Shown one piece after another: positions 1 through 64,000 of a stretch of DNA of 64,000 nt. The stretch comes from Sipunculus nudus (taxonomy: Eukaryota; Annelida; Sipuncula; Golfingiida; Sipunculidae). Within the stretch, counting starts at the first letter, position 1. Each line of letters opens with the position of its first letter. A program made the translations under genes and the position numbers. Location: assembly GCA_026874595.1 (NCBI GenBank), contig CM049318.1, positions 41,582,456-41,646,455 on the forward strand, in the 5' to 3' direction. The notes beneath the pieces are model-generated. The model worked only from the letters and a program-made list of their open reading frames with translations, was not told the origin of the DNA and did no database searches.

Positions 1-184
1 TCAGACCGCCTATCAGACCGGGGAGAGCTATATCAAATGGCAATTTGTTCAGAGCCGGTTTGTCTTATTGTTTAAAAGGTTAGGAATATGGACCACACCT
101 GATGATGCATGTCTGATGAAGGCAAGCCACGGCTTGCAAGACATTTGATGAGAGCTTGTTTGAATGTCCTCCCATTTCTACTAA
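1..184. other. Unique sequence, nothing recognised
   Basis: Low-repeat flank before the trinucleotide repeat. No motif or credible reading frame seen. Confidence 0.4.
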
Positions 185-415
185 CATCATCATCAAAGCC
201 ACCATTATCACCACCATCATCATTATCATCCTCATCATCTTCATCACTATCACCATTATCATCAACAACAACACCATCATCACCTCGATCATCATCACCG
301 TCGTCGTTGTCATCATCATCATCATCATTATCACCACTGTCATCATTATCACCACTATCATCAGCACGATCATCATCATCATCATCGTCATCATTATCAT
401 CATTACCAAACCTTT
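185..415. repeat. Degenerate TCA/ATC trinucleotide repeat
   Basis: Long run of TCA and related triplets (CCA, TTA, TCG) with interruptions. It generates low-complexity frames on both strands: Asp-rich or Met/Ile-rich on minus, Ser-rich or Ile-rich on plus. These look like by-products of the repeat, since each frame is a one-triplet composition bias and none extends into normal-complexity protein. Confidence 0.95.
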
Positions 416-983
416 CAAGCATTGTGTAACTAACATTGTACCCTACTACTGTGATCATGTCTTATATTGACGTACGTCGGAGTGACAGAGCATGATTTAT
501 CTAGGGCTGAACGTATCTGTACAACTTATCTGTATATATGATAATGATATCATAGGATGATACAATTTGGATTAACAGAACAGCATTTGCGGAGCGTGTT
601 TGTAGATGTAACTTCCATGGGTAACCGAACGGAATGGCACATGCATAAGAATATTTAACCTGTAGATTTTGTTTAAATTATAACCCTCCTTCCTTCTTAA
701 AAACATTTTCAATTGTGCACATTATGCTAATATCGATAATTTTTTTTTAGTTTTCTAAATATGCATGGTAAAAAGGTAACTAATTATGTCTGGAGTGTCT
801 GAATACCGTTTAAAACTGTTGAAAAAGTTTTAATATACTTAAACTTCAAAACAATCTTTAAATAACCTAATTTGTCAGATTCGGTGGTGATTTAGGAACT
901 TTATTCGAAATGATACATATCAGTTACCAATATTCTTGTATTATCCACTGGGATTCTTTTTTTTTATTTGTTTGTGTCTGTGT
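416..983. other. AT-rich unique sequence
   Basis: No gene, tandem repeat or recognised dispersed element seen. Confidence 0.4.
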
Positions 984-996
984 GGGGGGGGGGGGG
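984..996. repeat. Poly-G run (13)
   Basis: Uninterrupted G run after a TG-rich stretch, one of about a dozen such runs in the window. Confidence 0.95.
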
Positions 997-1084
997 CACT
1001 ATGTACATCTGCAGATATCTTAATTCCGGTTTCCGAATTGGTGACACAACACAACTTATGTGCAAACACATAATTATCTTGGCA

Positions 1085-1230
1085 TTATTCAGGCTCTGTT
1101 TTACGCACCTGCGGGTCATTGGTGTGTAGCACTGTTGAACCCCCGAAAGGCGCACTCGTTCTTGAGTGAAACACGACCGTTGGGCACACTTTTCCCGTTA
1201 ACCCTGCAGAACACTCAGCCTAGGTTTTGG
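1085..1230 (+). repeat. Dispersed repeat, copy A
   Basis: Shares ordered blocks with 33250-33400: a GCACCTG block followed by GGTGTGTA, then a GGCGC..CTC...GAGT.AAACAC block, then GGGGCAC or GGGCAC. The copies are diverged and copy B carries an extra hairpin. Function unknown; likely a decayed transposable element. Confidence 0.45.
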
Positions 1231-1274
1231 CCGACGGTGAAAAACCCCAGCGTTCCCCAGGGATTCTAATTTAT

Positions 1275-2640
1275 TCTCATAACTTATTTAAAAAATCCTC
1301 CAAGATTCTTCATTCTCTTGTATAATTTACATTTTAATAACGTTGACAGTTTTGTCCCGACGTGGCTCAAGCGTTCCGTATTCAGAGTCTGACACTTAAT
1401 TGATCTTACTTTATTCACTTTTTCTCTTTGGTAATTTATCTCTAAATAAGTTTAAACCCTTAAGTGTTGCAGTATATTTCTAATTGGCAATATTTTGTCC
1501 ATTCATATATCGTATGTCTAATATGGTCTATGTCTTTATAAATAACTAACGATCTTAGTTTTATTGTACCTTTTTATCTCATCTATATTAACATTTAAAC
1601 ATATTCTTATAATTTTTTCTAAAATACCTAGTAAATTAACCTGATCAAATTTTGATTTTTTTTGTTTGAACTCAAATTTCTGATTGACTGATGCATAAAA
1701 CGTTAACTGCACAAATTGTCAAGTTATGACGAGCAACCCGTTTTCTTGATAATGTGTCCTAAGGTAACAATTAGGTAGTTCTAGTTCATTATACAGGGAT
1801 TATCGAATTTGTGGAAGTTAATTAGTCCACTTCCTTTTATGTTTCTGTTTGTGTAAACTTTATTCGCCACAGATTTCATCAATATTATTATTACAATTAT
1901 ATATATCACAGCAGTGACACGTTATTACTCATTATTTAACATATACTACAATATGTATTATCCAGAAATATTATCTATTATAATATATTATATGTTATCT
2001 ATAAATATAAAAGGTGATTGATCATATAATTATGATACAAGGTCCGCTAACAATCAAATAGTAATAGGGCCTTTTTTTCATATATCAATCAGGATCTAAA
2101 AGGTTATTCTTTCCATAAAATATTTCTGTCCCAGAAAAATATATTACACAGGCACACGTTCGATTGCTATTTATAGTGACATCAATATTTAATTTGACAT
2201 ATAACACAAGAGTGCATAATACGCCTGTCCTTTGTCTTGTGACCTTGACCTTATTAAATATGCACACATTCTGCAGACAATTGACCCCCAGAGGATTTAC
2301 TTGAAATTCATACTGAATGCCGTCAAAACCCATCACATTTCTAGTTATCTCAGCAATACCAAAAGGAAGTCTAGTGACCTCTGTCCTAATTAAATATGCA
2401 TGGACTTTGCCTAGAATCCAACATTGGCGAGATAATCTATTCTTAAGTGGTTATAGTGAGTTTCCTGATAATCTATCATAACCCTAGTAAGTTGTCGCGC
2501 CGACACTAAAAGTTAACGGACGGACGGTGCAAATACCATACCGTCTGTATTTATATATTTTCTTCCAGTTTTAAAACATTTTCCCACAAACATTGCCATG
2601 GCGACTGCAACCCCTCAGGTTATAAAACACTCTAAATACA
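1275..2640. other. AT-rich unique sequence
   Basis: Contains short TA-rich patches (around 1900-2040) but no gene or repeat I can name. A frame at 2085-2336 on the minus strand has no recognisable domain. Confidence 0.35.
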
Positions 2641-2819
2641 TACAGTGGAACCCCGCCTTGCGACCACCCCGTAATTGCGACCACCCCCACAAATACGACC
2701 ACTTTCCTTGGTCCCAAATATAAGATCCAGGTAATTAAGAGTCTCAAATACGACTACCCCCAAATTACGACGACTTTGGTCTGTCCCCAAGGTGGTCATA
2801 ATTTTGGGGTTCCACTGTA
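2641..2819. mobile_element. Tigger/pogo-like MITE with TA target duplication
   Basis: CAGTGGAACCCC begins at 2643 and its exact inverse GGGGTTCCACTG ends at 2817; both are bordered by TA (2641-2642, 2818-2819). The inverted similarity continues imperfectly for about 27 bp (a GACCACC block on both sides). The interior repeats CGACCACCCC-like motifs. At 175 bp it cannot encode a transposase. CAGT-start TIRs with TA duplication are typical of pogo/Tigger elements in the Tc1/mariner superfamily; that assignment rests on termini only. Confidence 0.8.
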
Positions 2820-2829
2820 CACTAATGTA

Positions 2830-3300
2830 ACCAGAAATACAGCGTCACACCCGTACCTCCACGAGGATTTCAATCAAACTATGATGCGTGGTACTGGTAG
2901 ACCGGATTAAACGTGTGTTTCAATTCATCGCCATCACGGCTGTATCACAGGTAAGCTCTGGTCGCCAGATTAAAGTCAGCTATTATTACTTGTGAGGGGC
3001 TGATACATCGCAGGGATTAAAATATTGCTATAACTCATAATGGTAAGAAATCCTTTCAAAACAGATAAGGTTGATCAAAATAATCTTAAAGATTTATTGG
3101 ATGGTTCTCTGGGTATTGCTCTGATTATCTGACGAATTTTAACCGTATTCGTTTGTATTTTTTTTCAGTAAAATGTTAACAGACATGCCAGTTAAATACC
3201 TAACCAACCAAACAACCAACAAACGCCGTTAAAAACATAATACCTCCGCCAGTACCTGCTGACCGGCGTTCATTATTATAGGGTTGAACCACTTTGGGAT
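2830..3300. other. Low-repeat unique segment
   Basis: More balanced base composition than its surroundings at 2830-3000, no internal repeats. Could be a conserved non-coding element. A CAG|GTAAG-like string near 2948-2956 is the only splice-like signal and has no coding context. Confidence 0.25.
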
Positions 3301-3830
3301 ACGTTATTGCTCTTTTATGTATTTATATACTCTTTGCCTACCTTTGGGTAGTGTGCTTTATGAATCTGTCCGACGATGTATAAGCCTATCATTGTATTGG
3401 TATATACTTGTTAAAACAGCAGAGGGGATATCACATTGAGAATTTCTCAGCTTGTTAGCCGTGCCATAATACAAGGTTGATGGCCAGACGCGTCTGTTGG
3501 CTTCCACGGAGCCGTGGCGCCAGGCCTTGTAAGGCTTCCCATTGTTAAGCGACGCATGTTGCTGGCTTGTACAAGGAGTGCCAGAAGGACAGAAATTCTC
3601 TGTAGGACACTGCAGGAGGTGTAACCTCAAGATTATTCCTGAACGGTCACGTGGCCCTCAAGGGACGCCTCCTTGTTCAGTGCTTGACCCAAAGGTTAGG
3701 CGTGTGTCATGCGTGCAGCCGTGCACGTAACCGCTCGCAGTGGTCCAGTCGGTGCATACCCTCTGTTGTCATAACGTTTGAAGTATCTGCGTAGAGTTGG
3801 GAGTCAGACTCTTCATCCGCACACCGTCAT
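3300..3830. other. GC-richer island with an open minus frame, function unknown
   Basis: The densest GC stretch of the first 10 kb. A minus-strand frame of 90 codons (3358-3630) runs through it and includes a Cys-rich start (CPTENFCPSGTPC). I do not recognise a domain, and there is no clear splice site or homologous neighbour. It could be a coding relic, a decayed repeat or a regulatory element. Confidence 0.25.
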
Positions 3831-4127
3831 CGCAATAAACATTAGATTGATGGTCAGAGTTTCATAAAGAGAGACAATTTACAACACTAAGACTTAAGCA
3901 CTGCAAGTTGTTTTAATTAGCATCAGCGCATTCTCGTCTACTGATCCTACTCCTATATACCAGCCCGCCCCATCATACACTAACAAGCTTAAATTTTATC
4001 AATTCAGTTATACCAAAATATACTATGAACTTTATCAACTGACAGACCCTCAACAGATTTAAAAATAATTAATGGTCACATTGATTACACTATGATTCTC
4101 AAAGGGAAAAGTTCAGCGAGGGTCTTC

Positions 4128-4196
4128 TTTGGATACAGGTTATCTCCTTGTTGGATACAGGTTAATTCCTTGTTTGATACAGGTTATCTTCTTGTT
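4128..4196. repeat. Short minisatellite, about 22-23 bp x 3
   Basis: Three consecutive units of the form (T)TGATACAGGTTATCTCCTTG with one or two differences each. Confidence 0.85.
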
Positions 4197-4229
4197 TAAC
4201 AGAGACATGCCAGAGACAGAGTCGTCTAG

Positions 4230-4330
4230 TAGGGCTGGGTATCGCCTTCAAATTTCGCATCGCAATATATTGCGATATTTGGTAGCGTATTGCGATAGGT
4301 ATTGCTATATTTTCATTGTATAACACCTCA
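4230..4330. repeat. Possible hAT-like MITE end (GGGCTGGGTATCG)
   Basis: AGTAGGGCTGGGTATCGCC followed by TATTGCGATA-type motifs resembles termini of non-autonomous hAT elements. The reverse motif AGCCCTACT lies near 6043-6051 after a TATCGATA-rich stretch, so 4230-6051 may be one element invaded by other repeats. No target duplication was found; tentative. Confidence 0.3.
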
Positions 4331-4351
4331 AGGAAATAAGTGGTTTTCCAG

Positions 4352-5292
<941 letters not shown>

Positions 5293-5685
5293 ATATATAA
5301 TTAATATTATTATTAAGAATTTTTCATCATATTAAAAATTATGACACCATACAAGTTTATGCAGATCAGATTATACCAAACACGAAATATTGCAACATTA
5401 CTTACTAATATACTGTTGAGATTGCCCAAAGAAACATTTTAAATCTAATTCTTCTTTAGGTCTTAACTTCAATTATAGAATTCTGAACTGTGGTATAACA
5501 CAAAGAGGGATAGATGGTGCGCACAACTACAGCCGTGTATATACCACAGCGCAAGGCTAAACGTCATTAACCAATAATACTGTTGACATTTGATTGCATT
5601 TATCACATTTATTATGAACGAATTATTATGAATGATTATTATAACAGAAAATTACACATGCAGACGCTTGAGTCCCTATTTATAA
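5293..5685. other. AT-rich unique sequence
   Basis: Nothing recognised. Confidence 0.4.
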
Positions 5686-5796
5686 TAAAGTCTTCAAATC
5701 TCCAATGTTCTTAGAGATACTACGAAGCTATTATAGGGTCGTTTGATCTGATTTCATGGTAGTATCTCCAAGAACATTGGATATATGAAAACTTTA
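5686..5796. repeat. Long hairpin (38-bp arms, 35-nt loop)
   Basis: 5686-5723 is the near-complete inverse of 5759-5796; both contain the block CCAATGTTCTT.GAGATACTAC, with only a few mismatches. The size would fit a tiny MITE or a pre-miRNA-like hairpin. No other copy was noticed in the window. Confidence 0.75.
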
Positions 5797-7550
5797 TGCT
5801 TACTGGAACATTTCCTATACTAAACGTCTAAAGACAAGTAGCGGCGTTCAACTTAAGCCTGACATTTATCCTAACCAATGTACATGTAAAACATATGTAA
5901 AGGAAACGTTGATTTAACAAAAAAAATCAGTTTTAGGCACGTTTACAAAATATCGAAAATATCGATATTTGAAAACTGTATCGCTACATGCAATATGCAA
6001 ATCACCGGGTCGTGTTACACCGATAAATCAATAATGTAAGCCCTACTCTCCAGCCGAGTATGTCTTAAAAACACCTTTTTTTTGTTTCGTTTAGTAGGAA
6101 TACAAAACAAACTAACCGATAGTCATTAAACTTTGAGGAGGGACTCGAGGTGCCGGAGAAAACCACACTGAATCCGGATGGAAGAGCGACTGCAGTAGAA
6201 TTACTTTGTCCTGGCGGAGGCATGCACTCTATTGAATGCTACTTAATAAAGTCTAGTTTCCTTATGACAAACACTGACTGGGGGGGGGGGGGCGCTCGAT
6301 GTTCTGTCCTCATAAATATTTAATTTGAATATCTATTATGTGAATTTTAAGTACTCCTACAACTATTGACTATTTATATTTTTCTTTTCTTTATTCCCCA
6401 GTACTTTACATTAGTTTTATACATGCCATATAATCTGGATAAATGTTTCAATAATGATACATTTTATTTCCTTTAGAATGAAGTGCGCTTCCGACAAAGA
6501 AATAACCGCATCACGGTCGAATGGTCTGTTAAAATTTATGGTTTTATCTATAAATTTTTAAATGTTTGCATGCAACTCTCTCACCAGAAATATATGATGA
6601 AAACCCTGTTGCCTTGACGACATATTCTGATAAAACAACTCCAGGTATCTTAACTTACATAGATCAATTAATTCATATTCACATAAAAGGATGTAATAGT
6701 ATTTTTAATTTAGGCTTCGATTTTAAATTTACTTCTGCATGAATGTAACTCAAACATAGTCAGCGACCATTTTGTGTCCGTATACAGTGTAACGCTCGCA
6801 AGTATAGTTATGATTTATTTAAAATAGTTCAATATTGTTCATTCTCAATATAGATGAAGATTATGTATTCATAAAAAGAAATTGTTGGTCCTTTAGAAAC
6901 TGTTTTTTACTACTGTATAATGACCATGGGTATCAGGTCTAAACATCTGAACAGCTTCTCAATGTCAATATTTTCCTGAAAATATATGCTAAATTTGTGC
7001 CATGAGAAATAAATGCTCAACTCTGGATTCCCGTTTTTCTGTACAACGGATTTCCTGCATGCAAAAATATCATACTCCAAACACCTTTATTGTTTGATTG
7101 TATTATTTTATTTCTAAATGACTATTTGCTTTTTTCACATTTCCAAAGAAGTCTTTCATTTAGTGTTATTACAGGAAAAATTGAATTAGTATTCTATGCA
7201 TGTCTATGCATGAATATTTCACAAATTTACTTGATTCTACTTTTTACTTTCGTATATGACAAACTCGCCATTTTTATCAAATATTCCATATATTCTTCAG
7301 TTTCGCTTACACTTAACTTATTCTGCAACATGTCTCGAGCATGACTCGTTGACTTTTTTACATGCCCTGAATAAACAATAAAGTAAATAAAAAAAAGTAG
7401 GGTTCACCATTGAATCACGATAGGATGACAACGTTGGATATAGTAATACATTAATGAATGCTACAATATTTGCTCTAAAGAACCAAATTGAAAAATGTAT
7501 GCAAATCAAGAGAAATATATAGATTTATCCAAAGCTGATATTCGTAAATA
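5797..7550. other. AT-rich sequence with a 13-nt poly-G run
   Basis: Poly-G at 6280-6292; a CCGGAGAAAACC 12-mer at 6153-6164 recurs at 12609-12620. Frames here (7090-7344 plus, 7318-7509 minus) are AT-driven and lack recognisable domains. Confidence 0.35.
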
Positions 7551-7582
7551 TTAAATAGTTTTAATTTTTTTAAAACTTACAT

Positions 7583-7749
7583 ATATATAGGCAGTTATTG
7601 TTTCCATAGTGAGACACACTACGTGTATGACCACCGGGTCCACTGTTGAGCCTTGTCCAGCACTGCGGTATAGCATGATGACTGACTGAGCCAGCTTCAG
7701 GTACAATCTAGTCGATTTTACATCATACACTAGAATAAACCAACGTAAC
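7583..7749 (-). CDS. Possible orphan exon, product unknown
   Basis: On the minus strand an open stretch lies between a TTGTTTTAG acceptor-like site (just above 7749) and a GTAAGT donor-like site (about 7577-7582). The frame reads through with normal-complexity protein, for example YLKLAQSVIMLYRSAGQGST, unlike the low-complexity frames elsewhere. The exon would be about 167 bp. No domain is recognised, no partner exon was found, and the polypyrimidine tract is weak. It may be a chance frame. Confidence 0.15.
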
Positions 7750-7839
7750 CTAAAACAACTCACATCAAATCGATGGCGCATATCCGATCACAGCGGTGTG
7801 GCCCCCGGGGATTTTGAAATAATCTTCGGCATTAGTAAA

Positions 7840-10540
7840 TGCGTTACCAACGAGATTCAGCACACCATCAATCCAATCGATTTAATCTGAATTCATTTCT
7901 TAACCTCAATTCATAGACATTTTATTCACATAAGAAGGTGACATGGGAAACGCAGAGTTAATGCGAAATTTGGAAATTGTAAAATGTTTGATTTTTTCTC
8001 AAAAGTTTCTAGTTTGTGAGACAGTAAATTATATACAGGATTCAGCTGTGGTCTGTTATTTTTTTGTTGTATTTGAGTTACTTATACTTTCAATCAAATC
8101 AGACGGAGATTTCTCTTGAGCAATCAAATTACCTGTTTACGATTGTTGATCAAATAGGAGTCGAATCGTGATTTACAAAAGTCTAGATATCTTCACAGAA
8201 CAATAAATAATATAAGAATATTTAAACGTATTGACAATGAAGCTAATAAAACTAATAATTCTGAGGAGGATTTGACTTTTCTGGTTGCAATCATTTCAAA
8301 TAAAATAAACTAACAATATCGATAACATAGACCAAAAACAATCTGTTTGATCATTCGTGCAAAATATTGTATCAACAATTTACTTTACATCGGCCAGGTA
8401 TTGTATGTTCCCCTTGGTTTATGCGTTGGTTTGTCTGTAACTTCGCTGCAAAAAAGTATTGAGCGGATTTAGGTGAAACATTGTGCAGGGTTAGGATAAC
8501 GCCCAAAGAACAATTTCTTATACGTTGAATGTAGCCTAGATAAGCATCATAAATTTTAATTCAAATGATTGCATACCTTTATGACATTGTGCAATGTTTT
8601 GTCCCAGTGAGGGACAGAGGCATTCCTTTGCATTAGGGCCGGTTCGTACGTGTACACCTGTGACCCGTGTTGGTGAAGGATGACACTCAGATGAAGAACA
8701 GAAGAGGATTTGACAAGGGTCTTAGGCTGGCGAAGGTGTGTAGGTTACGACTACACTTCTGGTAACTGATATTTTATCCAGGACCAATATAGTAAAACAA
8801 ATGACAAATGGCAAAATCATGACATATCATAAGCTATAACGATCTGCTTTCATTGCTCAGCGTCGACGGGGCCTAAAGGCCTTCATAGAAATAATTTAGG
8901 AGCTGTTCCGTACAATATCGCACCTGAAGCAAACATCAACATGGCCGCGGATTTCACGGGTAGAGACACCACTATTAACTTATATATATACGCGCTTTAA
9001 AAAAATCGCCCTTTAGTCATTCGATTAGCACACGCGATGTCTTTCTTATTAATCGACTTGTCAGCTCACTGAATAACAATGCCATATAAACGGAGATTCA
9101 CTCTTTTATAGGATGAAATAAAAAAATGACTTTATGCGACACATGTATTGGGAGCCCGTCCGAGATTTGCTTGTTTGGTCAAGCGCTCTCCTAAATCGAA
9201 TCAGGAACCATTAAAGCGATTGCAGGTTCGGCATGCAAAGTCAAACATTTTGGAAAGGTTATTTAACGCCAACCATAATGGTGTCGTAAGTCTCTTTTAT
9301 TGCTGAAAGGAAGTTATTGATAAAACATTAAGCTTGTCTTTATTACCTTGGGCTGTTTTGAGAACCTGATACCGTGCTGACGGGCCTCCGGGGGCGTTCA
9401 GGGTCTTCGGATTACCGACAGAATGCCGGGCCTTTCGCTCATAATTCTAATGTTTTAACATCTCTTCACGCTATATTACAACAACCGCTATATATCTGAT
9501 AACAGGTACAAGATATGAATTCTTTTATAGGCTGAAAAAAGAAATAAATAAAGTTATAGGTTTAGCAAAAAAAAAAAGAATCTGCGGATTTTACATTAGG
9601 GAACATCCCATCAGTAATCAAATGTTTCGAACGAGATTTCATTTCATGGATATTTGATTCTTAACACTTGTTTATTTAACTATTCCGGAGTGGGAAAGGG
9701 CAGATTTTCAGAATGAAAATAGATTTTTTTTGTATTTCATAACGTAATTTTAAAAAATTATTATTGGATTAATTTACATATTTCTCTTATAAAGAACAAT
9801 ACCGTTTACATTTAAGACATATCCAGATCACTTATCCCGGTTTCTTTGAAATGTTTATAAAAAAGACCAGATTTTAAATGTTTGTTTTCCTTATATGAAA
9901 AATAATTATTATGTTTACGTCAAAATGTGTGTAGAAATTCATTTAACATAATGACTTTTAGAGAGATTCCGCTACTTTATTAACGATAAAATCTATGAAA
10001 ATACAAATATAGTGATAAACAAACTGTTTTTATGTGGTAAAGCAAATTCAGTTTATGCGGATAAGTATTATTTGTTTCTATCAAAATTCGAAAGCTTTTT
10101 TTCCTGAAACAATAAGAAATGAAAACAACCAGGCCCGTGGAAAAGGGGTGTGAGGGAAAGTAATAAGCAAATGGTCAAAACTTTAATAGAAACATTGGAA
10201 AGATAAAAAGTTTGATATTTTTTGTAGTAAATTATTTGGTGGGAGAATTTGTCAACATGGGAAACTTTTGGTGTGAATGAGGATTTTTCACCTTTTTTGC
10301 ACACAGTTCATATTCATTTGAAAAAAAAACCCCTGGAAATGGCATGGTATATTCACTTACAATAAACTGAAATCTTAGATTTATGTTGCGAGCGACAAAA
10401 AGACGAGAACGTTATCCACAAGTTCAAAAATAGTTTAAGCAATTTATCATGTCTTCTTTATTTCTAATTTTGAGATATATTTAAAGAGAAATGCATTTTT
10501 AAATACCAGAGTTTGAACTTTCAATACTGGTCACATAAAT
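7840..10540. other. Mostly unique AT-rich DNA
   Basis: The segment 8400-8560 (TTGTCTGTAACTTCGCTGC..., TTGAGCGGATTTAGGTGAAA) resembles a common molluscan dispersed repeat. A 12-bp palindrome GGCCTAAAGGCC lies near 8870. No gene recognised. Confidence 0.35.
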
Positions 10541-10800
10541 ACCTGTTACGTCGAGATCGGCGTTCGCTGATTGCGACTGAGTATCGGGAACCACAGAAAC
10601 ACGATAAGTAACCGACGCGCACTGCTCGTTGTTCAGTTCCTTAAACGGGACAAGTCATTATGTAGATAAACAGCAATCTCAGTCCTGCCTTGTCTTGATG
10701 CGTCTGTTTGTAAGCGAACCAGAAAATATTCCCGGTAAACAACAGATCGGCATGCCCTGCCATAGAGTCAACCTGGAGTAATGGACACCGTCGAAGGCAA
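10541..10800. other. Low-repeat, GC-richer segment
   Basis: Complex unique sequence with balanced base use between AT-rich flanks. Candidate conserved non-coding element; no direct evidence of function. Confidence 0.2.
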
Positions 10801-10845
10801 AACTGACTTAGTTTTTTTCATTTTGTCTATGTCTATTGGTAATAT

Positions 10846-10849
<4 letters not shown>

Positions 10850-10938
<89 letters not shown>

Positions 10939-10944
10939 GAGAGA
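10850..10944. repeat. Compound microsatellite (TA)n(GA)n
   Basis: TA repeats to about 10894 change directly into GA repeats to about 10944, with one GGG interruption. Confidence 0.97.
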
Positions 10945-10991
10945 CAGAAATCACGTGGAGGTCCCGTTAGTCGTCGTAATTTTGAGGGTTT

Positions 10992-10994
10992 ACT

Positions 10995-11060
<66 letters not shown>
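10992..11060. repeat. (TA)n microsatellite
   Basis: Long TA run with a single AAAT interruption near 11007. Confidence 0.96.
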
Positions 11061-11062
<2 letters not shown>

Positions 11063-11146
11063 CTGACTCAACAGCCGTTAGTGCAACATGCATGGGGTTC
11101 CCCTAAAAATGAAACATGGTACTTTTATCTAGTATTCTCTGATGTA

Positions 11147-11200
11147 CATATATATATATATATATATATATACATAATTATATATATATATTAAAAAATA
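11147..11200. repeat. Interrupted (TA)n microsatellite
   Basis: Two TA blocks separated by CATAATTA. Confidence 0.93.
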
Positions 11201-11437
11201 TATATTCTTCTATTATAAAAAAAAATATTAATTCATGTGATGAAAATGAAATGTTCACTGTTTGAAATTGTAATAGAAATTTACACAATCGATAGAATCC
11301 TTTCAAATTATATCTATCAAATTAAAAAAATCAACAGCCAGAACTAAACTTCCGATAATCTTATTATTTACTCTAATATTTTAAATCTTTAAAGGCAGCA
11401 TTATAAGCTCAAAATCTGCTGTTCGAATTCCCAACAG

Positions 11438-11438
<1 letters not shown>

Positions 11439-11487
<49 letters not shown>
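11439..11487. repeat. (TA)n microsatellite
   Basis: TA run with one AATA slip. Confidence 0.95.
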
Positions 11488-11489
<2 letters not shown>

Positions 11490-11493
<4 letters not shown>

Positions 11494-12695
11494 GTTCAGG
11501 TCGTACATGTGTAGGTTTGGAATCGAGTCAAGATGATCCTATTTATTCTACTGTTTTGTTTTTGCCCTTCATCACCGTGCTACTATATTGATAACTCTTC
11601 CCTTACCATCTTACCATTATTGCATTAACATAACACTAGGGTCCCATGTATGCTTTGGGGTATATTTTCACGTCATATCAGTCACCGTATAACACGTTTA
11701 CCTTTCCCACATGGAAATCTGCAAATGTGATTTTCAATATTTTAAATTATATCATCTGGGAAATTTAATGTGAGAATGTGGATTACCAAGGAATTTTTTT
11801 TTGTTTCCATGGGTCATCTAAAATAACGACAGAACACTATTCTGTAATATCGAGCGCTAGACATGCTCCGTATTTTAGGGTCTGTGGGGTAGAACTGACA
11901 CGGGTCCGGTGACATTTGTGACATTTCCTACTGATGGATGTGTAGTGTGATTTTCCGGAGTCTCAGAGTCAATTATTTCATTGATCGAGCCATTCAAAAC
12001 TCGGGGGAAACAATCTTTAGCTTCTGCACCGCTGGGTTTTAAGTGCAATCCCCAACTTTAACTGACCTGTCACTTCCCGAAGGAGTTTTTCTGGTTCAAC
12101 AGATAGATCATGCACTCTTTTGCTGACTTATTCACTGCAGAACCTCGGAAATGCCAGTTCCACATATTAATAGTTGACAGCAATTTTTTGAAGGCTTTAT
12201 AATATTCCATTGACCGGTGATGCAAAACCGGGAAATCTCTTCCTAATGAAAGGGGAATAATGTCTGACTTAACGGGCACTGACTTTTATGTAAATTGAAA
12301 CTCTCCTTCACACTTTAAACTAAAATGTCGTAATGACTATGTGCCATATTAAAGTTATTCACATGACATTTTGGGTCTTGCTACCATATTTGCCTCAAAT
12401 GAATCTAAATTTTATTTTTAAAATGTTTAATAACGCATAATTACAAAATGGTATTTCTGCCTACCTTGAAGCTATGAAAATGTATTTATACACTTGTTCT
12501 CTTAACAACGTTTGTACGGATAGATAAATTAACTAATGCGAAGCACTTTCTCTATGGCACAAACTGTTTTGTCCGGTAGTCTGCAGGGGTGGTGGAAACA
12601 CGGAGGACCCGGAGAAAACCGCCGAAATTGGACGGACCACTACAGCGCACTGCCATGGCATCGCCGGTAATATTCCTGGATCGCCAGCGGGAGGG
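11490..12695. other. Unique sequence
   Basis: No gene recognised. The stretch 12550-12690 is GC-richer and includes the CCGGAGAAAACC 12-mer shared with 6153-6164. Confidence 0.35.
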
Positions 12696-12947
12696 GACCT
12701 GTTACAACTGATCATGTAATAACCATCTTATAATGTAACATAAACCGATAATGTAATAAGAAATTAACCGATAATGTAACACGCACTGATAACGTAATAA
12801 CAAATCAACGGATAATGTGCTATCAACCGATCACGTTATTATAAATCAGCCGATTATGTAACAACAAATGCTACCCCGATAACGTATATAATACGAAATT
12901 ACCCGATAACATTACAAAGTTCCCTAAGCGTTAATGTAAAACAAAAT

Positions 12948-14160
12948 TAGCCGGTAATGTAATAACACTTTTTTTTTCAAACTGACCAGTCCAAAGAAGC
13001 CACTTTGAATACAATTATAATCTTATGTCTGAGGCGTCCGCATGTTTCATGGACCTAGCAGGTTTAGCTAGGTCGACCATAGTTGATCCAAGCTGTACTG
13101 ATCACCCCTTGTCCGTCCGAGCACAAGTTGGTCCCTTTTTCGTAGCACTTTTCATGTTGTGTATTATGATCATATAGCTCAACTTTGGACATCTGGGATA
13201 TCTTATCACGGATATCTGATCTAAATTATGCATTTCATTTATCAACAGCCCAAATGTTAAAATTTCTCAGTTGTGTCTGCAACAGTTCTGAAGCACTGGT
13301 TGTTCCGATTTTCACCATTTTTAACAATGTTATTTGTGCAGATAATGAATAATATTTCTTTGGGGGTGGGGGTTAAGGGGGGGGGGGGGGTTGAGGGTTA
13401 ATACATAATTTTTGTTTTGCAGCCAAGACGTTGATATGTCAGTATTATTAAGTGCTTCAAACACACACAAATATGCGAAACTCGTTTACGTGTGTCTTGT
13501 TGACAACTGACCAGTCATAAATATATAACCAATACAACCAAAATTGCGTTAAAATGAAGCAAATATTGATGCTACTTCGAGCCTTGGACTCCTGAAAAAG
13601 CTATCCAGGATTTTTAAACTTATAAAAATATTCAAAACATAACATGCAACGATTACTGAGATATCTTAGTTTAAGTATGTATTTCAGGTAAAATCAGCTG
13701 CCATATTAGTATTTTTGTAAAGTTATCTGCAGCAGCTGTGAAAACTCTTTGGACAGATTTTTTCAATCTCTGCATGGTGATAGATACATTGTGTAAATAT
13801 TGATCGTACATCAACAGCCCAAATCTTAAAATTCCGCATTTGCATAATGAAAAGCTCTAAAGGACAGGCTGCTCTTATTTTCTTAATTTTGTTACCTCAG
13901 CTGACTGAAAGTATAGGTATGGCCTATAGGTATGACGCTTGTCCGTCATCCGTCAGGCCGTCCGTTAGCAAGGCACTGTAGAAGTATCTAAGTTGACATC
14001 CATAAAGGTCAATAAAAATCTCATTCGTACCATAATTAGAAAACGGGTAATCGATAAGCGAAAACGTGTATCCGCCGAAGTCAGAGTGGTATGTGTGAAG
14101 TGAGGGATGGATTGAGTGGTATATCACACATTTCTGAATGAAGTCCATTAAAACTCTGAG
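12948..14160. other. Interior of the foldback-like element, left part
   Basis: Contains a G-rich patch near 13363-13391 and a GTCC-rich stretch near 13938-13970. No frame with a recognised domain. Confidence 0.4.
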
Positions 14161-14169
14161 AAAAGGGCA

Positions 14170-14600
14170 TTAATTTATTCAACGAAAACCGAAAGGTAGG
14201 TTGTGCCAACTGTCTGGTTTAAGTGAAAACTTTTGGAATGACATGCCAAATTTCAGACAGATACCTTGAACCACTCCTCAGATATGAACAATTTTTGCCA
14301 AAAGTAAATGTACATATGAATGCCAGGGGAAAACGATTGCAGATGGCGCAACCAGTCTTAAGTACAAGATGGAGTAGTCCAAGATCTATCGATATGCACA
14401 ATTTCAGGCCAATACATTTTACAACCACTAAGAGATGGACGTTTCAAAAAAAGGATTGTAGGTGGCGCCACCTAGATTTATGTACATGTAAAATTAAAGC
14501 TCAATACATTTAACCCCTCCTGCGATATGGGCTGTTATCATAGAAAGAATTGCAGGTTGCGCCACCTTCATTTGTTACGCAGAACTACATAGGTGAGGGA
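14170..14600 (-). repeat. Dispersed repeat related to 23290-23640
   Basis: Its reverse complement shares the order ATATCTSAGGAGTGGTTC, a GGGCTGAAATT-like block, TTGCGCCATCTGCAA.CGTTTTC and a second GTGGTTCAA..T block with the copy at 23290-23480. It includes a perfect GGTGGCGCCACC palindrome at 14461-14472. Frames over it (14219-14428, 14223-14513) are likely repeat by-products. Confidence 0.7.
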
Positions 14601-15029
14601 ACAACTATGCCGGGTTTCTGAAAGATCAGTCAGAGTGTCCCAGAGGATTTCTTCGGAAACGAACGCGGCGGCGGCAGAACCCGCGCAAAACTTGTTATCC
14701 ATAAAACTCTGTTTTGGCGGATACAATTAGGTCACTGCGACTTATACCCTCCGAGCTATTTGGTTTGTAAGTATCCCCCCCCCCTACCTAGAATAATAAA
14801 AAATTTGATACAAAACCTCCAGTATCTTGTTAATTAAAATATGGATTGTCATGAATTTGCCTTGAATATTGACCATCACTAGTTTTGTCGGTACCGAAAA
14901 CTGGTGGCGCTGTAATTTTCTAATTTTTACGATTTTTTTCTATTATTTAGATAAAATGACAGCAATCATAACAGTTTCTCAGCTAGCTGTGGTTTCATCT
15001 AATGCCCCGAACCTGGTGTGTTTATTGAT

Positions 15030-15885
15030 CATAAGCGGGTGCTTTATAGTAATAACTCCGTCCGTCTGTTCGTCCGTCCATCCACTAATTTGTTTCCAGA
15101 TGATTACTCCAAATTATGTATGGCCAACCACTTAAGCAAAAACTCTAATGAATTTGGAGTCATCAGGTCAAAGCTCAAGATCACAGGGGCCCACTTTAAG
15201 AAGACTGTGGATGCATTTTAAGCCAAACATTTAGTGAAAAAAAACTAACCATCTTGCGCATATAGCAGACCTGCCAATAGGGACAGAATCTTTTTCACTT
15301 TGGGGTCAAGAGGTCAAAGGTCAAGGTCACAGGAACCATTTCTTCAAAAAGGTTATGGATGCATTTTAAGCCAAACTTTTCATTACAAACTTTTGATCAT
15401 TGAGATATTGCTCACCTGCAAAAAGGAGAAGATTCTTTTAGATTTTGGGATTACAGGTTAAGGTCACAGGGCCCATCCATTCACAAACTAGTTTATGGAC
15501 GATAAGTCCGTTTTGGATACACAGATTGTCTTCAAACCTGACCAACCACTAAAGAAAGAATTCTTTTGATTTCGGGGTCCCGAGGTCAAAGGTCTAGGTT
15601 ACAGGACCCACATCTTCAGACGGATATTTGATCCATTGTAAATAAAGCTTTTCATTACCAACCTTCCATCTTTGGCGTAGGGCTCACCTGCCGAATGTGG
15701 AAGAAATCTGTAGATTTGAGGTTACCTGGTCAGAGGTCATGTCACTGGAACTATTTTTTTAAATATTGTTATGAAATTAAAATGCTGTGTTCAAGAATAG
15801 TAAGTCCTAAGATTTTTTGTCACAAGGTCAAGGTCACAGGACCCACATTTTGAAAAAGTCAAATTCAGCTGAGCGTCGAGCGCCC
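15030..15885 (+). repeat. Dispersed repeat with GTCC start and AGGTCA half-sites
   Basis: Begins with a GTCCGTCTGTTCGTCCGTCC-type stretch (about 15058-15082) and continues as loosely repeated ~120-150-bp units, each with a GAGGTCAAAGGTCAAGGTCACAGG-like core (near 15165, 15311, 15460, 15582, 15730, 15826). It ends with TTCAGCTGAGCG. A minus-oriented relative is at 59890-60175. Likely a non-coding transposable element of bivalve type. Confidence 0.7.
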
Positions 15886-16449
15886 TAGTTTACATATTGT
15901 AATGTTATAAATTGTGCAGATGATCCAGATTTTGTTATTTATTTTGACCGAATGCAAATATTTGCTCTGTGGCATAGAAAACTAACACAAGTGCCAAAAA
16001 TATACAACAAAGTACGTTACCCGTAGTATGTAGGTCACAATGACCTAATTTTAGTATGCAAGAGACTTATCAAAGACCTACCTGGAGATAAAGTATATAA
16101 TTAGTTCTTTAATAATTATTTAGATTGGATGCATTTTGCATAATCCATCATTGAGGGTTATGTATATTCACTAAAGTGTATTGTATTACAATATCTATTT
16201 ATTCTGTTTTACATTAACGGTAATGGAACTTATTTACATTATCGAATAATTTCGTATTACGTTATCGTTTAGTAAATGTTGTTACATTATCGGTTGATTT
16301 TGTATTACATTATCGGTTGGTATTACATTATCAGTTGATTTGTTATTACTTTATCAGTTTGTGTTACATTACCGGCTAATTATTTATTACATTATTGGTT
16401 AATGTAACATTATAAGATGGTTATTACGTTTTCAGTTGTAACAGGGCCT

Positions 16450-17630
16450 GTCGAGGTCCAAAATTTTATCCTCCGACTTACCAAAAATACATTATTGAAG
16501 GGTGCCTGTGTCCTGGTGATCCGATTATAGGTTTCATTCAGACTTGTACCGGATCAACTATGTCCGGACAGCCCTTTCAGTCCATGAATTAGATATAACG
16601 TTAATACGTGCGCGTTGGGCGGTAAACTCATTAACCAACAGGGGAAGCCTTGTGCCTATATCAGCACCAATTACTTTCCCCAATCTTACCCTTACCCAGC
16701 AACAATTAAATGTATTCTCACTATTATTTCATTATAAAGTATGAAAACAAATAAACAGATTTATAGTTAAACGGGTATTCATGAAAATAACGTACACTGG
16801 AATCCTAATGAAAATCAATTGAAGAAGTAGTCATGTCATAAAGGGGAGTACCAATGCAAAAATATGGAATATGTTATACATAGTATACTTTTTCAATCGA
16901 AATGGGCCAATATAACGGAACAATACAATCGACTGTAAAAAAAAATATTGAGTGCCATGCATTCCATACTTACCCTTATTGTAAGCTGCTATTGCCGGAA
17001 TAATTGACCATGGTTTGAGAAACGAAAAGCTCGATGGCACTTACCACTGTCCTTATCGCTTAGGCTTGCTGGGTCAAATAAAGTAATTACAAGTTGGCGC
17101 CCATGCTGGGTTTGCCGTGAGTCCTAGTTTGATTCTAGCAAAGCAAAACTGTTTTGTTTGTCTGTCCTAGCCTTAATAAGGAGCACCGTCAGCTGGGAGA
17201 TCATTTGTTTTATACATGATCGGTCACTTCAGTTGGAGACTGTCAAAGGCTATTAAACCAGATTTGCTGGTTGACGGGTAATAGCTATAGATTAAAATGC
17301 TTACAACAAGGTGTAAAACCGACTTTTTTAAGAAGGAGAAGATGGCGCTCGAGCCAAATAGTTGAGAAAGTCGGGGACCCCTGCCCTAGGCGCTCCTTCG
17401 GCAACGGTAAAGATGATATCTAAGTAAATGTTAAATTATTATCTATTTACTATTATTAGGATTAAAGATTAATAGATAGAGCCAAAAGATTAAGAGAAAT
17501 TCAGAGGAAATAGAGATTGAACACTAAGGGTTGCAAATAGATAAGGTTTATAAATACTAAACTGGGTGTAAGGTAAGATCAAGCTGACTTGAAAAGATTG
17601 CTTGCTTAGTGGATGGGATGTTAGCCTCTT
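16450..17630. other. Mostly unique sequence
   Basis: No gene recognised. The GC-richer part at 17080-17400 contains no frame with a known domain. Confidence 0.35.
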
Positions 17631-17631
17631 T

Positions 17632-17904
17632 CTACTTAGGATGTGATAGGATGATATCTAGAGGAGAAACGAATTTATTATTGGCTTTTGTATGCTTGTG
17701 GTCTTTGGTTAAGATTTTTATTGAGTTTATATGTTTTATCATGTTGTAAGTATTGACGGATTGTTCTATCATGTAGTCTTTAACAGTAAGTATTTTTGTG
17801 CGTGCTCTTAGTTCTGATGTTTTAGTGAACCTGCTGACTCTTAAGGCTGCTCTGAGGACTTTATTTTGTTGAACTTCTAGTTTATATACGTAAAACCGAC
17901 ACAC
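17632..17904 (-). pseudogene. Fragment of a non-LTR retrotransposon reverse transcriptase (C-terminal end)
   Basis: The 90-residue minus frame contains LEVQQNKVLRAALRVSRFTK followed by TSELRARTKILTVKDYMIEQ and then a hydrophobic NTYNMI stretch. This pattern, LxxxQNxxLR...(S/T)xxLR...L(T/S)(V/L)KD, is typical of the region after the RT core in jockey/CR1/RTE-like elements. The catalytic YADD box and the endonuclease are absent, and homology is lost just above 17904, so this is a 5'-truncated relic. The assignment rests on motif resemblance only. Confidence 0.5.
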
Positions 17905-17909
17905 TGCAT

Positions 17910-19180
17910 AAAACCCTTTATGGTGAGAAGCGTTATATTTACGGATAACAAAAGTTAGGTGGCTATTTTCTCACACACATCAAAACAAAAATTAAAATTA
18001 AAAATGCTTTATTTTAGAACTTATAAGAAATTTTTTCTGAAGTAATAAAGTGATTGACGTGATTTATTCAGCAATAACAGTGGAAATTATTGATAAAAAC
18101 AGGAGTTTTTGGAGATGTTTAACGTTATTCTGTTTACAGATGAACAACTTATATCCTTACTGCTTTTCACTTAATTTATGATTAAATAAAGATTACAAGT
18201 TTTTATTAAAATAATTATGTTAACGCAACAAAGGCTGGCCCTCCAAGGTATCTGTGACGTTTTTGAACATCTGCTGAACGTGTTCTTTTTTATTTATATT
18301 TTTAAATATTCTCACTGATAAAGTACAATTACGTAGGATGATGACAAGGACATGACTTGGTGTGACTAGTCACACTTAACCCTGACGATTAATTTTGAAG
18401 ATTCAGGTTTGCTCTTTTTGTTGGTACGGGACACTATATTGTACCACATACGGGGTAGAGCAGTCTTACGTATAAAAAGTGTTATATTTTATCCATACAA
18501 CTGCCGGGACGCCAGACACCGATTTGTCATATATATCAAGGCACCCAGCTCCTGAAAGATGCTTGAGCGGCATTTGCTTATTATCCAGGAATATACTTCA
18601 AACATCAAGAAGACAACTTAAAAAACGACAGCTCGCCGGATGGTCTTTTCTGGAGTGAATTTGCCTATCACGTTTAAAGCAGAGTGCTAGAGACTAGCTG
18701 CGAGATGCCCTCTTCTCTAGAGTAAGCGAGTGGCTTTGGAAAGAAAAAGAACCAATTGAGCCCTAATTAACTCCTGTCTGTCTCATCTAGGTTTTAATAA
18801 AACTGAGACGACGAACTATATCACAAGTCCATATAAAAAGCCCGGAAACTCCAGGTTCCATACGTTATCAGATTTCATCTGCTCTGTATCCTGCTAAAAG
18901 TTTTATAGCACCTAAAATAATTCATCATCATATTGGCATTAACTGCATCGAGTGCTTTTAAAGCGTTATGTTACCGCAGTGATGGCCACAGCTGTTCTCA
19001 ATGAATATAGCGCAACTCCGGTATAAAATAAACAAAAATCATTCAAATATTCTCTACCACAAATTCACCTTTCTCAGGACTAATTTAGAGACCAGAGATT
19101 TAAGGTTGATTCCTACACAAGTGTATGACTAATTTAATAACGTTATATCTATAATCGGTTATATCCATAATGCGTAAGTC
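17910..19180. other. AT-rich unique sequence
   Basis: No gene or tandem repeat recognised. Confidence 0.35.
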
Positions 19181-19620
19181 GTGTCGGGCCGGGAAGTGCC
19201 CTCACACATACCGATTTTCCATGCAGATCACCATGTTTTCCGGTCGTTTTGGTCACTTCCGATTTCATCTCCAGGATTGTTATTCGCGTTAGAAATGATA
19301 AATAGGAGTAAGTAGGTTGTTAATCAGCCGATTTTCTTGGTTCCTTTATCACATTTACCAATTTTCCTTCCGGATAATACTCAGCCGTAAACACTTTGAC
19401 ATTGTCAAGGATTTTTAAGCCGATTTTTCCAGCCGGCAGAAAATCAGCTGGAAAATCCGGTATAGATGGACGCCGGCTTAAGAAGGACTTCGTTTTATTT
19501 TGGTGCAGCTTAAAGGGGAACCAAAAGGATTTGTTTGCTTTGGCGGTTGTGTGCGCTCTGCTGGATTCCATTCCTGTGACTTATGGTGATCACATTAAAA
19601 ATCTGTTTTCCTCTAAGTAG
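19180..19620. other. Low-repeat, GC-richer segment
   Basis: Complex single-copy-looking sequence with open frames on both strands (19320-19571 minus, 19396-19620 plus). The overlap of frames argues against coding. GATTTTTCCAGCCGG and the inverse-like CAGCTGGAAAATCCGG lie close together (19420-19462), making a small inverted repeat. Candidate regulatory element. Confidence 0.25.
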
Positions 19621-22600
19621 AAATCACTAGCCCTTCAGACTAGATAGCTATGGCAATGATGTTGCCATATTAAATTTAAATATACACAAATAATATCCCT
19701 TCACACAAGAATTTTCCAAAAATAATCAATTGTATTAAAATGAATTTGATAAAATATTACAGGAGGAACGCTACACTTTACAATATTTACTTGAAACAAT
19801 TTTTCCACAAATTTAGATTGATCTTAGAAAAACAATAAACAATCGTAAAAAGGGTTATTTAGACTGGGGGTGCATAAGGTTCAGCATAAGTCTGAAAACT
19901 TCTAGAAGACATATTATACATGACCGTCGTATGCAGAGAAGAGAATGACACGGCGAAGGACACAACATCCGGATTCTAGGTTAAGCGTATATTATACTAT
20001 TTCCAAGATGTTGGGTCGAAAAGAAGGGGTGCTCTTCCACAGGGACCCCTCTCAATCCGCCCCTGCAGCCCCTCCCCCCGCCCAGGGTCTATCTCCGTCC
20101 ATTTATACATATATGTGTCAAGCTTGCTTCAGTCGAAAAACTGCCTGTATCGTTAGCTTGTTTATTATTGGGTAAAACACACTTTAGTCGAACATTTGCA
20201 TTTTTCAATGTTTACTATATCCACCAGTAAAGTTTCGGATAATGTGACTGATTCAGCGTCACATATATACAGTCACAGTGCAGGTTTGATATTTTTCTCA
20301 TATTCTTAAAGCTTGGAGTAGAAATGAGAGCTGGTAGTTTAACAGAAATTATCAAGTTTTCCTGATCCAATTACTCAAGAAATTTAAGACTCGATGAGGA
20401 CTGAGTTCTCTGTTTGAACCAACGTCTTTGATTTCTTTATAATGCACATCTGTCTCCCCAAATCGAATTCATCCATTCCTGATAAGCTGTTAACCTTCCA
20501 TGATTAAATGTAACATGGCGCATCTGAAAACAGAAATGAAATTAGGTGTCCTTTGATTGAATTTGAAGACAATTTATAACTATAATTACTCGATTCCGAA
20601 GCCACCGGATGTCTTATTGCTATAAATCCTATTGTCTGTGTAGGGTATTGATTATAATAAATATGGTGGAAGTACCCGATAATGTTTACACCAAAACTCG
20701 ATTAATTCCTTGACGTTCATGGTGTATACAAATTGTGCAGGAGAAGAAAAAGATCAAGGCCAAGTTCACCAGTTTTCAAACACATCCGAGCTGTTATACA
20801 GGGATTTCGTAAACGCTTCTAGTGTTTACTTTTGCTTAAATCAAAGCTACATCAAGCTTAGGAATACTGTCCCGGTTGTACCGTTTAACTCGATCTAAAC
20901 AACAGAGCAGGGGGATCTATTTGTAAATGATAAAGTGACCGTCATTTATAACACGTATGTATGTAAGAACTTAATTCAATTTCTAGTCGAATGCAGATGT
21001 ATAGACGTTATATATAGACGTTATATAAACCTTTAAAGGTTAAAATCTTTACAGCCAACAAATAAAGAAAAAACTAATCTTGCAAACTTTATTAATACAT
21101 ATGATTTAAGTACAGGGTTGTAAACTTCCGTTTGTGATTCTTTTGCCTCCATCCTTCTAATACACGGGTTACACTGACCAATAAATGATAAATTTATGAC
21201 AAACTAGCAATAGAAGAAATAGTAAAGAAATTTTGATCCTGTCATTAAATCATCGCACAGTTATAACATGAGAATCCATTTTTCAATGAAATGGCAGAGG
21301 CGTACAACACGGGTTCTACGTGATGGGGTAGTTAAATGAGAAATCGCAGTCTTATGTCATAGGAATCGCTGTAGTGACGTTTTGATTTTTCGAAGCCATG
21401 AGCATACGACATCTCAAACCCAGTGGGACTTATAATAAAAAATTCAAGACAACATGCATCCCCACTTAACACTCTGTAACAGGGGCTTCCAATTAGCTTC
21501 CTATAGGGGGGGGGGGGGGCTGGCTCAGGTAAACTAGTTTGCCGAGGGTGCTAGTACATTTTTAACAGGGGCGGACACAGAACTTTAAGAAGCAAGGGTA
21601 CAAAACTTGGTAAAAGCGCGATGAACTGTCGAGGATTGGTTGCCCGATTATTTAAATGATGGATTCATTTTGAATAAGTACAGGATATTTTTATCTAGCC
21701 AAAACCAATTCATATTTGTTAATAAAAGGCCTTACCGATTTCAGAACAGATAAGGCCATGTCCTTTTACCATGCCATGAGATACAATTTTCAAGCTTCTA
21801 TTGGTATATTATTGGTATGGCCACTTACTTCAAAATAAGATTGTATCAATGTTTTCTTAGACAGGGTTGAGGTAGAGTGGCCAGCCCTGAGTACCACCTA
21901 AAGACAACAGACCCATCTATAAAATGGGCCTATCCATTAAATGTACCTATCCATGAAACAGATGATAATAAAACAATAATTATTCCAACCGAGAACTGAA
22001 CTGAAAAGGAGAAGCTGTTCGCGGCTCCGAAGACCATTAGAAGACTGGCCGGTTACTGAAAAAGCTCAAAGCCATCAGCTAACAGGTATTTCAAATTAGT
22101 GCATCGCATAACCAAAAGATTAGATAGAAAAAAATGGCAAGCTTACAGGGGAGGAAACTGGCATGTTAGCTTGTAAAGGAAGGTTTATGCAGCATCAATG
22201 CCCTAGGTAAATCTAGCGTTATAAGTTTAACCTTGGAAACATTAAGCACATTCTTTGTTTTAGATAATGAATTCAAGTTACAAAGTCCTCTCCTTTAAAT
22301 TATAAAAAAGAGATACATGTATATCCAGTGGTACAAAGAAGAGAGATAATTAAAATTAGCTGACAACAGATGTCAGTACACCCTGCAGCGCCCTCTGAAA
22401 GAATCTTTCTTTATTCAGTAATACGTAACGTGAATGTTTTGAACTAACACGTGAACCGAAAACAACGAAAGTCAAACAATTCTAAGTTTCTACAACTGAC
22501 TCGTGTTGTACTTCGTCGCCCAGGGTTCGAGACTGTCAGAACTGAGGGGAAACCATTATGTTGTCATGAAGTGGAAACCACAACAAAGGAAAACAGGAAA

Positions 22601-22747
22601 CCCATGGGTCATGACGCTTTAGCTTACAAGCAAAACATCAGAGGCTAACGTTCAGAACAGGAATTTGAAAAAAAAAATATATTGAGAATAACTTCAGATT
22701 TAGTCTTGACCCCTGACCCTCTAACACCAAATTTGACACATGTTGGG

Positions 22748-22749
<2 letters not shown>
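19620..22749. other. Mostly unique AT-rich DNA, one poly-G run
   Basis: Poly-G at 21506-21519. The segment 19940-20100 is GC-richer and C-rich. No gene recognised. Confidence 0.35.

Positions 22750-22783
<34 letters not shown>
22750..22783. repeat. (TA)n tract, left border of the hammerhead element
   Basis: Pure TA up to the first base of the palindrome. Confidence 0.95.
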
Positions 22784-22787
<4 letters not shown>

Positions 22788-22813
22788 CTAAAGTACGGTT
22801 AGTTTGACTTCAT

Positions 22814-22881
22814 CAGTTTGTGCTACAGATCTGATTCGTGAGAGCAGCATTCAAGCCGGCTCACTCTTCAGGTACAAACTG
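22814..22881 (-). ncRNA. Hammerhead ribozyme, type I, probably impaired
   Basis: Mirror of the plus-strand ribozyme at 22886-22953. It keeps CUGAAGA, the GUGAG/CUCAC stem II and the stem I strands, but reads GAAU instead of GAAA after stem II. That replaces A15.1, breaking the conserved 15.1-16.1 pair next to the cleavage site, so reduced or absent cleavage is expected. Confidence 0.6.
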
Positions 22882-22885
22882 ACTC

Positions 22886-22953
22886 CAGTTTGTACCTGAA
22901 GAGTGAGCCGGCTTGAATGCTGCTCTCACGAAACAGATCTGTAGCACAAACTG
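22886..22953 (+). ncRNA. Hammerhead ribozyme, type I
   Basis: In order: stem I 5' strand CAGUUUGUAC (22886-22895), core CUGAAGA (22896-22902), stem II GUGAG (22903-22907) with CUCAC (22925-22929), core GAAA (22930-22933), and a very short stem III ACA-GAUC-UGU (22933-22942). Then come the cleavage nucleotide A (22943, GUA triplet) and stem I 3' strand GCACAAACUG (22944-22953). Stem I pairs except one A-C mismatch. All conserved positions (C3 U4 G5 A6 N7 G8 A9, G12 A13 A14, H17) are satisfied. Stem III is self-complementary, as in type I motifs thought to act as dimers. No activity data. Confidence 0.75.
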
Positions 22954-23052
22954 ATGAAGTCAAACTAACCGTACTTTAGTTATTTATAAACGCTCCCATA
23001 CGGTAGAGCACTATCACCGCGATGTATTGAATTCACGTTATGTGAACAATAC

Positions 23053-23058
<6 letters not shown>

Positions 23059-23112
<54 letters not shown>
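23059..23112. repeat. (TA)n tract, right border of the hammerhead element
   Basis: Pure TA directly after the AATACAAATTA tail. Confidence 0.96.
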
Positions 23113-23114
<2 letters not shown>

Positions 23115-23645
23115 TTGTGCAAGAGAAGAGTAAGACTAAGGCCAAGGTCACCAGTTTAAAAAAAATCCGAGAACTTGTTGGAAACAATTTAGGCCCCTGG
23201 CCGGATCTTTACTAAACTGTAGGGTTTAGGGTCACACGGCAAGGTCACAGGAAACTGGTGTCTAACATACAGCCTACAATCTTTTTTGCGTGGTGTCCAT
23301 GTATGCGTCTTAATTTTAATGACAAAAGCACATATCTCAGGAGTGGTTCGTTGTATCGGGCTGAAATTGGGCATATCCATATGTCTTGCAGACCGATATT
23401 GCGCCATCTGCAACCGTTTTCACGTAACATTGAACGGAGTGGTTCAATGCGTCGGCGTGAAATTTTGCATGTCCATCCATTATGAATAGCACACATCACA
23501 TATGGCACCACCTACAATCACGTATTCATGGAATAAATCGATGCATCATTAGGATTGCTTTAACGAATCCAGCTGTTATTTTGAATTTCACATATCTCGC
23601 ATACAAACCTTATGTCGCCACCTGCAGTCGTTTTTGCATATCGTC
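23113..23645 (+). repeat. Dispersed repeat related to 14170-14600
   Basis: Opposite orientation to the 14-kb copy. It has a CAAGGTCACCAG-like start, then two to three loosely repeated ~100-bp units with GGAGTGGTTC...TGAAATT..GCAT and GCCA.CTGCA..CGTTTT. Overlapping frames on both strands are by-products. Confidence 0.7.
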
Positions 23646-23649
23646 CATC

Positions 23650-25940
23650 AACAAACATGTTTTAATGTAAATCTTACACATATCTCAGTATCTCCTCACT
23701 GGAATCAGACGTCACGTAAATTACATGTCAAGTTAGCGAGATCAAAGTATAGTGCACTAAATTAGTCGCTGGAACAACCCATCACGTATATGATTTTTTG
23801 TTCACAAGTGGACCTTTTTCATTTAAAGATTTACACAAACATTAGAGCATATGTATTTTTTATAAACAATCCTACATTATATGAACAGTTTAACATTAAT
23901 TTTCACCCACATTGTTTCTGTAATAGTCCCTACCCAGCCCTCGGCAGGTAAGTGAGAATAAATAAAAGACAGACTTAGTTGTTCTAAGCTCAACTATTGT
24001 CGGCAAAATAAAATAAAGAAAGACAACTTCTGATATTCTAAGTGCTTGTCGGCATAATTGATCAGGTGGTGTCCGTGGAAAAGCTGAATCTACTCGACAA
24101 TTTAAGTAGTTTAGAAGAAACGTTGGTAGTGGTTCATTAGTATTACGCCAATATTTCAATCCATTTCAATTTTTTTAATTTTTTAATTCATAAACTTAAT
24201 CTTACACGCATCACCATTATGTGTTATCATACCCATGTGGTTTGTGTTCCTATATGGGAGGAAAATGACTGCCGTTTTCCGCTTCCCTGCTTATCTTTAG
24301 GGAAGTAAAGCAAACTGTCAGCTGGTATACTCTTTGTTACTTTATGTTATTTAAAATGTCTCTCATAAACGGATGGAAATATGGGAGACTTTCCATTTAT
24401 GCTCATTTCCATCTAATAGGAGAAGTTAATATAATGCTACATTTCTGACTCTCGAGCAGGACTGTGGCCACTTCATTGAGAGAACCTGGGGATCTTTACT
24501 CTATCTGCTTGTTCAGGTGGCCCATTATTTTCGGCCTTAACTACAGGAGAGTACAGTCAGCATCATGACCTATAATCAGCAGAAATGCCAGCGCTAACGA
24601 TTAACACCAATAAGGATGGGACTGTTTGATTACAAACTAACTGAAATGAGCTGATATGAAGTGAGGTTAAGCCCGGTGTAACCTTTTATATAAATGAACA
24701 ACACCATACATTTTATCAGGTTTGATAATCCTGCACCAAATATCTGATAATTGTTCTAATATCGGCAGGAATTCTTCAATATTCTGCATTAAAAATATGA
24801 AAAAGGGCACAATACGAATACACCAAATTTATCAGTTAAATCCTATAACTGAGTACACTGGCATGCTGGTGTCATTTATCACAGGCCAGTCAATATCACA
24901 GGCCGACTAATATAACACTTACTCTAAAAGTCCTAGTGTTAATAAGCCAAGTGTCATTTACGTCATTTATCCGATCAGTTATAGCTGATCTGTAATTTTA
25001 ATGATGTTATTGGGGTAAGATTTTTTGACAGAATAACTCTCCGCTGACAAAATTCACAGAAAAATATGTTTTCTTGTTTTCTGATTCCTGACCACGTGAC
25101 TTAACCTCTTCACGTTACTAAACATGTAACAAGATCGCAAAGTCATGTCGGGATATTTCAGGTACATAATGAAACATTTGCATAATTAATCATTTTACTT
25201 TTCCTTCACCCAGTCTCACGAATATGGCAACAAGGATATTCTTAATACATACACATTATAAGAAATCGGCTTAAGACACTAGATATAGCGCCGGTAGAGA
25301 ACATACTGGACGGATCAAATTGGGATATTGTTCATGATCATAACTTCAGAAACCCAACATAACCTAAAGCAGTACTTTGTACAATTTACCAAGCAAGGCT
25401 AGCGTCAGACGTTATCAAGCTGGTTCGTGCTGCATCTGGTTTTGGTGTGTCTGTTCAAGTCACAGAAGGACATTTTCACCAGTGCGACCTCTAAATCGAC
25501 CGGCCGTGTGACCAGTTAATTTGACCCGTTACAGAAGCAGATCATCATTGTCTTGCCGTGAAGTAATCCTGTCAGTACAAAATTGCATTTCTTAGTTAGC
25601 GTCATTTTGATGGATGACATGTCTACACAGTTGTCATCAAATCCTGACTCCTTTATCGGCCTTTGTGTACCCTACGGTCTACTGTATCCGAGAATGCCGA
25701 AGCGTCATGTGAATGTCTCCAACCTTACTACATGGATCTTACTATATGTGAATCAAAATATTTGTTTTTTTTTCTTCTGTAGTTAATCAAAACGCATATG
25801 TTTCATGTTTACCATTCTGAAATATCAAAAGATAAGCATGCGACCCATATATATATATTAATATTATTTCTTCTTCTCAATTACTAATATGAAAAGTAAA
25901 CTTCCGTCATACATAATTTAATGAAGAGTTTTAAGTTTTT
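23650..25940. other. Mostly unique sequence
   Basis: No gene recognised. The segment 24470-24690 is complex and low-repeat, a possible conserved element. Confidence 0.35.
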
Positions 25941-25950
25941 TATACACGCG

Positions 25951-26412
25951 TACGCTCCTCATGCAGCGGTTTACACTGCAGTTTTGTGTAACCGCAGCTT
26001 GGTATGGCAAGGTTCACTGGTCAGGAACACCAGGATGCGCACAGAGCACAGAATTCTTATTAGACTATTGAAAGTGACATAGAATTGCACTGTGTACCCA
26101 GCCAAAATTTTAAACAAGCGACAACCGTTCTTGTTGGTCTGATAACACCCATTCTTGCATAGGGCCAAGAATCACACCTATGAGAGCTAGTGTCCCGGTG
26201 TTATCAAACCGACAAGAGCGGTAGTGGCATGTTTAACATTTTGGCTGGAAGCACAATGAAATACCATGCACGCTTTCAGTAGTATAATTTCAATTATGTG
26301 CTCTGTCCGCACCCTGGTGTTGCTACCCAGAGGACCTTGTCATACCAAGCAGAGGTTACCCGAAACGACTTGTTGGACGACCGCACTGTATAACCGCTGC
26401 ATGGAGAGCGTA
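25951..26412. mobile_element. MITE with ~200-bp inverted arms
   Basis: 25951-26150 and about 26195-26412 are inverted copies of roughly 80% identity by eye, separated by about 44 bp. Shared blocks include CATGCAGCGGTT, CTTGGTATG.CAAGG, CAGAGCACA.AATT and GCCAAAAT.TTAAACA. The ends read TACGCTC and GAGCGTA, compatible with a TA target duplication (Tc1/mariner type) but not proof of it. Frames at 25971-26168 and 26266-26469 are mirror by-products. Confidence 0.75.
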
Positions 26413-26419
26413 TGTAAGT

Positions 26420-27050
26420 CGTTGGTAACTATCCACTGCTGTATTGTGATCTATAGTTGGCGAGAGTGAAAACATCGCAACGGGACTGGCTGTGACAGTT
26501 TAAAATGACAGTTCGGTCTCGCCTTATATTATGGAACTTTTGATGTAAAAGTGTATTTGGCCAGGATTGGCTGGCCCAGGTTAACACTTTTATTAAAAAT
26601 AACTTACTGCCTTAAAAGGAATCGTACGATAAAAACTGACTGTTAGACGTTAAAAACGCAGAACAGACGAGAGTCCAGTAACCCACATTAAGTAGACGTA
26701 CGTAACATAGAGTGCTTATAATTAAAGAGTAAATGAAACAATCAGATCCATTATGGTGTTATTTCATATTAACGTTTGCTTCACATGGTGCGCATATCGT
26801 GTTCTAAGTATCCTAAGTATATTTTTTTATATCAAGAAAGAGAGAAACTGTGCTTTGAATTCAAAATCGTATCCATTCACACAGTTCACAATGCTAAATC
26901 CTTCTGGCTATGTATGTTCATTTTATTGGAGCCTGTGCGGCGACGTTTTGGTGCAGGTCTATTCGGGTCTCGATCTGAATACAGAAAAAGAATTTGTGAC
27001 AAAATAAAAGAAAGTCCCTGCTAACAGAGATTAGTCTGACAAAAATAGAC
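26420..27050. other. Unique sequence
   Basis: Frames of 82-84 codons near 26753-27024 overlap in two plus registers and have no recognised domain. Confidence 0.3.
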
Positions 27051-27059
27051 AATGATGTA

Positions 27060-27460
27060 CTCCAGCGTCCGTTCGACCTCTTAGTTAAACACAAGCAATA
27101 ACCTACGACGGCCCCAGGCTACTCTGCGCGGAATTTAAATACCACAAAGCCGGTTAATCTTTATCAGTAGTTAGATTATCAGTGACACAATAAGGAAACC
27201 ATCTAAAAGCTCGGAGGATTGGCGCCTTGGATTCAGAAACGATTAACGAGCTGAACGTTTGGGGAGGCATCTTAAGAAGGCGGCATTACAACGCCCGCCG
27301 CATTTTAAGCATGTCAACAGCCCGATTAATTACAACGACCCAAGGAAAGGGGTAAACACCCAATTATTAATTGTTAAATGTCCAGGGTATTGGTCTGCTG
27401 TTCGGGAGGTGGCATTCGAGATCGACCAAGCCATTACAAAATAAATCCCTGACTTATGGT
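27060..27460. other. Low-repeat, GC-richer segment, candidate regulatory element
   Basis: Balanced composition between AT-rich flanks, homeodomain-type ATTA/TAATT cores (CGATTAATTACAACG, CCCAATTATTAATTG) and no repeats. Function is inferred only from composition. Confidence 0.25.
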
Positions 27461-28170
27461 CGTGATTATAAATAATGATGTAACTTCTCGCAAAGTTAAT
27501 CAGAAAAGTTACATAGGCCAATGGGAAGAGGGTTACCGCTCGTATAGTCTCCTACTTTTTTATCCGGTTCGATTCTGGAAAGTGCATATCGGGAGTTTTA
27601 CACAGATTTTTCTCGCTTTGGAGAGATTAATCGGCCTACTCCAGCCCTATCAGTTACATAAATGCTTGCTTCACAAGAGGCTATAGACCACCGGTTATTT
27701 GAAGAGCACAGTCGGTCACGCCAGGGGAAGCAGGAGTCAGGGTTTGGCTGGCCTAGGGTGTAACCTGGGGTATATTAACAGGTCTCACAGACAATGTGCG
27801 ACAATAGATGTGACTGATATTAAATCAAACTGAACAGGTAGAAGTGAACAACACATACATAATCAGTCAAATATGTCTGTATTTCTAGCGTTTGACAAAA
27901 ATAATATAGCAATACCCTAAAATGAAAACATAAATTCTCTTAAAATGTTAATGATCTTAGATGTTGCAGATGATGTAGATTATGAGGACCCAAGTGATCA
28001 TTTAATTAGTTGTAAAATTATATCTTGTTTAATGATGAAATTATATGTCAGATGATGACATGTTAAACGATGAAAGTATAAATTCCTATAAACACATAAT
28101 CTTATGGAATGTATATGGACAAAGTACAACCATTCAACGTTGGAAATTTTTGGAAAACTATTACACAATA
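27461..28170. other. Unique sequence
   Basis: Nothing recognised. Confidence 0.35.
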
Positions 28171-28171
28171 T

Positions 28172-28362
28172 GCAGAAGCGGATCCGGGGGGGGGGGGGGT
28201 TCCAGGGGGTGCGGATCCCCCTTTTTCATCCACCTGTTAAGGGTTTCAGAGAAAATTATGCGGCCTGGAACCCCCTTTTCCCAGACGTTTTTTTATGGTT
28301 TTCATTAGTCCTGGGTTGGACCCCCCCCCCCCTTTCCTAAGTCCAGGATCCTCCTCTAATAT
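28172..28362 (+). repeat. GGATCC/poly-G dispersed repeat, copy A
   Basis: Poly-G (about 28187-28199), GGATCCCCCTTTTTCATCCA, TGGAACCCCCTTTTCC, TTTTTTATGG, ATTAGTCCTGGGTTGGACCC and a poly-C run appear in the same order as at 50810-51000. Likely a decayed mobile element common in bivalve intergenic DNA. Confidence 0.6.
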
Positions 28363-28365
28363 GAT

Positions 28366-29228
28366 TTAATTGTAATCACTGAAACCTGGGCTAAAACTTC
28401 TGAACACTATACAGAAAATTTTCCGGGGTTACAAGGGTTTTTCTTGTGAACAAAGCATAGTACAATGTGGCGGAGTTCTGGTCTACCCGAAGGATAAACA
28501 AGTAAATTATCACCACATATGTCGGCACTGTTATTATAATTCTAAATGGAAACAAGTTAGGAATTTATAATGATATAGCTTAAGTGGCAAGTTATGTTGC
28601 ACCTGATTGATCTGTTATATATGATATGTTTTAGTGGATATAACTAATACTTGTAATGAACCCAATTTATTATAGAAAGTGATTTAAATGCGAAAATTGG
28701 AATTTAAATGGATAACCTAGAAGATGATCATTTTGATTATTTGTTAATTAATATTATTCCAGGAAAATCTAAAGACGATATTATAAATAAATTTGGTTCA
28801 CCTCTGAAAGAATTATGTAGAACTTTTAATGTGCACATATTATGTTAGATTAAGACCATATATAGAAGAAAATCTGAAATAGTTGGAGGTAGAAATACAG
28901 GGACGTCAATATAGGGGGGATGGGGTATATATCCCCCTACCCCACTTTTTTGCAAGGGGGGATTGTCCATGTAATCACCCCCCCCCCTATCCAGAGAATA
29001 CTATTTATATTGCAAATGAAATATATTATTAAATAGAATTAAAGACTTTACTTCCATTTATGAGTTCACCTAAGTATGAAATATTATATCTAAACCAGGT
29101 TAGAATCAACTTATACCGGAAACGCAATACCTTATTTTCTCAGCCTTATGATTAATTGTTATATATATGAAATGTGATTTTATAAGTATATATAATATTA
29201 AAATGTGTCATACAGACGCTTAAAAGGT
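28366..29228. other. AT-rich sequence with a GC-rich inverted patch
   Basis: 28911-28990 has GGGGGGATGGGG and CCCCCTACCCC in short inverted arrangement and a poly-C run. The rest is AT-rich with nothing recognised. Confidence 0.35.
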
Positions 29229-29339
29229 ATATATATATATATATTGTTACAAATGTCTCTTTTATTGTGCACTGTTGACATTCTGATTCGTGTTTAGCTC
29301 AAGCCCTGGCGTTGCTATGCTACGGCGTTCCTTTTTCTA

Positions 29340-29430
29340 GCTGGCCGGGTGCGGCCCACGTGTAAACACAGGGTCATGCTAGTCTAGGGCTTTTTCGCCT
29401 GGCCGAGACGGGCCGGCCCACGTGTGAACC
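29340..29430 (+). promoter_or_regulatory. Duplicated E-box segment in the LTR-like element
   Basis: Two ~60-bp units each carry TGGCCG...GGCCCACGTGT.AAC; CACGTG sits at 29357-29362 and 29419-29424. Such tandem motifs are common in LTR enhancers; binding is inferred. Confidence 0.5.
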
Positions 29431-29537
29431 CTGATATGTTGTTCAAGATGTTCCCTGTAACGCGTGTGCACTGTGTATCATATGAGGTTCTTTGGATTGT
29501 TCGAGAAATGGAAAGTTCTCGGCTTGGTGTAAGAAGT

Positions 29538-29545
29538 TATAAATA
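29538..29545 (+). promoter_or_regulatory. TATA box
   Basis: TATAAATA followed by GGGGGCTG; transcription would start about 25-30 bp downstream. Confidence 0.55.
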
Positions 29546-29917
29546 GGGGGCTGTGTTTTAGAAAGCGTGTAAGTCAGTTGTGGACCTTTTCCGATAAGTG
29601 CGGCAGTTATAGATTTTCTTCTTAATTTGTGACGGATCTTATATAATCTTCAGTTTGCTTTCGGAATTATAACAAGAACTTCACTTTGGGATTACAACGG
29701 ATTGATTTTGTGAATGAACTGGACTGTTATTCTCTTAGAAGTTTTATGTGAACTGTTCATCTAGGTTGTACGTTATAAAGGACTTGTCGCTGTGACAGTG
29801 GTGGTATGCAGGTACTGTACACATTATTTATATACTTGTATTGATTTGCTGTTGTACTGTTGTAATACTGTGAAATTGTATTGATTTAGTGTATTGTAAT
29901 GTTAGGATTGTTTTAAG

Positions 29918-29923
29918 AATAAA
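29918..29923 (+). terminator. Polyadenylation signal of the LTR-like element
   Basis: AATAAA followed within 20 bp by a T/G-rich stretch. Confidence 0.5.
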
Positions 29924-30078
29924 TTATGCTTATTTGTTAACAAAAAAGCACTGACTTCTTTATTCATTCCCTTAAACATTTCACGCTGCTATTGTTACAG
30001 AATCTGATTTTTTTTTCTCCATTACAAAATTTATGTTCATTACGCATACGTGATCTGTTGATATTAGGTTCCGTAACA

Positions 30079-31030
30079 ATATAAATATATGTGTGTGTGC
30101 GCGTGTGTGTTTTGTCTGCAAGTCAACCCCTCCCCCCCCCCCCCCCCAAACAACCCTGGAAGAAAAACTGATGCCACTGTAGAAAAAGAAAGACATAATA
30201 AAATACCCTTGGAGCAAAGGTATTGTGAATTTTGTTTAAGACATGGAGAAGCATATATTGTCCATTATATGATGAGCTTAGAATATAGCATATTTCAAGA
30301 TTTGGTAAGATATGATTTGTTAAACTTTAGTCCAGTGTAAACTCAACAATAATCAACAATGTTGCAACATTTATATACTATGCTTTTAATATAACAAAAC
30401 CATATTTAGAAACATGCATAAGAAATACATTTCAAAATTTACTCTCTTCATTTCTCAAATTACACAGGAAATAAATCAACCTGAGACATTTCCAGTTTAG
30501 TAAGTAAATTTTATCTAATATGTTATGTATTTTTTACATTGTTACTTAATGTTTACATATAGAATAAAAGAGTTATGGACAATTCATTCACAAAACAAAC
30601 ATGAGTATTAGAAACTGTGATACATTATGTATTATTTTTAAAATTTTATAGTATTTTTTATTATGTAATAAATTCAGGTATAACCACTGTGACCAAGACT
30701 GTTTATATTTAAAAAATGTGAAATGCATATATTAATTAAAAACTGTATTATAATGTATTTTGTAAAATGTTCACAAGGCCTCACTTCGTGAATAAAATTG
30801 CATTCATTCATTTACAGGTCTAATAACATCTGGGTAAGAAAAGTTCAGATTTTGTGTGTAAAATGGAGGCGGTTAACGCCACCTAACAAACAAAAACCCC
30901 TGCTTACATGGTTCCGCATGACAGCAGACATATTTTTAAGTAAATAAAGAAAGAGTCTCGAGCCTATTCAAAATTTATTTAAACCGTTTTTTTAATTATT
31001 CTCTCCTTAATACCTTGAAACCCTGGTGCA
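30079..31030. other. AT-rich sequence
   Basis: Includes a GT-rich patch (30089-30114) and a poly-C run (about 30131-30147). No gene recognised. Confidence 0.35.
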
Positions 31031-31850
31031 AATATATCAGTTCTATCTTTAATTGTCCAGGCCGAGGTAAATTACATATAAACAAAGCAGCCAATGTGTA
31101 TGGAGAGCGCAACTGTTAGTCCAGACAGACCTGTAATTCATTACTTATGCCGTGTCTTTAATTGAAGCCCAGAAACACTAGGAGTTCATGGGCTAGGACG
31201 GTTAATTGCATAATATATAACAATGTACGCTCGTGACCCATCCTATATATATACATAATTTGCCGGTGTGGGTCATTTTAACAGGCAATGATTGTCACAT
31301 TTTTGGAATGCATATAAATCACACTAGAAGTGATGTATGGCGTAAAGCTGTCTTAAATTACGGAGCGCTCCAAAATATGATAAAATGTGATAAACATACA
31401 CACCCTCCGTGTGTTCTATTAAGGAAACAGAACTTGTAGATCTCATCAAATTCTTTATAAATTGCATAAAACCTTAAACTGATAAATAATAAATTGAAAA
31501 ATAATTTCCAGGTATTTATAAGTGTTGTAGTCAGTCAGTTTCCAATTATACCTGTATAATCTGGGCAGGATCGGTACGTAGTCCGTTTTAGCATTCCCAC
31601 TTGAAATAACAGCCCAAGATGACAATAGGAAACGTGGAAATCACTTGACAAAGAATATAAGAGATCAATTGCCATCCATCTATCACTGTCATTAAAATTC
31701 TCTTTAAACGTGTCTGTGCCGTGACGTTAATGAATTCATCATGGGGAAACTATTATAAAGAAGACTCCACTCAGCCGTAAAAATCTCACGCCAACAACTC
31801 CTGGTCCATCAATAAGTGAATTTCTATCGCAGCTTCTTAATCCCTCTCTT
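31031..31850. other. Low-repeat segments, candidate regulatory elements
   Basis: 31040-31220 and 31680-31850 are complex, repeat-free and rich in TAAT/ATTA cores, unlike the AT-rich DNA around them. No coding frame of note. Candidate status only. Confidence 0.25.
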
Positions 31851-32650
31851 TTGTAATCACCATTATCCAATAAAAATATAATTTTCATGCCTACTGAACC
31901 ATTTTATTGTATCATTTGTATCTTGAGTTTTCTTTTCATTTTAGTACTGTCTGTTCGAATGAAAAAAAAAAAAAAAGATTTGTACTTTATTAAATCTTCC
32001 ATGATGGTATGAGTTGAACTGCTAGAGATTATGTACAACTCGTTACTCACTTCGCTCTCCAGATAAAATAGACATATCCAAGTCATCCACATAACAGCGC
32101 TGCTAATACAATTAATGTAAGCAATTCCTTTATGAAAACTATTTGAATAGTTTATGGCTAAATATGCAGAGAATACTAATACGCGTCTTATTTATACAAT
32201 TTCGCCTGAGTAAATATACATGCTATATATTAGGCAAAGACTTTCAATTAAAATATTTGATAACAGCTCGGAAGTAGGACATTTTAGATACCAGCTCGTA
32301 GTTTCCACATTATATTTCGGAGTTGACGCGCTGAAAGATTAATGGAGACCTACCATGAAGGTAAATGATGAGCGGTCTGCTTTAACACAGAGAGTAAAAT
32401 ACAAAGAGTAAAGTAAGTGACAACATCCCTTTCCATCTGCCCTACTTTTAATGATGAACGAAAGCTGTGCTACATGTAGTATATAACTCCAACGACAGGG
32501 ACAGGCTTGGTCCACGTTCTTTATATATGTAGCTAAGAGCAATATGATTATAATTGTGTTAAACAATTTTTTTTTTGAGGCAACCGCCTCCATTTTTGTT
32601 GCTAGCTTAACTAGATATATGTTCATCATTTCCATTCTGGTTTCTGACTA
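31851..32650. other. AT-rich unique sequence
   Basis: Contains an A run near 31963-31977. No gene recognised. Confidence 0.35.
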
Positions 32651-32658
32651 CGTGACAG

Positions 32659-33186
32659 TAGACTGGAACCCCGCTCTATTTTGGCCCTCAGCAAATCATA
32701 GAGACGGGCGCACAACGCCATCTTCAGTAAACCCAATTGCAACTCCTGACTTTCCGGTAGATTGGTTCCAACTCCAATATGCACGCTCATGCCAGTTGTC
32801 ATGGACGCTCAGGCGTTCCTGGTTGCTTACCCGTGAAGTGTTCTTGTAAGATAAGTTTCTTTTGTCTCTTTTAGGTTAAAAATAATTAAGAGGGAGTTGT
32901 TGCACAAATACTGAATGATAGATGTATATGTAATACGATATACTGAATAATTTGATATTCCATAGTACGTGACATTGATTTATCATTAATATCTTTGATC
33001 TTATCATCAATGTCACATGAAATGTACAGCCAACTTTGGGCAATTTCCCTGAGCAAACGAAATGTTTATTCTTCTTATATATGTACAAGTTGGAGTTGGA
33101 ACCAGTCTACCGGGGTACTGAAAAATGGCGTTGTGCGCCCGTCTCTGTGATTGACTGAAAGCCAAACTAAACGGGGTACCAGTCTA
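32659..33186. mobile_element. TA-flanked MITE with nested inverted repeats, copy 1
   Basis: Ends are TA-GACTGGAACCCCG and CGGGGTACCAGTC-TA. Inside, GTAGATTGGTTCCAACTCCA (about 32757) is mirrored by TTGGAGTTGGAACCAGTC (about 33090), and GACGGGCGCACAACGCC (32703) by GGCGTTGTGCGCCCGTC (33128). A full second copy lies at 41879-42413. The interior (about 32800-33080) is AT-rich without a transposase. Size and TA duplication fit a Tc1/mariner-type non-autonomous element. Confidence 0.85.
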
Positions 33187-33239
33187 ACGTTAAAGGGCAT
33201 TAGCACACGCTTCCTCTCGTTTTATATCCTGGTGTTAAA

Positions 33240-33410
33240 CAGGCAAAGTAATTACTGCACCTGTAGGCAATGGGTGTGTAATCGTCCCCATTGCTGGATC
33301 ATTACACACCCATTGCTGGATCATGCCACTGAGGATCCCTTGAATGGCGCTCTCATGTGTGAGTAAAACACAGCCGTGGGGCACGAGCTTCCACGTAAAT
33401 CAGAGCAGGC
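33240..33410 (+). repeat. Dispersed repeat, copy B, with hairpin
   Basis: Related to 1085-1230. CAATGGGTGTGTAATC (about 33268) is mirrored by GATCATTACACACCCATTG (about 33297-33315), and CCATTGCTGGATCAT is directly repeated. Confidence 0.5.
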
Positions 33411-33419
33411 ACGCTTCGA

Positions 33420-34445
33420 TTGACTGAGATTTAAGTAAAGTTCTTATGAATCCGGCATTCCGTTTTACTCTTGTCACGTGTTATCTTATACCTGGGCCTT
33501 GAGATGGAGAAAGCAACATTTTGCGAGTGACATTTCTAGGGGTCACATTCTAGTTGCCGTTAAATGTCAGACATGTTGCAAACTTTCCTTATGAATGCTG
33601 GTTGGTCGTGTATCTGCATACAACCCAGTAGGAACGCCCGAATAAACTCACAGCGCATAAGTACGGTCACATCTCTCCCGTTTACCCTTAACAATGCGAG
33701 TCAACCATCTGTTTTGCGTATATACCTATCCAATTCAGCATACGCGCACAACGTTTGCGAATAACATATGACGCCATACATGACATAATATATTCGGGAA
33801 AAAAAGTAACTCGTTTGATCTTAAATAATGTTTATAAGAATAGGATGAGGGCATCTATGTAATATGAAGGTTACCAACTTAAATTAAATTGAATTTAAAC
33901 CCAGGATGAATTTTTACTTCTTCTATCCTTCATTTGGCAGTAGATTATTTTAAATATTTTATCATCTAACTATTTTGAAATTCATTTTGTCCTGAAAAAT
34001 TGTTTATGGTTTTAGTTTTATTATTTTATTTTGATGTCGAATGTAAAAAAGAATTATACCTAAGTAAAACATTAATTAAGCATTTTTCTAACATCACTTC
34101 TTATACCGAAGACAGATGACACACCATTCATCGTTTAAAATATTACTTCACATATAATTTTACCAAATCTATAATTATGCTGTTACCAATTATATACTAA
34201 ATGGCTTCAAACCCACACCAAAGATTTAAGTCTTTTCACTCGCCATGCAATGCTAGCAAATCGTTAAAAGATATCCAAATTAATTTTGAAATTTACCCTT
34301 AATACTACCAAGGAAATTATTTCAAAGACAATTTATTTCATATGTCTGTATCAATGAACTATGTTGATCATAACGTACACTTATATCTCATTTTGAATAT
34401 ATAACACTACACCGAAATCTTTAGCTAAATAATTTTTAAATCAGT
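33420..34445. other. AT-rich unique sequence
   Basis: No gene or repeat recognised. Confidence 0.35.
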
Positions 34446-34466
34446 CCACACACACACACACACACA
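34446..34466. repeat. (CA)n microsatellite
   Basis: About ten CA units. Confidence 0.95.
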
Positions 34467-34703
34467 TGGAGCTGCCATTTTGTGTAGATATTGATACGGG
34501 CATGAATTAAGGGTATATCGTTAGATATTTTAAAGCTGCTCATAATTACCCACTTTAAATAAAAAATATACTCTTAAAAATTTAAACATTTACAAATACG
34601 AAAAATATCTTGAGATTTGCTGACACGATTTCATAAAATATCTGGGAATGAGTGAACAGGTACAGAAAAATTTCGCTATTGATATAAGTAAAGGATGCAC
34701 AGT

Positions 34704-34726
34704 AATATATATATATATATATATAT
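34704..34726. repeat. (TA)n tract beside hammerhead-family copy 2
   Basis: TA run ending directly at AATTTGTATTG. Confidence 0.93.
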
Positions 34727-34874
34727 AATTTGTATTGTTCACATAACGTGATTTCAATACATCGCGGTGATAATGCTCTGCCGTATGGGAGCGTTTATAA
34801 ATAACTAAAGTACGGTTAGTTTGACTTCATCAGTTTGTCCACAAACTGATGAAGTCAAACTAACCGTACTTTAG

Positions 34875-34878
<4 letters not shown>
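34727..34878 (-). mobile_element. Palindromic element, copy 2, ribozyme lost
   Basis: Inverted relative of 22784-23058: tail at 34727-34800, then a perfect palindrome with 38-bp arms (34801-34838, 34841-34878) around CC. The arms stop exactly at CAGTTTGT/ACAAACTG, the stem I strands of the ribozyme in copy 1; everything between them is missing. Flanked by (TA)n on both sides. Confidence 0.85.

Positions 34879-34928
<50 letters not shown>
34877..34928. repeat. (TA)n tract
   Basis: TA run bordering hammerhead-family copy 2 on the right. Confidence 0.95.
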
Positions 34929-34929
<1 letters not shown>

Positions 34930-34933
<4 letters not shown>

Positions 34934-36870
34934 TTTATGAATAAGCAAGGATGAGAGTGAGTGCGACAGGAAACAGCGGGTAGGCGTTATCAGGAATGCC
35001 GGCCGGGGGAGGAATGACGATAGCACCGGAAGAGGATGCAAAAGAAAAACGCCGGCCTGATCTGACCGTATCCGAACATTATACACTTTCTTTTCTGAGC
35101 GCATGACCCATTCTAATATTGTTACGATGAAGTATATATATATGTAAAACAAGGCGTCTTTAGGTCTCTGATATTCAAGATAACTGCTTACATACTAATG
35201 ACACAATAACACAGAGAAAATATAGTTTCAGCTCGTGGAGCGTGATGGCGTTATGGTAAGTGATCTCAAAGTTTACCATCCACAAGGGTGCGCTTCACGC
35301 AGGAGTGAATGGGCACTTGGCAAATATGGGCGGCAAGCAACTGTAGTACGAATAACCTTAGGCGCAGTTTGAGGCTGCTTTGGTGTTATGCTCCCGAGGG
35401 AGCCATGAAAAGCTACAGGAATGAACAGGCCCTCAGGACCAGGAAGGCAAAGTGTATATAAAGTCGGATGAGACTGACACCGTCTATAGTTTCAGACTAT
35501 AATCCCCAACCTTTAACCTTTAGGCCTACAGAGCATGTGCCAGCTTAATTTTGCATATAAAAAGAAAGGGTTATAGGGTTTGCTGCTGAGAGCTTCATCT
35601 ATCTCCCGAGAGTTGGTATGGGACAAATAGTCCATCTATAAGTGTTCCCTTTTCAATAAGTTTATACGTTTTATTTATCTCAGAAAAAGAGAAAAATTGG
35701 CCGATCGACCGTTTAGTTTCATAGAAAATATTCAAACACATCTATATCACAGTGAGAAGGAATTATTTAAACAATTGCATAGAATTGTGACCCAAATACT
35801 TTGATTTTAGTTGATTGTTCCTTTTGTGTGATCCTATCACACTCAAAATCTTACAATTTCAAAATTCAAATTTCTTTAATATCCAATGCATGAGGGTTTA
35901 AGTGATAAAACTATTAACCTGGAAGTAATGACCAGGCAGCTGCTTTTGATATATTTGGTAACACAAGGGATGTTGTACTGCGGAGTCTATACAGGGTGTT
36001 TGGAAATGCACAAATATAATAAACATAATTACAAATATCACTTTGACGGGTGCATATCCCATACTCTTATTACAGTTATAAGAGACATGCGCCAGCTCCC
36101 ACCAAGGACAATGTGTGCAGCTATTAGAGAAGGAAGAAATAACCCGGCTGTCACAATACACATCTCAGTCTGGATAATAATTAGACTTTAGACAGCCCAG
36201 ATAGTCTGAGGTTCACCAACGAGCCCACGAGAAGACGTTACAGCAGACCAAATTGAAGCTCTGGAGCGTTAGATAGAATTTGCTCAATTTCGCCGCAGCC
36301 GCAAGGGTGTTTTCGTGACAGACTTCTTTCTCTATAAATGTTTGTGGCTGCAAGATGGCAGTGTCATGTCTGTGTTATTGAAGATAGTACATTTGTAGCT
36401 AAGGTCGTTGACACAACTGTGTGTTGTAGATCTAATGAAAGTCCACATCAAATCCAATCATGGCAAGTATCTGTTCGTCCGGTAATGGTGTATAACACTT
36501 AAAACTGTATTAGCTATACCATGAACTGTTCGGTTTTAAAGCCTTTACTGTGCATGAACCTGTTATCGAACCGACTCATTCGACGCACACACACATCTAC
36601 CTAAACATATAAGTTGCAAGTCATAAAAAAACATTTCCTCGACCACCGACTAAGTTGAACAAAACATATTCCAGGTTGATTTCTTCGGAATTCCCAATAT
36701 TATTTATTTTAAATCTCCGACAGAGCAGAAACAGAATTGTTATCTGCCTAGACAACCTCGTCTGTCAGATGTTGTAAAAAATGTCTAGTTCTCCAAGCGA
36801 AAACTCAGTTGTTTTCGCACGGATGAAGAACGGATGTAAATTTACAGTATGGATAGCCTGAACTTCCAGT
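34930..36870. other. Mixed unique sequence
   Basis: 35000-35520 is GC-richer and includes TATATAAAGTCGG (about 35455), a promoter-like TATA motif. The 101-codon plus frame at 35886-36191 overlaps an open minus frame and shows no recognised domain. No gene called. Confidence 0.3.
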
Positions 36871-36871
36871 C

Positions 36872-39800
36872 AGTCCATGGGCTGTAGGGGTATAACTCCC
36901 CCCCCCCCCCCCCCACCTTTTAGAAATTTCTAGACCTAGAGGTCCCTAGTTTGTGAAAATGAATGTTCTCACTTGAAAAACCGCATCAAAGTGCCAGGTT
37001 TGTGACTGACGGATTTCGGTTTAAGAGGGTATGGTCACAAAATCGACTGTAACTTCCTTAATATTAGCCCTACATTTATTGCTAAACAAGACAGATATAA
37101 CTGTGTTTGTGCATTTTTTAACCAAACAAAAGTTTTGACACAATAAATTAAATGGATTTTCTTCGTAATCTGAGTTTTTTGTATCGTTTCTTTAGGTCCC
37201 TTTATTAGGAAAATGAAAGTTGGTTTTTGAAACAGGGTCGATTTTTCGAGAAATGGCCCTGTTATAGTACCGCGTCAAAGTGCCAAGTTCGCGGCTGAGG
37301 GTAACTTGTAAGGGCATTTGGTCACAGGTTCGACTGTAATGTCCTCAACACCAGTCCTATGGTAGTGAAATAAACACCATTTTACTCCTCTCGTATTGCT
37401 TAACAAGACAGAAATAAACAGGCGTGTATTTGGTTGAATTACATGCTTAGTTCGAGTAGTAATGTCCAATTCCAAAAATAATTTTGATTTTTTTTAAAAA
37501 GTGTGCATATTTTAACCAAAAGTTTAGACACAATAAATTGTGTGGATTTACCTCTTAATCTTAGTTATTCTGTTGTCTAAAGTTTGTTGGTAGTTGAAAC
37601 AGTGTGAAATTTTGGAGCAATGACCTGTTTATCAATCCGTGTCAGAGTGCCAATCCGTGTCAGAGTGTCCTTTTTATCGTTGGATAAGACAGATGTAAAT
37701 TGGTGTAGAAAACCAATGTGGTGTGGTCATTTGTATAAAACGACCTACAAAATTCAGGATACCTAAATGCACAAAATATTGCACTGGCATATCTGAGTCT
37801 AGGTCATATTTTCCTGCAAGACTGCAGAGGTTATCATTGCAAAACTTTTGTCGCTAGACTATATTATATTTAGACCACACACACTCATACACACACACAT
37901 ATTTATAGTCCAATTCCAAGTGCTTGAGGTTAAAGTCCAAATCCACCTTCACTTGAAAACCGAGTCCAATGCAAATTTCATTTTAATAGAAATTTAAATG
38001 GATATTCCAGAATGTTCACATTAGTTTATACATCCTCTATACCTGACTGTGAAAATATACCTTTACCTCCGTATGCCCAACTTAAGTTTGGTAAATATAT
38101 ATAGTCTAATTTTGTACGCCTTATATTATGATATATATGTATAAAAGTATTTAAAATATGTGACAGAGTTTTCTTTACTGGACTTGAGATGGACTCGGTC
38201 TACCTTCTCGAGTCCTTGCCTTTAAATCCAAGTACAATTAAGTCCTAGTCCAGAACCTTCAAATCTAAGTCTGAGTCCTTAAAAAGTGGACTCCGAATCT
38301 TACATCACTGTAGGCAGCGCTACCCTGGCCATATATATATATATGATAATTGCCTTTATTCCCACAATGTCGTGTATTAATTCGTATCAATACGCAAGAT
38401 TCCTCCGACTCTTAAATTGGTATTTGAGGAACTGTGACACAATATTGTTAATAGGAATTGTTAGAGACTGGAATTTGAGTTTATTTAATGAAATTTAATT
38501 TATTGATAGACTGGCATATCCCCCCACCCCTCTCCCCAAGTGCCGAAAATGGGGGGGGGGGGGGGGGGGGAGGTTATTCTCCCCACCCTTGTCCCACCCA
38601 AAATGCACCCATGACGGGACCAGTCACACCTTGGCAAGAGACGTTAATAACATATAAACCTTATACATGTATATACACTGTACATGTTAACATGCCCAGC
38701 CCGAAAGTAGCATCAGACTACCAGAAAATGCTGACCGACTGATCGAGATCGTCCTTTTACGGGCATCACGCAAATTTTGAATTAAAAATTCATTGGTTTT
38801 CAATAAAAAATGTAAGATCCTGTAAATAGTCTAACCGACCTGACCACTCCAGTCGGTGGAAGGTTTTACGACTTTTAGTCATGTATATATCAGAAAAGAT
38901 CCTCAGATACAAAGCTGACAGGGTTTGAAATGTGTGCGTGAACATTGTGTATTTTCGTATATAATTAACTAATATAAACCAATATGACTGTTACAGTTTG
39001 CCAACAGCTGTGCAAATTAATATATATGACTATAAAGATTATAATATAATATAATATACTAGTTTAGGTCCCCTGTTATACTGTAACAAGCAGACCTAGG
39101 CAATTCAGAGTTTTCAATCCAAGTTAAATAACTCCAGATTTGTATGAAACTTAATTTCTTATTCAGTTAAGGTTGCTGGGAAAATTATTGATACCAGTTC
39201 ATTTTAAATGACTGCAAATATTATAGTTAAAATCAGTTGATAATATACAGGAAAGTAACATGGCATTTATAGCGGCAAGAGTGCTTGTACACAATTTAGT
39301 TGTATATACTCGAATATATACGTTGCATTTGTGAATTAATTTAAAATGACTGGACCACGATAAACTGACATTTTTTATTGATTTTGTTATTTTTGGACAG
39401 AAATTTATAAATTTATTAAGAATGAGTAAGAAGGAAGTTACAGCTATTTATGCTTTGCCAAGATAATATTTGAGTAGCCTCCTACATTTTAGATTTGTCT
39501 TACTAAGACTTTTTATAAAATTTATTAGACCTTTTATAAATTGTCTTATGCCATGATCCTAAGAAAAGTATTATGGATGTTATAGCTCCTTCAGCAACAA
39601 ACTTGTAACTTTCACGCGGTTTGATAAACAGGACCTTGCTCCAAAATATCACCTTGTTTCAACTACCAACACTACTTTTCATAATCTAGGGACCATACGA
39701 AACAATAAATAACTCAGATAATGAGAAAATCCGTACAATTTATGGTGTCTAAACTTTTGGTTAAAAATATGCACACATTTAAAAAAATCAAAATTATTTT

Positions 39801-40502
39801 TGGTATTGGACATAACAACTCTTTGTAATTCATCCAAATACATGCATATATTTATATCTAGCTTGTTAAGCAATAAGAGAGGAGTAAATTTTTTTATTCA
39901 CTACCATAGGACTAGTATTAAGGAAGTTACAGTCGATCCTGTGACCAAATCCTCTTACCGATTTCCCTCAGCCGGGAACTTTGCACTTTGACGCGGTTTG
40001 ATAAATAGGCCATTTTTACGAAAAATCGACCCTGTTTCAACAACCAACATTCATTTTCATAATAAAGGGGCCTAAGGAAACAATATAATAAACTCAGATT
40101 ACGAAGAAAATCCACATGATTTGTGTCAAAACTTTGGTTAAAAATGCGCACAAATTTAAACAAACTCAAATTATTTTGTGAATTAGATATAACTGTGCTT
40201 AATAAGCATATAACACATCTAAATACAAACACAGTTAATTCTATCCTGTTAAGCAATAAAAGAGGAGTAAAATGGTGTTTATTTTACCACCATAGGGCTT
40301 TATATTGTGACCATACCCCCTCAACCGATTTCTGTCAGTCGCAAACGGTTTAATAAAAAGGGCAATTTCTCGGAAAATCAGCCTTGTTTTAGTGCCAACA
40401 TTCATTTTCACAAACTAGGGACCTCTGGGTAAAAGAAAATTAGGGTCTTGAAAATTTGCCAGGGGGGGGGGGGGGAGCTTTACCTCTACTGCCCAATGGA
40501 CT
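36872..40502. mobile_element. Foldback-like element with ~0.8-0.9-kb tandem-structured arms
   Basis: The ends are mirror images: AGTCCATGGGCTGTAGGGG at 36872 and CCTCTACTGCCCAATGGACT ending at 40502, each followed inward by a poly-C/poly-G run (36898-36914, 40462-40475). Each arm holds two to three ~290-370-bp units with a CGCGTCAAAGTGCC-like marker (36981, 37270, 37640; inverted near 39608, 39980, 40340). The middle (37.7-39.57 kb) is unrelated and has no transposase. Target duplication not found. Likely a non-autonomous composite or foldback element. Confidence 0.75.
38521..38600. repeat. C-rich stretch and 20-nt poly-G run
   Basis: C/A-rich strand then G run at 38551-38570 followed by C-rich sequence; could form a G-quadruplex or hairpin. 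Confidence 0.9.
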
Positions 40503-41870
40503 AATCTGTTGTTCCGTCAGCTGGAAAGCAGAATGTTGACCGTTAAATTGTTGAAAAAGAATTACATTTTGTAGATGAATTCTGAATAACATCGAAGTTT
40601 TCTGCCAAACCTGTTATGCACGATTTTAATTTTCTTACATACGGCTGTATGCCCTACGTAACTGAGATTAATAAGAAAATAAATACACATTTTCAGGTTT
40701 ATCTGATAAGACAAATAAATAAGAGAAAAACGAAAACAAAGTGGTAGTTTTACATCCCGAGTTGAGTTTCTGATCCAATTATACCTGGTAAAGAAAATAT
40801 CTAGACGTTTATACGGATACAGAGATAAAGTGGCCAGTTAAGAAAGTTATGATTAGATGATAATTTGGAGAATATCTGCTTTTCTGTGCACCTGTACGTA
40901 TTAACAAGATGAAGTTATACTTATAAAAAAATAATATTTTGGAAATTACTATAATAATGCCAAGGAAAAGAGCCAGATTTACATGCGAATGCATTATTAC
41001 TTTTATTCTTTTTTTTTTATATCCTATACTCTGGTAATGGATGGGACATGCGCCCTCTGAGTCATGAATGTTTGCTTTGATTCTGGAAAACAGGCCACCG
41101 CAAACTACGATTCATTATTATCTTCATTAGCTCCAACCTATTCATAATGCTTCAGTAATAAAAAATTGTTTTGTTTATCTTACTAAATAACCCGAAATCT
41201 TTGCACATTAAATTGGGAGCGGCGTATTCAGGATGAACACCATACCGGCATGTGGAAATCTCCAGCTGTCACTATCGGTCAGAGTCTGAAGAAATCTGGC
41301 GATGATGCTGAAATATGCTCGTGTAAATGAATGTTAACCATTTACCGAACCGTTAACACAACTATTAAATCCTCCATTTCCTGTCAATGCCACCACTGTT
41401 GACGCAACCGCTGGTATTAAACTGTATAGTCTCCACTGGCGGTCTGTATTTCACTTATTTTTAACTCTTTATGTTTTATACTTTGTTTAAAAGACACGGG
41501 TATTTTTATTCGTATCAGTACACAACGTGAGCAGAACTATAGACTAGTAAATATATACCGTCGATTTATATCATCTTGTTATTTTATTGGTCTTGTTAGT
41601 GTATACGGTTGTCTTAATTTTGGCTTCTGCAGAATTTTCATATAGATTTTCGCAAAAATACTTTTTTTTATAACTTTGGATCATAATATAACAAAAAATT
41701 GATGTTTGCATTTTTTTCTTCCGCCATCTTGAATAAATGGCGGCCGTATTAAATCAAGAGTTATATGTAAATGTAATCACACTACGTGTCAGACCATTTC
41801 TCACAACACTTGGGGGCAGACGTTGATGAGTAGTGTTTTTAGGTATGGGGCTGGAATCAGCAATATCGGG
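40503..41870. other. AT-rich unique sequence
   Basis: No gene recognised. Confidence 0.35.
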
Positions 41871-41878
41871 GCGATGGG

Positions 41879-42413
41879 TAGACTGGTACCCTGCTCTATT
41901 CAGGCCCTCAGCCAAGCATAGAGACAGGCGTACAACGCTATCCTTAGTACGCCCAGTTGCAACTTTTGACTTACCTGTAGACTGGTTCCAGTTCCAGTAT
42001 GCACGCTCATACCGATTGTCATAGACGTTCAAGCGATCCTTGCTGATTATCCGTGAAGATATCTTATCAAATTACTTTCTTTAGTTATTTTTAGTTTTCA
42101 AATATTGAAAATTAAGTTGTTACACAAAGATTGAATGATGGATGTATAGATATTACGATATACTGAATCTTTGATATTCCACTGTACGTAGCATTGGTTT
42201 ATTATCAATATTTATTAATCTAATCGTAAATGTCACACGAAATGTACGGCCAATTTTTGGTAACTTCGCTGAGCAAACGAAATGCTTATTTTTTATCATA
42301 TATAATATATACTGGAGTTGGAACCAGTCTGCCGGGAGTACCTAAGATGGCTTTGTACGTCTCTATGATTGGCCTAGAGCAGCGATGCCATAATAGAGCG
42401 GGGTACCAGTCTA
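41879..42413. mobile_element. TA-flanked MITE with nested inverted repeats, copy 2
   Basis: Same layout and orientation as 32659-33186: TA-GACTGGTACCC start, AGGCCCTCAGCCAAGCATAG, GTAGACTGGTTCCAGTTCCA, an AT-rich middle with GATATTCCACTGTACGT, and GCGGGGTACCAGTC-TA end. Diverged by substitutions and small indels. Confidence 0.85.
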
Positions 42414-44403
42414 GGCAATAGGTGGTGGTACATCTCCCTTAAATCATTAAATATTTTGTTTTCAGATACATTGAACACCGTGCATGTCTTGATCACGATT
42501 ATCAAATATTGTAAATGATCATGTCTTGTACCTGTTACAGGGTTTTGAGAATAAACTATGTCTATATGTCATTCGGAGGAATCAATGACAATCCAGACTG
42601 TCTAAGCCATCTTCATTTTAAAATGTATACTTCATAATAATGATGGCAATTGGACAATTCAAATGACTTACGAGCATTTCCGGTACACACCTGTTGCTAT
42701 TTTTAGATAAAATGCTTGCCGCTGTTAGAGAGGCATCAAGAATCTGACCGAACAAATAAGTGCTTATCTATTCTGTTTACACGGACAGTTTTGACGATTG
42801 TGCACTTTTTACATTTGGTACGTTGGATTAATAAGCGTTTATGATTTCGACCCGATCACGTTGAGGCTAACATTATTCATGAACATATGTGCCAGAGCGG
42901 CTAGATGAAGCGAGGTCTCTGAGAGCGTACGTTGCCCCGCCATCAGGATGATCGGCTCACCCAGTTGCTAAGCCAGTCAGTGTAGGTCAGTTGAAACATT
43001 GTAGCTCCTCATCTGACAAGAAGGTACCAGACTACAATACCTTAATACAAAATCCAAATAAGCAATGATAGAGAGACGCACCTTACTGTCTTGATGAGCA
43101 CAACAAAATACGTTTTGTTTCATCCGTTTTTGTCTAGGAATATATTTATAGACTCGAAATTTTAAGTGAATGGTTATCAGTACTACATAAATAAATAATA
43201 ATATAAAAACTAGTGCAATAGCTTTACCACCTCTGAGACATCGATAGCCATAATGATTTTTGCCGATATCGGTATCGATATCATTATTGGTTTGCAATAT
43301 TGATTGTCAGAGCCGTCGATGGCCGTATCAGTTCTATGAATCTTTGGATATACCAAACAAGCACCACATGTTCAACTTACATTTCATACTGATCCGTCTG
43401 TATCAGTAATTGGGATTGGGCAATTGCACATGCACGTTCCAGAACAGATGTCCGTTACCTGTCCGTATGTATGCTTATATCCGTATACAACCCAGATTTG
43501 GTTGATGCCAGCGGGTTAAATGATTAGAGAAGGAATAGTCATCGTGTCACACTTTAATCACAAAGATGACTGACAACAAATGTTGCAACGACAGAATCAG
43601 TCTTATTAAAAATAATATTTGCCTACGTACATTATCCGAATAGTCGCTGTTAAACCTATTACACGTTATTACACGTTATTACCGGTTAATCAGGCCTGAC
43701 ATTTTCTGTCAACACAAGATGTGAATGATCTGGAAGAGCATGTGTAAACAATTATAAATAATTTGAGAAGTAAATATACCGCAATTATCTTTGTCTCCGC
43801 CTATATCAAACTATGGTAAACATATAATCTTATACACCCCGTCAGTGTCGTGCTTTAAGCCTAGAGTGTGTTATCTGATCATAGGCCCTCGTATGACACT
43901 CGGCTAAACCAGACACTCCTAACTCGTTAGAGCTACAACTGGGGTATTCCCTTTAATATTCCCTTTATTATGTTATATGCTAATATTTGTTCTAAAATAA
44001 ACAGACTGCGCACGCCACAGGGTGGTCCTTGCTGCACAATTTCACAAATCAAGAATTTCAGGATTACAACGGATGTTTGTTTTGTGTATTTTCTTTTCTG
44101 TTACTTCTCCTGGTTTGTGAGTTGTCGTGGCGACACAAAATTTGACCCTTGGTTCCGCATACTATTTTTTTAATCAAACCCACCTTGTGAAATTTGTATT
44201 CAGGTAAAATGTACTAACGATCTAATTACATCTGCCAGAGGGTTCACCGGTATCAAACAGGTGACAATTGCTTTCAATGGTTTTTTTAAGGTGTATGTGT
44301 GTAGATAATAAAAAGCAGTATGAAAGTGGTAGCTTTCTGTAGAATATCAGCCTGTTTTGAAATGTACTTGAACCGAAATTGCAATTATGCGATTCATTCT
44401 GTT

Positions 44404-44408
<5 letters not shown>
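42414..44408. other. Mostly unique sequence
   Basis: 42820-42990 is low-repeat and GC-richer. A short CGTTATTACA direct repeat lies near 43663-43685. No gene recognised. Confidence 0.35.

Positions 44409-44466
<58 letters not shown>
44409..44466. repeat. (TA)n microsatellite
   Basis: About 28 TA units. Confidence 0.97.
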
Positions 44467-44469
<3 letters not shown>

Positions 44470-45295
44470 GTTATATATTACTCGTGTTATTCATATATAT
44501 AGCTTTCCAAATTCAAAAGATATGAATACTTTTCCTTACCCTGTATCATAGCAATTTGTATAATTTTAGCTAATTTATTAAAAAAACACACACAAGGTAT
44601 ATTTCTGATCAGACCACCCGTGATCAGTGTGTTTTAGCTAAACAAAAACCATGTCTGGCAGTCAAATACAATTTGTGGATTTGGGTTTGGTCACAGAAAG
44701 GTATTATTCCGTTCTTAAGTTAGCCGATACATGTCCCATTGCCACCAACTGTCCGCAGAAACAAATAATGCCTGGTTGATGTTTTTATGTACTTTTTTAC
44801 CCACGCACTTATCGAACTCTGATTGGTCAATGCTCCCAATTATTCCACGTGGCTGCTATCGCGGGCCGATATATAGAATAAAACATGGATGTCGCAAGCC
44901 GAATATGTCACACATGACATTTAAGCAGGAACTGGTACTCAGATGTTTTTTTTAATAAATGTTTTTTTTTTTGCATTTTTTCAGTTGAAAAAAAAAGAAA
45001 AGGGTGACTAGTTATTTTGGGTAGTATAATTTTATTTGTAAGTTTTTGTTATATTGGTGCCTTATTCACGTGTGATATCGTACAAACTAGGCCGCTGTAT
45101 CTGCACTTCTGGCCAAATTCGCTTTCTAACACGAAATATATAAGAGCCTTCGGCTAAGAGAGGGCTATGTTGCTTGCTGAAATATTTTCATGCAAATATT
45201 TCCTACTATATTATCATATAAAATCAAGGTTAGAGCAGTACATGTACGTACAACATTTGGCTTGGGTTGCACCATAAAACAAGTGGCCCATGGGC
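44467..45295. other. Unique sequence
   Basis: Poly-T and poly-A patches; no gene recognised. Confidence 0.35.
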
Positions 45296-46029
45296 CATGG
45301 CGCTCAGCTGAATTCAAGGAACCTTGAACAATTGGCAAAAAAGACTCCCAGAGTCAATGTATTTTGCCATGTATTTTGCCAATAGACCTTAGATATAGGT
45401 TACAGTGACCTTAATCTACATGCAGCTGCTACTATTTATGCCCTCCTGACTAATTTAGTGTTAAAATCAAGTTGTTTCACACAGCTTGAAAAATTGGTCA
45501 GAGTGACATATCAGGTTTCCAAGGAGATTTTTAGGGACCTCTCTGAAAGTCATGTATGAGAATTTTAGGCCAAATTGACACAATTTGTGCCCCACCTGAC
45601 TCACTTGGTGCTCATATTTTCTCCCCTAATTTAAAAATATAGTTTACCATGACCTAATTTCAATTTTCAAAGGATATTTTTCATGGAACTCTAAGGATAT
45701 AAGTTAGGACATTCTAGGTCCAACACTCATGATTTGTGTCCTGTTAATGGACAACTGCTTCATTTGAAGTTCTCAAAAATAGACATAAAAATGTGTAAAA
45801 TAAAGTCGAAACTAGAATGGCTATGTTTTTGCAGTGCAAAACAGATATATGTCTCCCCCTATGGTTCATCCCAAAACATTAGGGGTAAAATATGCCATAT
45901 CTCAAAACAATGAATCTAGATCTCAGCAGATTAGACTTTGAAGGTCAAGGTCAATGCTTTCGAACTCTGATGACATTTTGGCAGAAAAACTGGTCAGTCG
46001 AATTTGAAGAAAAAATCTTCAGTACTTGC

Positions 46030-46880
46030 AATGTTAGTGGGGTCACAATAAGCCTAGAATTGCATATGTTTTGACCTTGAAGATCAAGGTTTAAGGTCAC
46101 AGGATTTCTATCACATCCAAGCTTTTGGTAGGAACAATGAGTGTTTCAAATTTTGGAGGAAAATATGCAGCCCTTCAAAAGTTATCTCGTCCACAAGACA
46201 ATTACTATAATTCCACTGATTTGACCTTGAAGATCCTGGTCAAGGTCACCAGGTTTCAAACTCGTCTGAGAGCTTGGTAGTAACAATTGTTGTACCAAAT
46301 TTGAGGACAAAATTGGAAATACTACAAAAGTTATGGAGTTCATAAAAATGTTACATTTCGGGAATTTTTACATTGAAAAGAAAGGTCAAGGTCACAAGGT
46401 TATGAACTTCTCCGAGAACATGGTAGGAACAATTGGTGTACCAAACTTGAGGACAAATTGTGGAATACTTAAAAAGTTATGGGGTTCACAAAAATGTCAT
46501 ATTTCTGCAGATTTGATCTTGAAGATGAAGGTCAAGGTCACTGTTTTTTTAACTTGTCCTTGACTTTAGTAGGAACAATTGCTGTACCAAATTTGAGGAC
46601 AAATGTTTAATACTTCAAAAGTTATGGGGTTAAAATATTTTACATTTTGGCAGATTTGACCTTGAAGATGATGGTCAAGGTCACCGATTTTCAAAATTTT
46701 CCAAGAACTTGGCAGGAACAATATGTATACCAAATTTGAGGAAATATTAATGTGGAATACTTCAAAAGTTATGGGGTTCACAAATTTCACATTTTGGCAG
46801 ATTTTACCTTGAAAATGAAGGCCAAGGTCACTGGTTTTCAAACTCCTCCGTATTAACAATTGAGTGTTTCAAATTTTGGC
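46030..46880 (+). repeat. Tandem repeat, ~146 bp x 6
   Basis: The GGTCAC marker ends at about 46100, 46249, 46395, 46541, 46684 and 46831 (spacing 149, 146, 146, 143, 147). Each unit carries TTTGACCTTGAAGATGAAGG, CAAGGTCAC, a TTGGTAGGAACAAT block, CCAAATTTGAGGA and CAAAAGTTATGGGGTTCA. Confidence 0.9.
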
Positions 46881-46979
46881 AGAAAATATGCAGACCTTAA
46901 ATAGTTAAAGCGTTTACAAGATATCCTACAGATGAGGACGACAATGACAGAAGTTGGCACCGAAAACAACGTGCCTCAT

Positions 46980-46994
46980 GGGGGGGGGGGGGGG
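46980..46994. repeat. Poly-G run (15)
   Basis: Uninterrupted G run preceding a TAGCCAACAGTCTACAGGAA block of the 340-bp family. Confidence 0.95.
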
Positions 46995-47170
46995 TTAGCC
47001 AACAGTCTACAGGAATTGATGAAGCACTCCATGTTCAAAAAGCATGCAAAGAATCATAGCAATCAAAGGAGATTTTTTTATGGATGCCAAGGATGCCCAG
47101 TTAGAAGATTCCAGGTCCAGGACAAGGAGTTATTGCTATAGCTCAGATGACTTTCAGTCAGCTGAGCTAA

Positions 47171-49250
47171 AAATGGAAAAAATACAGGTGGTGCCACCAG
47201 TCTGCAGGAACTGATGAAACATTCCATGATCAATATCCATGCAAAGAATCATGGTGATCAATGCAATAGTTGTTCAGTTACTTTAGCTTTTGTATCAAAT
47301 TTTGCATTATTCTGGGGGGTACTTCGGAGCCCCATAGCTCAGAAGTTATGGGTAACAGAGACCTTATTTCAAGTTTCCAAGGGGAATTTCCATGAGCCTC
47401 CCTGCATGTCAAGAGTGAAACCAAATTTCAGGTTTCAATGAAGACTTGTCATGGACCTCCCTGGTTGTCAAGTAAGAAGATTCTAGGTCAAACAGTGACA
47501 ACTTGTGCCTTGTTAACAGATGACTGCTTCATTTGAAGGTCTCAAAAATAAAAAAAAATGCATGAAAATTCGAAAAGATACAGATGGGGCCACTAGTCTA
47601 CAGGAACTGACGAAGCACTCCATCATCAGTAAGCATGCAAAGAATCATGGTGATCAATGCATTAGTTATTCAGATACTGGAGTGTTTGTATCAAATTTTA
47701 AATTATTCTTTGAGGTACTTTCGAGCCCAATAGCTTGGAGGATATAGGTAACAGAGACCTAAATTCAGGTTTCCAAGGATATTTTTCAATGACCTCACTA
47801 GATGTCTAGTATAAAGATTCTAGGTCCAGAGGTAATGATTCGTGCCTTGTTTACAGATGAGGCTTTATTTGAAGGTCTCAAAAATAGAGAAAAAAATGCG
47901 TGAAAATTCGAAAAAATACAGGTGGAGCCACCAGTCTGCAGGAACTGAAGAAACAGTCCATGATCAGTATGCATGCAAAAAATCATAGTGATCAATGCAT
48001 TTGTTATTCAGATACTGGAGCGTTTGTATCAAATTTTGAATTATTCTGAGGGGTATTTATGAGCCCCATAGCTCTGAGAATATGGGTAACAGAGACCTCA
48101 TTTCACATTTCCACATAGACTTTTCATGGACCTCCTTTGATGTCAAGTTATAAGATTTCAAGTCCAGCGGTTACGATTACTGAAAAATAGAGAAAAAAAT
48201 CGTAAAAATAAAAAAATACAGGTGGCGCCACCAGCCTGCAGAAACTGATGAAGCATTCCATGATCAATATCCATGCAAAAAATCATGGCGATCAAAGCAA
48301 TAGTTGTTCAGTTACTTGAGATTTAGTAGATTTTCAATTATTCTAGGGGGTACTTCGGAGCCCCATAGCTCAGAGGTTATAGGTAACAGAGACCTTATTT
48401 CAGGCTTCCACGGAGAATTTTCATGGGCCTCTCTGCGTGTCAAGAGAGAAGATTCTAGGTCCAGTCGTTACGATTTGTGCCCTGTTAACAGATGACCGCA
48501 TCTTAAGAGGTCTCAAAAATAGAGAAGAAAATCGTAAAAAATCGAAAAAATACAGGTGGCGCCACCAGCCTGCAGAAACTGATGACACATTCCATGATCA
48601 ATATCCATGCATAAAATCATGGTGAGCAATGCATTTGTTGTTTAGATACTTGAGCTTTTGTATCTAATTTTCCATTATTCTGGGGGGGGGGGGGGGGTAT
48701 TTCGGAGCCCCATGGCTAAAAGAATATGGGTAACAGAGACCTAATTTCAGGTTTCCAAGGAGATTTTTTATGGACCTCTAAGGATGCCAAGTTAGAAGAT
48801 TCCAGGTCCAGTCGTTACGATTTGTGCCCTGTTAACAGATGACCGCATCTTAAGAGGTCTCAAAAATAGAGAAGAAAAATCGTAAAAAATCGAAAAAATA
48901 CAAGTGGCGCCACCAGCCTGCAGAAACTGATGACACATTCCATGATCAATATCCATGCATAAAATCATGGTGAGCAATGCATTTGTTGTTTAGATACTTG
49001 AGCTTTTGTATCAAATTTTCCATTATTCTGGGGGGTAATTCGGAGCCCCATAGCTCAAAGAATATGGGTAACAGAGACCTAATTTCAGGTTTCCAGGGAG
49101 ATTTTTTATGGACCTCTAAGGATATTAAGTTAGAAGATTCCAGGTCCAGTGGTTACGATATGTGCCCTGTCAACGGACGGACGGCCGGCCGGACGGACGA
49201 CGGACAAAGAGTGATCGCTATAGCTCAGATGACTTTCAGTCAGCTGAACT
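47171..49250 (+). repeat. Tandem repeat, ~300-396-bp units x 6
   Basis: The GCCACCAG marker recurs at about 47193, 47589, 47927, 48227, 48561 and 48909. Each unit runs: GGTGGCGCCACC palindrome (variably intact), CTGCAGGAACTGATGAAGC, ATCATGGTGATCAATGCA, TTATTCTGGGGGGTACTTCG, AGCCCCATAGCTC, GGTAACAGAGACCT, TTTCAGGTTTCCAAGGAGAT, GATTCTAGGTCCAG, CCCTGTTAACAGATGACCG and AGGTCTCAAAAATAGAG. The last unit ends in a GGAC-rich patch and GACTTTCAGTCAGCTGA. A single diverged relative is at 60270-60795. The apparent proteins are repeat frames. Confidence 0.92.
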
Positions 49251-50805
49251 AAAAATGATAGATATTGTAGTTTGCCTCTGTGACAGGACTAACGGTGAAG
49301 CAGAGCTGATATAATTGTAAATGGTAGATCACAAAATAGGGATTTGCTTTCATATTATTTTCTTTTATTTAAACATTTCACTAGAAATACACATGATAAT
49401 AAACATGAAAATAACAGATTTGTCATTCTTCTGGTTTATTTGGCAAGGTAGCCAGGCTTGAAATTACTATAAGATAAAATAGACTTATAAAAGCACCGGT
49501 GATAATCCAAAATAAAAATGACGAAACCTGTTTCATATTCCACTTGGTGTTAACTTTCCAACCATGCAAAATAGAACACATCAGATTTGATGTTGATCTA
49601 TCAGAAGGTGATTGCCTATTTATATCATTATGAACTGATATTTTTTTTTCTTTTACACCTAACATTGAATATTACTTAGATAGTTTTATTTTGGAATATG
49701 TAGGTTCAAAATACAAAAGAGCCCAGTTGTGAAATAAATTTAACAAATAATTCTATATAGGAGTCTTTATTACACAGCGAACATTCACGCGGAACAGTGA
49801 AACTTTACATGCATAAGTAAACAAATTCTTTATCTTAAATACTTTAAAAATTGTTACCTCTTCTGTTGATTTTAGATGTTTATCTTTACTAAGTATCACA
49901 CTGGTCATAACGCTCAGCTGAATCTAAATTGGTCAGTGGTCTAAGTCTTATATACTAAGGTGAGTTTTAAGTGAACCTGTATACACAACGTCTGAACATC
50001 CCAGGTCTAGCGATTACGAGCTGTGCCTTGCTATATTTCACACTGATAACTGCAGTCTGTCATTCACATAAAGAACTTAAAAGTCTTACATTGACTTTTT
50101 ACATTGTTCATAATCGCGAATAATGATGAAATAATAGTGAAACTAAAAGACTATTTCAGCTCTAGTCCATCATAATCGGTTAGCAACATATAGATTAAAT
50201 TTTCTTACCATTCAGAAAAACTGGAAATGTGCCGCATTTGCTCGCAGAAGATAGGTAAACATAAATGGCGTTATCGGTAGTTTATATTCTCGTAAAAGTC
50301 ACATGATCAATGTTTGGTAAAGCACATTACAAATTGGAGGTAAAATCAAATATCAAATACAACAATAAGAGAACATGCGGTAACGCTATGCCTCACATAA
50401 AAGCTGTTTTTTATTTCCTGACTTGAGTAGGAAGAACTTGAAAAGATCATTATGACTCAAGTCAGCATAAGTGGCGATACTTGCAACTAACACTGACATA
50501 CCAGTCATGGGATCAATATATTGGGTACTGGTCATAAAATTATGAATACAACACTTGTGAACAGCAAAGTTATAATAAAGTAAAGACAGATCTTATAATA
50601 ATTCAGCCATGGAATGAAAGTAGTTACTTTTTTTGGCTTGAACAAGTTAGGACAACCTTATGCTTACAAACAGTATACCAGTCCCATGATCAATATTACC
50701 TCGGAACTTAGAGTTGACATAGCGGCAGTTCCTAGTGTATTTGGTTATGGACATATAACGTTATATCTGTTGACGTATTCTATATATGGAGTATTTTTCT
50801 TAAGG
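49251..50805. other. AT-rich unique sequence
   Basis: An ACGCTCAGCTGAATC string near 49911 matches the start of the 45302 repeat, a possible lone end. No gene recognised. Confidence 0.35.
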
Positions 50806-50809
50806 GTGA

Positions 50810-51005
50810 GGCAGAAGGTCCAGAGGTCCAGATCCCCCTTTTCCAGTGGCCACAACTTTTTTTTTACGGTTTCATACTAAGTTTTGTGTCTTGGAACATC
50901 CCCCTCCCCCTTTTCCGGACCTGGGGACCTTTTTTATAGGTCTTGCCATTAGTCCTGGTGTGGACCCTTCCTTTTTTATATCCTGTATCTGCCCCTGTGA
51001 GGGCA
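50810..51005 (+). repeat. GGATCC/poly-C dispersed repeat, copy B
   Basis: Same block order as 28172-28362: GATCCCCCTTTTCC, TGGAACATCCCCCTCCCCC, TTTTTTATAGG, ATTAGTCCTGGTGTGGACCC. Confidence 0.6.
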
Positions 51006-52200
51006 TAAGAAAGTATAACTGTAGGTGTATACACCTATTGATCATAAATGACACATCTTGAAAAGATTATTATGCTGGATATAAGTTTGGCATATAAAGT
51101 AGTATGAAGTAAATTTATTTAACCGCTCCTTTGTCGTTTTTCCTATAGGGGTGAGTGTAACTATAAGAATGTATTACTTAAACAGTATATACCCAGGGGT
51201 CATAAATAGCATGCCATACTAAAACGTATGGTTTAAGCTATCATTTGAGACCATATTTTACTGGATACGTTTTGCAAGTAAAGTAAGTATGGGGCTTATA
51301 ACCACTCTGAAGTCGGTGTCCTTGAAATGAAAAAAAAATGTACGTCACCCGACATAGAACATTCATTTATTCACTGAAAGCTACCACTTTCATAATGCTA
51401 TCGGGCAGTTTTATCGCCTACACATGTATACCTATCAAGCACACACGGTGAAATTTTGAATGTAGTACCGTTGATCTAAATTTTGGGGTCTGGCTGAAGT
51501 ACTACATATGTTATTTCAAACGGTTATGTACCTTGAAAATATAAATTTATTAAAAAAGTATTGTAAAATATGAGCCGTTCATTTGAAAAATTTGTGTGAA
51601 ATTATTCTCTTTTAACAATTACTCCATACCGCTAGACAACAATCTTGAGTTAAGGAGGTTAAATTTTACCTTGATTATATAATGTGTACAATGTTCGAGT
51701 GAAGCTTTGTGTTTCTTGTGTCATGTATGTGATGTTTTCATTTTTAATCGCGGTCAGTTAAGCTTAACATTTTTTTACAAAAGGTATGTAATAGCTACAT
51801 GTTAAGTTATTATGATTTATCAGAAGTCTGTTTATAGTGAACTTTCCATTAACTTTTATTAACATTCAGCTCCTTGTTCGGTTACAGCGCCCCTTGTTGA
51901 AAAAAATCTTTTATTTTAAAGAATCAAATATAAGCCTCGTTTTCGTACTTAAGCCTTACCTTAAACGGTGACTGGATATCAAAACTAATTCAAACACACG
52001 TCCTCCAGATTAACCGATTTACCGGTGATTCTTTATTTACCGGGTAGTGATCCGGGGATGTTATTCAGATTAACATTCCTTCATTACGTTTATTGAAAGA
52101 ATATTTAGTTATTATGATTAAAGCAATAGCTGCAAACCTAATAATGACACGGGGCGTGAGGAAATTATCTTTTCGCTCTTATGAAGCTATATATTAGAAC
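51006..52200. other. AT-rich unique sequence
   Basis: No gene recognised. Confidence 0.35.
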
Positions 52201-52500
52201 ATATTTACTGTCATCCGGCCTGAGTCGTTTACAGCGCCGTGACAGCTGTGGTTCCTCGCGTCCGGAGCAGGGATCACTGCCATAAAGAAACACCGTGAAG
52301 GAATCGATGAAGTTTGGCGTGAACGGTGAACGACGAGGGGGTCAAAGGTCAACCTGCGCCTCTGTTAGTGACGTTATTGGATTATTAAGTGTTGAAGTGT
52401 TTCCTCTGGAGGGGCAGCGACTGAGCTGCAGTGTCCCGGATAACGGGGCCGTACGTATTTTAAGAGGAGATACATTAACTAGTACACACTAGGGCAGAGG
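52201..52500. other. GC-richer island, candidate regulatory element
   Basis: Complex low-repeat sequence containing a DR1-type site (52339-52351) and CAGCTG E-boxes. The 65-codon plus frame at 52295-52492 has no recognised domain. Confidence 0.3.
52339..52351 (+). promoter_or_regulatory. DR1-type nuclear-receptor site
   Basis: GGGTCA-A-AGGTCA, two half-sites in direct repeat with one-base spacing, the arrangement bound by HNF4/RXR-class receptors. Sequence match only. Confidence 0.4.
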
Positions 52501-53564
52501 GAGCTTTACAGATTCAATCAATAATCCCGATATGGATTTTTTTAGGTGTAACATCATGCGAGAGCTCTGCATAAAAATATCCAAATCTCCAAAGGTTTAG
52601 CTTCTTAGGAAATGAATTAAAAAGCGTTCTTAATATATACATGCCAGTGATTCAATACCAATTATTTGTTATTATATTTGTTATTACAGTCACTGTCCTG
52701 GTAAAAACCACGCCAATAAAATAAGTAGTAAATTCATTAAAATGACCGCTCGTCATTGACATAATACATGGTCAACAAGGAAATCAATATGATATCAAAA
52801 TTATGTAATTTAAATATTGTTGGTCCTGTGAAAATGAATTTGCTTTTATTTGTATTCTGAGCAAGTTAAAAGACTTCTTTGTGGCCTATTCTACTGATTT
52901 GTTTTATATAAACTGTTTCAGTTCAAACGTTTATAAGAAGACGTTTCTATATATTTATATTGTTATTAACGGTGGCTGCACTCAAACCGTTGTCACGCAA
53001 CTCCTTTGTGGCCACGCTTCGGAAATGTCAATGTTCGTCTATGAAGTATCTGAAACGATACCAAGCGTGCCCTAAGGGGGTCATATTTCCTATTTCCAAT
53101 AAATCAAGATATTTTAAGAAGGAATTATCATGGCGCCATTCATCAGCCACTCTGAGCCGATGCACATGGCAATTTCAACTAGGACCTGCATCAACGCAAG
53201 AATGGGTTAGAAGATAATTTATATAAACAATAAGTAATACTTGATTTAAAGATACACCATCACAGAACTTACATTTATCATATCGTGTATGTCATCGAGA
53301 GTTCATGGGTACGGGGGACAGGTCTAAGTAACATCAAGGGATTTTATCAGTTTAATTCCTTACTGGAATCCCTGGCCATCATTCAGGTTTTAATAATAAA
53401 GAAGAAGACCACATTCATCGCTGCTTTTTCTTTGTTTTGTGAGACACCAAAAAAACTTTCCATCAGTCGAATAAACGAAAATATAAATATATTAAACAGA
53501 AAAAAACCTCTGACGTCTCATCGAAATATAAGAAATATAAAAATGATAATTAAATGATAATCAT
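52501..53564. other. Unique sequence
   Basis: Frames at 52881-53217 overlap in two registers and show no recognised domain. Confidence 0.35.
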
Positions 53565-54697
53565 TTTATCTAAGGTAGTTAATTGTCATGTTAATTAGGG
53601 TAGTTAAGTGTCATGTTATCTAAGGTAGTTAAGTGTCATGTTACCTAGGGTAGTTAAGTGTCATGTTATCTAAGGTAGTTAAGTGTCATGTTACCTAAGG
53701 TAGTTAAGTGGCATGTTATCTAGGGTAGTTAAGTCTCATGTTACCTAAGGTAGTTAAGTGGCATGTTATCTAAGGTAGTTAAGTGTCATGTTACCTAGGG
53801 TAGTTAAGTCTCATGTTATCTAAGGTAGTTAAGTGTCATGTTACCTAGGGTAGTTAAGTGTCATGTTATCTAAGTTTATTAAGTGTCGTGTTACGTAGGG
53901 TAGTTAACTGTCATGTTACCAAAGGTAGTTATGTGTCATGTTACCTAAGGTAGTTAAGTGTCACGTTACCTAGGGCAGTTAAGTGTCATGTTACCTAAGG
54001 TAGTTAAGTGTCATGTTATCTAAGGTAGTTAAGTGTCATGTTACGTAGGGTACTTAAGTGTCATGTTATCTAAGGTAGTTAAGTGTCATGTTACCTAAGG
54101 TAGTTAAGTGTCATGTTACCAAAGATAGTTAAGTGTCATGTTACCTAAGGTAGTTAAGTGTCATGTTACCTAGGACAGTTAAGCGTCATGTTACCTAAGG
54201 TAGTTAAGTGTCATGTTACCTGGGGCAGTTAAGCGTCATGTTACCTAAGGTAGTTAAGTGTCATGTTACCTAGGGTAGTTAAGTGTCATGTTACCAAAGG
54301 TAGTTAAGTGTCATGTTACCTCAGGTAGTTAAGTGTCATGTTACCTAGGGCAGTTAAGTGTCATGTTACCTAAGGTAGTTAAGTGTCATGTTATCTAAGG
54401 TAATTAAGTGTCGTGTTACGTAGGGTAGTAAACTGTCATGTTACCAAAGGTAGTTATGTGTCATGTTACCTAAGGTAGTTAAGTGTCACGTTATCTAGGG
54501 TATTTAAGTGTCATGTTATCTAAGGTAGTTAAGTGTCATGTTACCTAAGGTAGTTAAGTGTCATGTTACCAAAGGTTGTTAAGTGTCATGTTACCAAAGG
54601 TAGTAAAGTGTCATGTTACCTAAGGTAGTTAAGTGTCATGTTACCTAGGGCAGTTAAGTGTCATGTTACCTAAGGTAGTTAAGTGTCATGTTACCTC
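53565..54697 (+). repeat. 25-bp minisatellite, about 45 units
   Basis: Unit GTAGTTAAGTGTCATGTTAC plus CTAAG, with variants at the C/T of TTAYC and at TAAGG/TAGGG. A distinctive run of variants (GTGTCGTGTTACGTAGGG, ACTGTCATGTTACCAAAGG, GTTATGTGTC) occurs at 53881 and again at 54406, exactly 525 bp or 21 units later, indicating block duplication. Confidence 0.97.
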
Positions 54698-55330
54698 AGG
54701 CAACTTCCCAGTGTATAAACATCCCCACAGGCAACCTCTCGGAGTATAAACGTCACCACAGGTTACCATCCAGTGTTTAATTTGTCTAAAATGATTTATA
54801 ACGTCACCACAGGCAAACACCCAGTGTATAAACATCCCCACAGGCAACCTCCCAGTGTATAAACATCCCCACAGGCAACCTCCCGGTGTATAAACGTCAC
54901 CACAGGTTACCATCCAGTGTTTAATTTGTCTAAAATGATTAACAACGTCACCAAAGGCAACCACCCAGTGAATAAACGTCACCACAGGCAACTTCCCAGT
55001 GTATAAACATCCCCACAGGCAACCTCCCGGTGTATAAACGTCGCCACAGGTTACTATCCAGTGTTTAATTTGTCTAAAATGATTATTATAACGTCACCAC
55101 AGGCAACCTCCCAGTGTAAAAACGTCTCCACAGGTTACCATCCATTTTTTTTTTATTTTTCTAAAATGATTTATAACGTCACCACAGGCAACCACTCAGT
55201 GAATAAACGTCACCACAGGCAACCACTCAGTGTATAAACGTCACCACAGGCAACCTCCCGGTGTATAAACGTCACCACAGGCAACCTCCCGGTGTATAAA
55301 CGTCACCACAGGCAACCATCCAGTGTATTA
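54698..55330 (+). repeat. 31-bp minisatellite with 144-bp higher-order unit
   Basis: Basic unit CGGTGTATAAACGTCACCAC plus AGGCAACCTCC, spaced exactly 31 bp near the right end. A longer variant with TTTAATTTGTCTAAAATGAT recurs at 54777, 54921 and 55065, every 144 bp. It abuts the 25-bp array with no unique DNA between. A 101-codon minus frame is a by-product. Confidence 0.95.
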
Positions 55331-55800
55331 AATGTCTGGACAACGAATTACATACGTACAGGCCACGTGTGTTTGAGGCATTCTTTAACTCTCCGTGATT
55401 TCAGGCATTTTTCTCAAATTCCTTGGACTTATCAAAACTGGAACAAGAAAAATTCATTTTTAAGGTTTTCACTTACTCCCCATATGAATGGACACCCATT
55501 TTATGAACTTATATCACACATAATACCACGTTGACACGGTGTGCTGCTACATAAGACAGTCCATTCATATTGGCAATTAAGGCACGAGTAACAATTAAAT
55601 GTCGATAATGGGTGGCTCGGCCACATGAAAAACATGCAACTATCGTTCGTTAAATTGGCTTTATTCTGCCGCTGTTATTGTTCTGGAATTCTGGACAAAG
55701 ACTGTATATAAATCATTAAAGATTAATTGTGCGGTTAATTAAGTTAATTCGTTGTAACGGGTACGGTGATCTAGGGTGAAGTAAATCTGTTAATAATTCA
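55331..55800. other. Low-repeat segment, candidate regulatory element
   Basis: Complex sequence with TAATTAAG, AACAATTAAA and ATTGTT motifs (homeodomain/SOX-like cores). No coding frame recognised. Confidence 0.25.
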
Positions 55801-56146
55801 GGATACCTTATATATAACTGATAGGCAAAGTCAATCGCTGAATCCTTGTAAAAATAAACCAAGAAGCGAAGTTTTAGAGCAGGAACTAATAGTCTTATTT
55901 ATTAATTATGATATCATAATATTTCTTATATATTTTAATATATTAACCTGATATATAATATATATATACAATTTATATATTATAGATGTTATACATGCTT
56001 ACAAACACATATGTAGTTATTTTAATTTATTAAACAATATATATTAGTATATATTACATTACTATTACTATATATATATATATATATATATATTTATGTA
56101 TAACACTGAAGAAAAACAACACTGTAAAACGGAGAGTAACATTACC

Positions 56147-56190
<44 letters not shown>

Positions 56191-56760
56191 TATTACATAT
56201 ATTATACAGCCACACATATATATAGATGTGTGAATGTACACTGCAGTTTATTGTCAATGTCTTTACACAGTGGTCAGAAACCCTTTGTTTTTTTTAATTC
56301 TTGGACCCACTGCAGTAACATGAAGGAAACTAACGCCCTGTTTATGATACGCATGCGCGAAAAGGGTTTGTGGTGGCTATTTGCCAGCTGTATATGGACC
56401 AGTGCGACATAAATATTTACTTTAAAATAAAAAAAGTAAATTAGTAACATATTACTTTCATTATTTGTTGTTTTATCCGAGTAAGTTTAAATAAAGGTCT
56501 TGTAATAGATCAACCTGTCACTCAAATTCACAGGCAGTTCATAATTGGTAATAAACAGACATTATCAGGCTTGGCTGGTTTATTCCTTATGACTAAACGA
56601 ACTGTAATATACAACGTTAGTCCAGATAGGAACGACATAAACATACATAAATCTAATTATTTAAATTAAGTTATTATGAAACGTATTTCTTTAATAGAGT
56701 CAGAAGGAGCGTGTACATATATATATATATGTAGTGTCAGTGCAAACATGTATTTAAACG
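55801..56760. repeat. AT-rich DNA with several (TA)n tracts
   Basis: (TA)n at about 56070-56092 and 56149-56180, plus shorter TA patches. No gene. Confidence 0.85.
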
Positions 56761-56772
56761 GGGGGGGGGGGG
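56760..56772. repeat. Poly-G run (13)
   Basis: G run followed by ATCCC, similar to the 28187 context. Confidence 0.95.
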
Positions 56773-58540
56773 ATCCCACATAAAACCTTTCAAAGGGTAT
56801 TCATCCGATTTCTTGTGAAACGAGGTTTATAAGGTGCAACCACTGGCATATTGAGAGGTTTGTATATGGTGTCAGCGGTCAGCTATTCGGGGCCTCTCAT
56901 GTACTAAGCCTCCCCAACAATGGAGAATGCCGTGTGCACGAGTGACCAGGTGGCGGATGTAGTGAAGTAGAAGTGTGAGGAGAAGGTAGTTATGAATATG
57001 TCACCGAAATGTTGATGATTTCCCAGGAAGATGTAGCTCCATTCTGAGAAACCTAACTTATGTAGAGCCTTCCTATACCAAAACTTTGTCTGCATGCTGA
57101 ATCATACCTGTTGATACACGCCTAAACAAGGGATTAACAAAGGGCGAGACCAATAGCTACAAATACAGCAAAAGACAGGGCCACCGTGAACATGTGAAAG
57201 CTAAAAGGAAACCAAGATCATTTAGGCAAAAAAATAAAGGTAGGGTTTTAAGGCACCGGGCAGGTCAATTTAAACCCCGCATTAAAAAGGTTTATTTTTT
57301 ATTTTCAATAGAATCATACCAATTTTTAGCTTTAGCCACTCGGACATTTCTTTCAAGAAGATAAAAATATACAATTTTGATTAGAATTCATTTGTTATGT
57401 AGTGTGTTTTACCTGTTTAGCAAAACAATTCTTTTATTATCATGCCTTTCCCTGATCATAAAATAAAGATCATAAAGAAATTGCCCTCGCGCACTGATTT
57501 CTGAAAAAAGTGCCCAAAAACCCAACCTTTTTTTGGCCTTAGGGAAGCTGAAGTCTACAGCATACTAGGGAAAGTCACTGAAATGAAGTTGCAAGAAGAC
57601 ATACGATAAAAGTTTCGGTTTTCTCACATCATTACTTCGTGATATTGTGCCTGTTTATTATTATTTCGATATTTCTTTATGAGCTCGATAGAATATGTGA
57701 GAGGATATACCAGATGTGTCCCGCAAGCAAAGGAATGAAATCACATGATATGAAATCGATATACACCAATATATCGGTCAAAATGTGGCTAACACGTTGT
57801 GTGAAACATAATAATACGGTGTTCAGGCTTTATACACGTTATATTTAAAGGTCCAGGTTGGATTCAAGTCTAATAGCAAGATAAATTTCAGTCTAAACTA
57901 TACAGTCTTTCCAGGAAATAAGTTTTTGTAGCCTTTCTTGAATGTAAGCCTGGCGGCCACATCATTCGTGTAATCCCTGATAACAGGCACCTGCGGCCCG
58001 TAACCTAAGTAGGGGGCGCCCTCTTGTGAAAAAAAAAAAATTCAGAATGATACAAAAAACCATCAACCATGCCGTGGCGAATACGGCCCTCCAACTTTGC
58101 CAACACAACTATCTACAGTTATTTCTGACTATAAAAACGAAAGGATGTATTGGTTTATATTGAGACATTCAAGTAATAAGATTCTAATTACAGGAACTGG
58201 ATTATGAGATTCAAAATATTTTAACAGAATCTGTAGAACCCCATCACTTGTTCTTTCAGACAGCTTTTATTGGTTATATGGCCTTGCTGTATTTGTGTCA
58301 TAGACCAAAAGGACAACAACACATATGTACAGCGTTGACATTTAATCAACCCGTGAATTGCACAGAATGATAGGAGACGTAAGACTGCACATCGGCACCG
58401 TGGAAGAGATCAAATGATAGAACATAACCCGATTTACAGTAATTACCGTCATTCCCTTTTAATTAAACCTGTAATGCTGGGGCGGAAATCTGATGACAAG
58501 GTAATACACTGCAGGTATTGAATTACTATGACATCCAATT
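56773..58540. other. Mostly unique sequence
   Basis: No gene recognised. An A run lies at about 58029-58039. Confidence 0.35.
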
Positions 58541-58548
58541 GACCCCAT

Positions 58549-58977
58549 TCAATCAGGGATTCCCGACCAAGGACCCGAAATGAAGGTTGCAGATGACCAG
58601 CGACTTGAGTGGACCTTAAGGTGTTTCGTCCTCACAAGTGCAGATAAACCCTTGAGAATCGTATTAGTAATATGAAATTCTCTCCAAACGTTAACCTCAA
58701 TAATGATCGTCAGGGACTGCCAGCGCCCGAGGCGTCCGCCGGTGCAGCGGGGACGCCGGTATTCAGGTTGTATTGGAAGGACAAATTGTTCCTTTTGTAC
58801 GTTAGGCTCTGTTAATCGGGTCTTTGGATGATTCAATAAAGAAAACATTGTGTGATCGTCTCTTGCTGCACTCAGACGGACTTTCTCCTGTGAATTAGCA
58901 GCAATACAGTATTTACCACGCGGCGTGATCGTCATAACTAGGCCGACGTCAGGGTAATTCGTCTCTTCCTGAATCAC
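58549..58977 (-). other. Longest non-repetitive open frame (142 codons), function unknown
   Basis: The minus frame starts with Met and spans a GC-richer, low-repeat island. Composition is protein-like, but I recognise no domain, signal peptide or membrane segment, and no splice-compatible neighbours. The island also carries a GGCGTCCGCCGG...GGGGACGCC imperfect inverted repeat (about 58730-58757). It may equally be a conserved non-coding element that happens to be open. Confidence 0.2.
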
Positions 58978-58979
58978 AC

Positions 58980-59884
58980 TTAATTGTACTGATCTTGTCT
59001 CCTAAGTCTGAGGTCAACAACATTTTATGTTAAAATATAACTGAAAAGATAACATCATTTTCCCTCTTGATTAAAACGATAAGGACATAAGTTATTAAAT
59101 AATCCGGAAAGGCCAACATGCATGGTAAGCAGTGAATAAGGATAACCTGGTGGGTGTATGCTCGAAATGCGTTTAAGCCATGTTTTAATATCAGTTGTTA
59201 ACTAACTTTTGTAGGTCATGTCTAAGTTAAACAGCCTGCCTAAATGTGATGTATCTCATTTCATGTCATGTTTACATGTAAATCTACGCTTTGATTGGCT
59301 GATCTGGTGCAGCTTAACGCACCTGCTAAAGTTAGACAGCAACCGGACATATGGGCATTATTAGACTTAATGCAGTTGTTCTAAAATTAGGGGATTTTTA
59401 GAACCCGTGGATACGATCATAAATACAAGTGCCATTATAATCAGTTGATAGCTGAAGCTGACAGCTGAAGTGCAATGATATATGTATTAGGTAGTACAGG
59501 ATGTTGATAATTGATGTGATATAAGGTAAAGGAATATTAATCATTGAAAAGAATGTAGTATGTATTAATTGGCTGACCTGGATAGCTAAAACTGATGTCA
59601 CAAATTCTAATGCATTTAACTTTGAAAATTTAGGCACAATGTTCATAAAAACACAGCAAATTATGTATATGGACTATTCAAATGGCCTTTACAGGTTTCA
59701 ATAGATGTAAGCTGTCACGCAGCCAATTTTGATCTTTACAGAAGATCCATGATTTACATTTAAATCTCTTGTTAATATAAAAAATATATTTCCACAAACT
59801 CATTTTTTTCGAGTTCGGTATCAGTTTGAATTCAAGATAGCAAATATGAAACTAGGAACCCTTGGGTTTCGACGCTAAGCTGAG
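58980..59884. other. AT-rich unique sequence
   Basis: No gene recognised. Confidence 0.35.
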
Positions 59885-59889
59885 TTTGT

Positions 59890-60175
59890 CCTTAAGGGTG
59901 TCGAGAAAGAAGGTTTGGGCTGGAAAGTTTGGCTTAAAGTGCATCCGCAACCTTATTAAGAAGTGGGTCCTGTGACCTTGAACTTTGAACTCAAAATCAA
60001 GAGAGTTCTTGTTTTAGAGGAGGGCCATATATAAGTCAAGTCTGAAATCCATATGTCAATCCAAACTGGATTATCATCAGGAAGCAAATTTGACGGACAT
60101 ACAGAGAGACGAACAGACAGACGGACAGGGTGATAATCATAGGGCATCCGCTTATTCAAGGAGCCCTAATAAGCA
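59890..60175 (-). repeat. Dispersed repeat related to 15030-15240
   Basis: On the minus strand it reads ATAAGCGGATGCCCTATGAT, a GTCCGTCTGTCTGTTCGTC stretch, a CTCTCTTGATTTTGAGTTCA block, TTCAAGGTCACAGGACCCAC and GCACTTTAAGCCAAAC. This order matches the plus strand from 15035 to 15230. Confidence 0.8.
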
Positions 60176-60269
60176 ACCTAAGTTTACAGGACACAGATGA
60201 AACCCGAGTTGCGAATCTGATAGTATCAATATAATGGGGAAGTCCCATAATAAAGGAAAGTATGTGTCC

Positions 60270-60795
60270 AAAATAGAAAAAATAAAGGTGGCGCAACCAG
60301 TCTGAAGAAACCAATCATAATTAATAATCAATAAACGCCCCAGGTTTCAGAACACTGGATGAAACAACAGCTGAGAACCTTACATAATTGCTGTCATTTG
60401 ACGGTCGTAAAAACAAACAGAAAATCGTAAACATTAAAAAAAAGGTGGCGCCACCAGTTTTTTGTGAACTGACAAAACAAGTCATGGTCAATATTCAAGG
60501 CATGATTCATGGCAATCCATGCATTAATTATCAAGATACTGGAGGTTTTGTATAAAAATTTTAATTATTCTGGGGGGGGGGGGGTACTTACAAGCCCCAT
60601 AGCTCCCAGGATATAGCTCGCACTGTCCTTACTTCAGGTTTCCAAAGAGACTTTTTTTTTACTTCCATGGATGTTCACTTAGAAGTTTCTAGGTCCAGTG
60701 GTTACGATTTGTGCCCTGTTAACGGCCGGAGGGAAGGACGACGGACAAAGCACCATTCCTATACCTCAGTTGACTTTCAGTCAGCTGAAGAAAAA
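60270..60795 (+). repeat. Single copies of the 340-bp repeat family
   Basis: Two diverged starts (about 60285 and the intact GGTGGCGCCACC at 60444-60455), then the same block order as 48223-49250, including a poly-G run in the TTATTCTGGG position, CCCTGTTAACGGCCGG and GACTTTCAGTCAGCTGA. Confidence 0.85.
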
Positions 60796-60827
60796 ACTGT
60801 GTCTGGCATCAGTATAATAAATACGCA

Positions 60828-61820
60828 ATTTGGTTTTTTCTAGACGGTGGTTTACCTGCTTCCGCTGTGATTTGACTCTCAAATATCTACACATGTATCG
60901 TCGGTGTGCTCTTCTGGGACAAGTTTTTTTCTTACGCGGGATTATTTCATATTCAGATGAATAATTAATAATTTTGATATTACCCCCTTAGGTGACCCTT
61001 TTCGATTTGTACTTTAAGGTCCTCCACGCATGTCACGCTTTGTCAGGAGGCGTCCAGCTTATTTTCCTGCATTTCACGCTAACTGGCCTTTTAAGACCAT
61101 GGCCAGAAAGCGTTCTCTGCCCGAGTCCGGAGTTTTTGTGAATACGCGGTCTGGCGGGTCCACAATAATCCCCATTGACCCCCAACCCCATCCATGATTA
61201 CACCTCTAAAAGAATGTTACACTCTCAAAAGAAAGTAGTGGTTTTTAATTCAAACGCTAAACCAAGACCAAATGACTCATCATGCCTAAGGTTACCGTCA
61301 ACTGACACCAAAGTAACATTTTCCGTGACGTCCTCTGAGCTTCAATTTATACAAAGTATCTTTCTTAAACTTTCACTTTGCTATAGCCATATAATGTCTT
61401 TAAATTATTGTCACAGTAGACGGCTTCTATATGCAAATCGTGATATATATATTTTATTGTCATCACTTTAGCAATGATGATGTTGTACTAATGTCGTTGA
61501 TCATAAAGAAAAATTTCCCCTCATAATTCGTAGACCATATATATGCCCCACGTCTTTTTCCAGAACGTATTTTCTTTTTGTGATTTGTTTAATAGCATAA
61601 TTAGCCAGACTTTGTTGACTTTTTAAAGGAAGAGTGGTTTCATGGAGAGTCCTTGCACAAAAATATTTATATCATACAGTGAACCACATGGTTAAAAAGT
61701 CCGTGCGGAAGCCCTGGATTAAAACATGCGACATCAGTCCCAACAGGCTTATTGCAGAACTATTTATCTAACAAAACCATGGATTTTCTACGGATGAATC
61801 AGGTCTATATAATTAAGATG
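60828..61820 (+). repeat. Tandem duplication, copy A (~1 kb)
   Basis: Shares ordered blocks with 61822-63450: TTTTCTAGAC..GGTTTACCT.CTTCC, TTAAGGTC.TC.AC.C.TGTCACG, TTAATTCAAA.CTAA..CAAGACC, CATCAACTGACA-like, CTTCAATT.ATACAAA.TATCTTTC, TTTATATCAT and CC.TGGATTTTC. No gene seen. Confidence 0.7.
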
Positions 61821-61821
61821 C

Positions 61822-63450
61822 AATTGGGGGTTTTCTAGACAAAGGTTTACCTACTTCCATTCTGATTTGGTCTTCGAAATTCCACACACGTATCGGCAGT
61901 GCGCTCTTTTATGACAAGTTTGTTTTATTTTGTGGGAGTATGCCCTATTAAGTTACATAATTAATCATTTTAATATTCTGCCAATAGGTGCCCCTATTTT
62001 TTCTGTGCTTTAAGGTCATCTACACCTGTCACGTTAACATTCAGATTTTCCTTCATTTCTGGATCATCATTGATCCCAATACTTCCAAGCCTTTTTACCA
62101 ACCTTTTAATTCAAAACTAAGACCACATGACTTTGCTTTCAATGCGAGGGCTTTTCAGTTTGGTTATCACTACGGCCAGACACGACCACCATTTGAACTT
62201 TTATGGATTTACAGATATGTTGATTACTATACATTCATAAATATCTTTCCATTATAACCATGGTTTCAAAAGCTCATCCAATTTATGGGTTGTTTGAAAA
62301 CAAGTTTTACAAAGCCCCACAACTAAACAAAATTCGGGGGGCGGGGATGGATCCACATATATCTTTTTACCAATACATCTTTAAATTTATAGGAATTCTA
62401 TTAACAAACTGGATTCTACAGTCGGAGCTTTAAAACCTCCTGATCATTCATGTGTTAAAGGGTACACTTTTCATGTATAAACACTGTTACGCTTCAGTGA
62501 CCCGGTTTCACCTGGCGTATGGCATAACAAATGCATACGAATAGGCGACTTCTACATGGGAACAGAGGGAATTCTTCTTTTGTCATAATGGTTGTAAAAA
62601 TATATGATGTTAATTCGGTTAACCTCGAAAATTTAATGGATTGTTCATACGTTTTTTTTCTGAAAATCCGTATATACTTTGTTACGTTAATTTTACATAA
62701 GACATAGCATAGAACCAAGGCTAAAGTTATTTCTTTGCCACGGACTTGCAAACCTGCCCTTTTATCCTGGAGCACCGTCAGTTTCTGATCAACCTGCTGA
62801 CAATCAACAAAGATCAGGACAAGCATTTAATACTGTATAGGGGTCTATTTGCCTGAGCCTGGTTTTCCACATTGGCAGCTTTTAGTTGCATTTTCAAGAA
62901 TTTCAAAAACTTTCAACGACATATATGTGTTTGTTATCATACCCAAGAATCCCATCAACTGACAACTAAAGACATAGGTTTTCGTGATGTTCTTTAAGCT
63001 TCAATTAATACAAATTATCTTTCATAAGCTTTCACTTTTTTGTATACAATAATATTATTTCTTCAAATTGTTACACGAAATAGATGCCTCAATTATATAT
63101 ATATATATATTAAAATAGCCATCATTCCGGCAGTGACGATATCGTGCCCAGGTTATTTATCGGAAGGAAAAAAATTCTCACGCAAAATGCGTATACCCTT
63201 TATATGCTTCCCGTCTACTTCTTTGTTTGAGCATAACTTATAATTATTTGCTGTTTTTTTTAGTGGAGGGGGTTTCGTGGAGTTTCCTAGCACCAGTGAT
63301 CTTTATATCATGAATAACAATCCCTGCAAAAATTACAGGATAAAAAATATGTGTCATTCAGTGCATTTTTCAGTACATTTGTAATGACCCTACCAGGTTA
63401 TATATATCATATAGAACCGTGGATTTTCCACGGTTGCATCTAGTTACTAT
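61822..63450 (+). repeat. Tandem duplication, copy B, interrupted
   Basis: Matches copy A in two parts (about 61822-62133 and 62934-63450) with roughly 800 bp of unrelated DNA between them. A (TA)n tract lies at 63095-63112. Confidence 0.65.
62134..62933. other. ~800-bp insertion splitting duplication copy B
   Basis: Present in copy B only. It contains a 110-codon minus frame (62494-62826) with no recognised domain. No clear inverted ends or target duplication seen. Confidence 0.45.
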
Positions 63451-64000
63451 ATTTTCGCTATGGGTATAACTTGTAGACAGGAGTCAACATTTAGTGGTTG
63501 GGAGTGGATACGTGTTCGTTTTTATGGCTCCTACTATATACATGGGCTGTTGTTGGAGTCGCGTACGTCGACCGCCAGTTACGACGTTGGTAGTTGGGTG
63601 GATAGATGTGTACGCGTGTGGTTGTGAGAAGTGATTTTTATAGATCACTTCATCCCCTGACCGTTCACATATATCAGACCGGTGCATTATGAAACGGTGT
63701 GCCCAGCGTAATAACATTGTGATGAATAACCAGGTTTTTCTATTCTTTACTTGAACCTTTCCAGAGGAGCATGCCAGGTCAGAATGACAGGAGATTCGTC
63801 ACAGAAATCTACCTAAGTGGGTCTATTCATGACTTATAATGAATGAAACCCCGTCCTGACAGACTGCAGAGCCTACAACAATCCGGGGTTGCCACTCCTC
63901 AATCACCTGTTCTATACGTCATTTACTTAACTTAAATGGCAATATCACTACAGTTTCTGTCAAAACTTAGCCAGGATTTTAAGATGGGTCTAGACGTCGT
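63451..64000. other. Unique sequence to window end
   Basis: GC-richer at 63560-63720; the minus frame at 63484-63717 lacks a recognised domain. Confidence 0.35.

Follow-up and report, generated by a model that had tools for sequence, protein, structure and literature searches.

A type I hammerhead ribozyme motif in a palindromic, probably dead insertion of a Penelope-like element in Sipunculus nudus

We analyzed a 64-kb stretch of Sipunculus nudus DNA (the window) and, by direct reading of its sequence, found all core positions of a type I hammerhead ribozyme on the plus strand at 22886-22953. The invariant core (C3, U4, G5, A6, G8, A9, G12, A13, A14, A15.1, U16.1, and H17) is complete, and the three helices with an open stem I correspond to the type I layout. 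Stem I pairs 22886-22895 (CAGUUUGUAC) with 22944-22953 (GCACAAACUG) at 9 of 10 positions, the exception being one A-C mismatch. The CUGAAGA segment at 22896-22902 leads into stem II (GUGAG at 22903-22907 with CUCAC at 22925-22929), which carries a 17-nt loop II and is followed by GAA at 22930-22932. The next 10 nt, at 22933-22942 on the plus strand (ACAGAUCUGU / ACAGATCTGT), can be drawn as a stem III of 3 bp closed by a GAUC loop or as a single self-complementary palindrome, and A17 lies at 22943. An earlier sequence-only reading had these core segments in this order (CUGAAGA, stem II, GAAA, short stem III, and GUA) and a 10-nt stem I with one A-C mismatch, and both descriptions were confirmed when we re-read the sequence. 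The cut position predicted from the core, 22943/22944, is likewise the one proposed there.

The motif lies inside an inverted repeat with arms of 103 nt (22779-22881 and 22886-22988; 98%) separated by 4 nt. We numbered the element by a 175-nt unit, taken as window positions 22882-23056. On the right, the direct arm (22882-22988, plus strand) spans unit 1-107, with the inverted-repeat partner starting at 22886; on the left, the inverted arm (22779-22881, minus strand) runs from unit 107 to unit 5. A 68-nt tail, unit 108-175, is present on the direct side only (22989-23056, plus strand). Repeat annotation places (TA)n target tracts on both sides, at 22749-22786 and 23057-23112; the outer end of the left arm merges into the first (site S107), and the tail ends at the second (site S175). 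A mirror copy of the hammerhead occupies the left arm (22814-22881, minus strand). It differs at a single position, 22834, where U replaces A15.1, and the minus-strand ribozyme of the palindrome has thereby lost this base. These arms bear out the palindromic element described earlier, and we count its proposed young age as supported. The tail and outer arms recur in a second copy of the element (copy B; 34729-34875, minus strand), whose arms end at unit 64/65 and do not include the ribozyme core. Tandem arrays occur elsewhere in the window at 53561-54700 (25-bp unit, 45.6 copies) and 54693-55336 (31/62-bp units), with further tandem repeats at 46218-46844 (~146 bp) and 47505-49174 (~300-350 bp).

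We searched the animal's own genome (1.43 Gb, 153 contigs) for related sequences. The whole element as query returned 90 matches (40 of 780 candidates scored), and the 52-nt ribozyme core, with up to 3 mismatches allowed, returned 208 matches against none for the reversed control. At locus L031, the 175-nt unit flanks both sides of a broken reading frame of a Penelope-like element (PLE), forming a direct repeat of ~360 nt (98%). Another locus, L052, has an open frame of 592 amino acids with an inverted terminal repeat (pLTR) on its 5' side. The L052 protein had 2,759 homologs at an E value of ≤1e-5 (8,000 candidates scored); of the homologs listed, 118 of 120 contained YxDDG and 98 of 120 a GIY-YIG-like pattern, which is also found in L051, a related PLE. 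We take these motifs, and the PLE label, to be those of Penelope-like elements, and the assignment of a PLE-type reverse transcriptase (RT) combines the motifs with the pLTR structure.

In profile searches, RVT_1 matches were weak and below the Pfam cut-off (L051 RT region, E 9.6e-4; P0083, E 9.3e-6), and at an E value of ≤1e-3 were obtained for 1 of 39 homologs. Whole PLE proteins had almost no Pfam matches, and those searched had none to Pfam GIY-YIG; the pattern makes the C-terminal endonuclease a candidate GIY-YIG domain. PDB sequence searches with PLE proteins gave no meaningful match, and the NCBIfam search no useful match. When the PLE protein alignment was used to scan viral contigs, none of the 23 pattern matches was a relative. 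The family combines a PLE reverse transcriptase frame, pLTRs that are direct or inverted with an optional tail, and an AT-rich target: 18 of 21 units have (TA)n after position 175, and two of the remaining three continue into the PLE frame. Sequence comparison places the window ribozyme in the terminal repeat of a PLE.

A descriptor scan of both strands, with at least 5 of 10 stem I positions paired, returned 22886-22953 as the sole site in the window. A control of first-order Markov sequence (60 Mb) yielded 14 sites with at least 5 paired positions, 5 with at least 6, and none with at least 7, so a chance origin is disfavored for the window motif with its 9 of 10. Rfam hammerhead models gave no match at the gathering cut-off or at an E value of ≤10, for the window, 451 nt, or 73 nt. 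A search of the own genome with RF00163 also returned no matches, but it returned none in 14 control genomes either and is uninformative. Covariance model R1 was trained on the hammerheads of L057, L051, and L071, which are other PLEs of this genome, and on none from the window's family. R1 gave the window hammerhead 43.9 bits (rough E 2e-11) and its mirror copy 37.0 bits; across the 64 kb it found no further site at an E value of ≤10. The match to a hammerhead covariance model that had been anticipated thus failed with Rfam and held clearly with the model of relatives. As a sequence motif, the predicted self-cutting RNA in the window is real. The Penelope-like pLTR context that the sequence-only reading had suggested also stands, given the unit flanking the L031 frame, the 208 core matches, the ribozymes of relatives, and the R1 score.

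To what extent the fold is shared can be seen at 20 loci 5' of PLE frames. A first scan detected hammerheads at 11 of them, namely L057 and ten members of the L051 group (L060-L064, L066, L067, and L069-L071), and none at the other 9. Among these nine, the covariance model found one in L058 and perhaps one in L054 (14.3 bits, E 0.08). The ribozyme is inverted with respect to the frame in L057, like the L052 pLTR, and has the same sense as the frame in L058 and the L051 group. Against Rfam Hammerhead_1, L057 scored 23.4 bits (E 4.5e-4), short of the 34-bit cut-off; L051 had no match to the Rfam hammerhead. In L058, stem III and its loop again form one 10-nt palindrome, and the hammerhead may be inactive, given a C at position 4. 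A five-sequence alignment, in which the L051 and L071 rows differ by one base, had 88.2% of cells paired and 10 of 17 pairs changed on both sides. Its covariation score was 0.588 against 0.288 for shuffled alignments; it was reached by 0 of 500 shuffles and exceeded six slid controls. The number of pair types was unremarkable, being reached by 251 of 500 shuffles. The aligned sequences indicate a hammerhead fold conserved across related PLEs, with compensatory changes in the stems.

Within the window's own family, 145 arms contained 17 substitutions in 1,207 core cells and 15 in 1,854 loop II cells. The core is thus not slower than loop II, and we saw no selection on the ribozyme core within the family, as expected if dead copies decay neutrally. 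At H17, 20 of 124 arms carry a different base: 19 have C, 1 has U, and none has G. Two stem I pairs have double changes, of which the pair in L031 still pairs and that in L108 no longer does. The arms with C at H17, giving a GUC triplet, include a subfamily (L096, L099, L105, L107-L114, and L116), of which L107-L114 also carry T for C close to the outer end of the arm. The rate in the core, like the missing Rfam match, is what one might see if the motif were a chance by-product of inverted repeats with no role. Against such an origin, which we consider extremely improbable, are the empty Markov control at 7 or more stem I pairs, the recurrence of the motif in other PLEs with compensatory changes, and the 43.9 bits from a model built without the window's family.

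We then compared where the copies end. Downstream, units end at ~107 or 175, usually at (TA)n; S175 is unit 175 (AAAUUAUAA) and S107 is unit ~99-107 (UUAUUUAUA), both UA-rich. The core matches listed include 13 head-to-head pairs of exact cores, 10 of which have one S107 and one S175 end; the others are two with S107 and a longer tail (L073 and L075) and one ending at ~97/107 (L080/L052). As a baseline we used 12 copies (L081-L092) with no second exact core within 3 kb among the matches listed, although several have an inverted arm anyway (e.g., L081, L082, L084, and L086). Nine of these end at ~107 (L081 without (TA)n) and three at 175. If ends were independent, at least 10 of 13 mixed pairs would have a P of 0.0045 with this baseline. 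The most lenient baseline (0.5) gives a P of 0.046, or 0.073 with L004/L005 counted once, and 0.0017 if the longer tails are scored as not S107. These end counts lend modest support to a rule of mixed S107/S175 pairing.

The inner junctions behave differently from the outer ends. Among 14 palindromes, obtained with the whole-element query, all inner junctions differ except within the pairs L001/L003 and L004/L005, and L004 and L005 may be one event. Judged from the sequences, outer ends recur and inner junctions vary. A non-autonomous family copying its palindrome as one unit, MITE-like or retrozyme-like, would fit the number of palindromic copies, three of which (including the window palindrome, A) are 99-100% identical over their full length, and would fit the junction common to L001 and L003. 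However, sharing of a junction is confined to those two pairs, and the left arms of L002, L004, L005, and L007 do not have the A15.1 change seen in A. Metazoan retrozymes, moreover, are described in the accessible text of PMC7229834 as small tandem repeats. The copies listed here are dispersed or are PLE ends, which goes against the retrozyme alternative raised in the sequence-only reading, and we regard copying of the palindrome as a unit as distinctly unlikely.

We propose instead that the window holds a PLE type I hammerhead in a dead 5'-inverted insertion made of two joined cDNAs, and we consider this the probable origin. The source element would have carried the ribozyme in its pLTR, adjoining an RT/endonuclease frame, and in the full PLE the ribozyme would presumably cut tandem transcripts into units. 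Two cDNAs would start on PLE RNA at the internal UA-rich sites S175 and S107, with one cDNA joined to each side of a cut (TA)n tract, presumably by (TA)n priming. Both would be copied to near unit 1 and then, we infer, joined head to head. The product would be a palindrome with a one-sided 68-nt tail and a ribozyme on each strand.

A single cDNA could also have folded back and primed its own second strand, with the short outer end set by TTATTTATA/(TA)n microhomology. Self-priming on an antisense template has been proposed for head-to-head PLE palindromes (accessible text of PMC3846280), and because unit ~99-107, where the outer end lies, is rich in TA, microhomology could position that end as well. 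However, self-priming requires paired bases at the 3' end of the primer, and we counted 0 at all eight junctions tested (A/L003, L017, L109, L096, L004, L015, L102, and L104), with BLAST-placed coordinates that may be a few nucleotides off. A self-primed strand might also be expected to reach unit 175, whereas the inverted arm ends at ~107. Self-priming is therefore rather unlikely, and the eight junctions favor two joined cDNAs. More tentatively, at somewhat less than even chances, each DNA strand would have one RT start site, with an S175 cDNA on one side, an S107 cDNA on the other, and variable joining, so that the genome would be a readable in vivo record of the process. If so, the window palindrome would be among the shortest two-site, two-strand products, its two cDNAs having ended close to unit 1.

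Similar events have been described for the Anolis PLE. In the accessible text of PMC11167929, RT starts at two adjacent internal sites, both strands are cut and extended, and the tail is the stretch between the two start sites. Its hammerhead was cleaved only with protein present, ribozyme mutants left insertion in vitro unchanged, uncut RNA was the usual template in vitro, and the authors report finding no RNA-seq reads that start or end at the cut site.

We looked for traces of cut RNA in 42 arm ends from 44 loci (L093-L136), located with unit 70-107. The sample is not random: L093-L096 are chosen head-to-head pairs, most others abut (TA)n or have no core match listed beside them, and the sampling favors arms that are shortened or altered inside the core. 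We excluded arms that extend beyond unit -20 and ends at positions above 70, as well as the complex locus L131 and copy B of the window; the L115 end is ambiguous by 7 nt through stem I homology. One end fell at unit 62-64 against 1.4 expected (two if L103 is taken by eye as 63/64), and six fell at unit 61-66 against 2.8 expected (P 0.056, uncorrected), which is no significant excess at the cut site. This is consistent with a template that is usually uncut RNA. We had considered copy B, with its arms to unit 64/65, as a footprint of hammerhead cleavage, a reading that the 42 arm ends do not support. The idea that the RNAs have a fixed 5' end at unit 1 was also rejected: 12 of 42 ends lie at unit -3 to 8 against 5.5 expected, with a P of 0.0066 uncorrected and 0.17 after scan correction. 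Six ends lie at unit 52-54 against 1.4 expected (P 0.0024, uncorrected), and the best 6-nt window is nonsignificant after scan correction.

Folding predictions suggest little activity from the window copy itself. The isolated 68-mer has a best fold of -20.1 kcal/mol, against -16.9 kcal/mol for the hammerhead fold. A plus-strand transcript of the full palindrome is predicted to form a near-perfect hairpin of -186.3 kcal/mol, and no cutting is expected from a whole-arm transcript so folded. The ribozyme is thus probably masked by the 103-bp hairpin and idle, window-copy transcripts presumably folding as one long hairpin, and self-cleavage by this copy is doubtful. The stem III palindrome at 22933-22942 could pair as a 3-bp hairpin or between ribozymes, as a 10-bp duplex with a computed energy of -13.6 kcal/mol, and would suit a dimer mode of cleavage. 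Newt and viroid hammerheads are described as cleaving in this mode, which has also been proposed for PLEs (PMC6155905, PMC7761336); PLE hammerheads are said to be without the loop I-loop II tertiary contact (PMC6155905).

The features found here have close counterparts in the published accounts accessible to us. As in Penelope/Poseidon PLEs (Anolis PAc and Adineta vaga Pen2a), the RT frame has a GIY-YIG-like end, pLTRs are direct or inverted, the inverted pLTR is shorter by a tail, and the target is AT-rich. The hammerhead in the pLTR resembles Anolis, and the palindromes at head-to-head junctions resemble Adineta, where the inverted pLTR falls 37 bp short of the direct one and the head-to-head joints, which are palindromic, are attributed to self-priming (PMC3846280). 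Differences from those PLEs are the tail of 68 nt rather than 30-40, the (TA)n microsatellite target, and a stem III that is 3 bp or palindromic. Minimal PLE hammerheads may cut as dimers (PMC7761336 and PMC6155905, on Cervera and de la Pena 2014; Luense 2017); the window motif is like them in being type I, with a short or missing stem III, in a pLTR, and possibly in tandem arrangement, and differs in its 17-nt loop II and in having stem III and its loop as one 10-nt palindrome. Metazoan retrozymes (PMC7229834) share the type I hammerhead and small element size, and mussel retrozyme hammerheads are also without most loop-loop nucleotides; unlike the PLE end described here, which is known from DNA, they are small units repeated in tandem and give rise to circRNA.

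Earlier work has thus already described PLEs with hammerheads in their pLTRs, with inverted pLTRs, with tails, and with palindromes. The titles and abstract openings in the literature covered, with few subscription papers among it, described neither the window's family nor a rule that each strand has one start site. Many young palindromic copies fix both outer ends and the joint, and the two-site, two-strand model, as well as the use of cut versus uncut RNA, could therefore be read from genome sequence.

Several other arrangements of these elements were observed. A related PLE (~53% amino acid identity) forms head-to-tail arrays with a period of ~2.92 kb at C17:42720488-42870484, where the matches listed include 51 rows, 39 with an open frame of 713 amino acids; the one unit read, L051, has a hammerhead, and shorter arrays lie on C12, C9, C11, C15, and C1. 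Three hammerheads that score as the L051 kind lie within 262 nt at L041:3764-4025, two on the minus strand and one on the plus strand, and the L051-type family may therefore also make inverted pairs. The only array among the listed core matches of the window's own family is on C12 (8537915-8557225), with four exact cores ~6,420 bases (6.4 kb) apart on the same strand. In L073, a tail is joined to an inverted tail, tail to tail, and L055 shows two inverted tail pieces.
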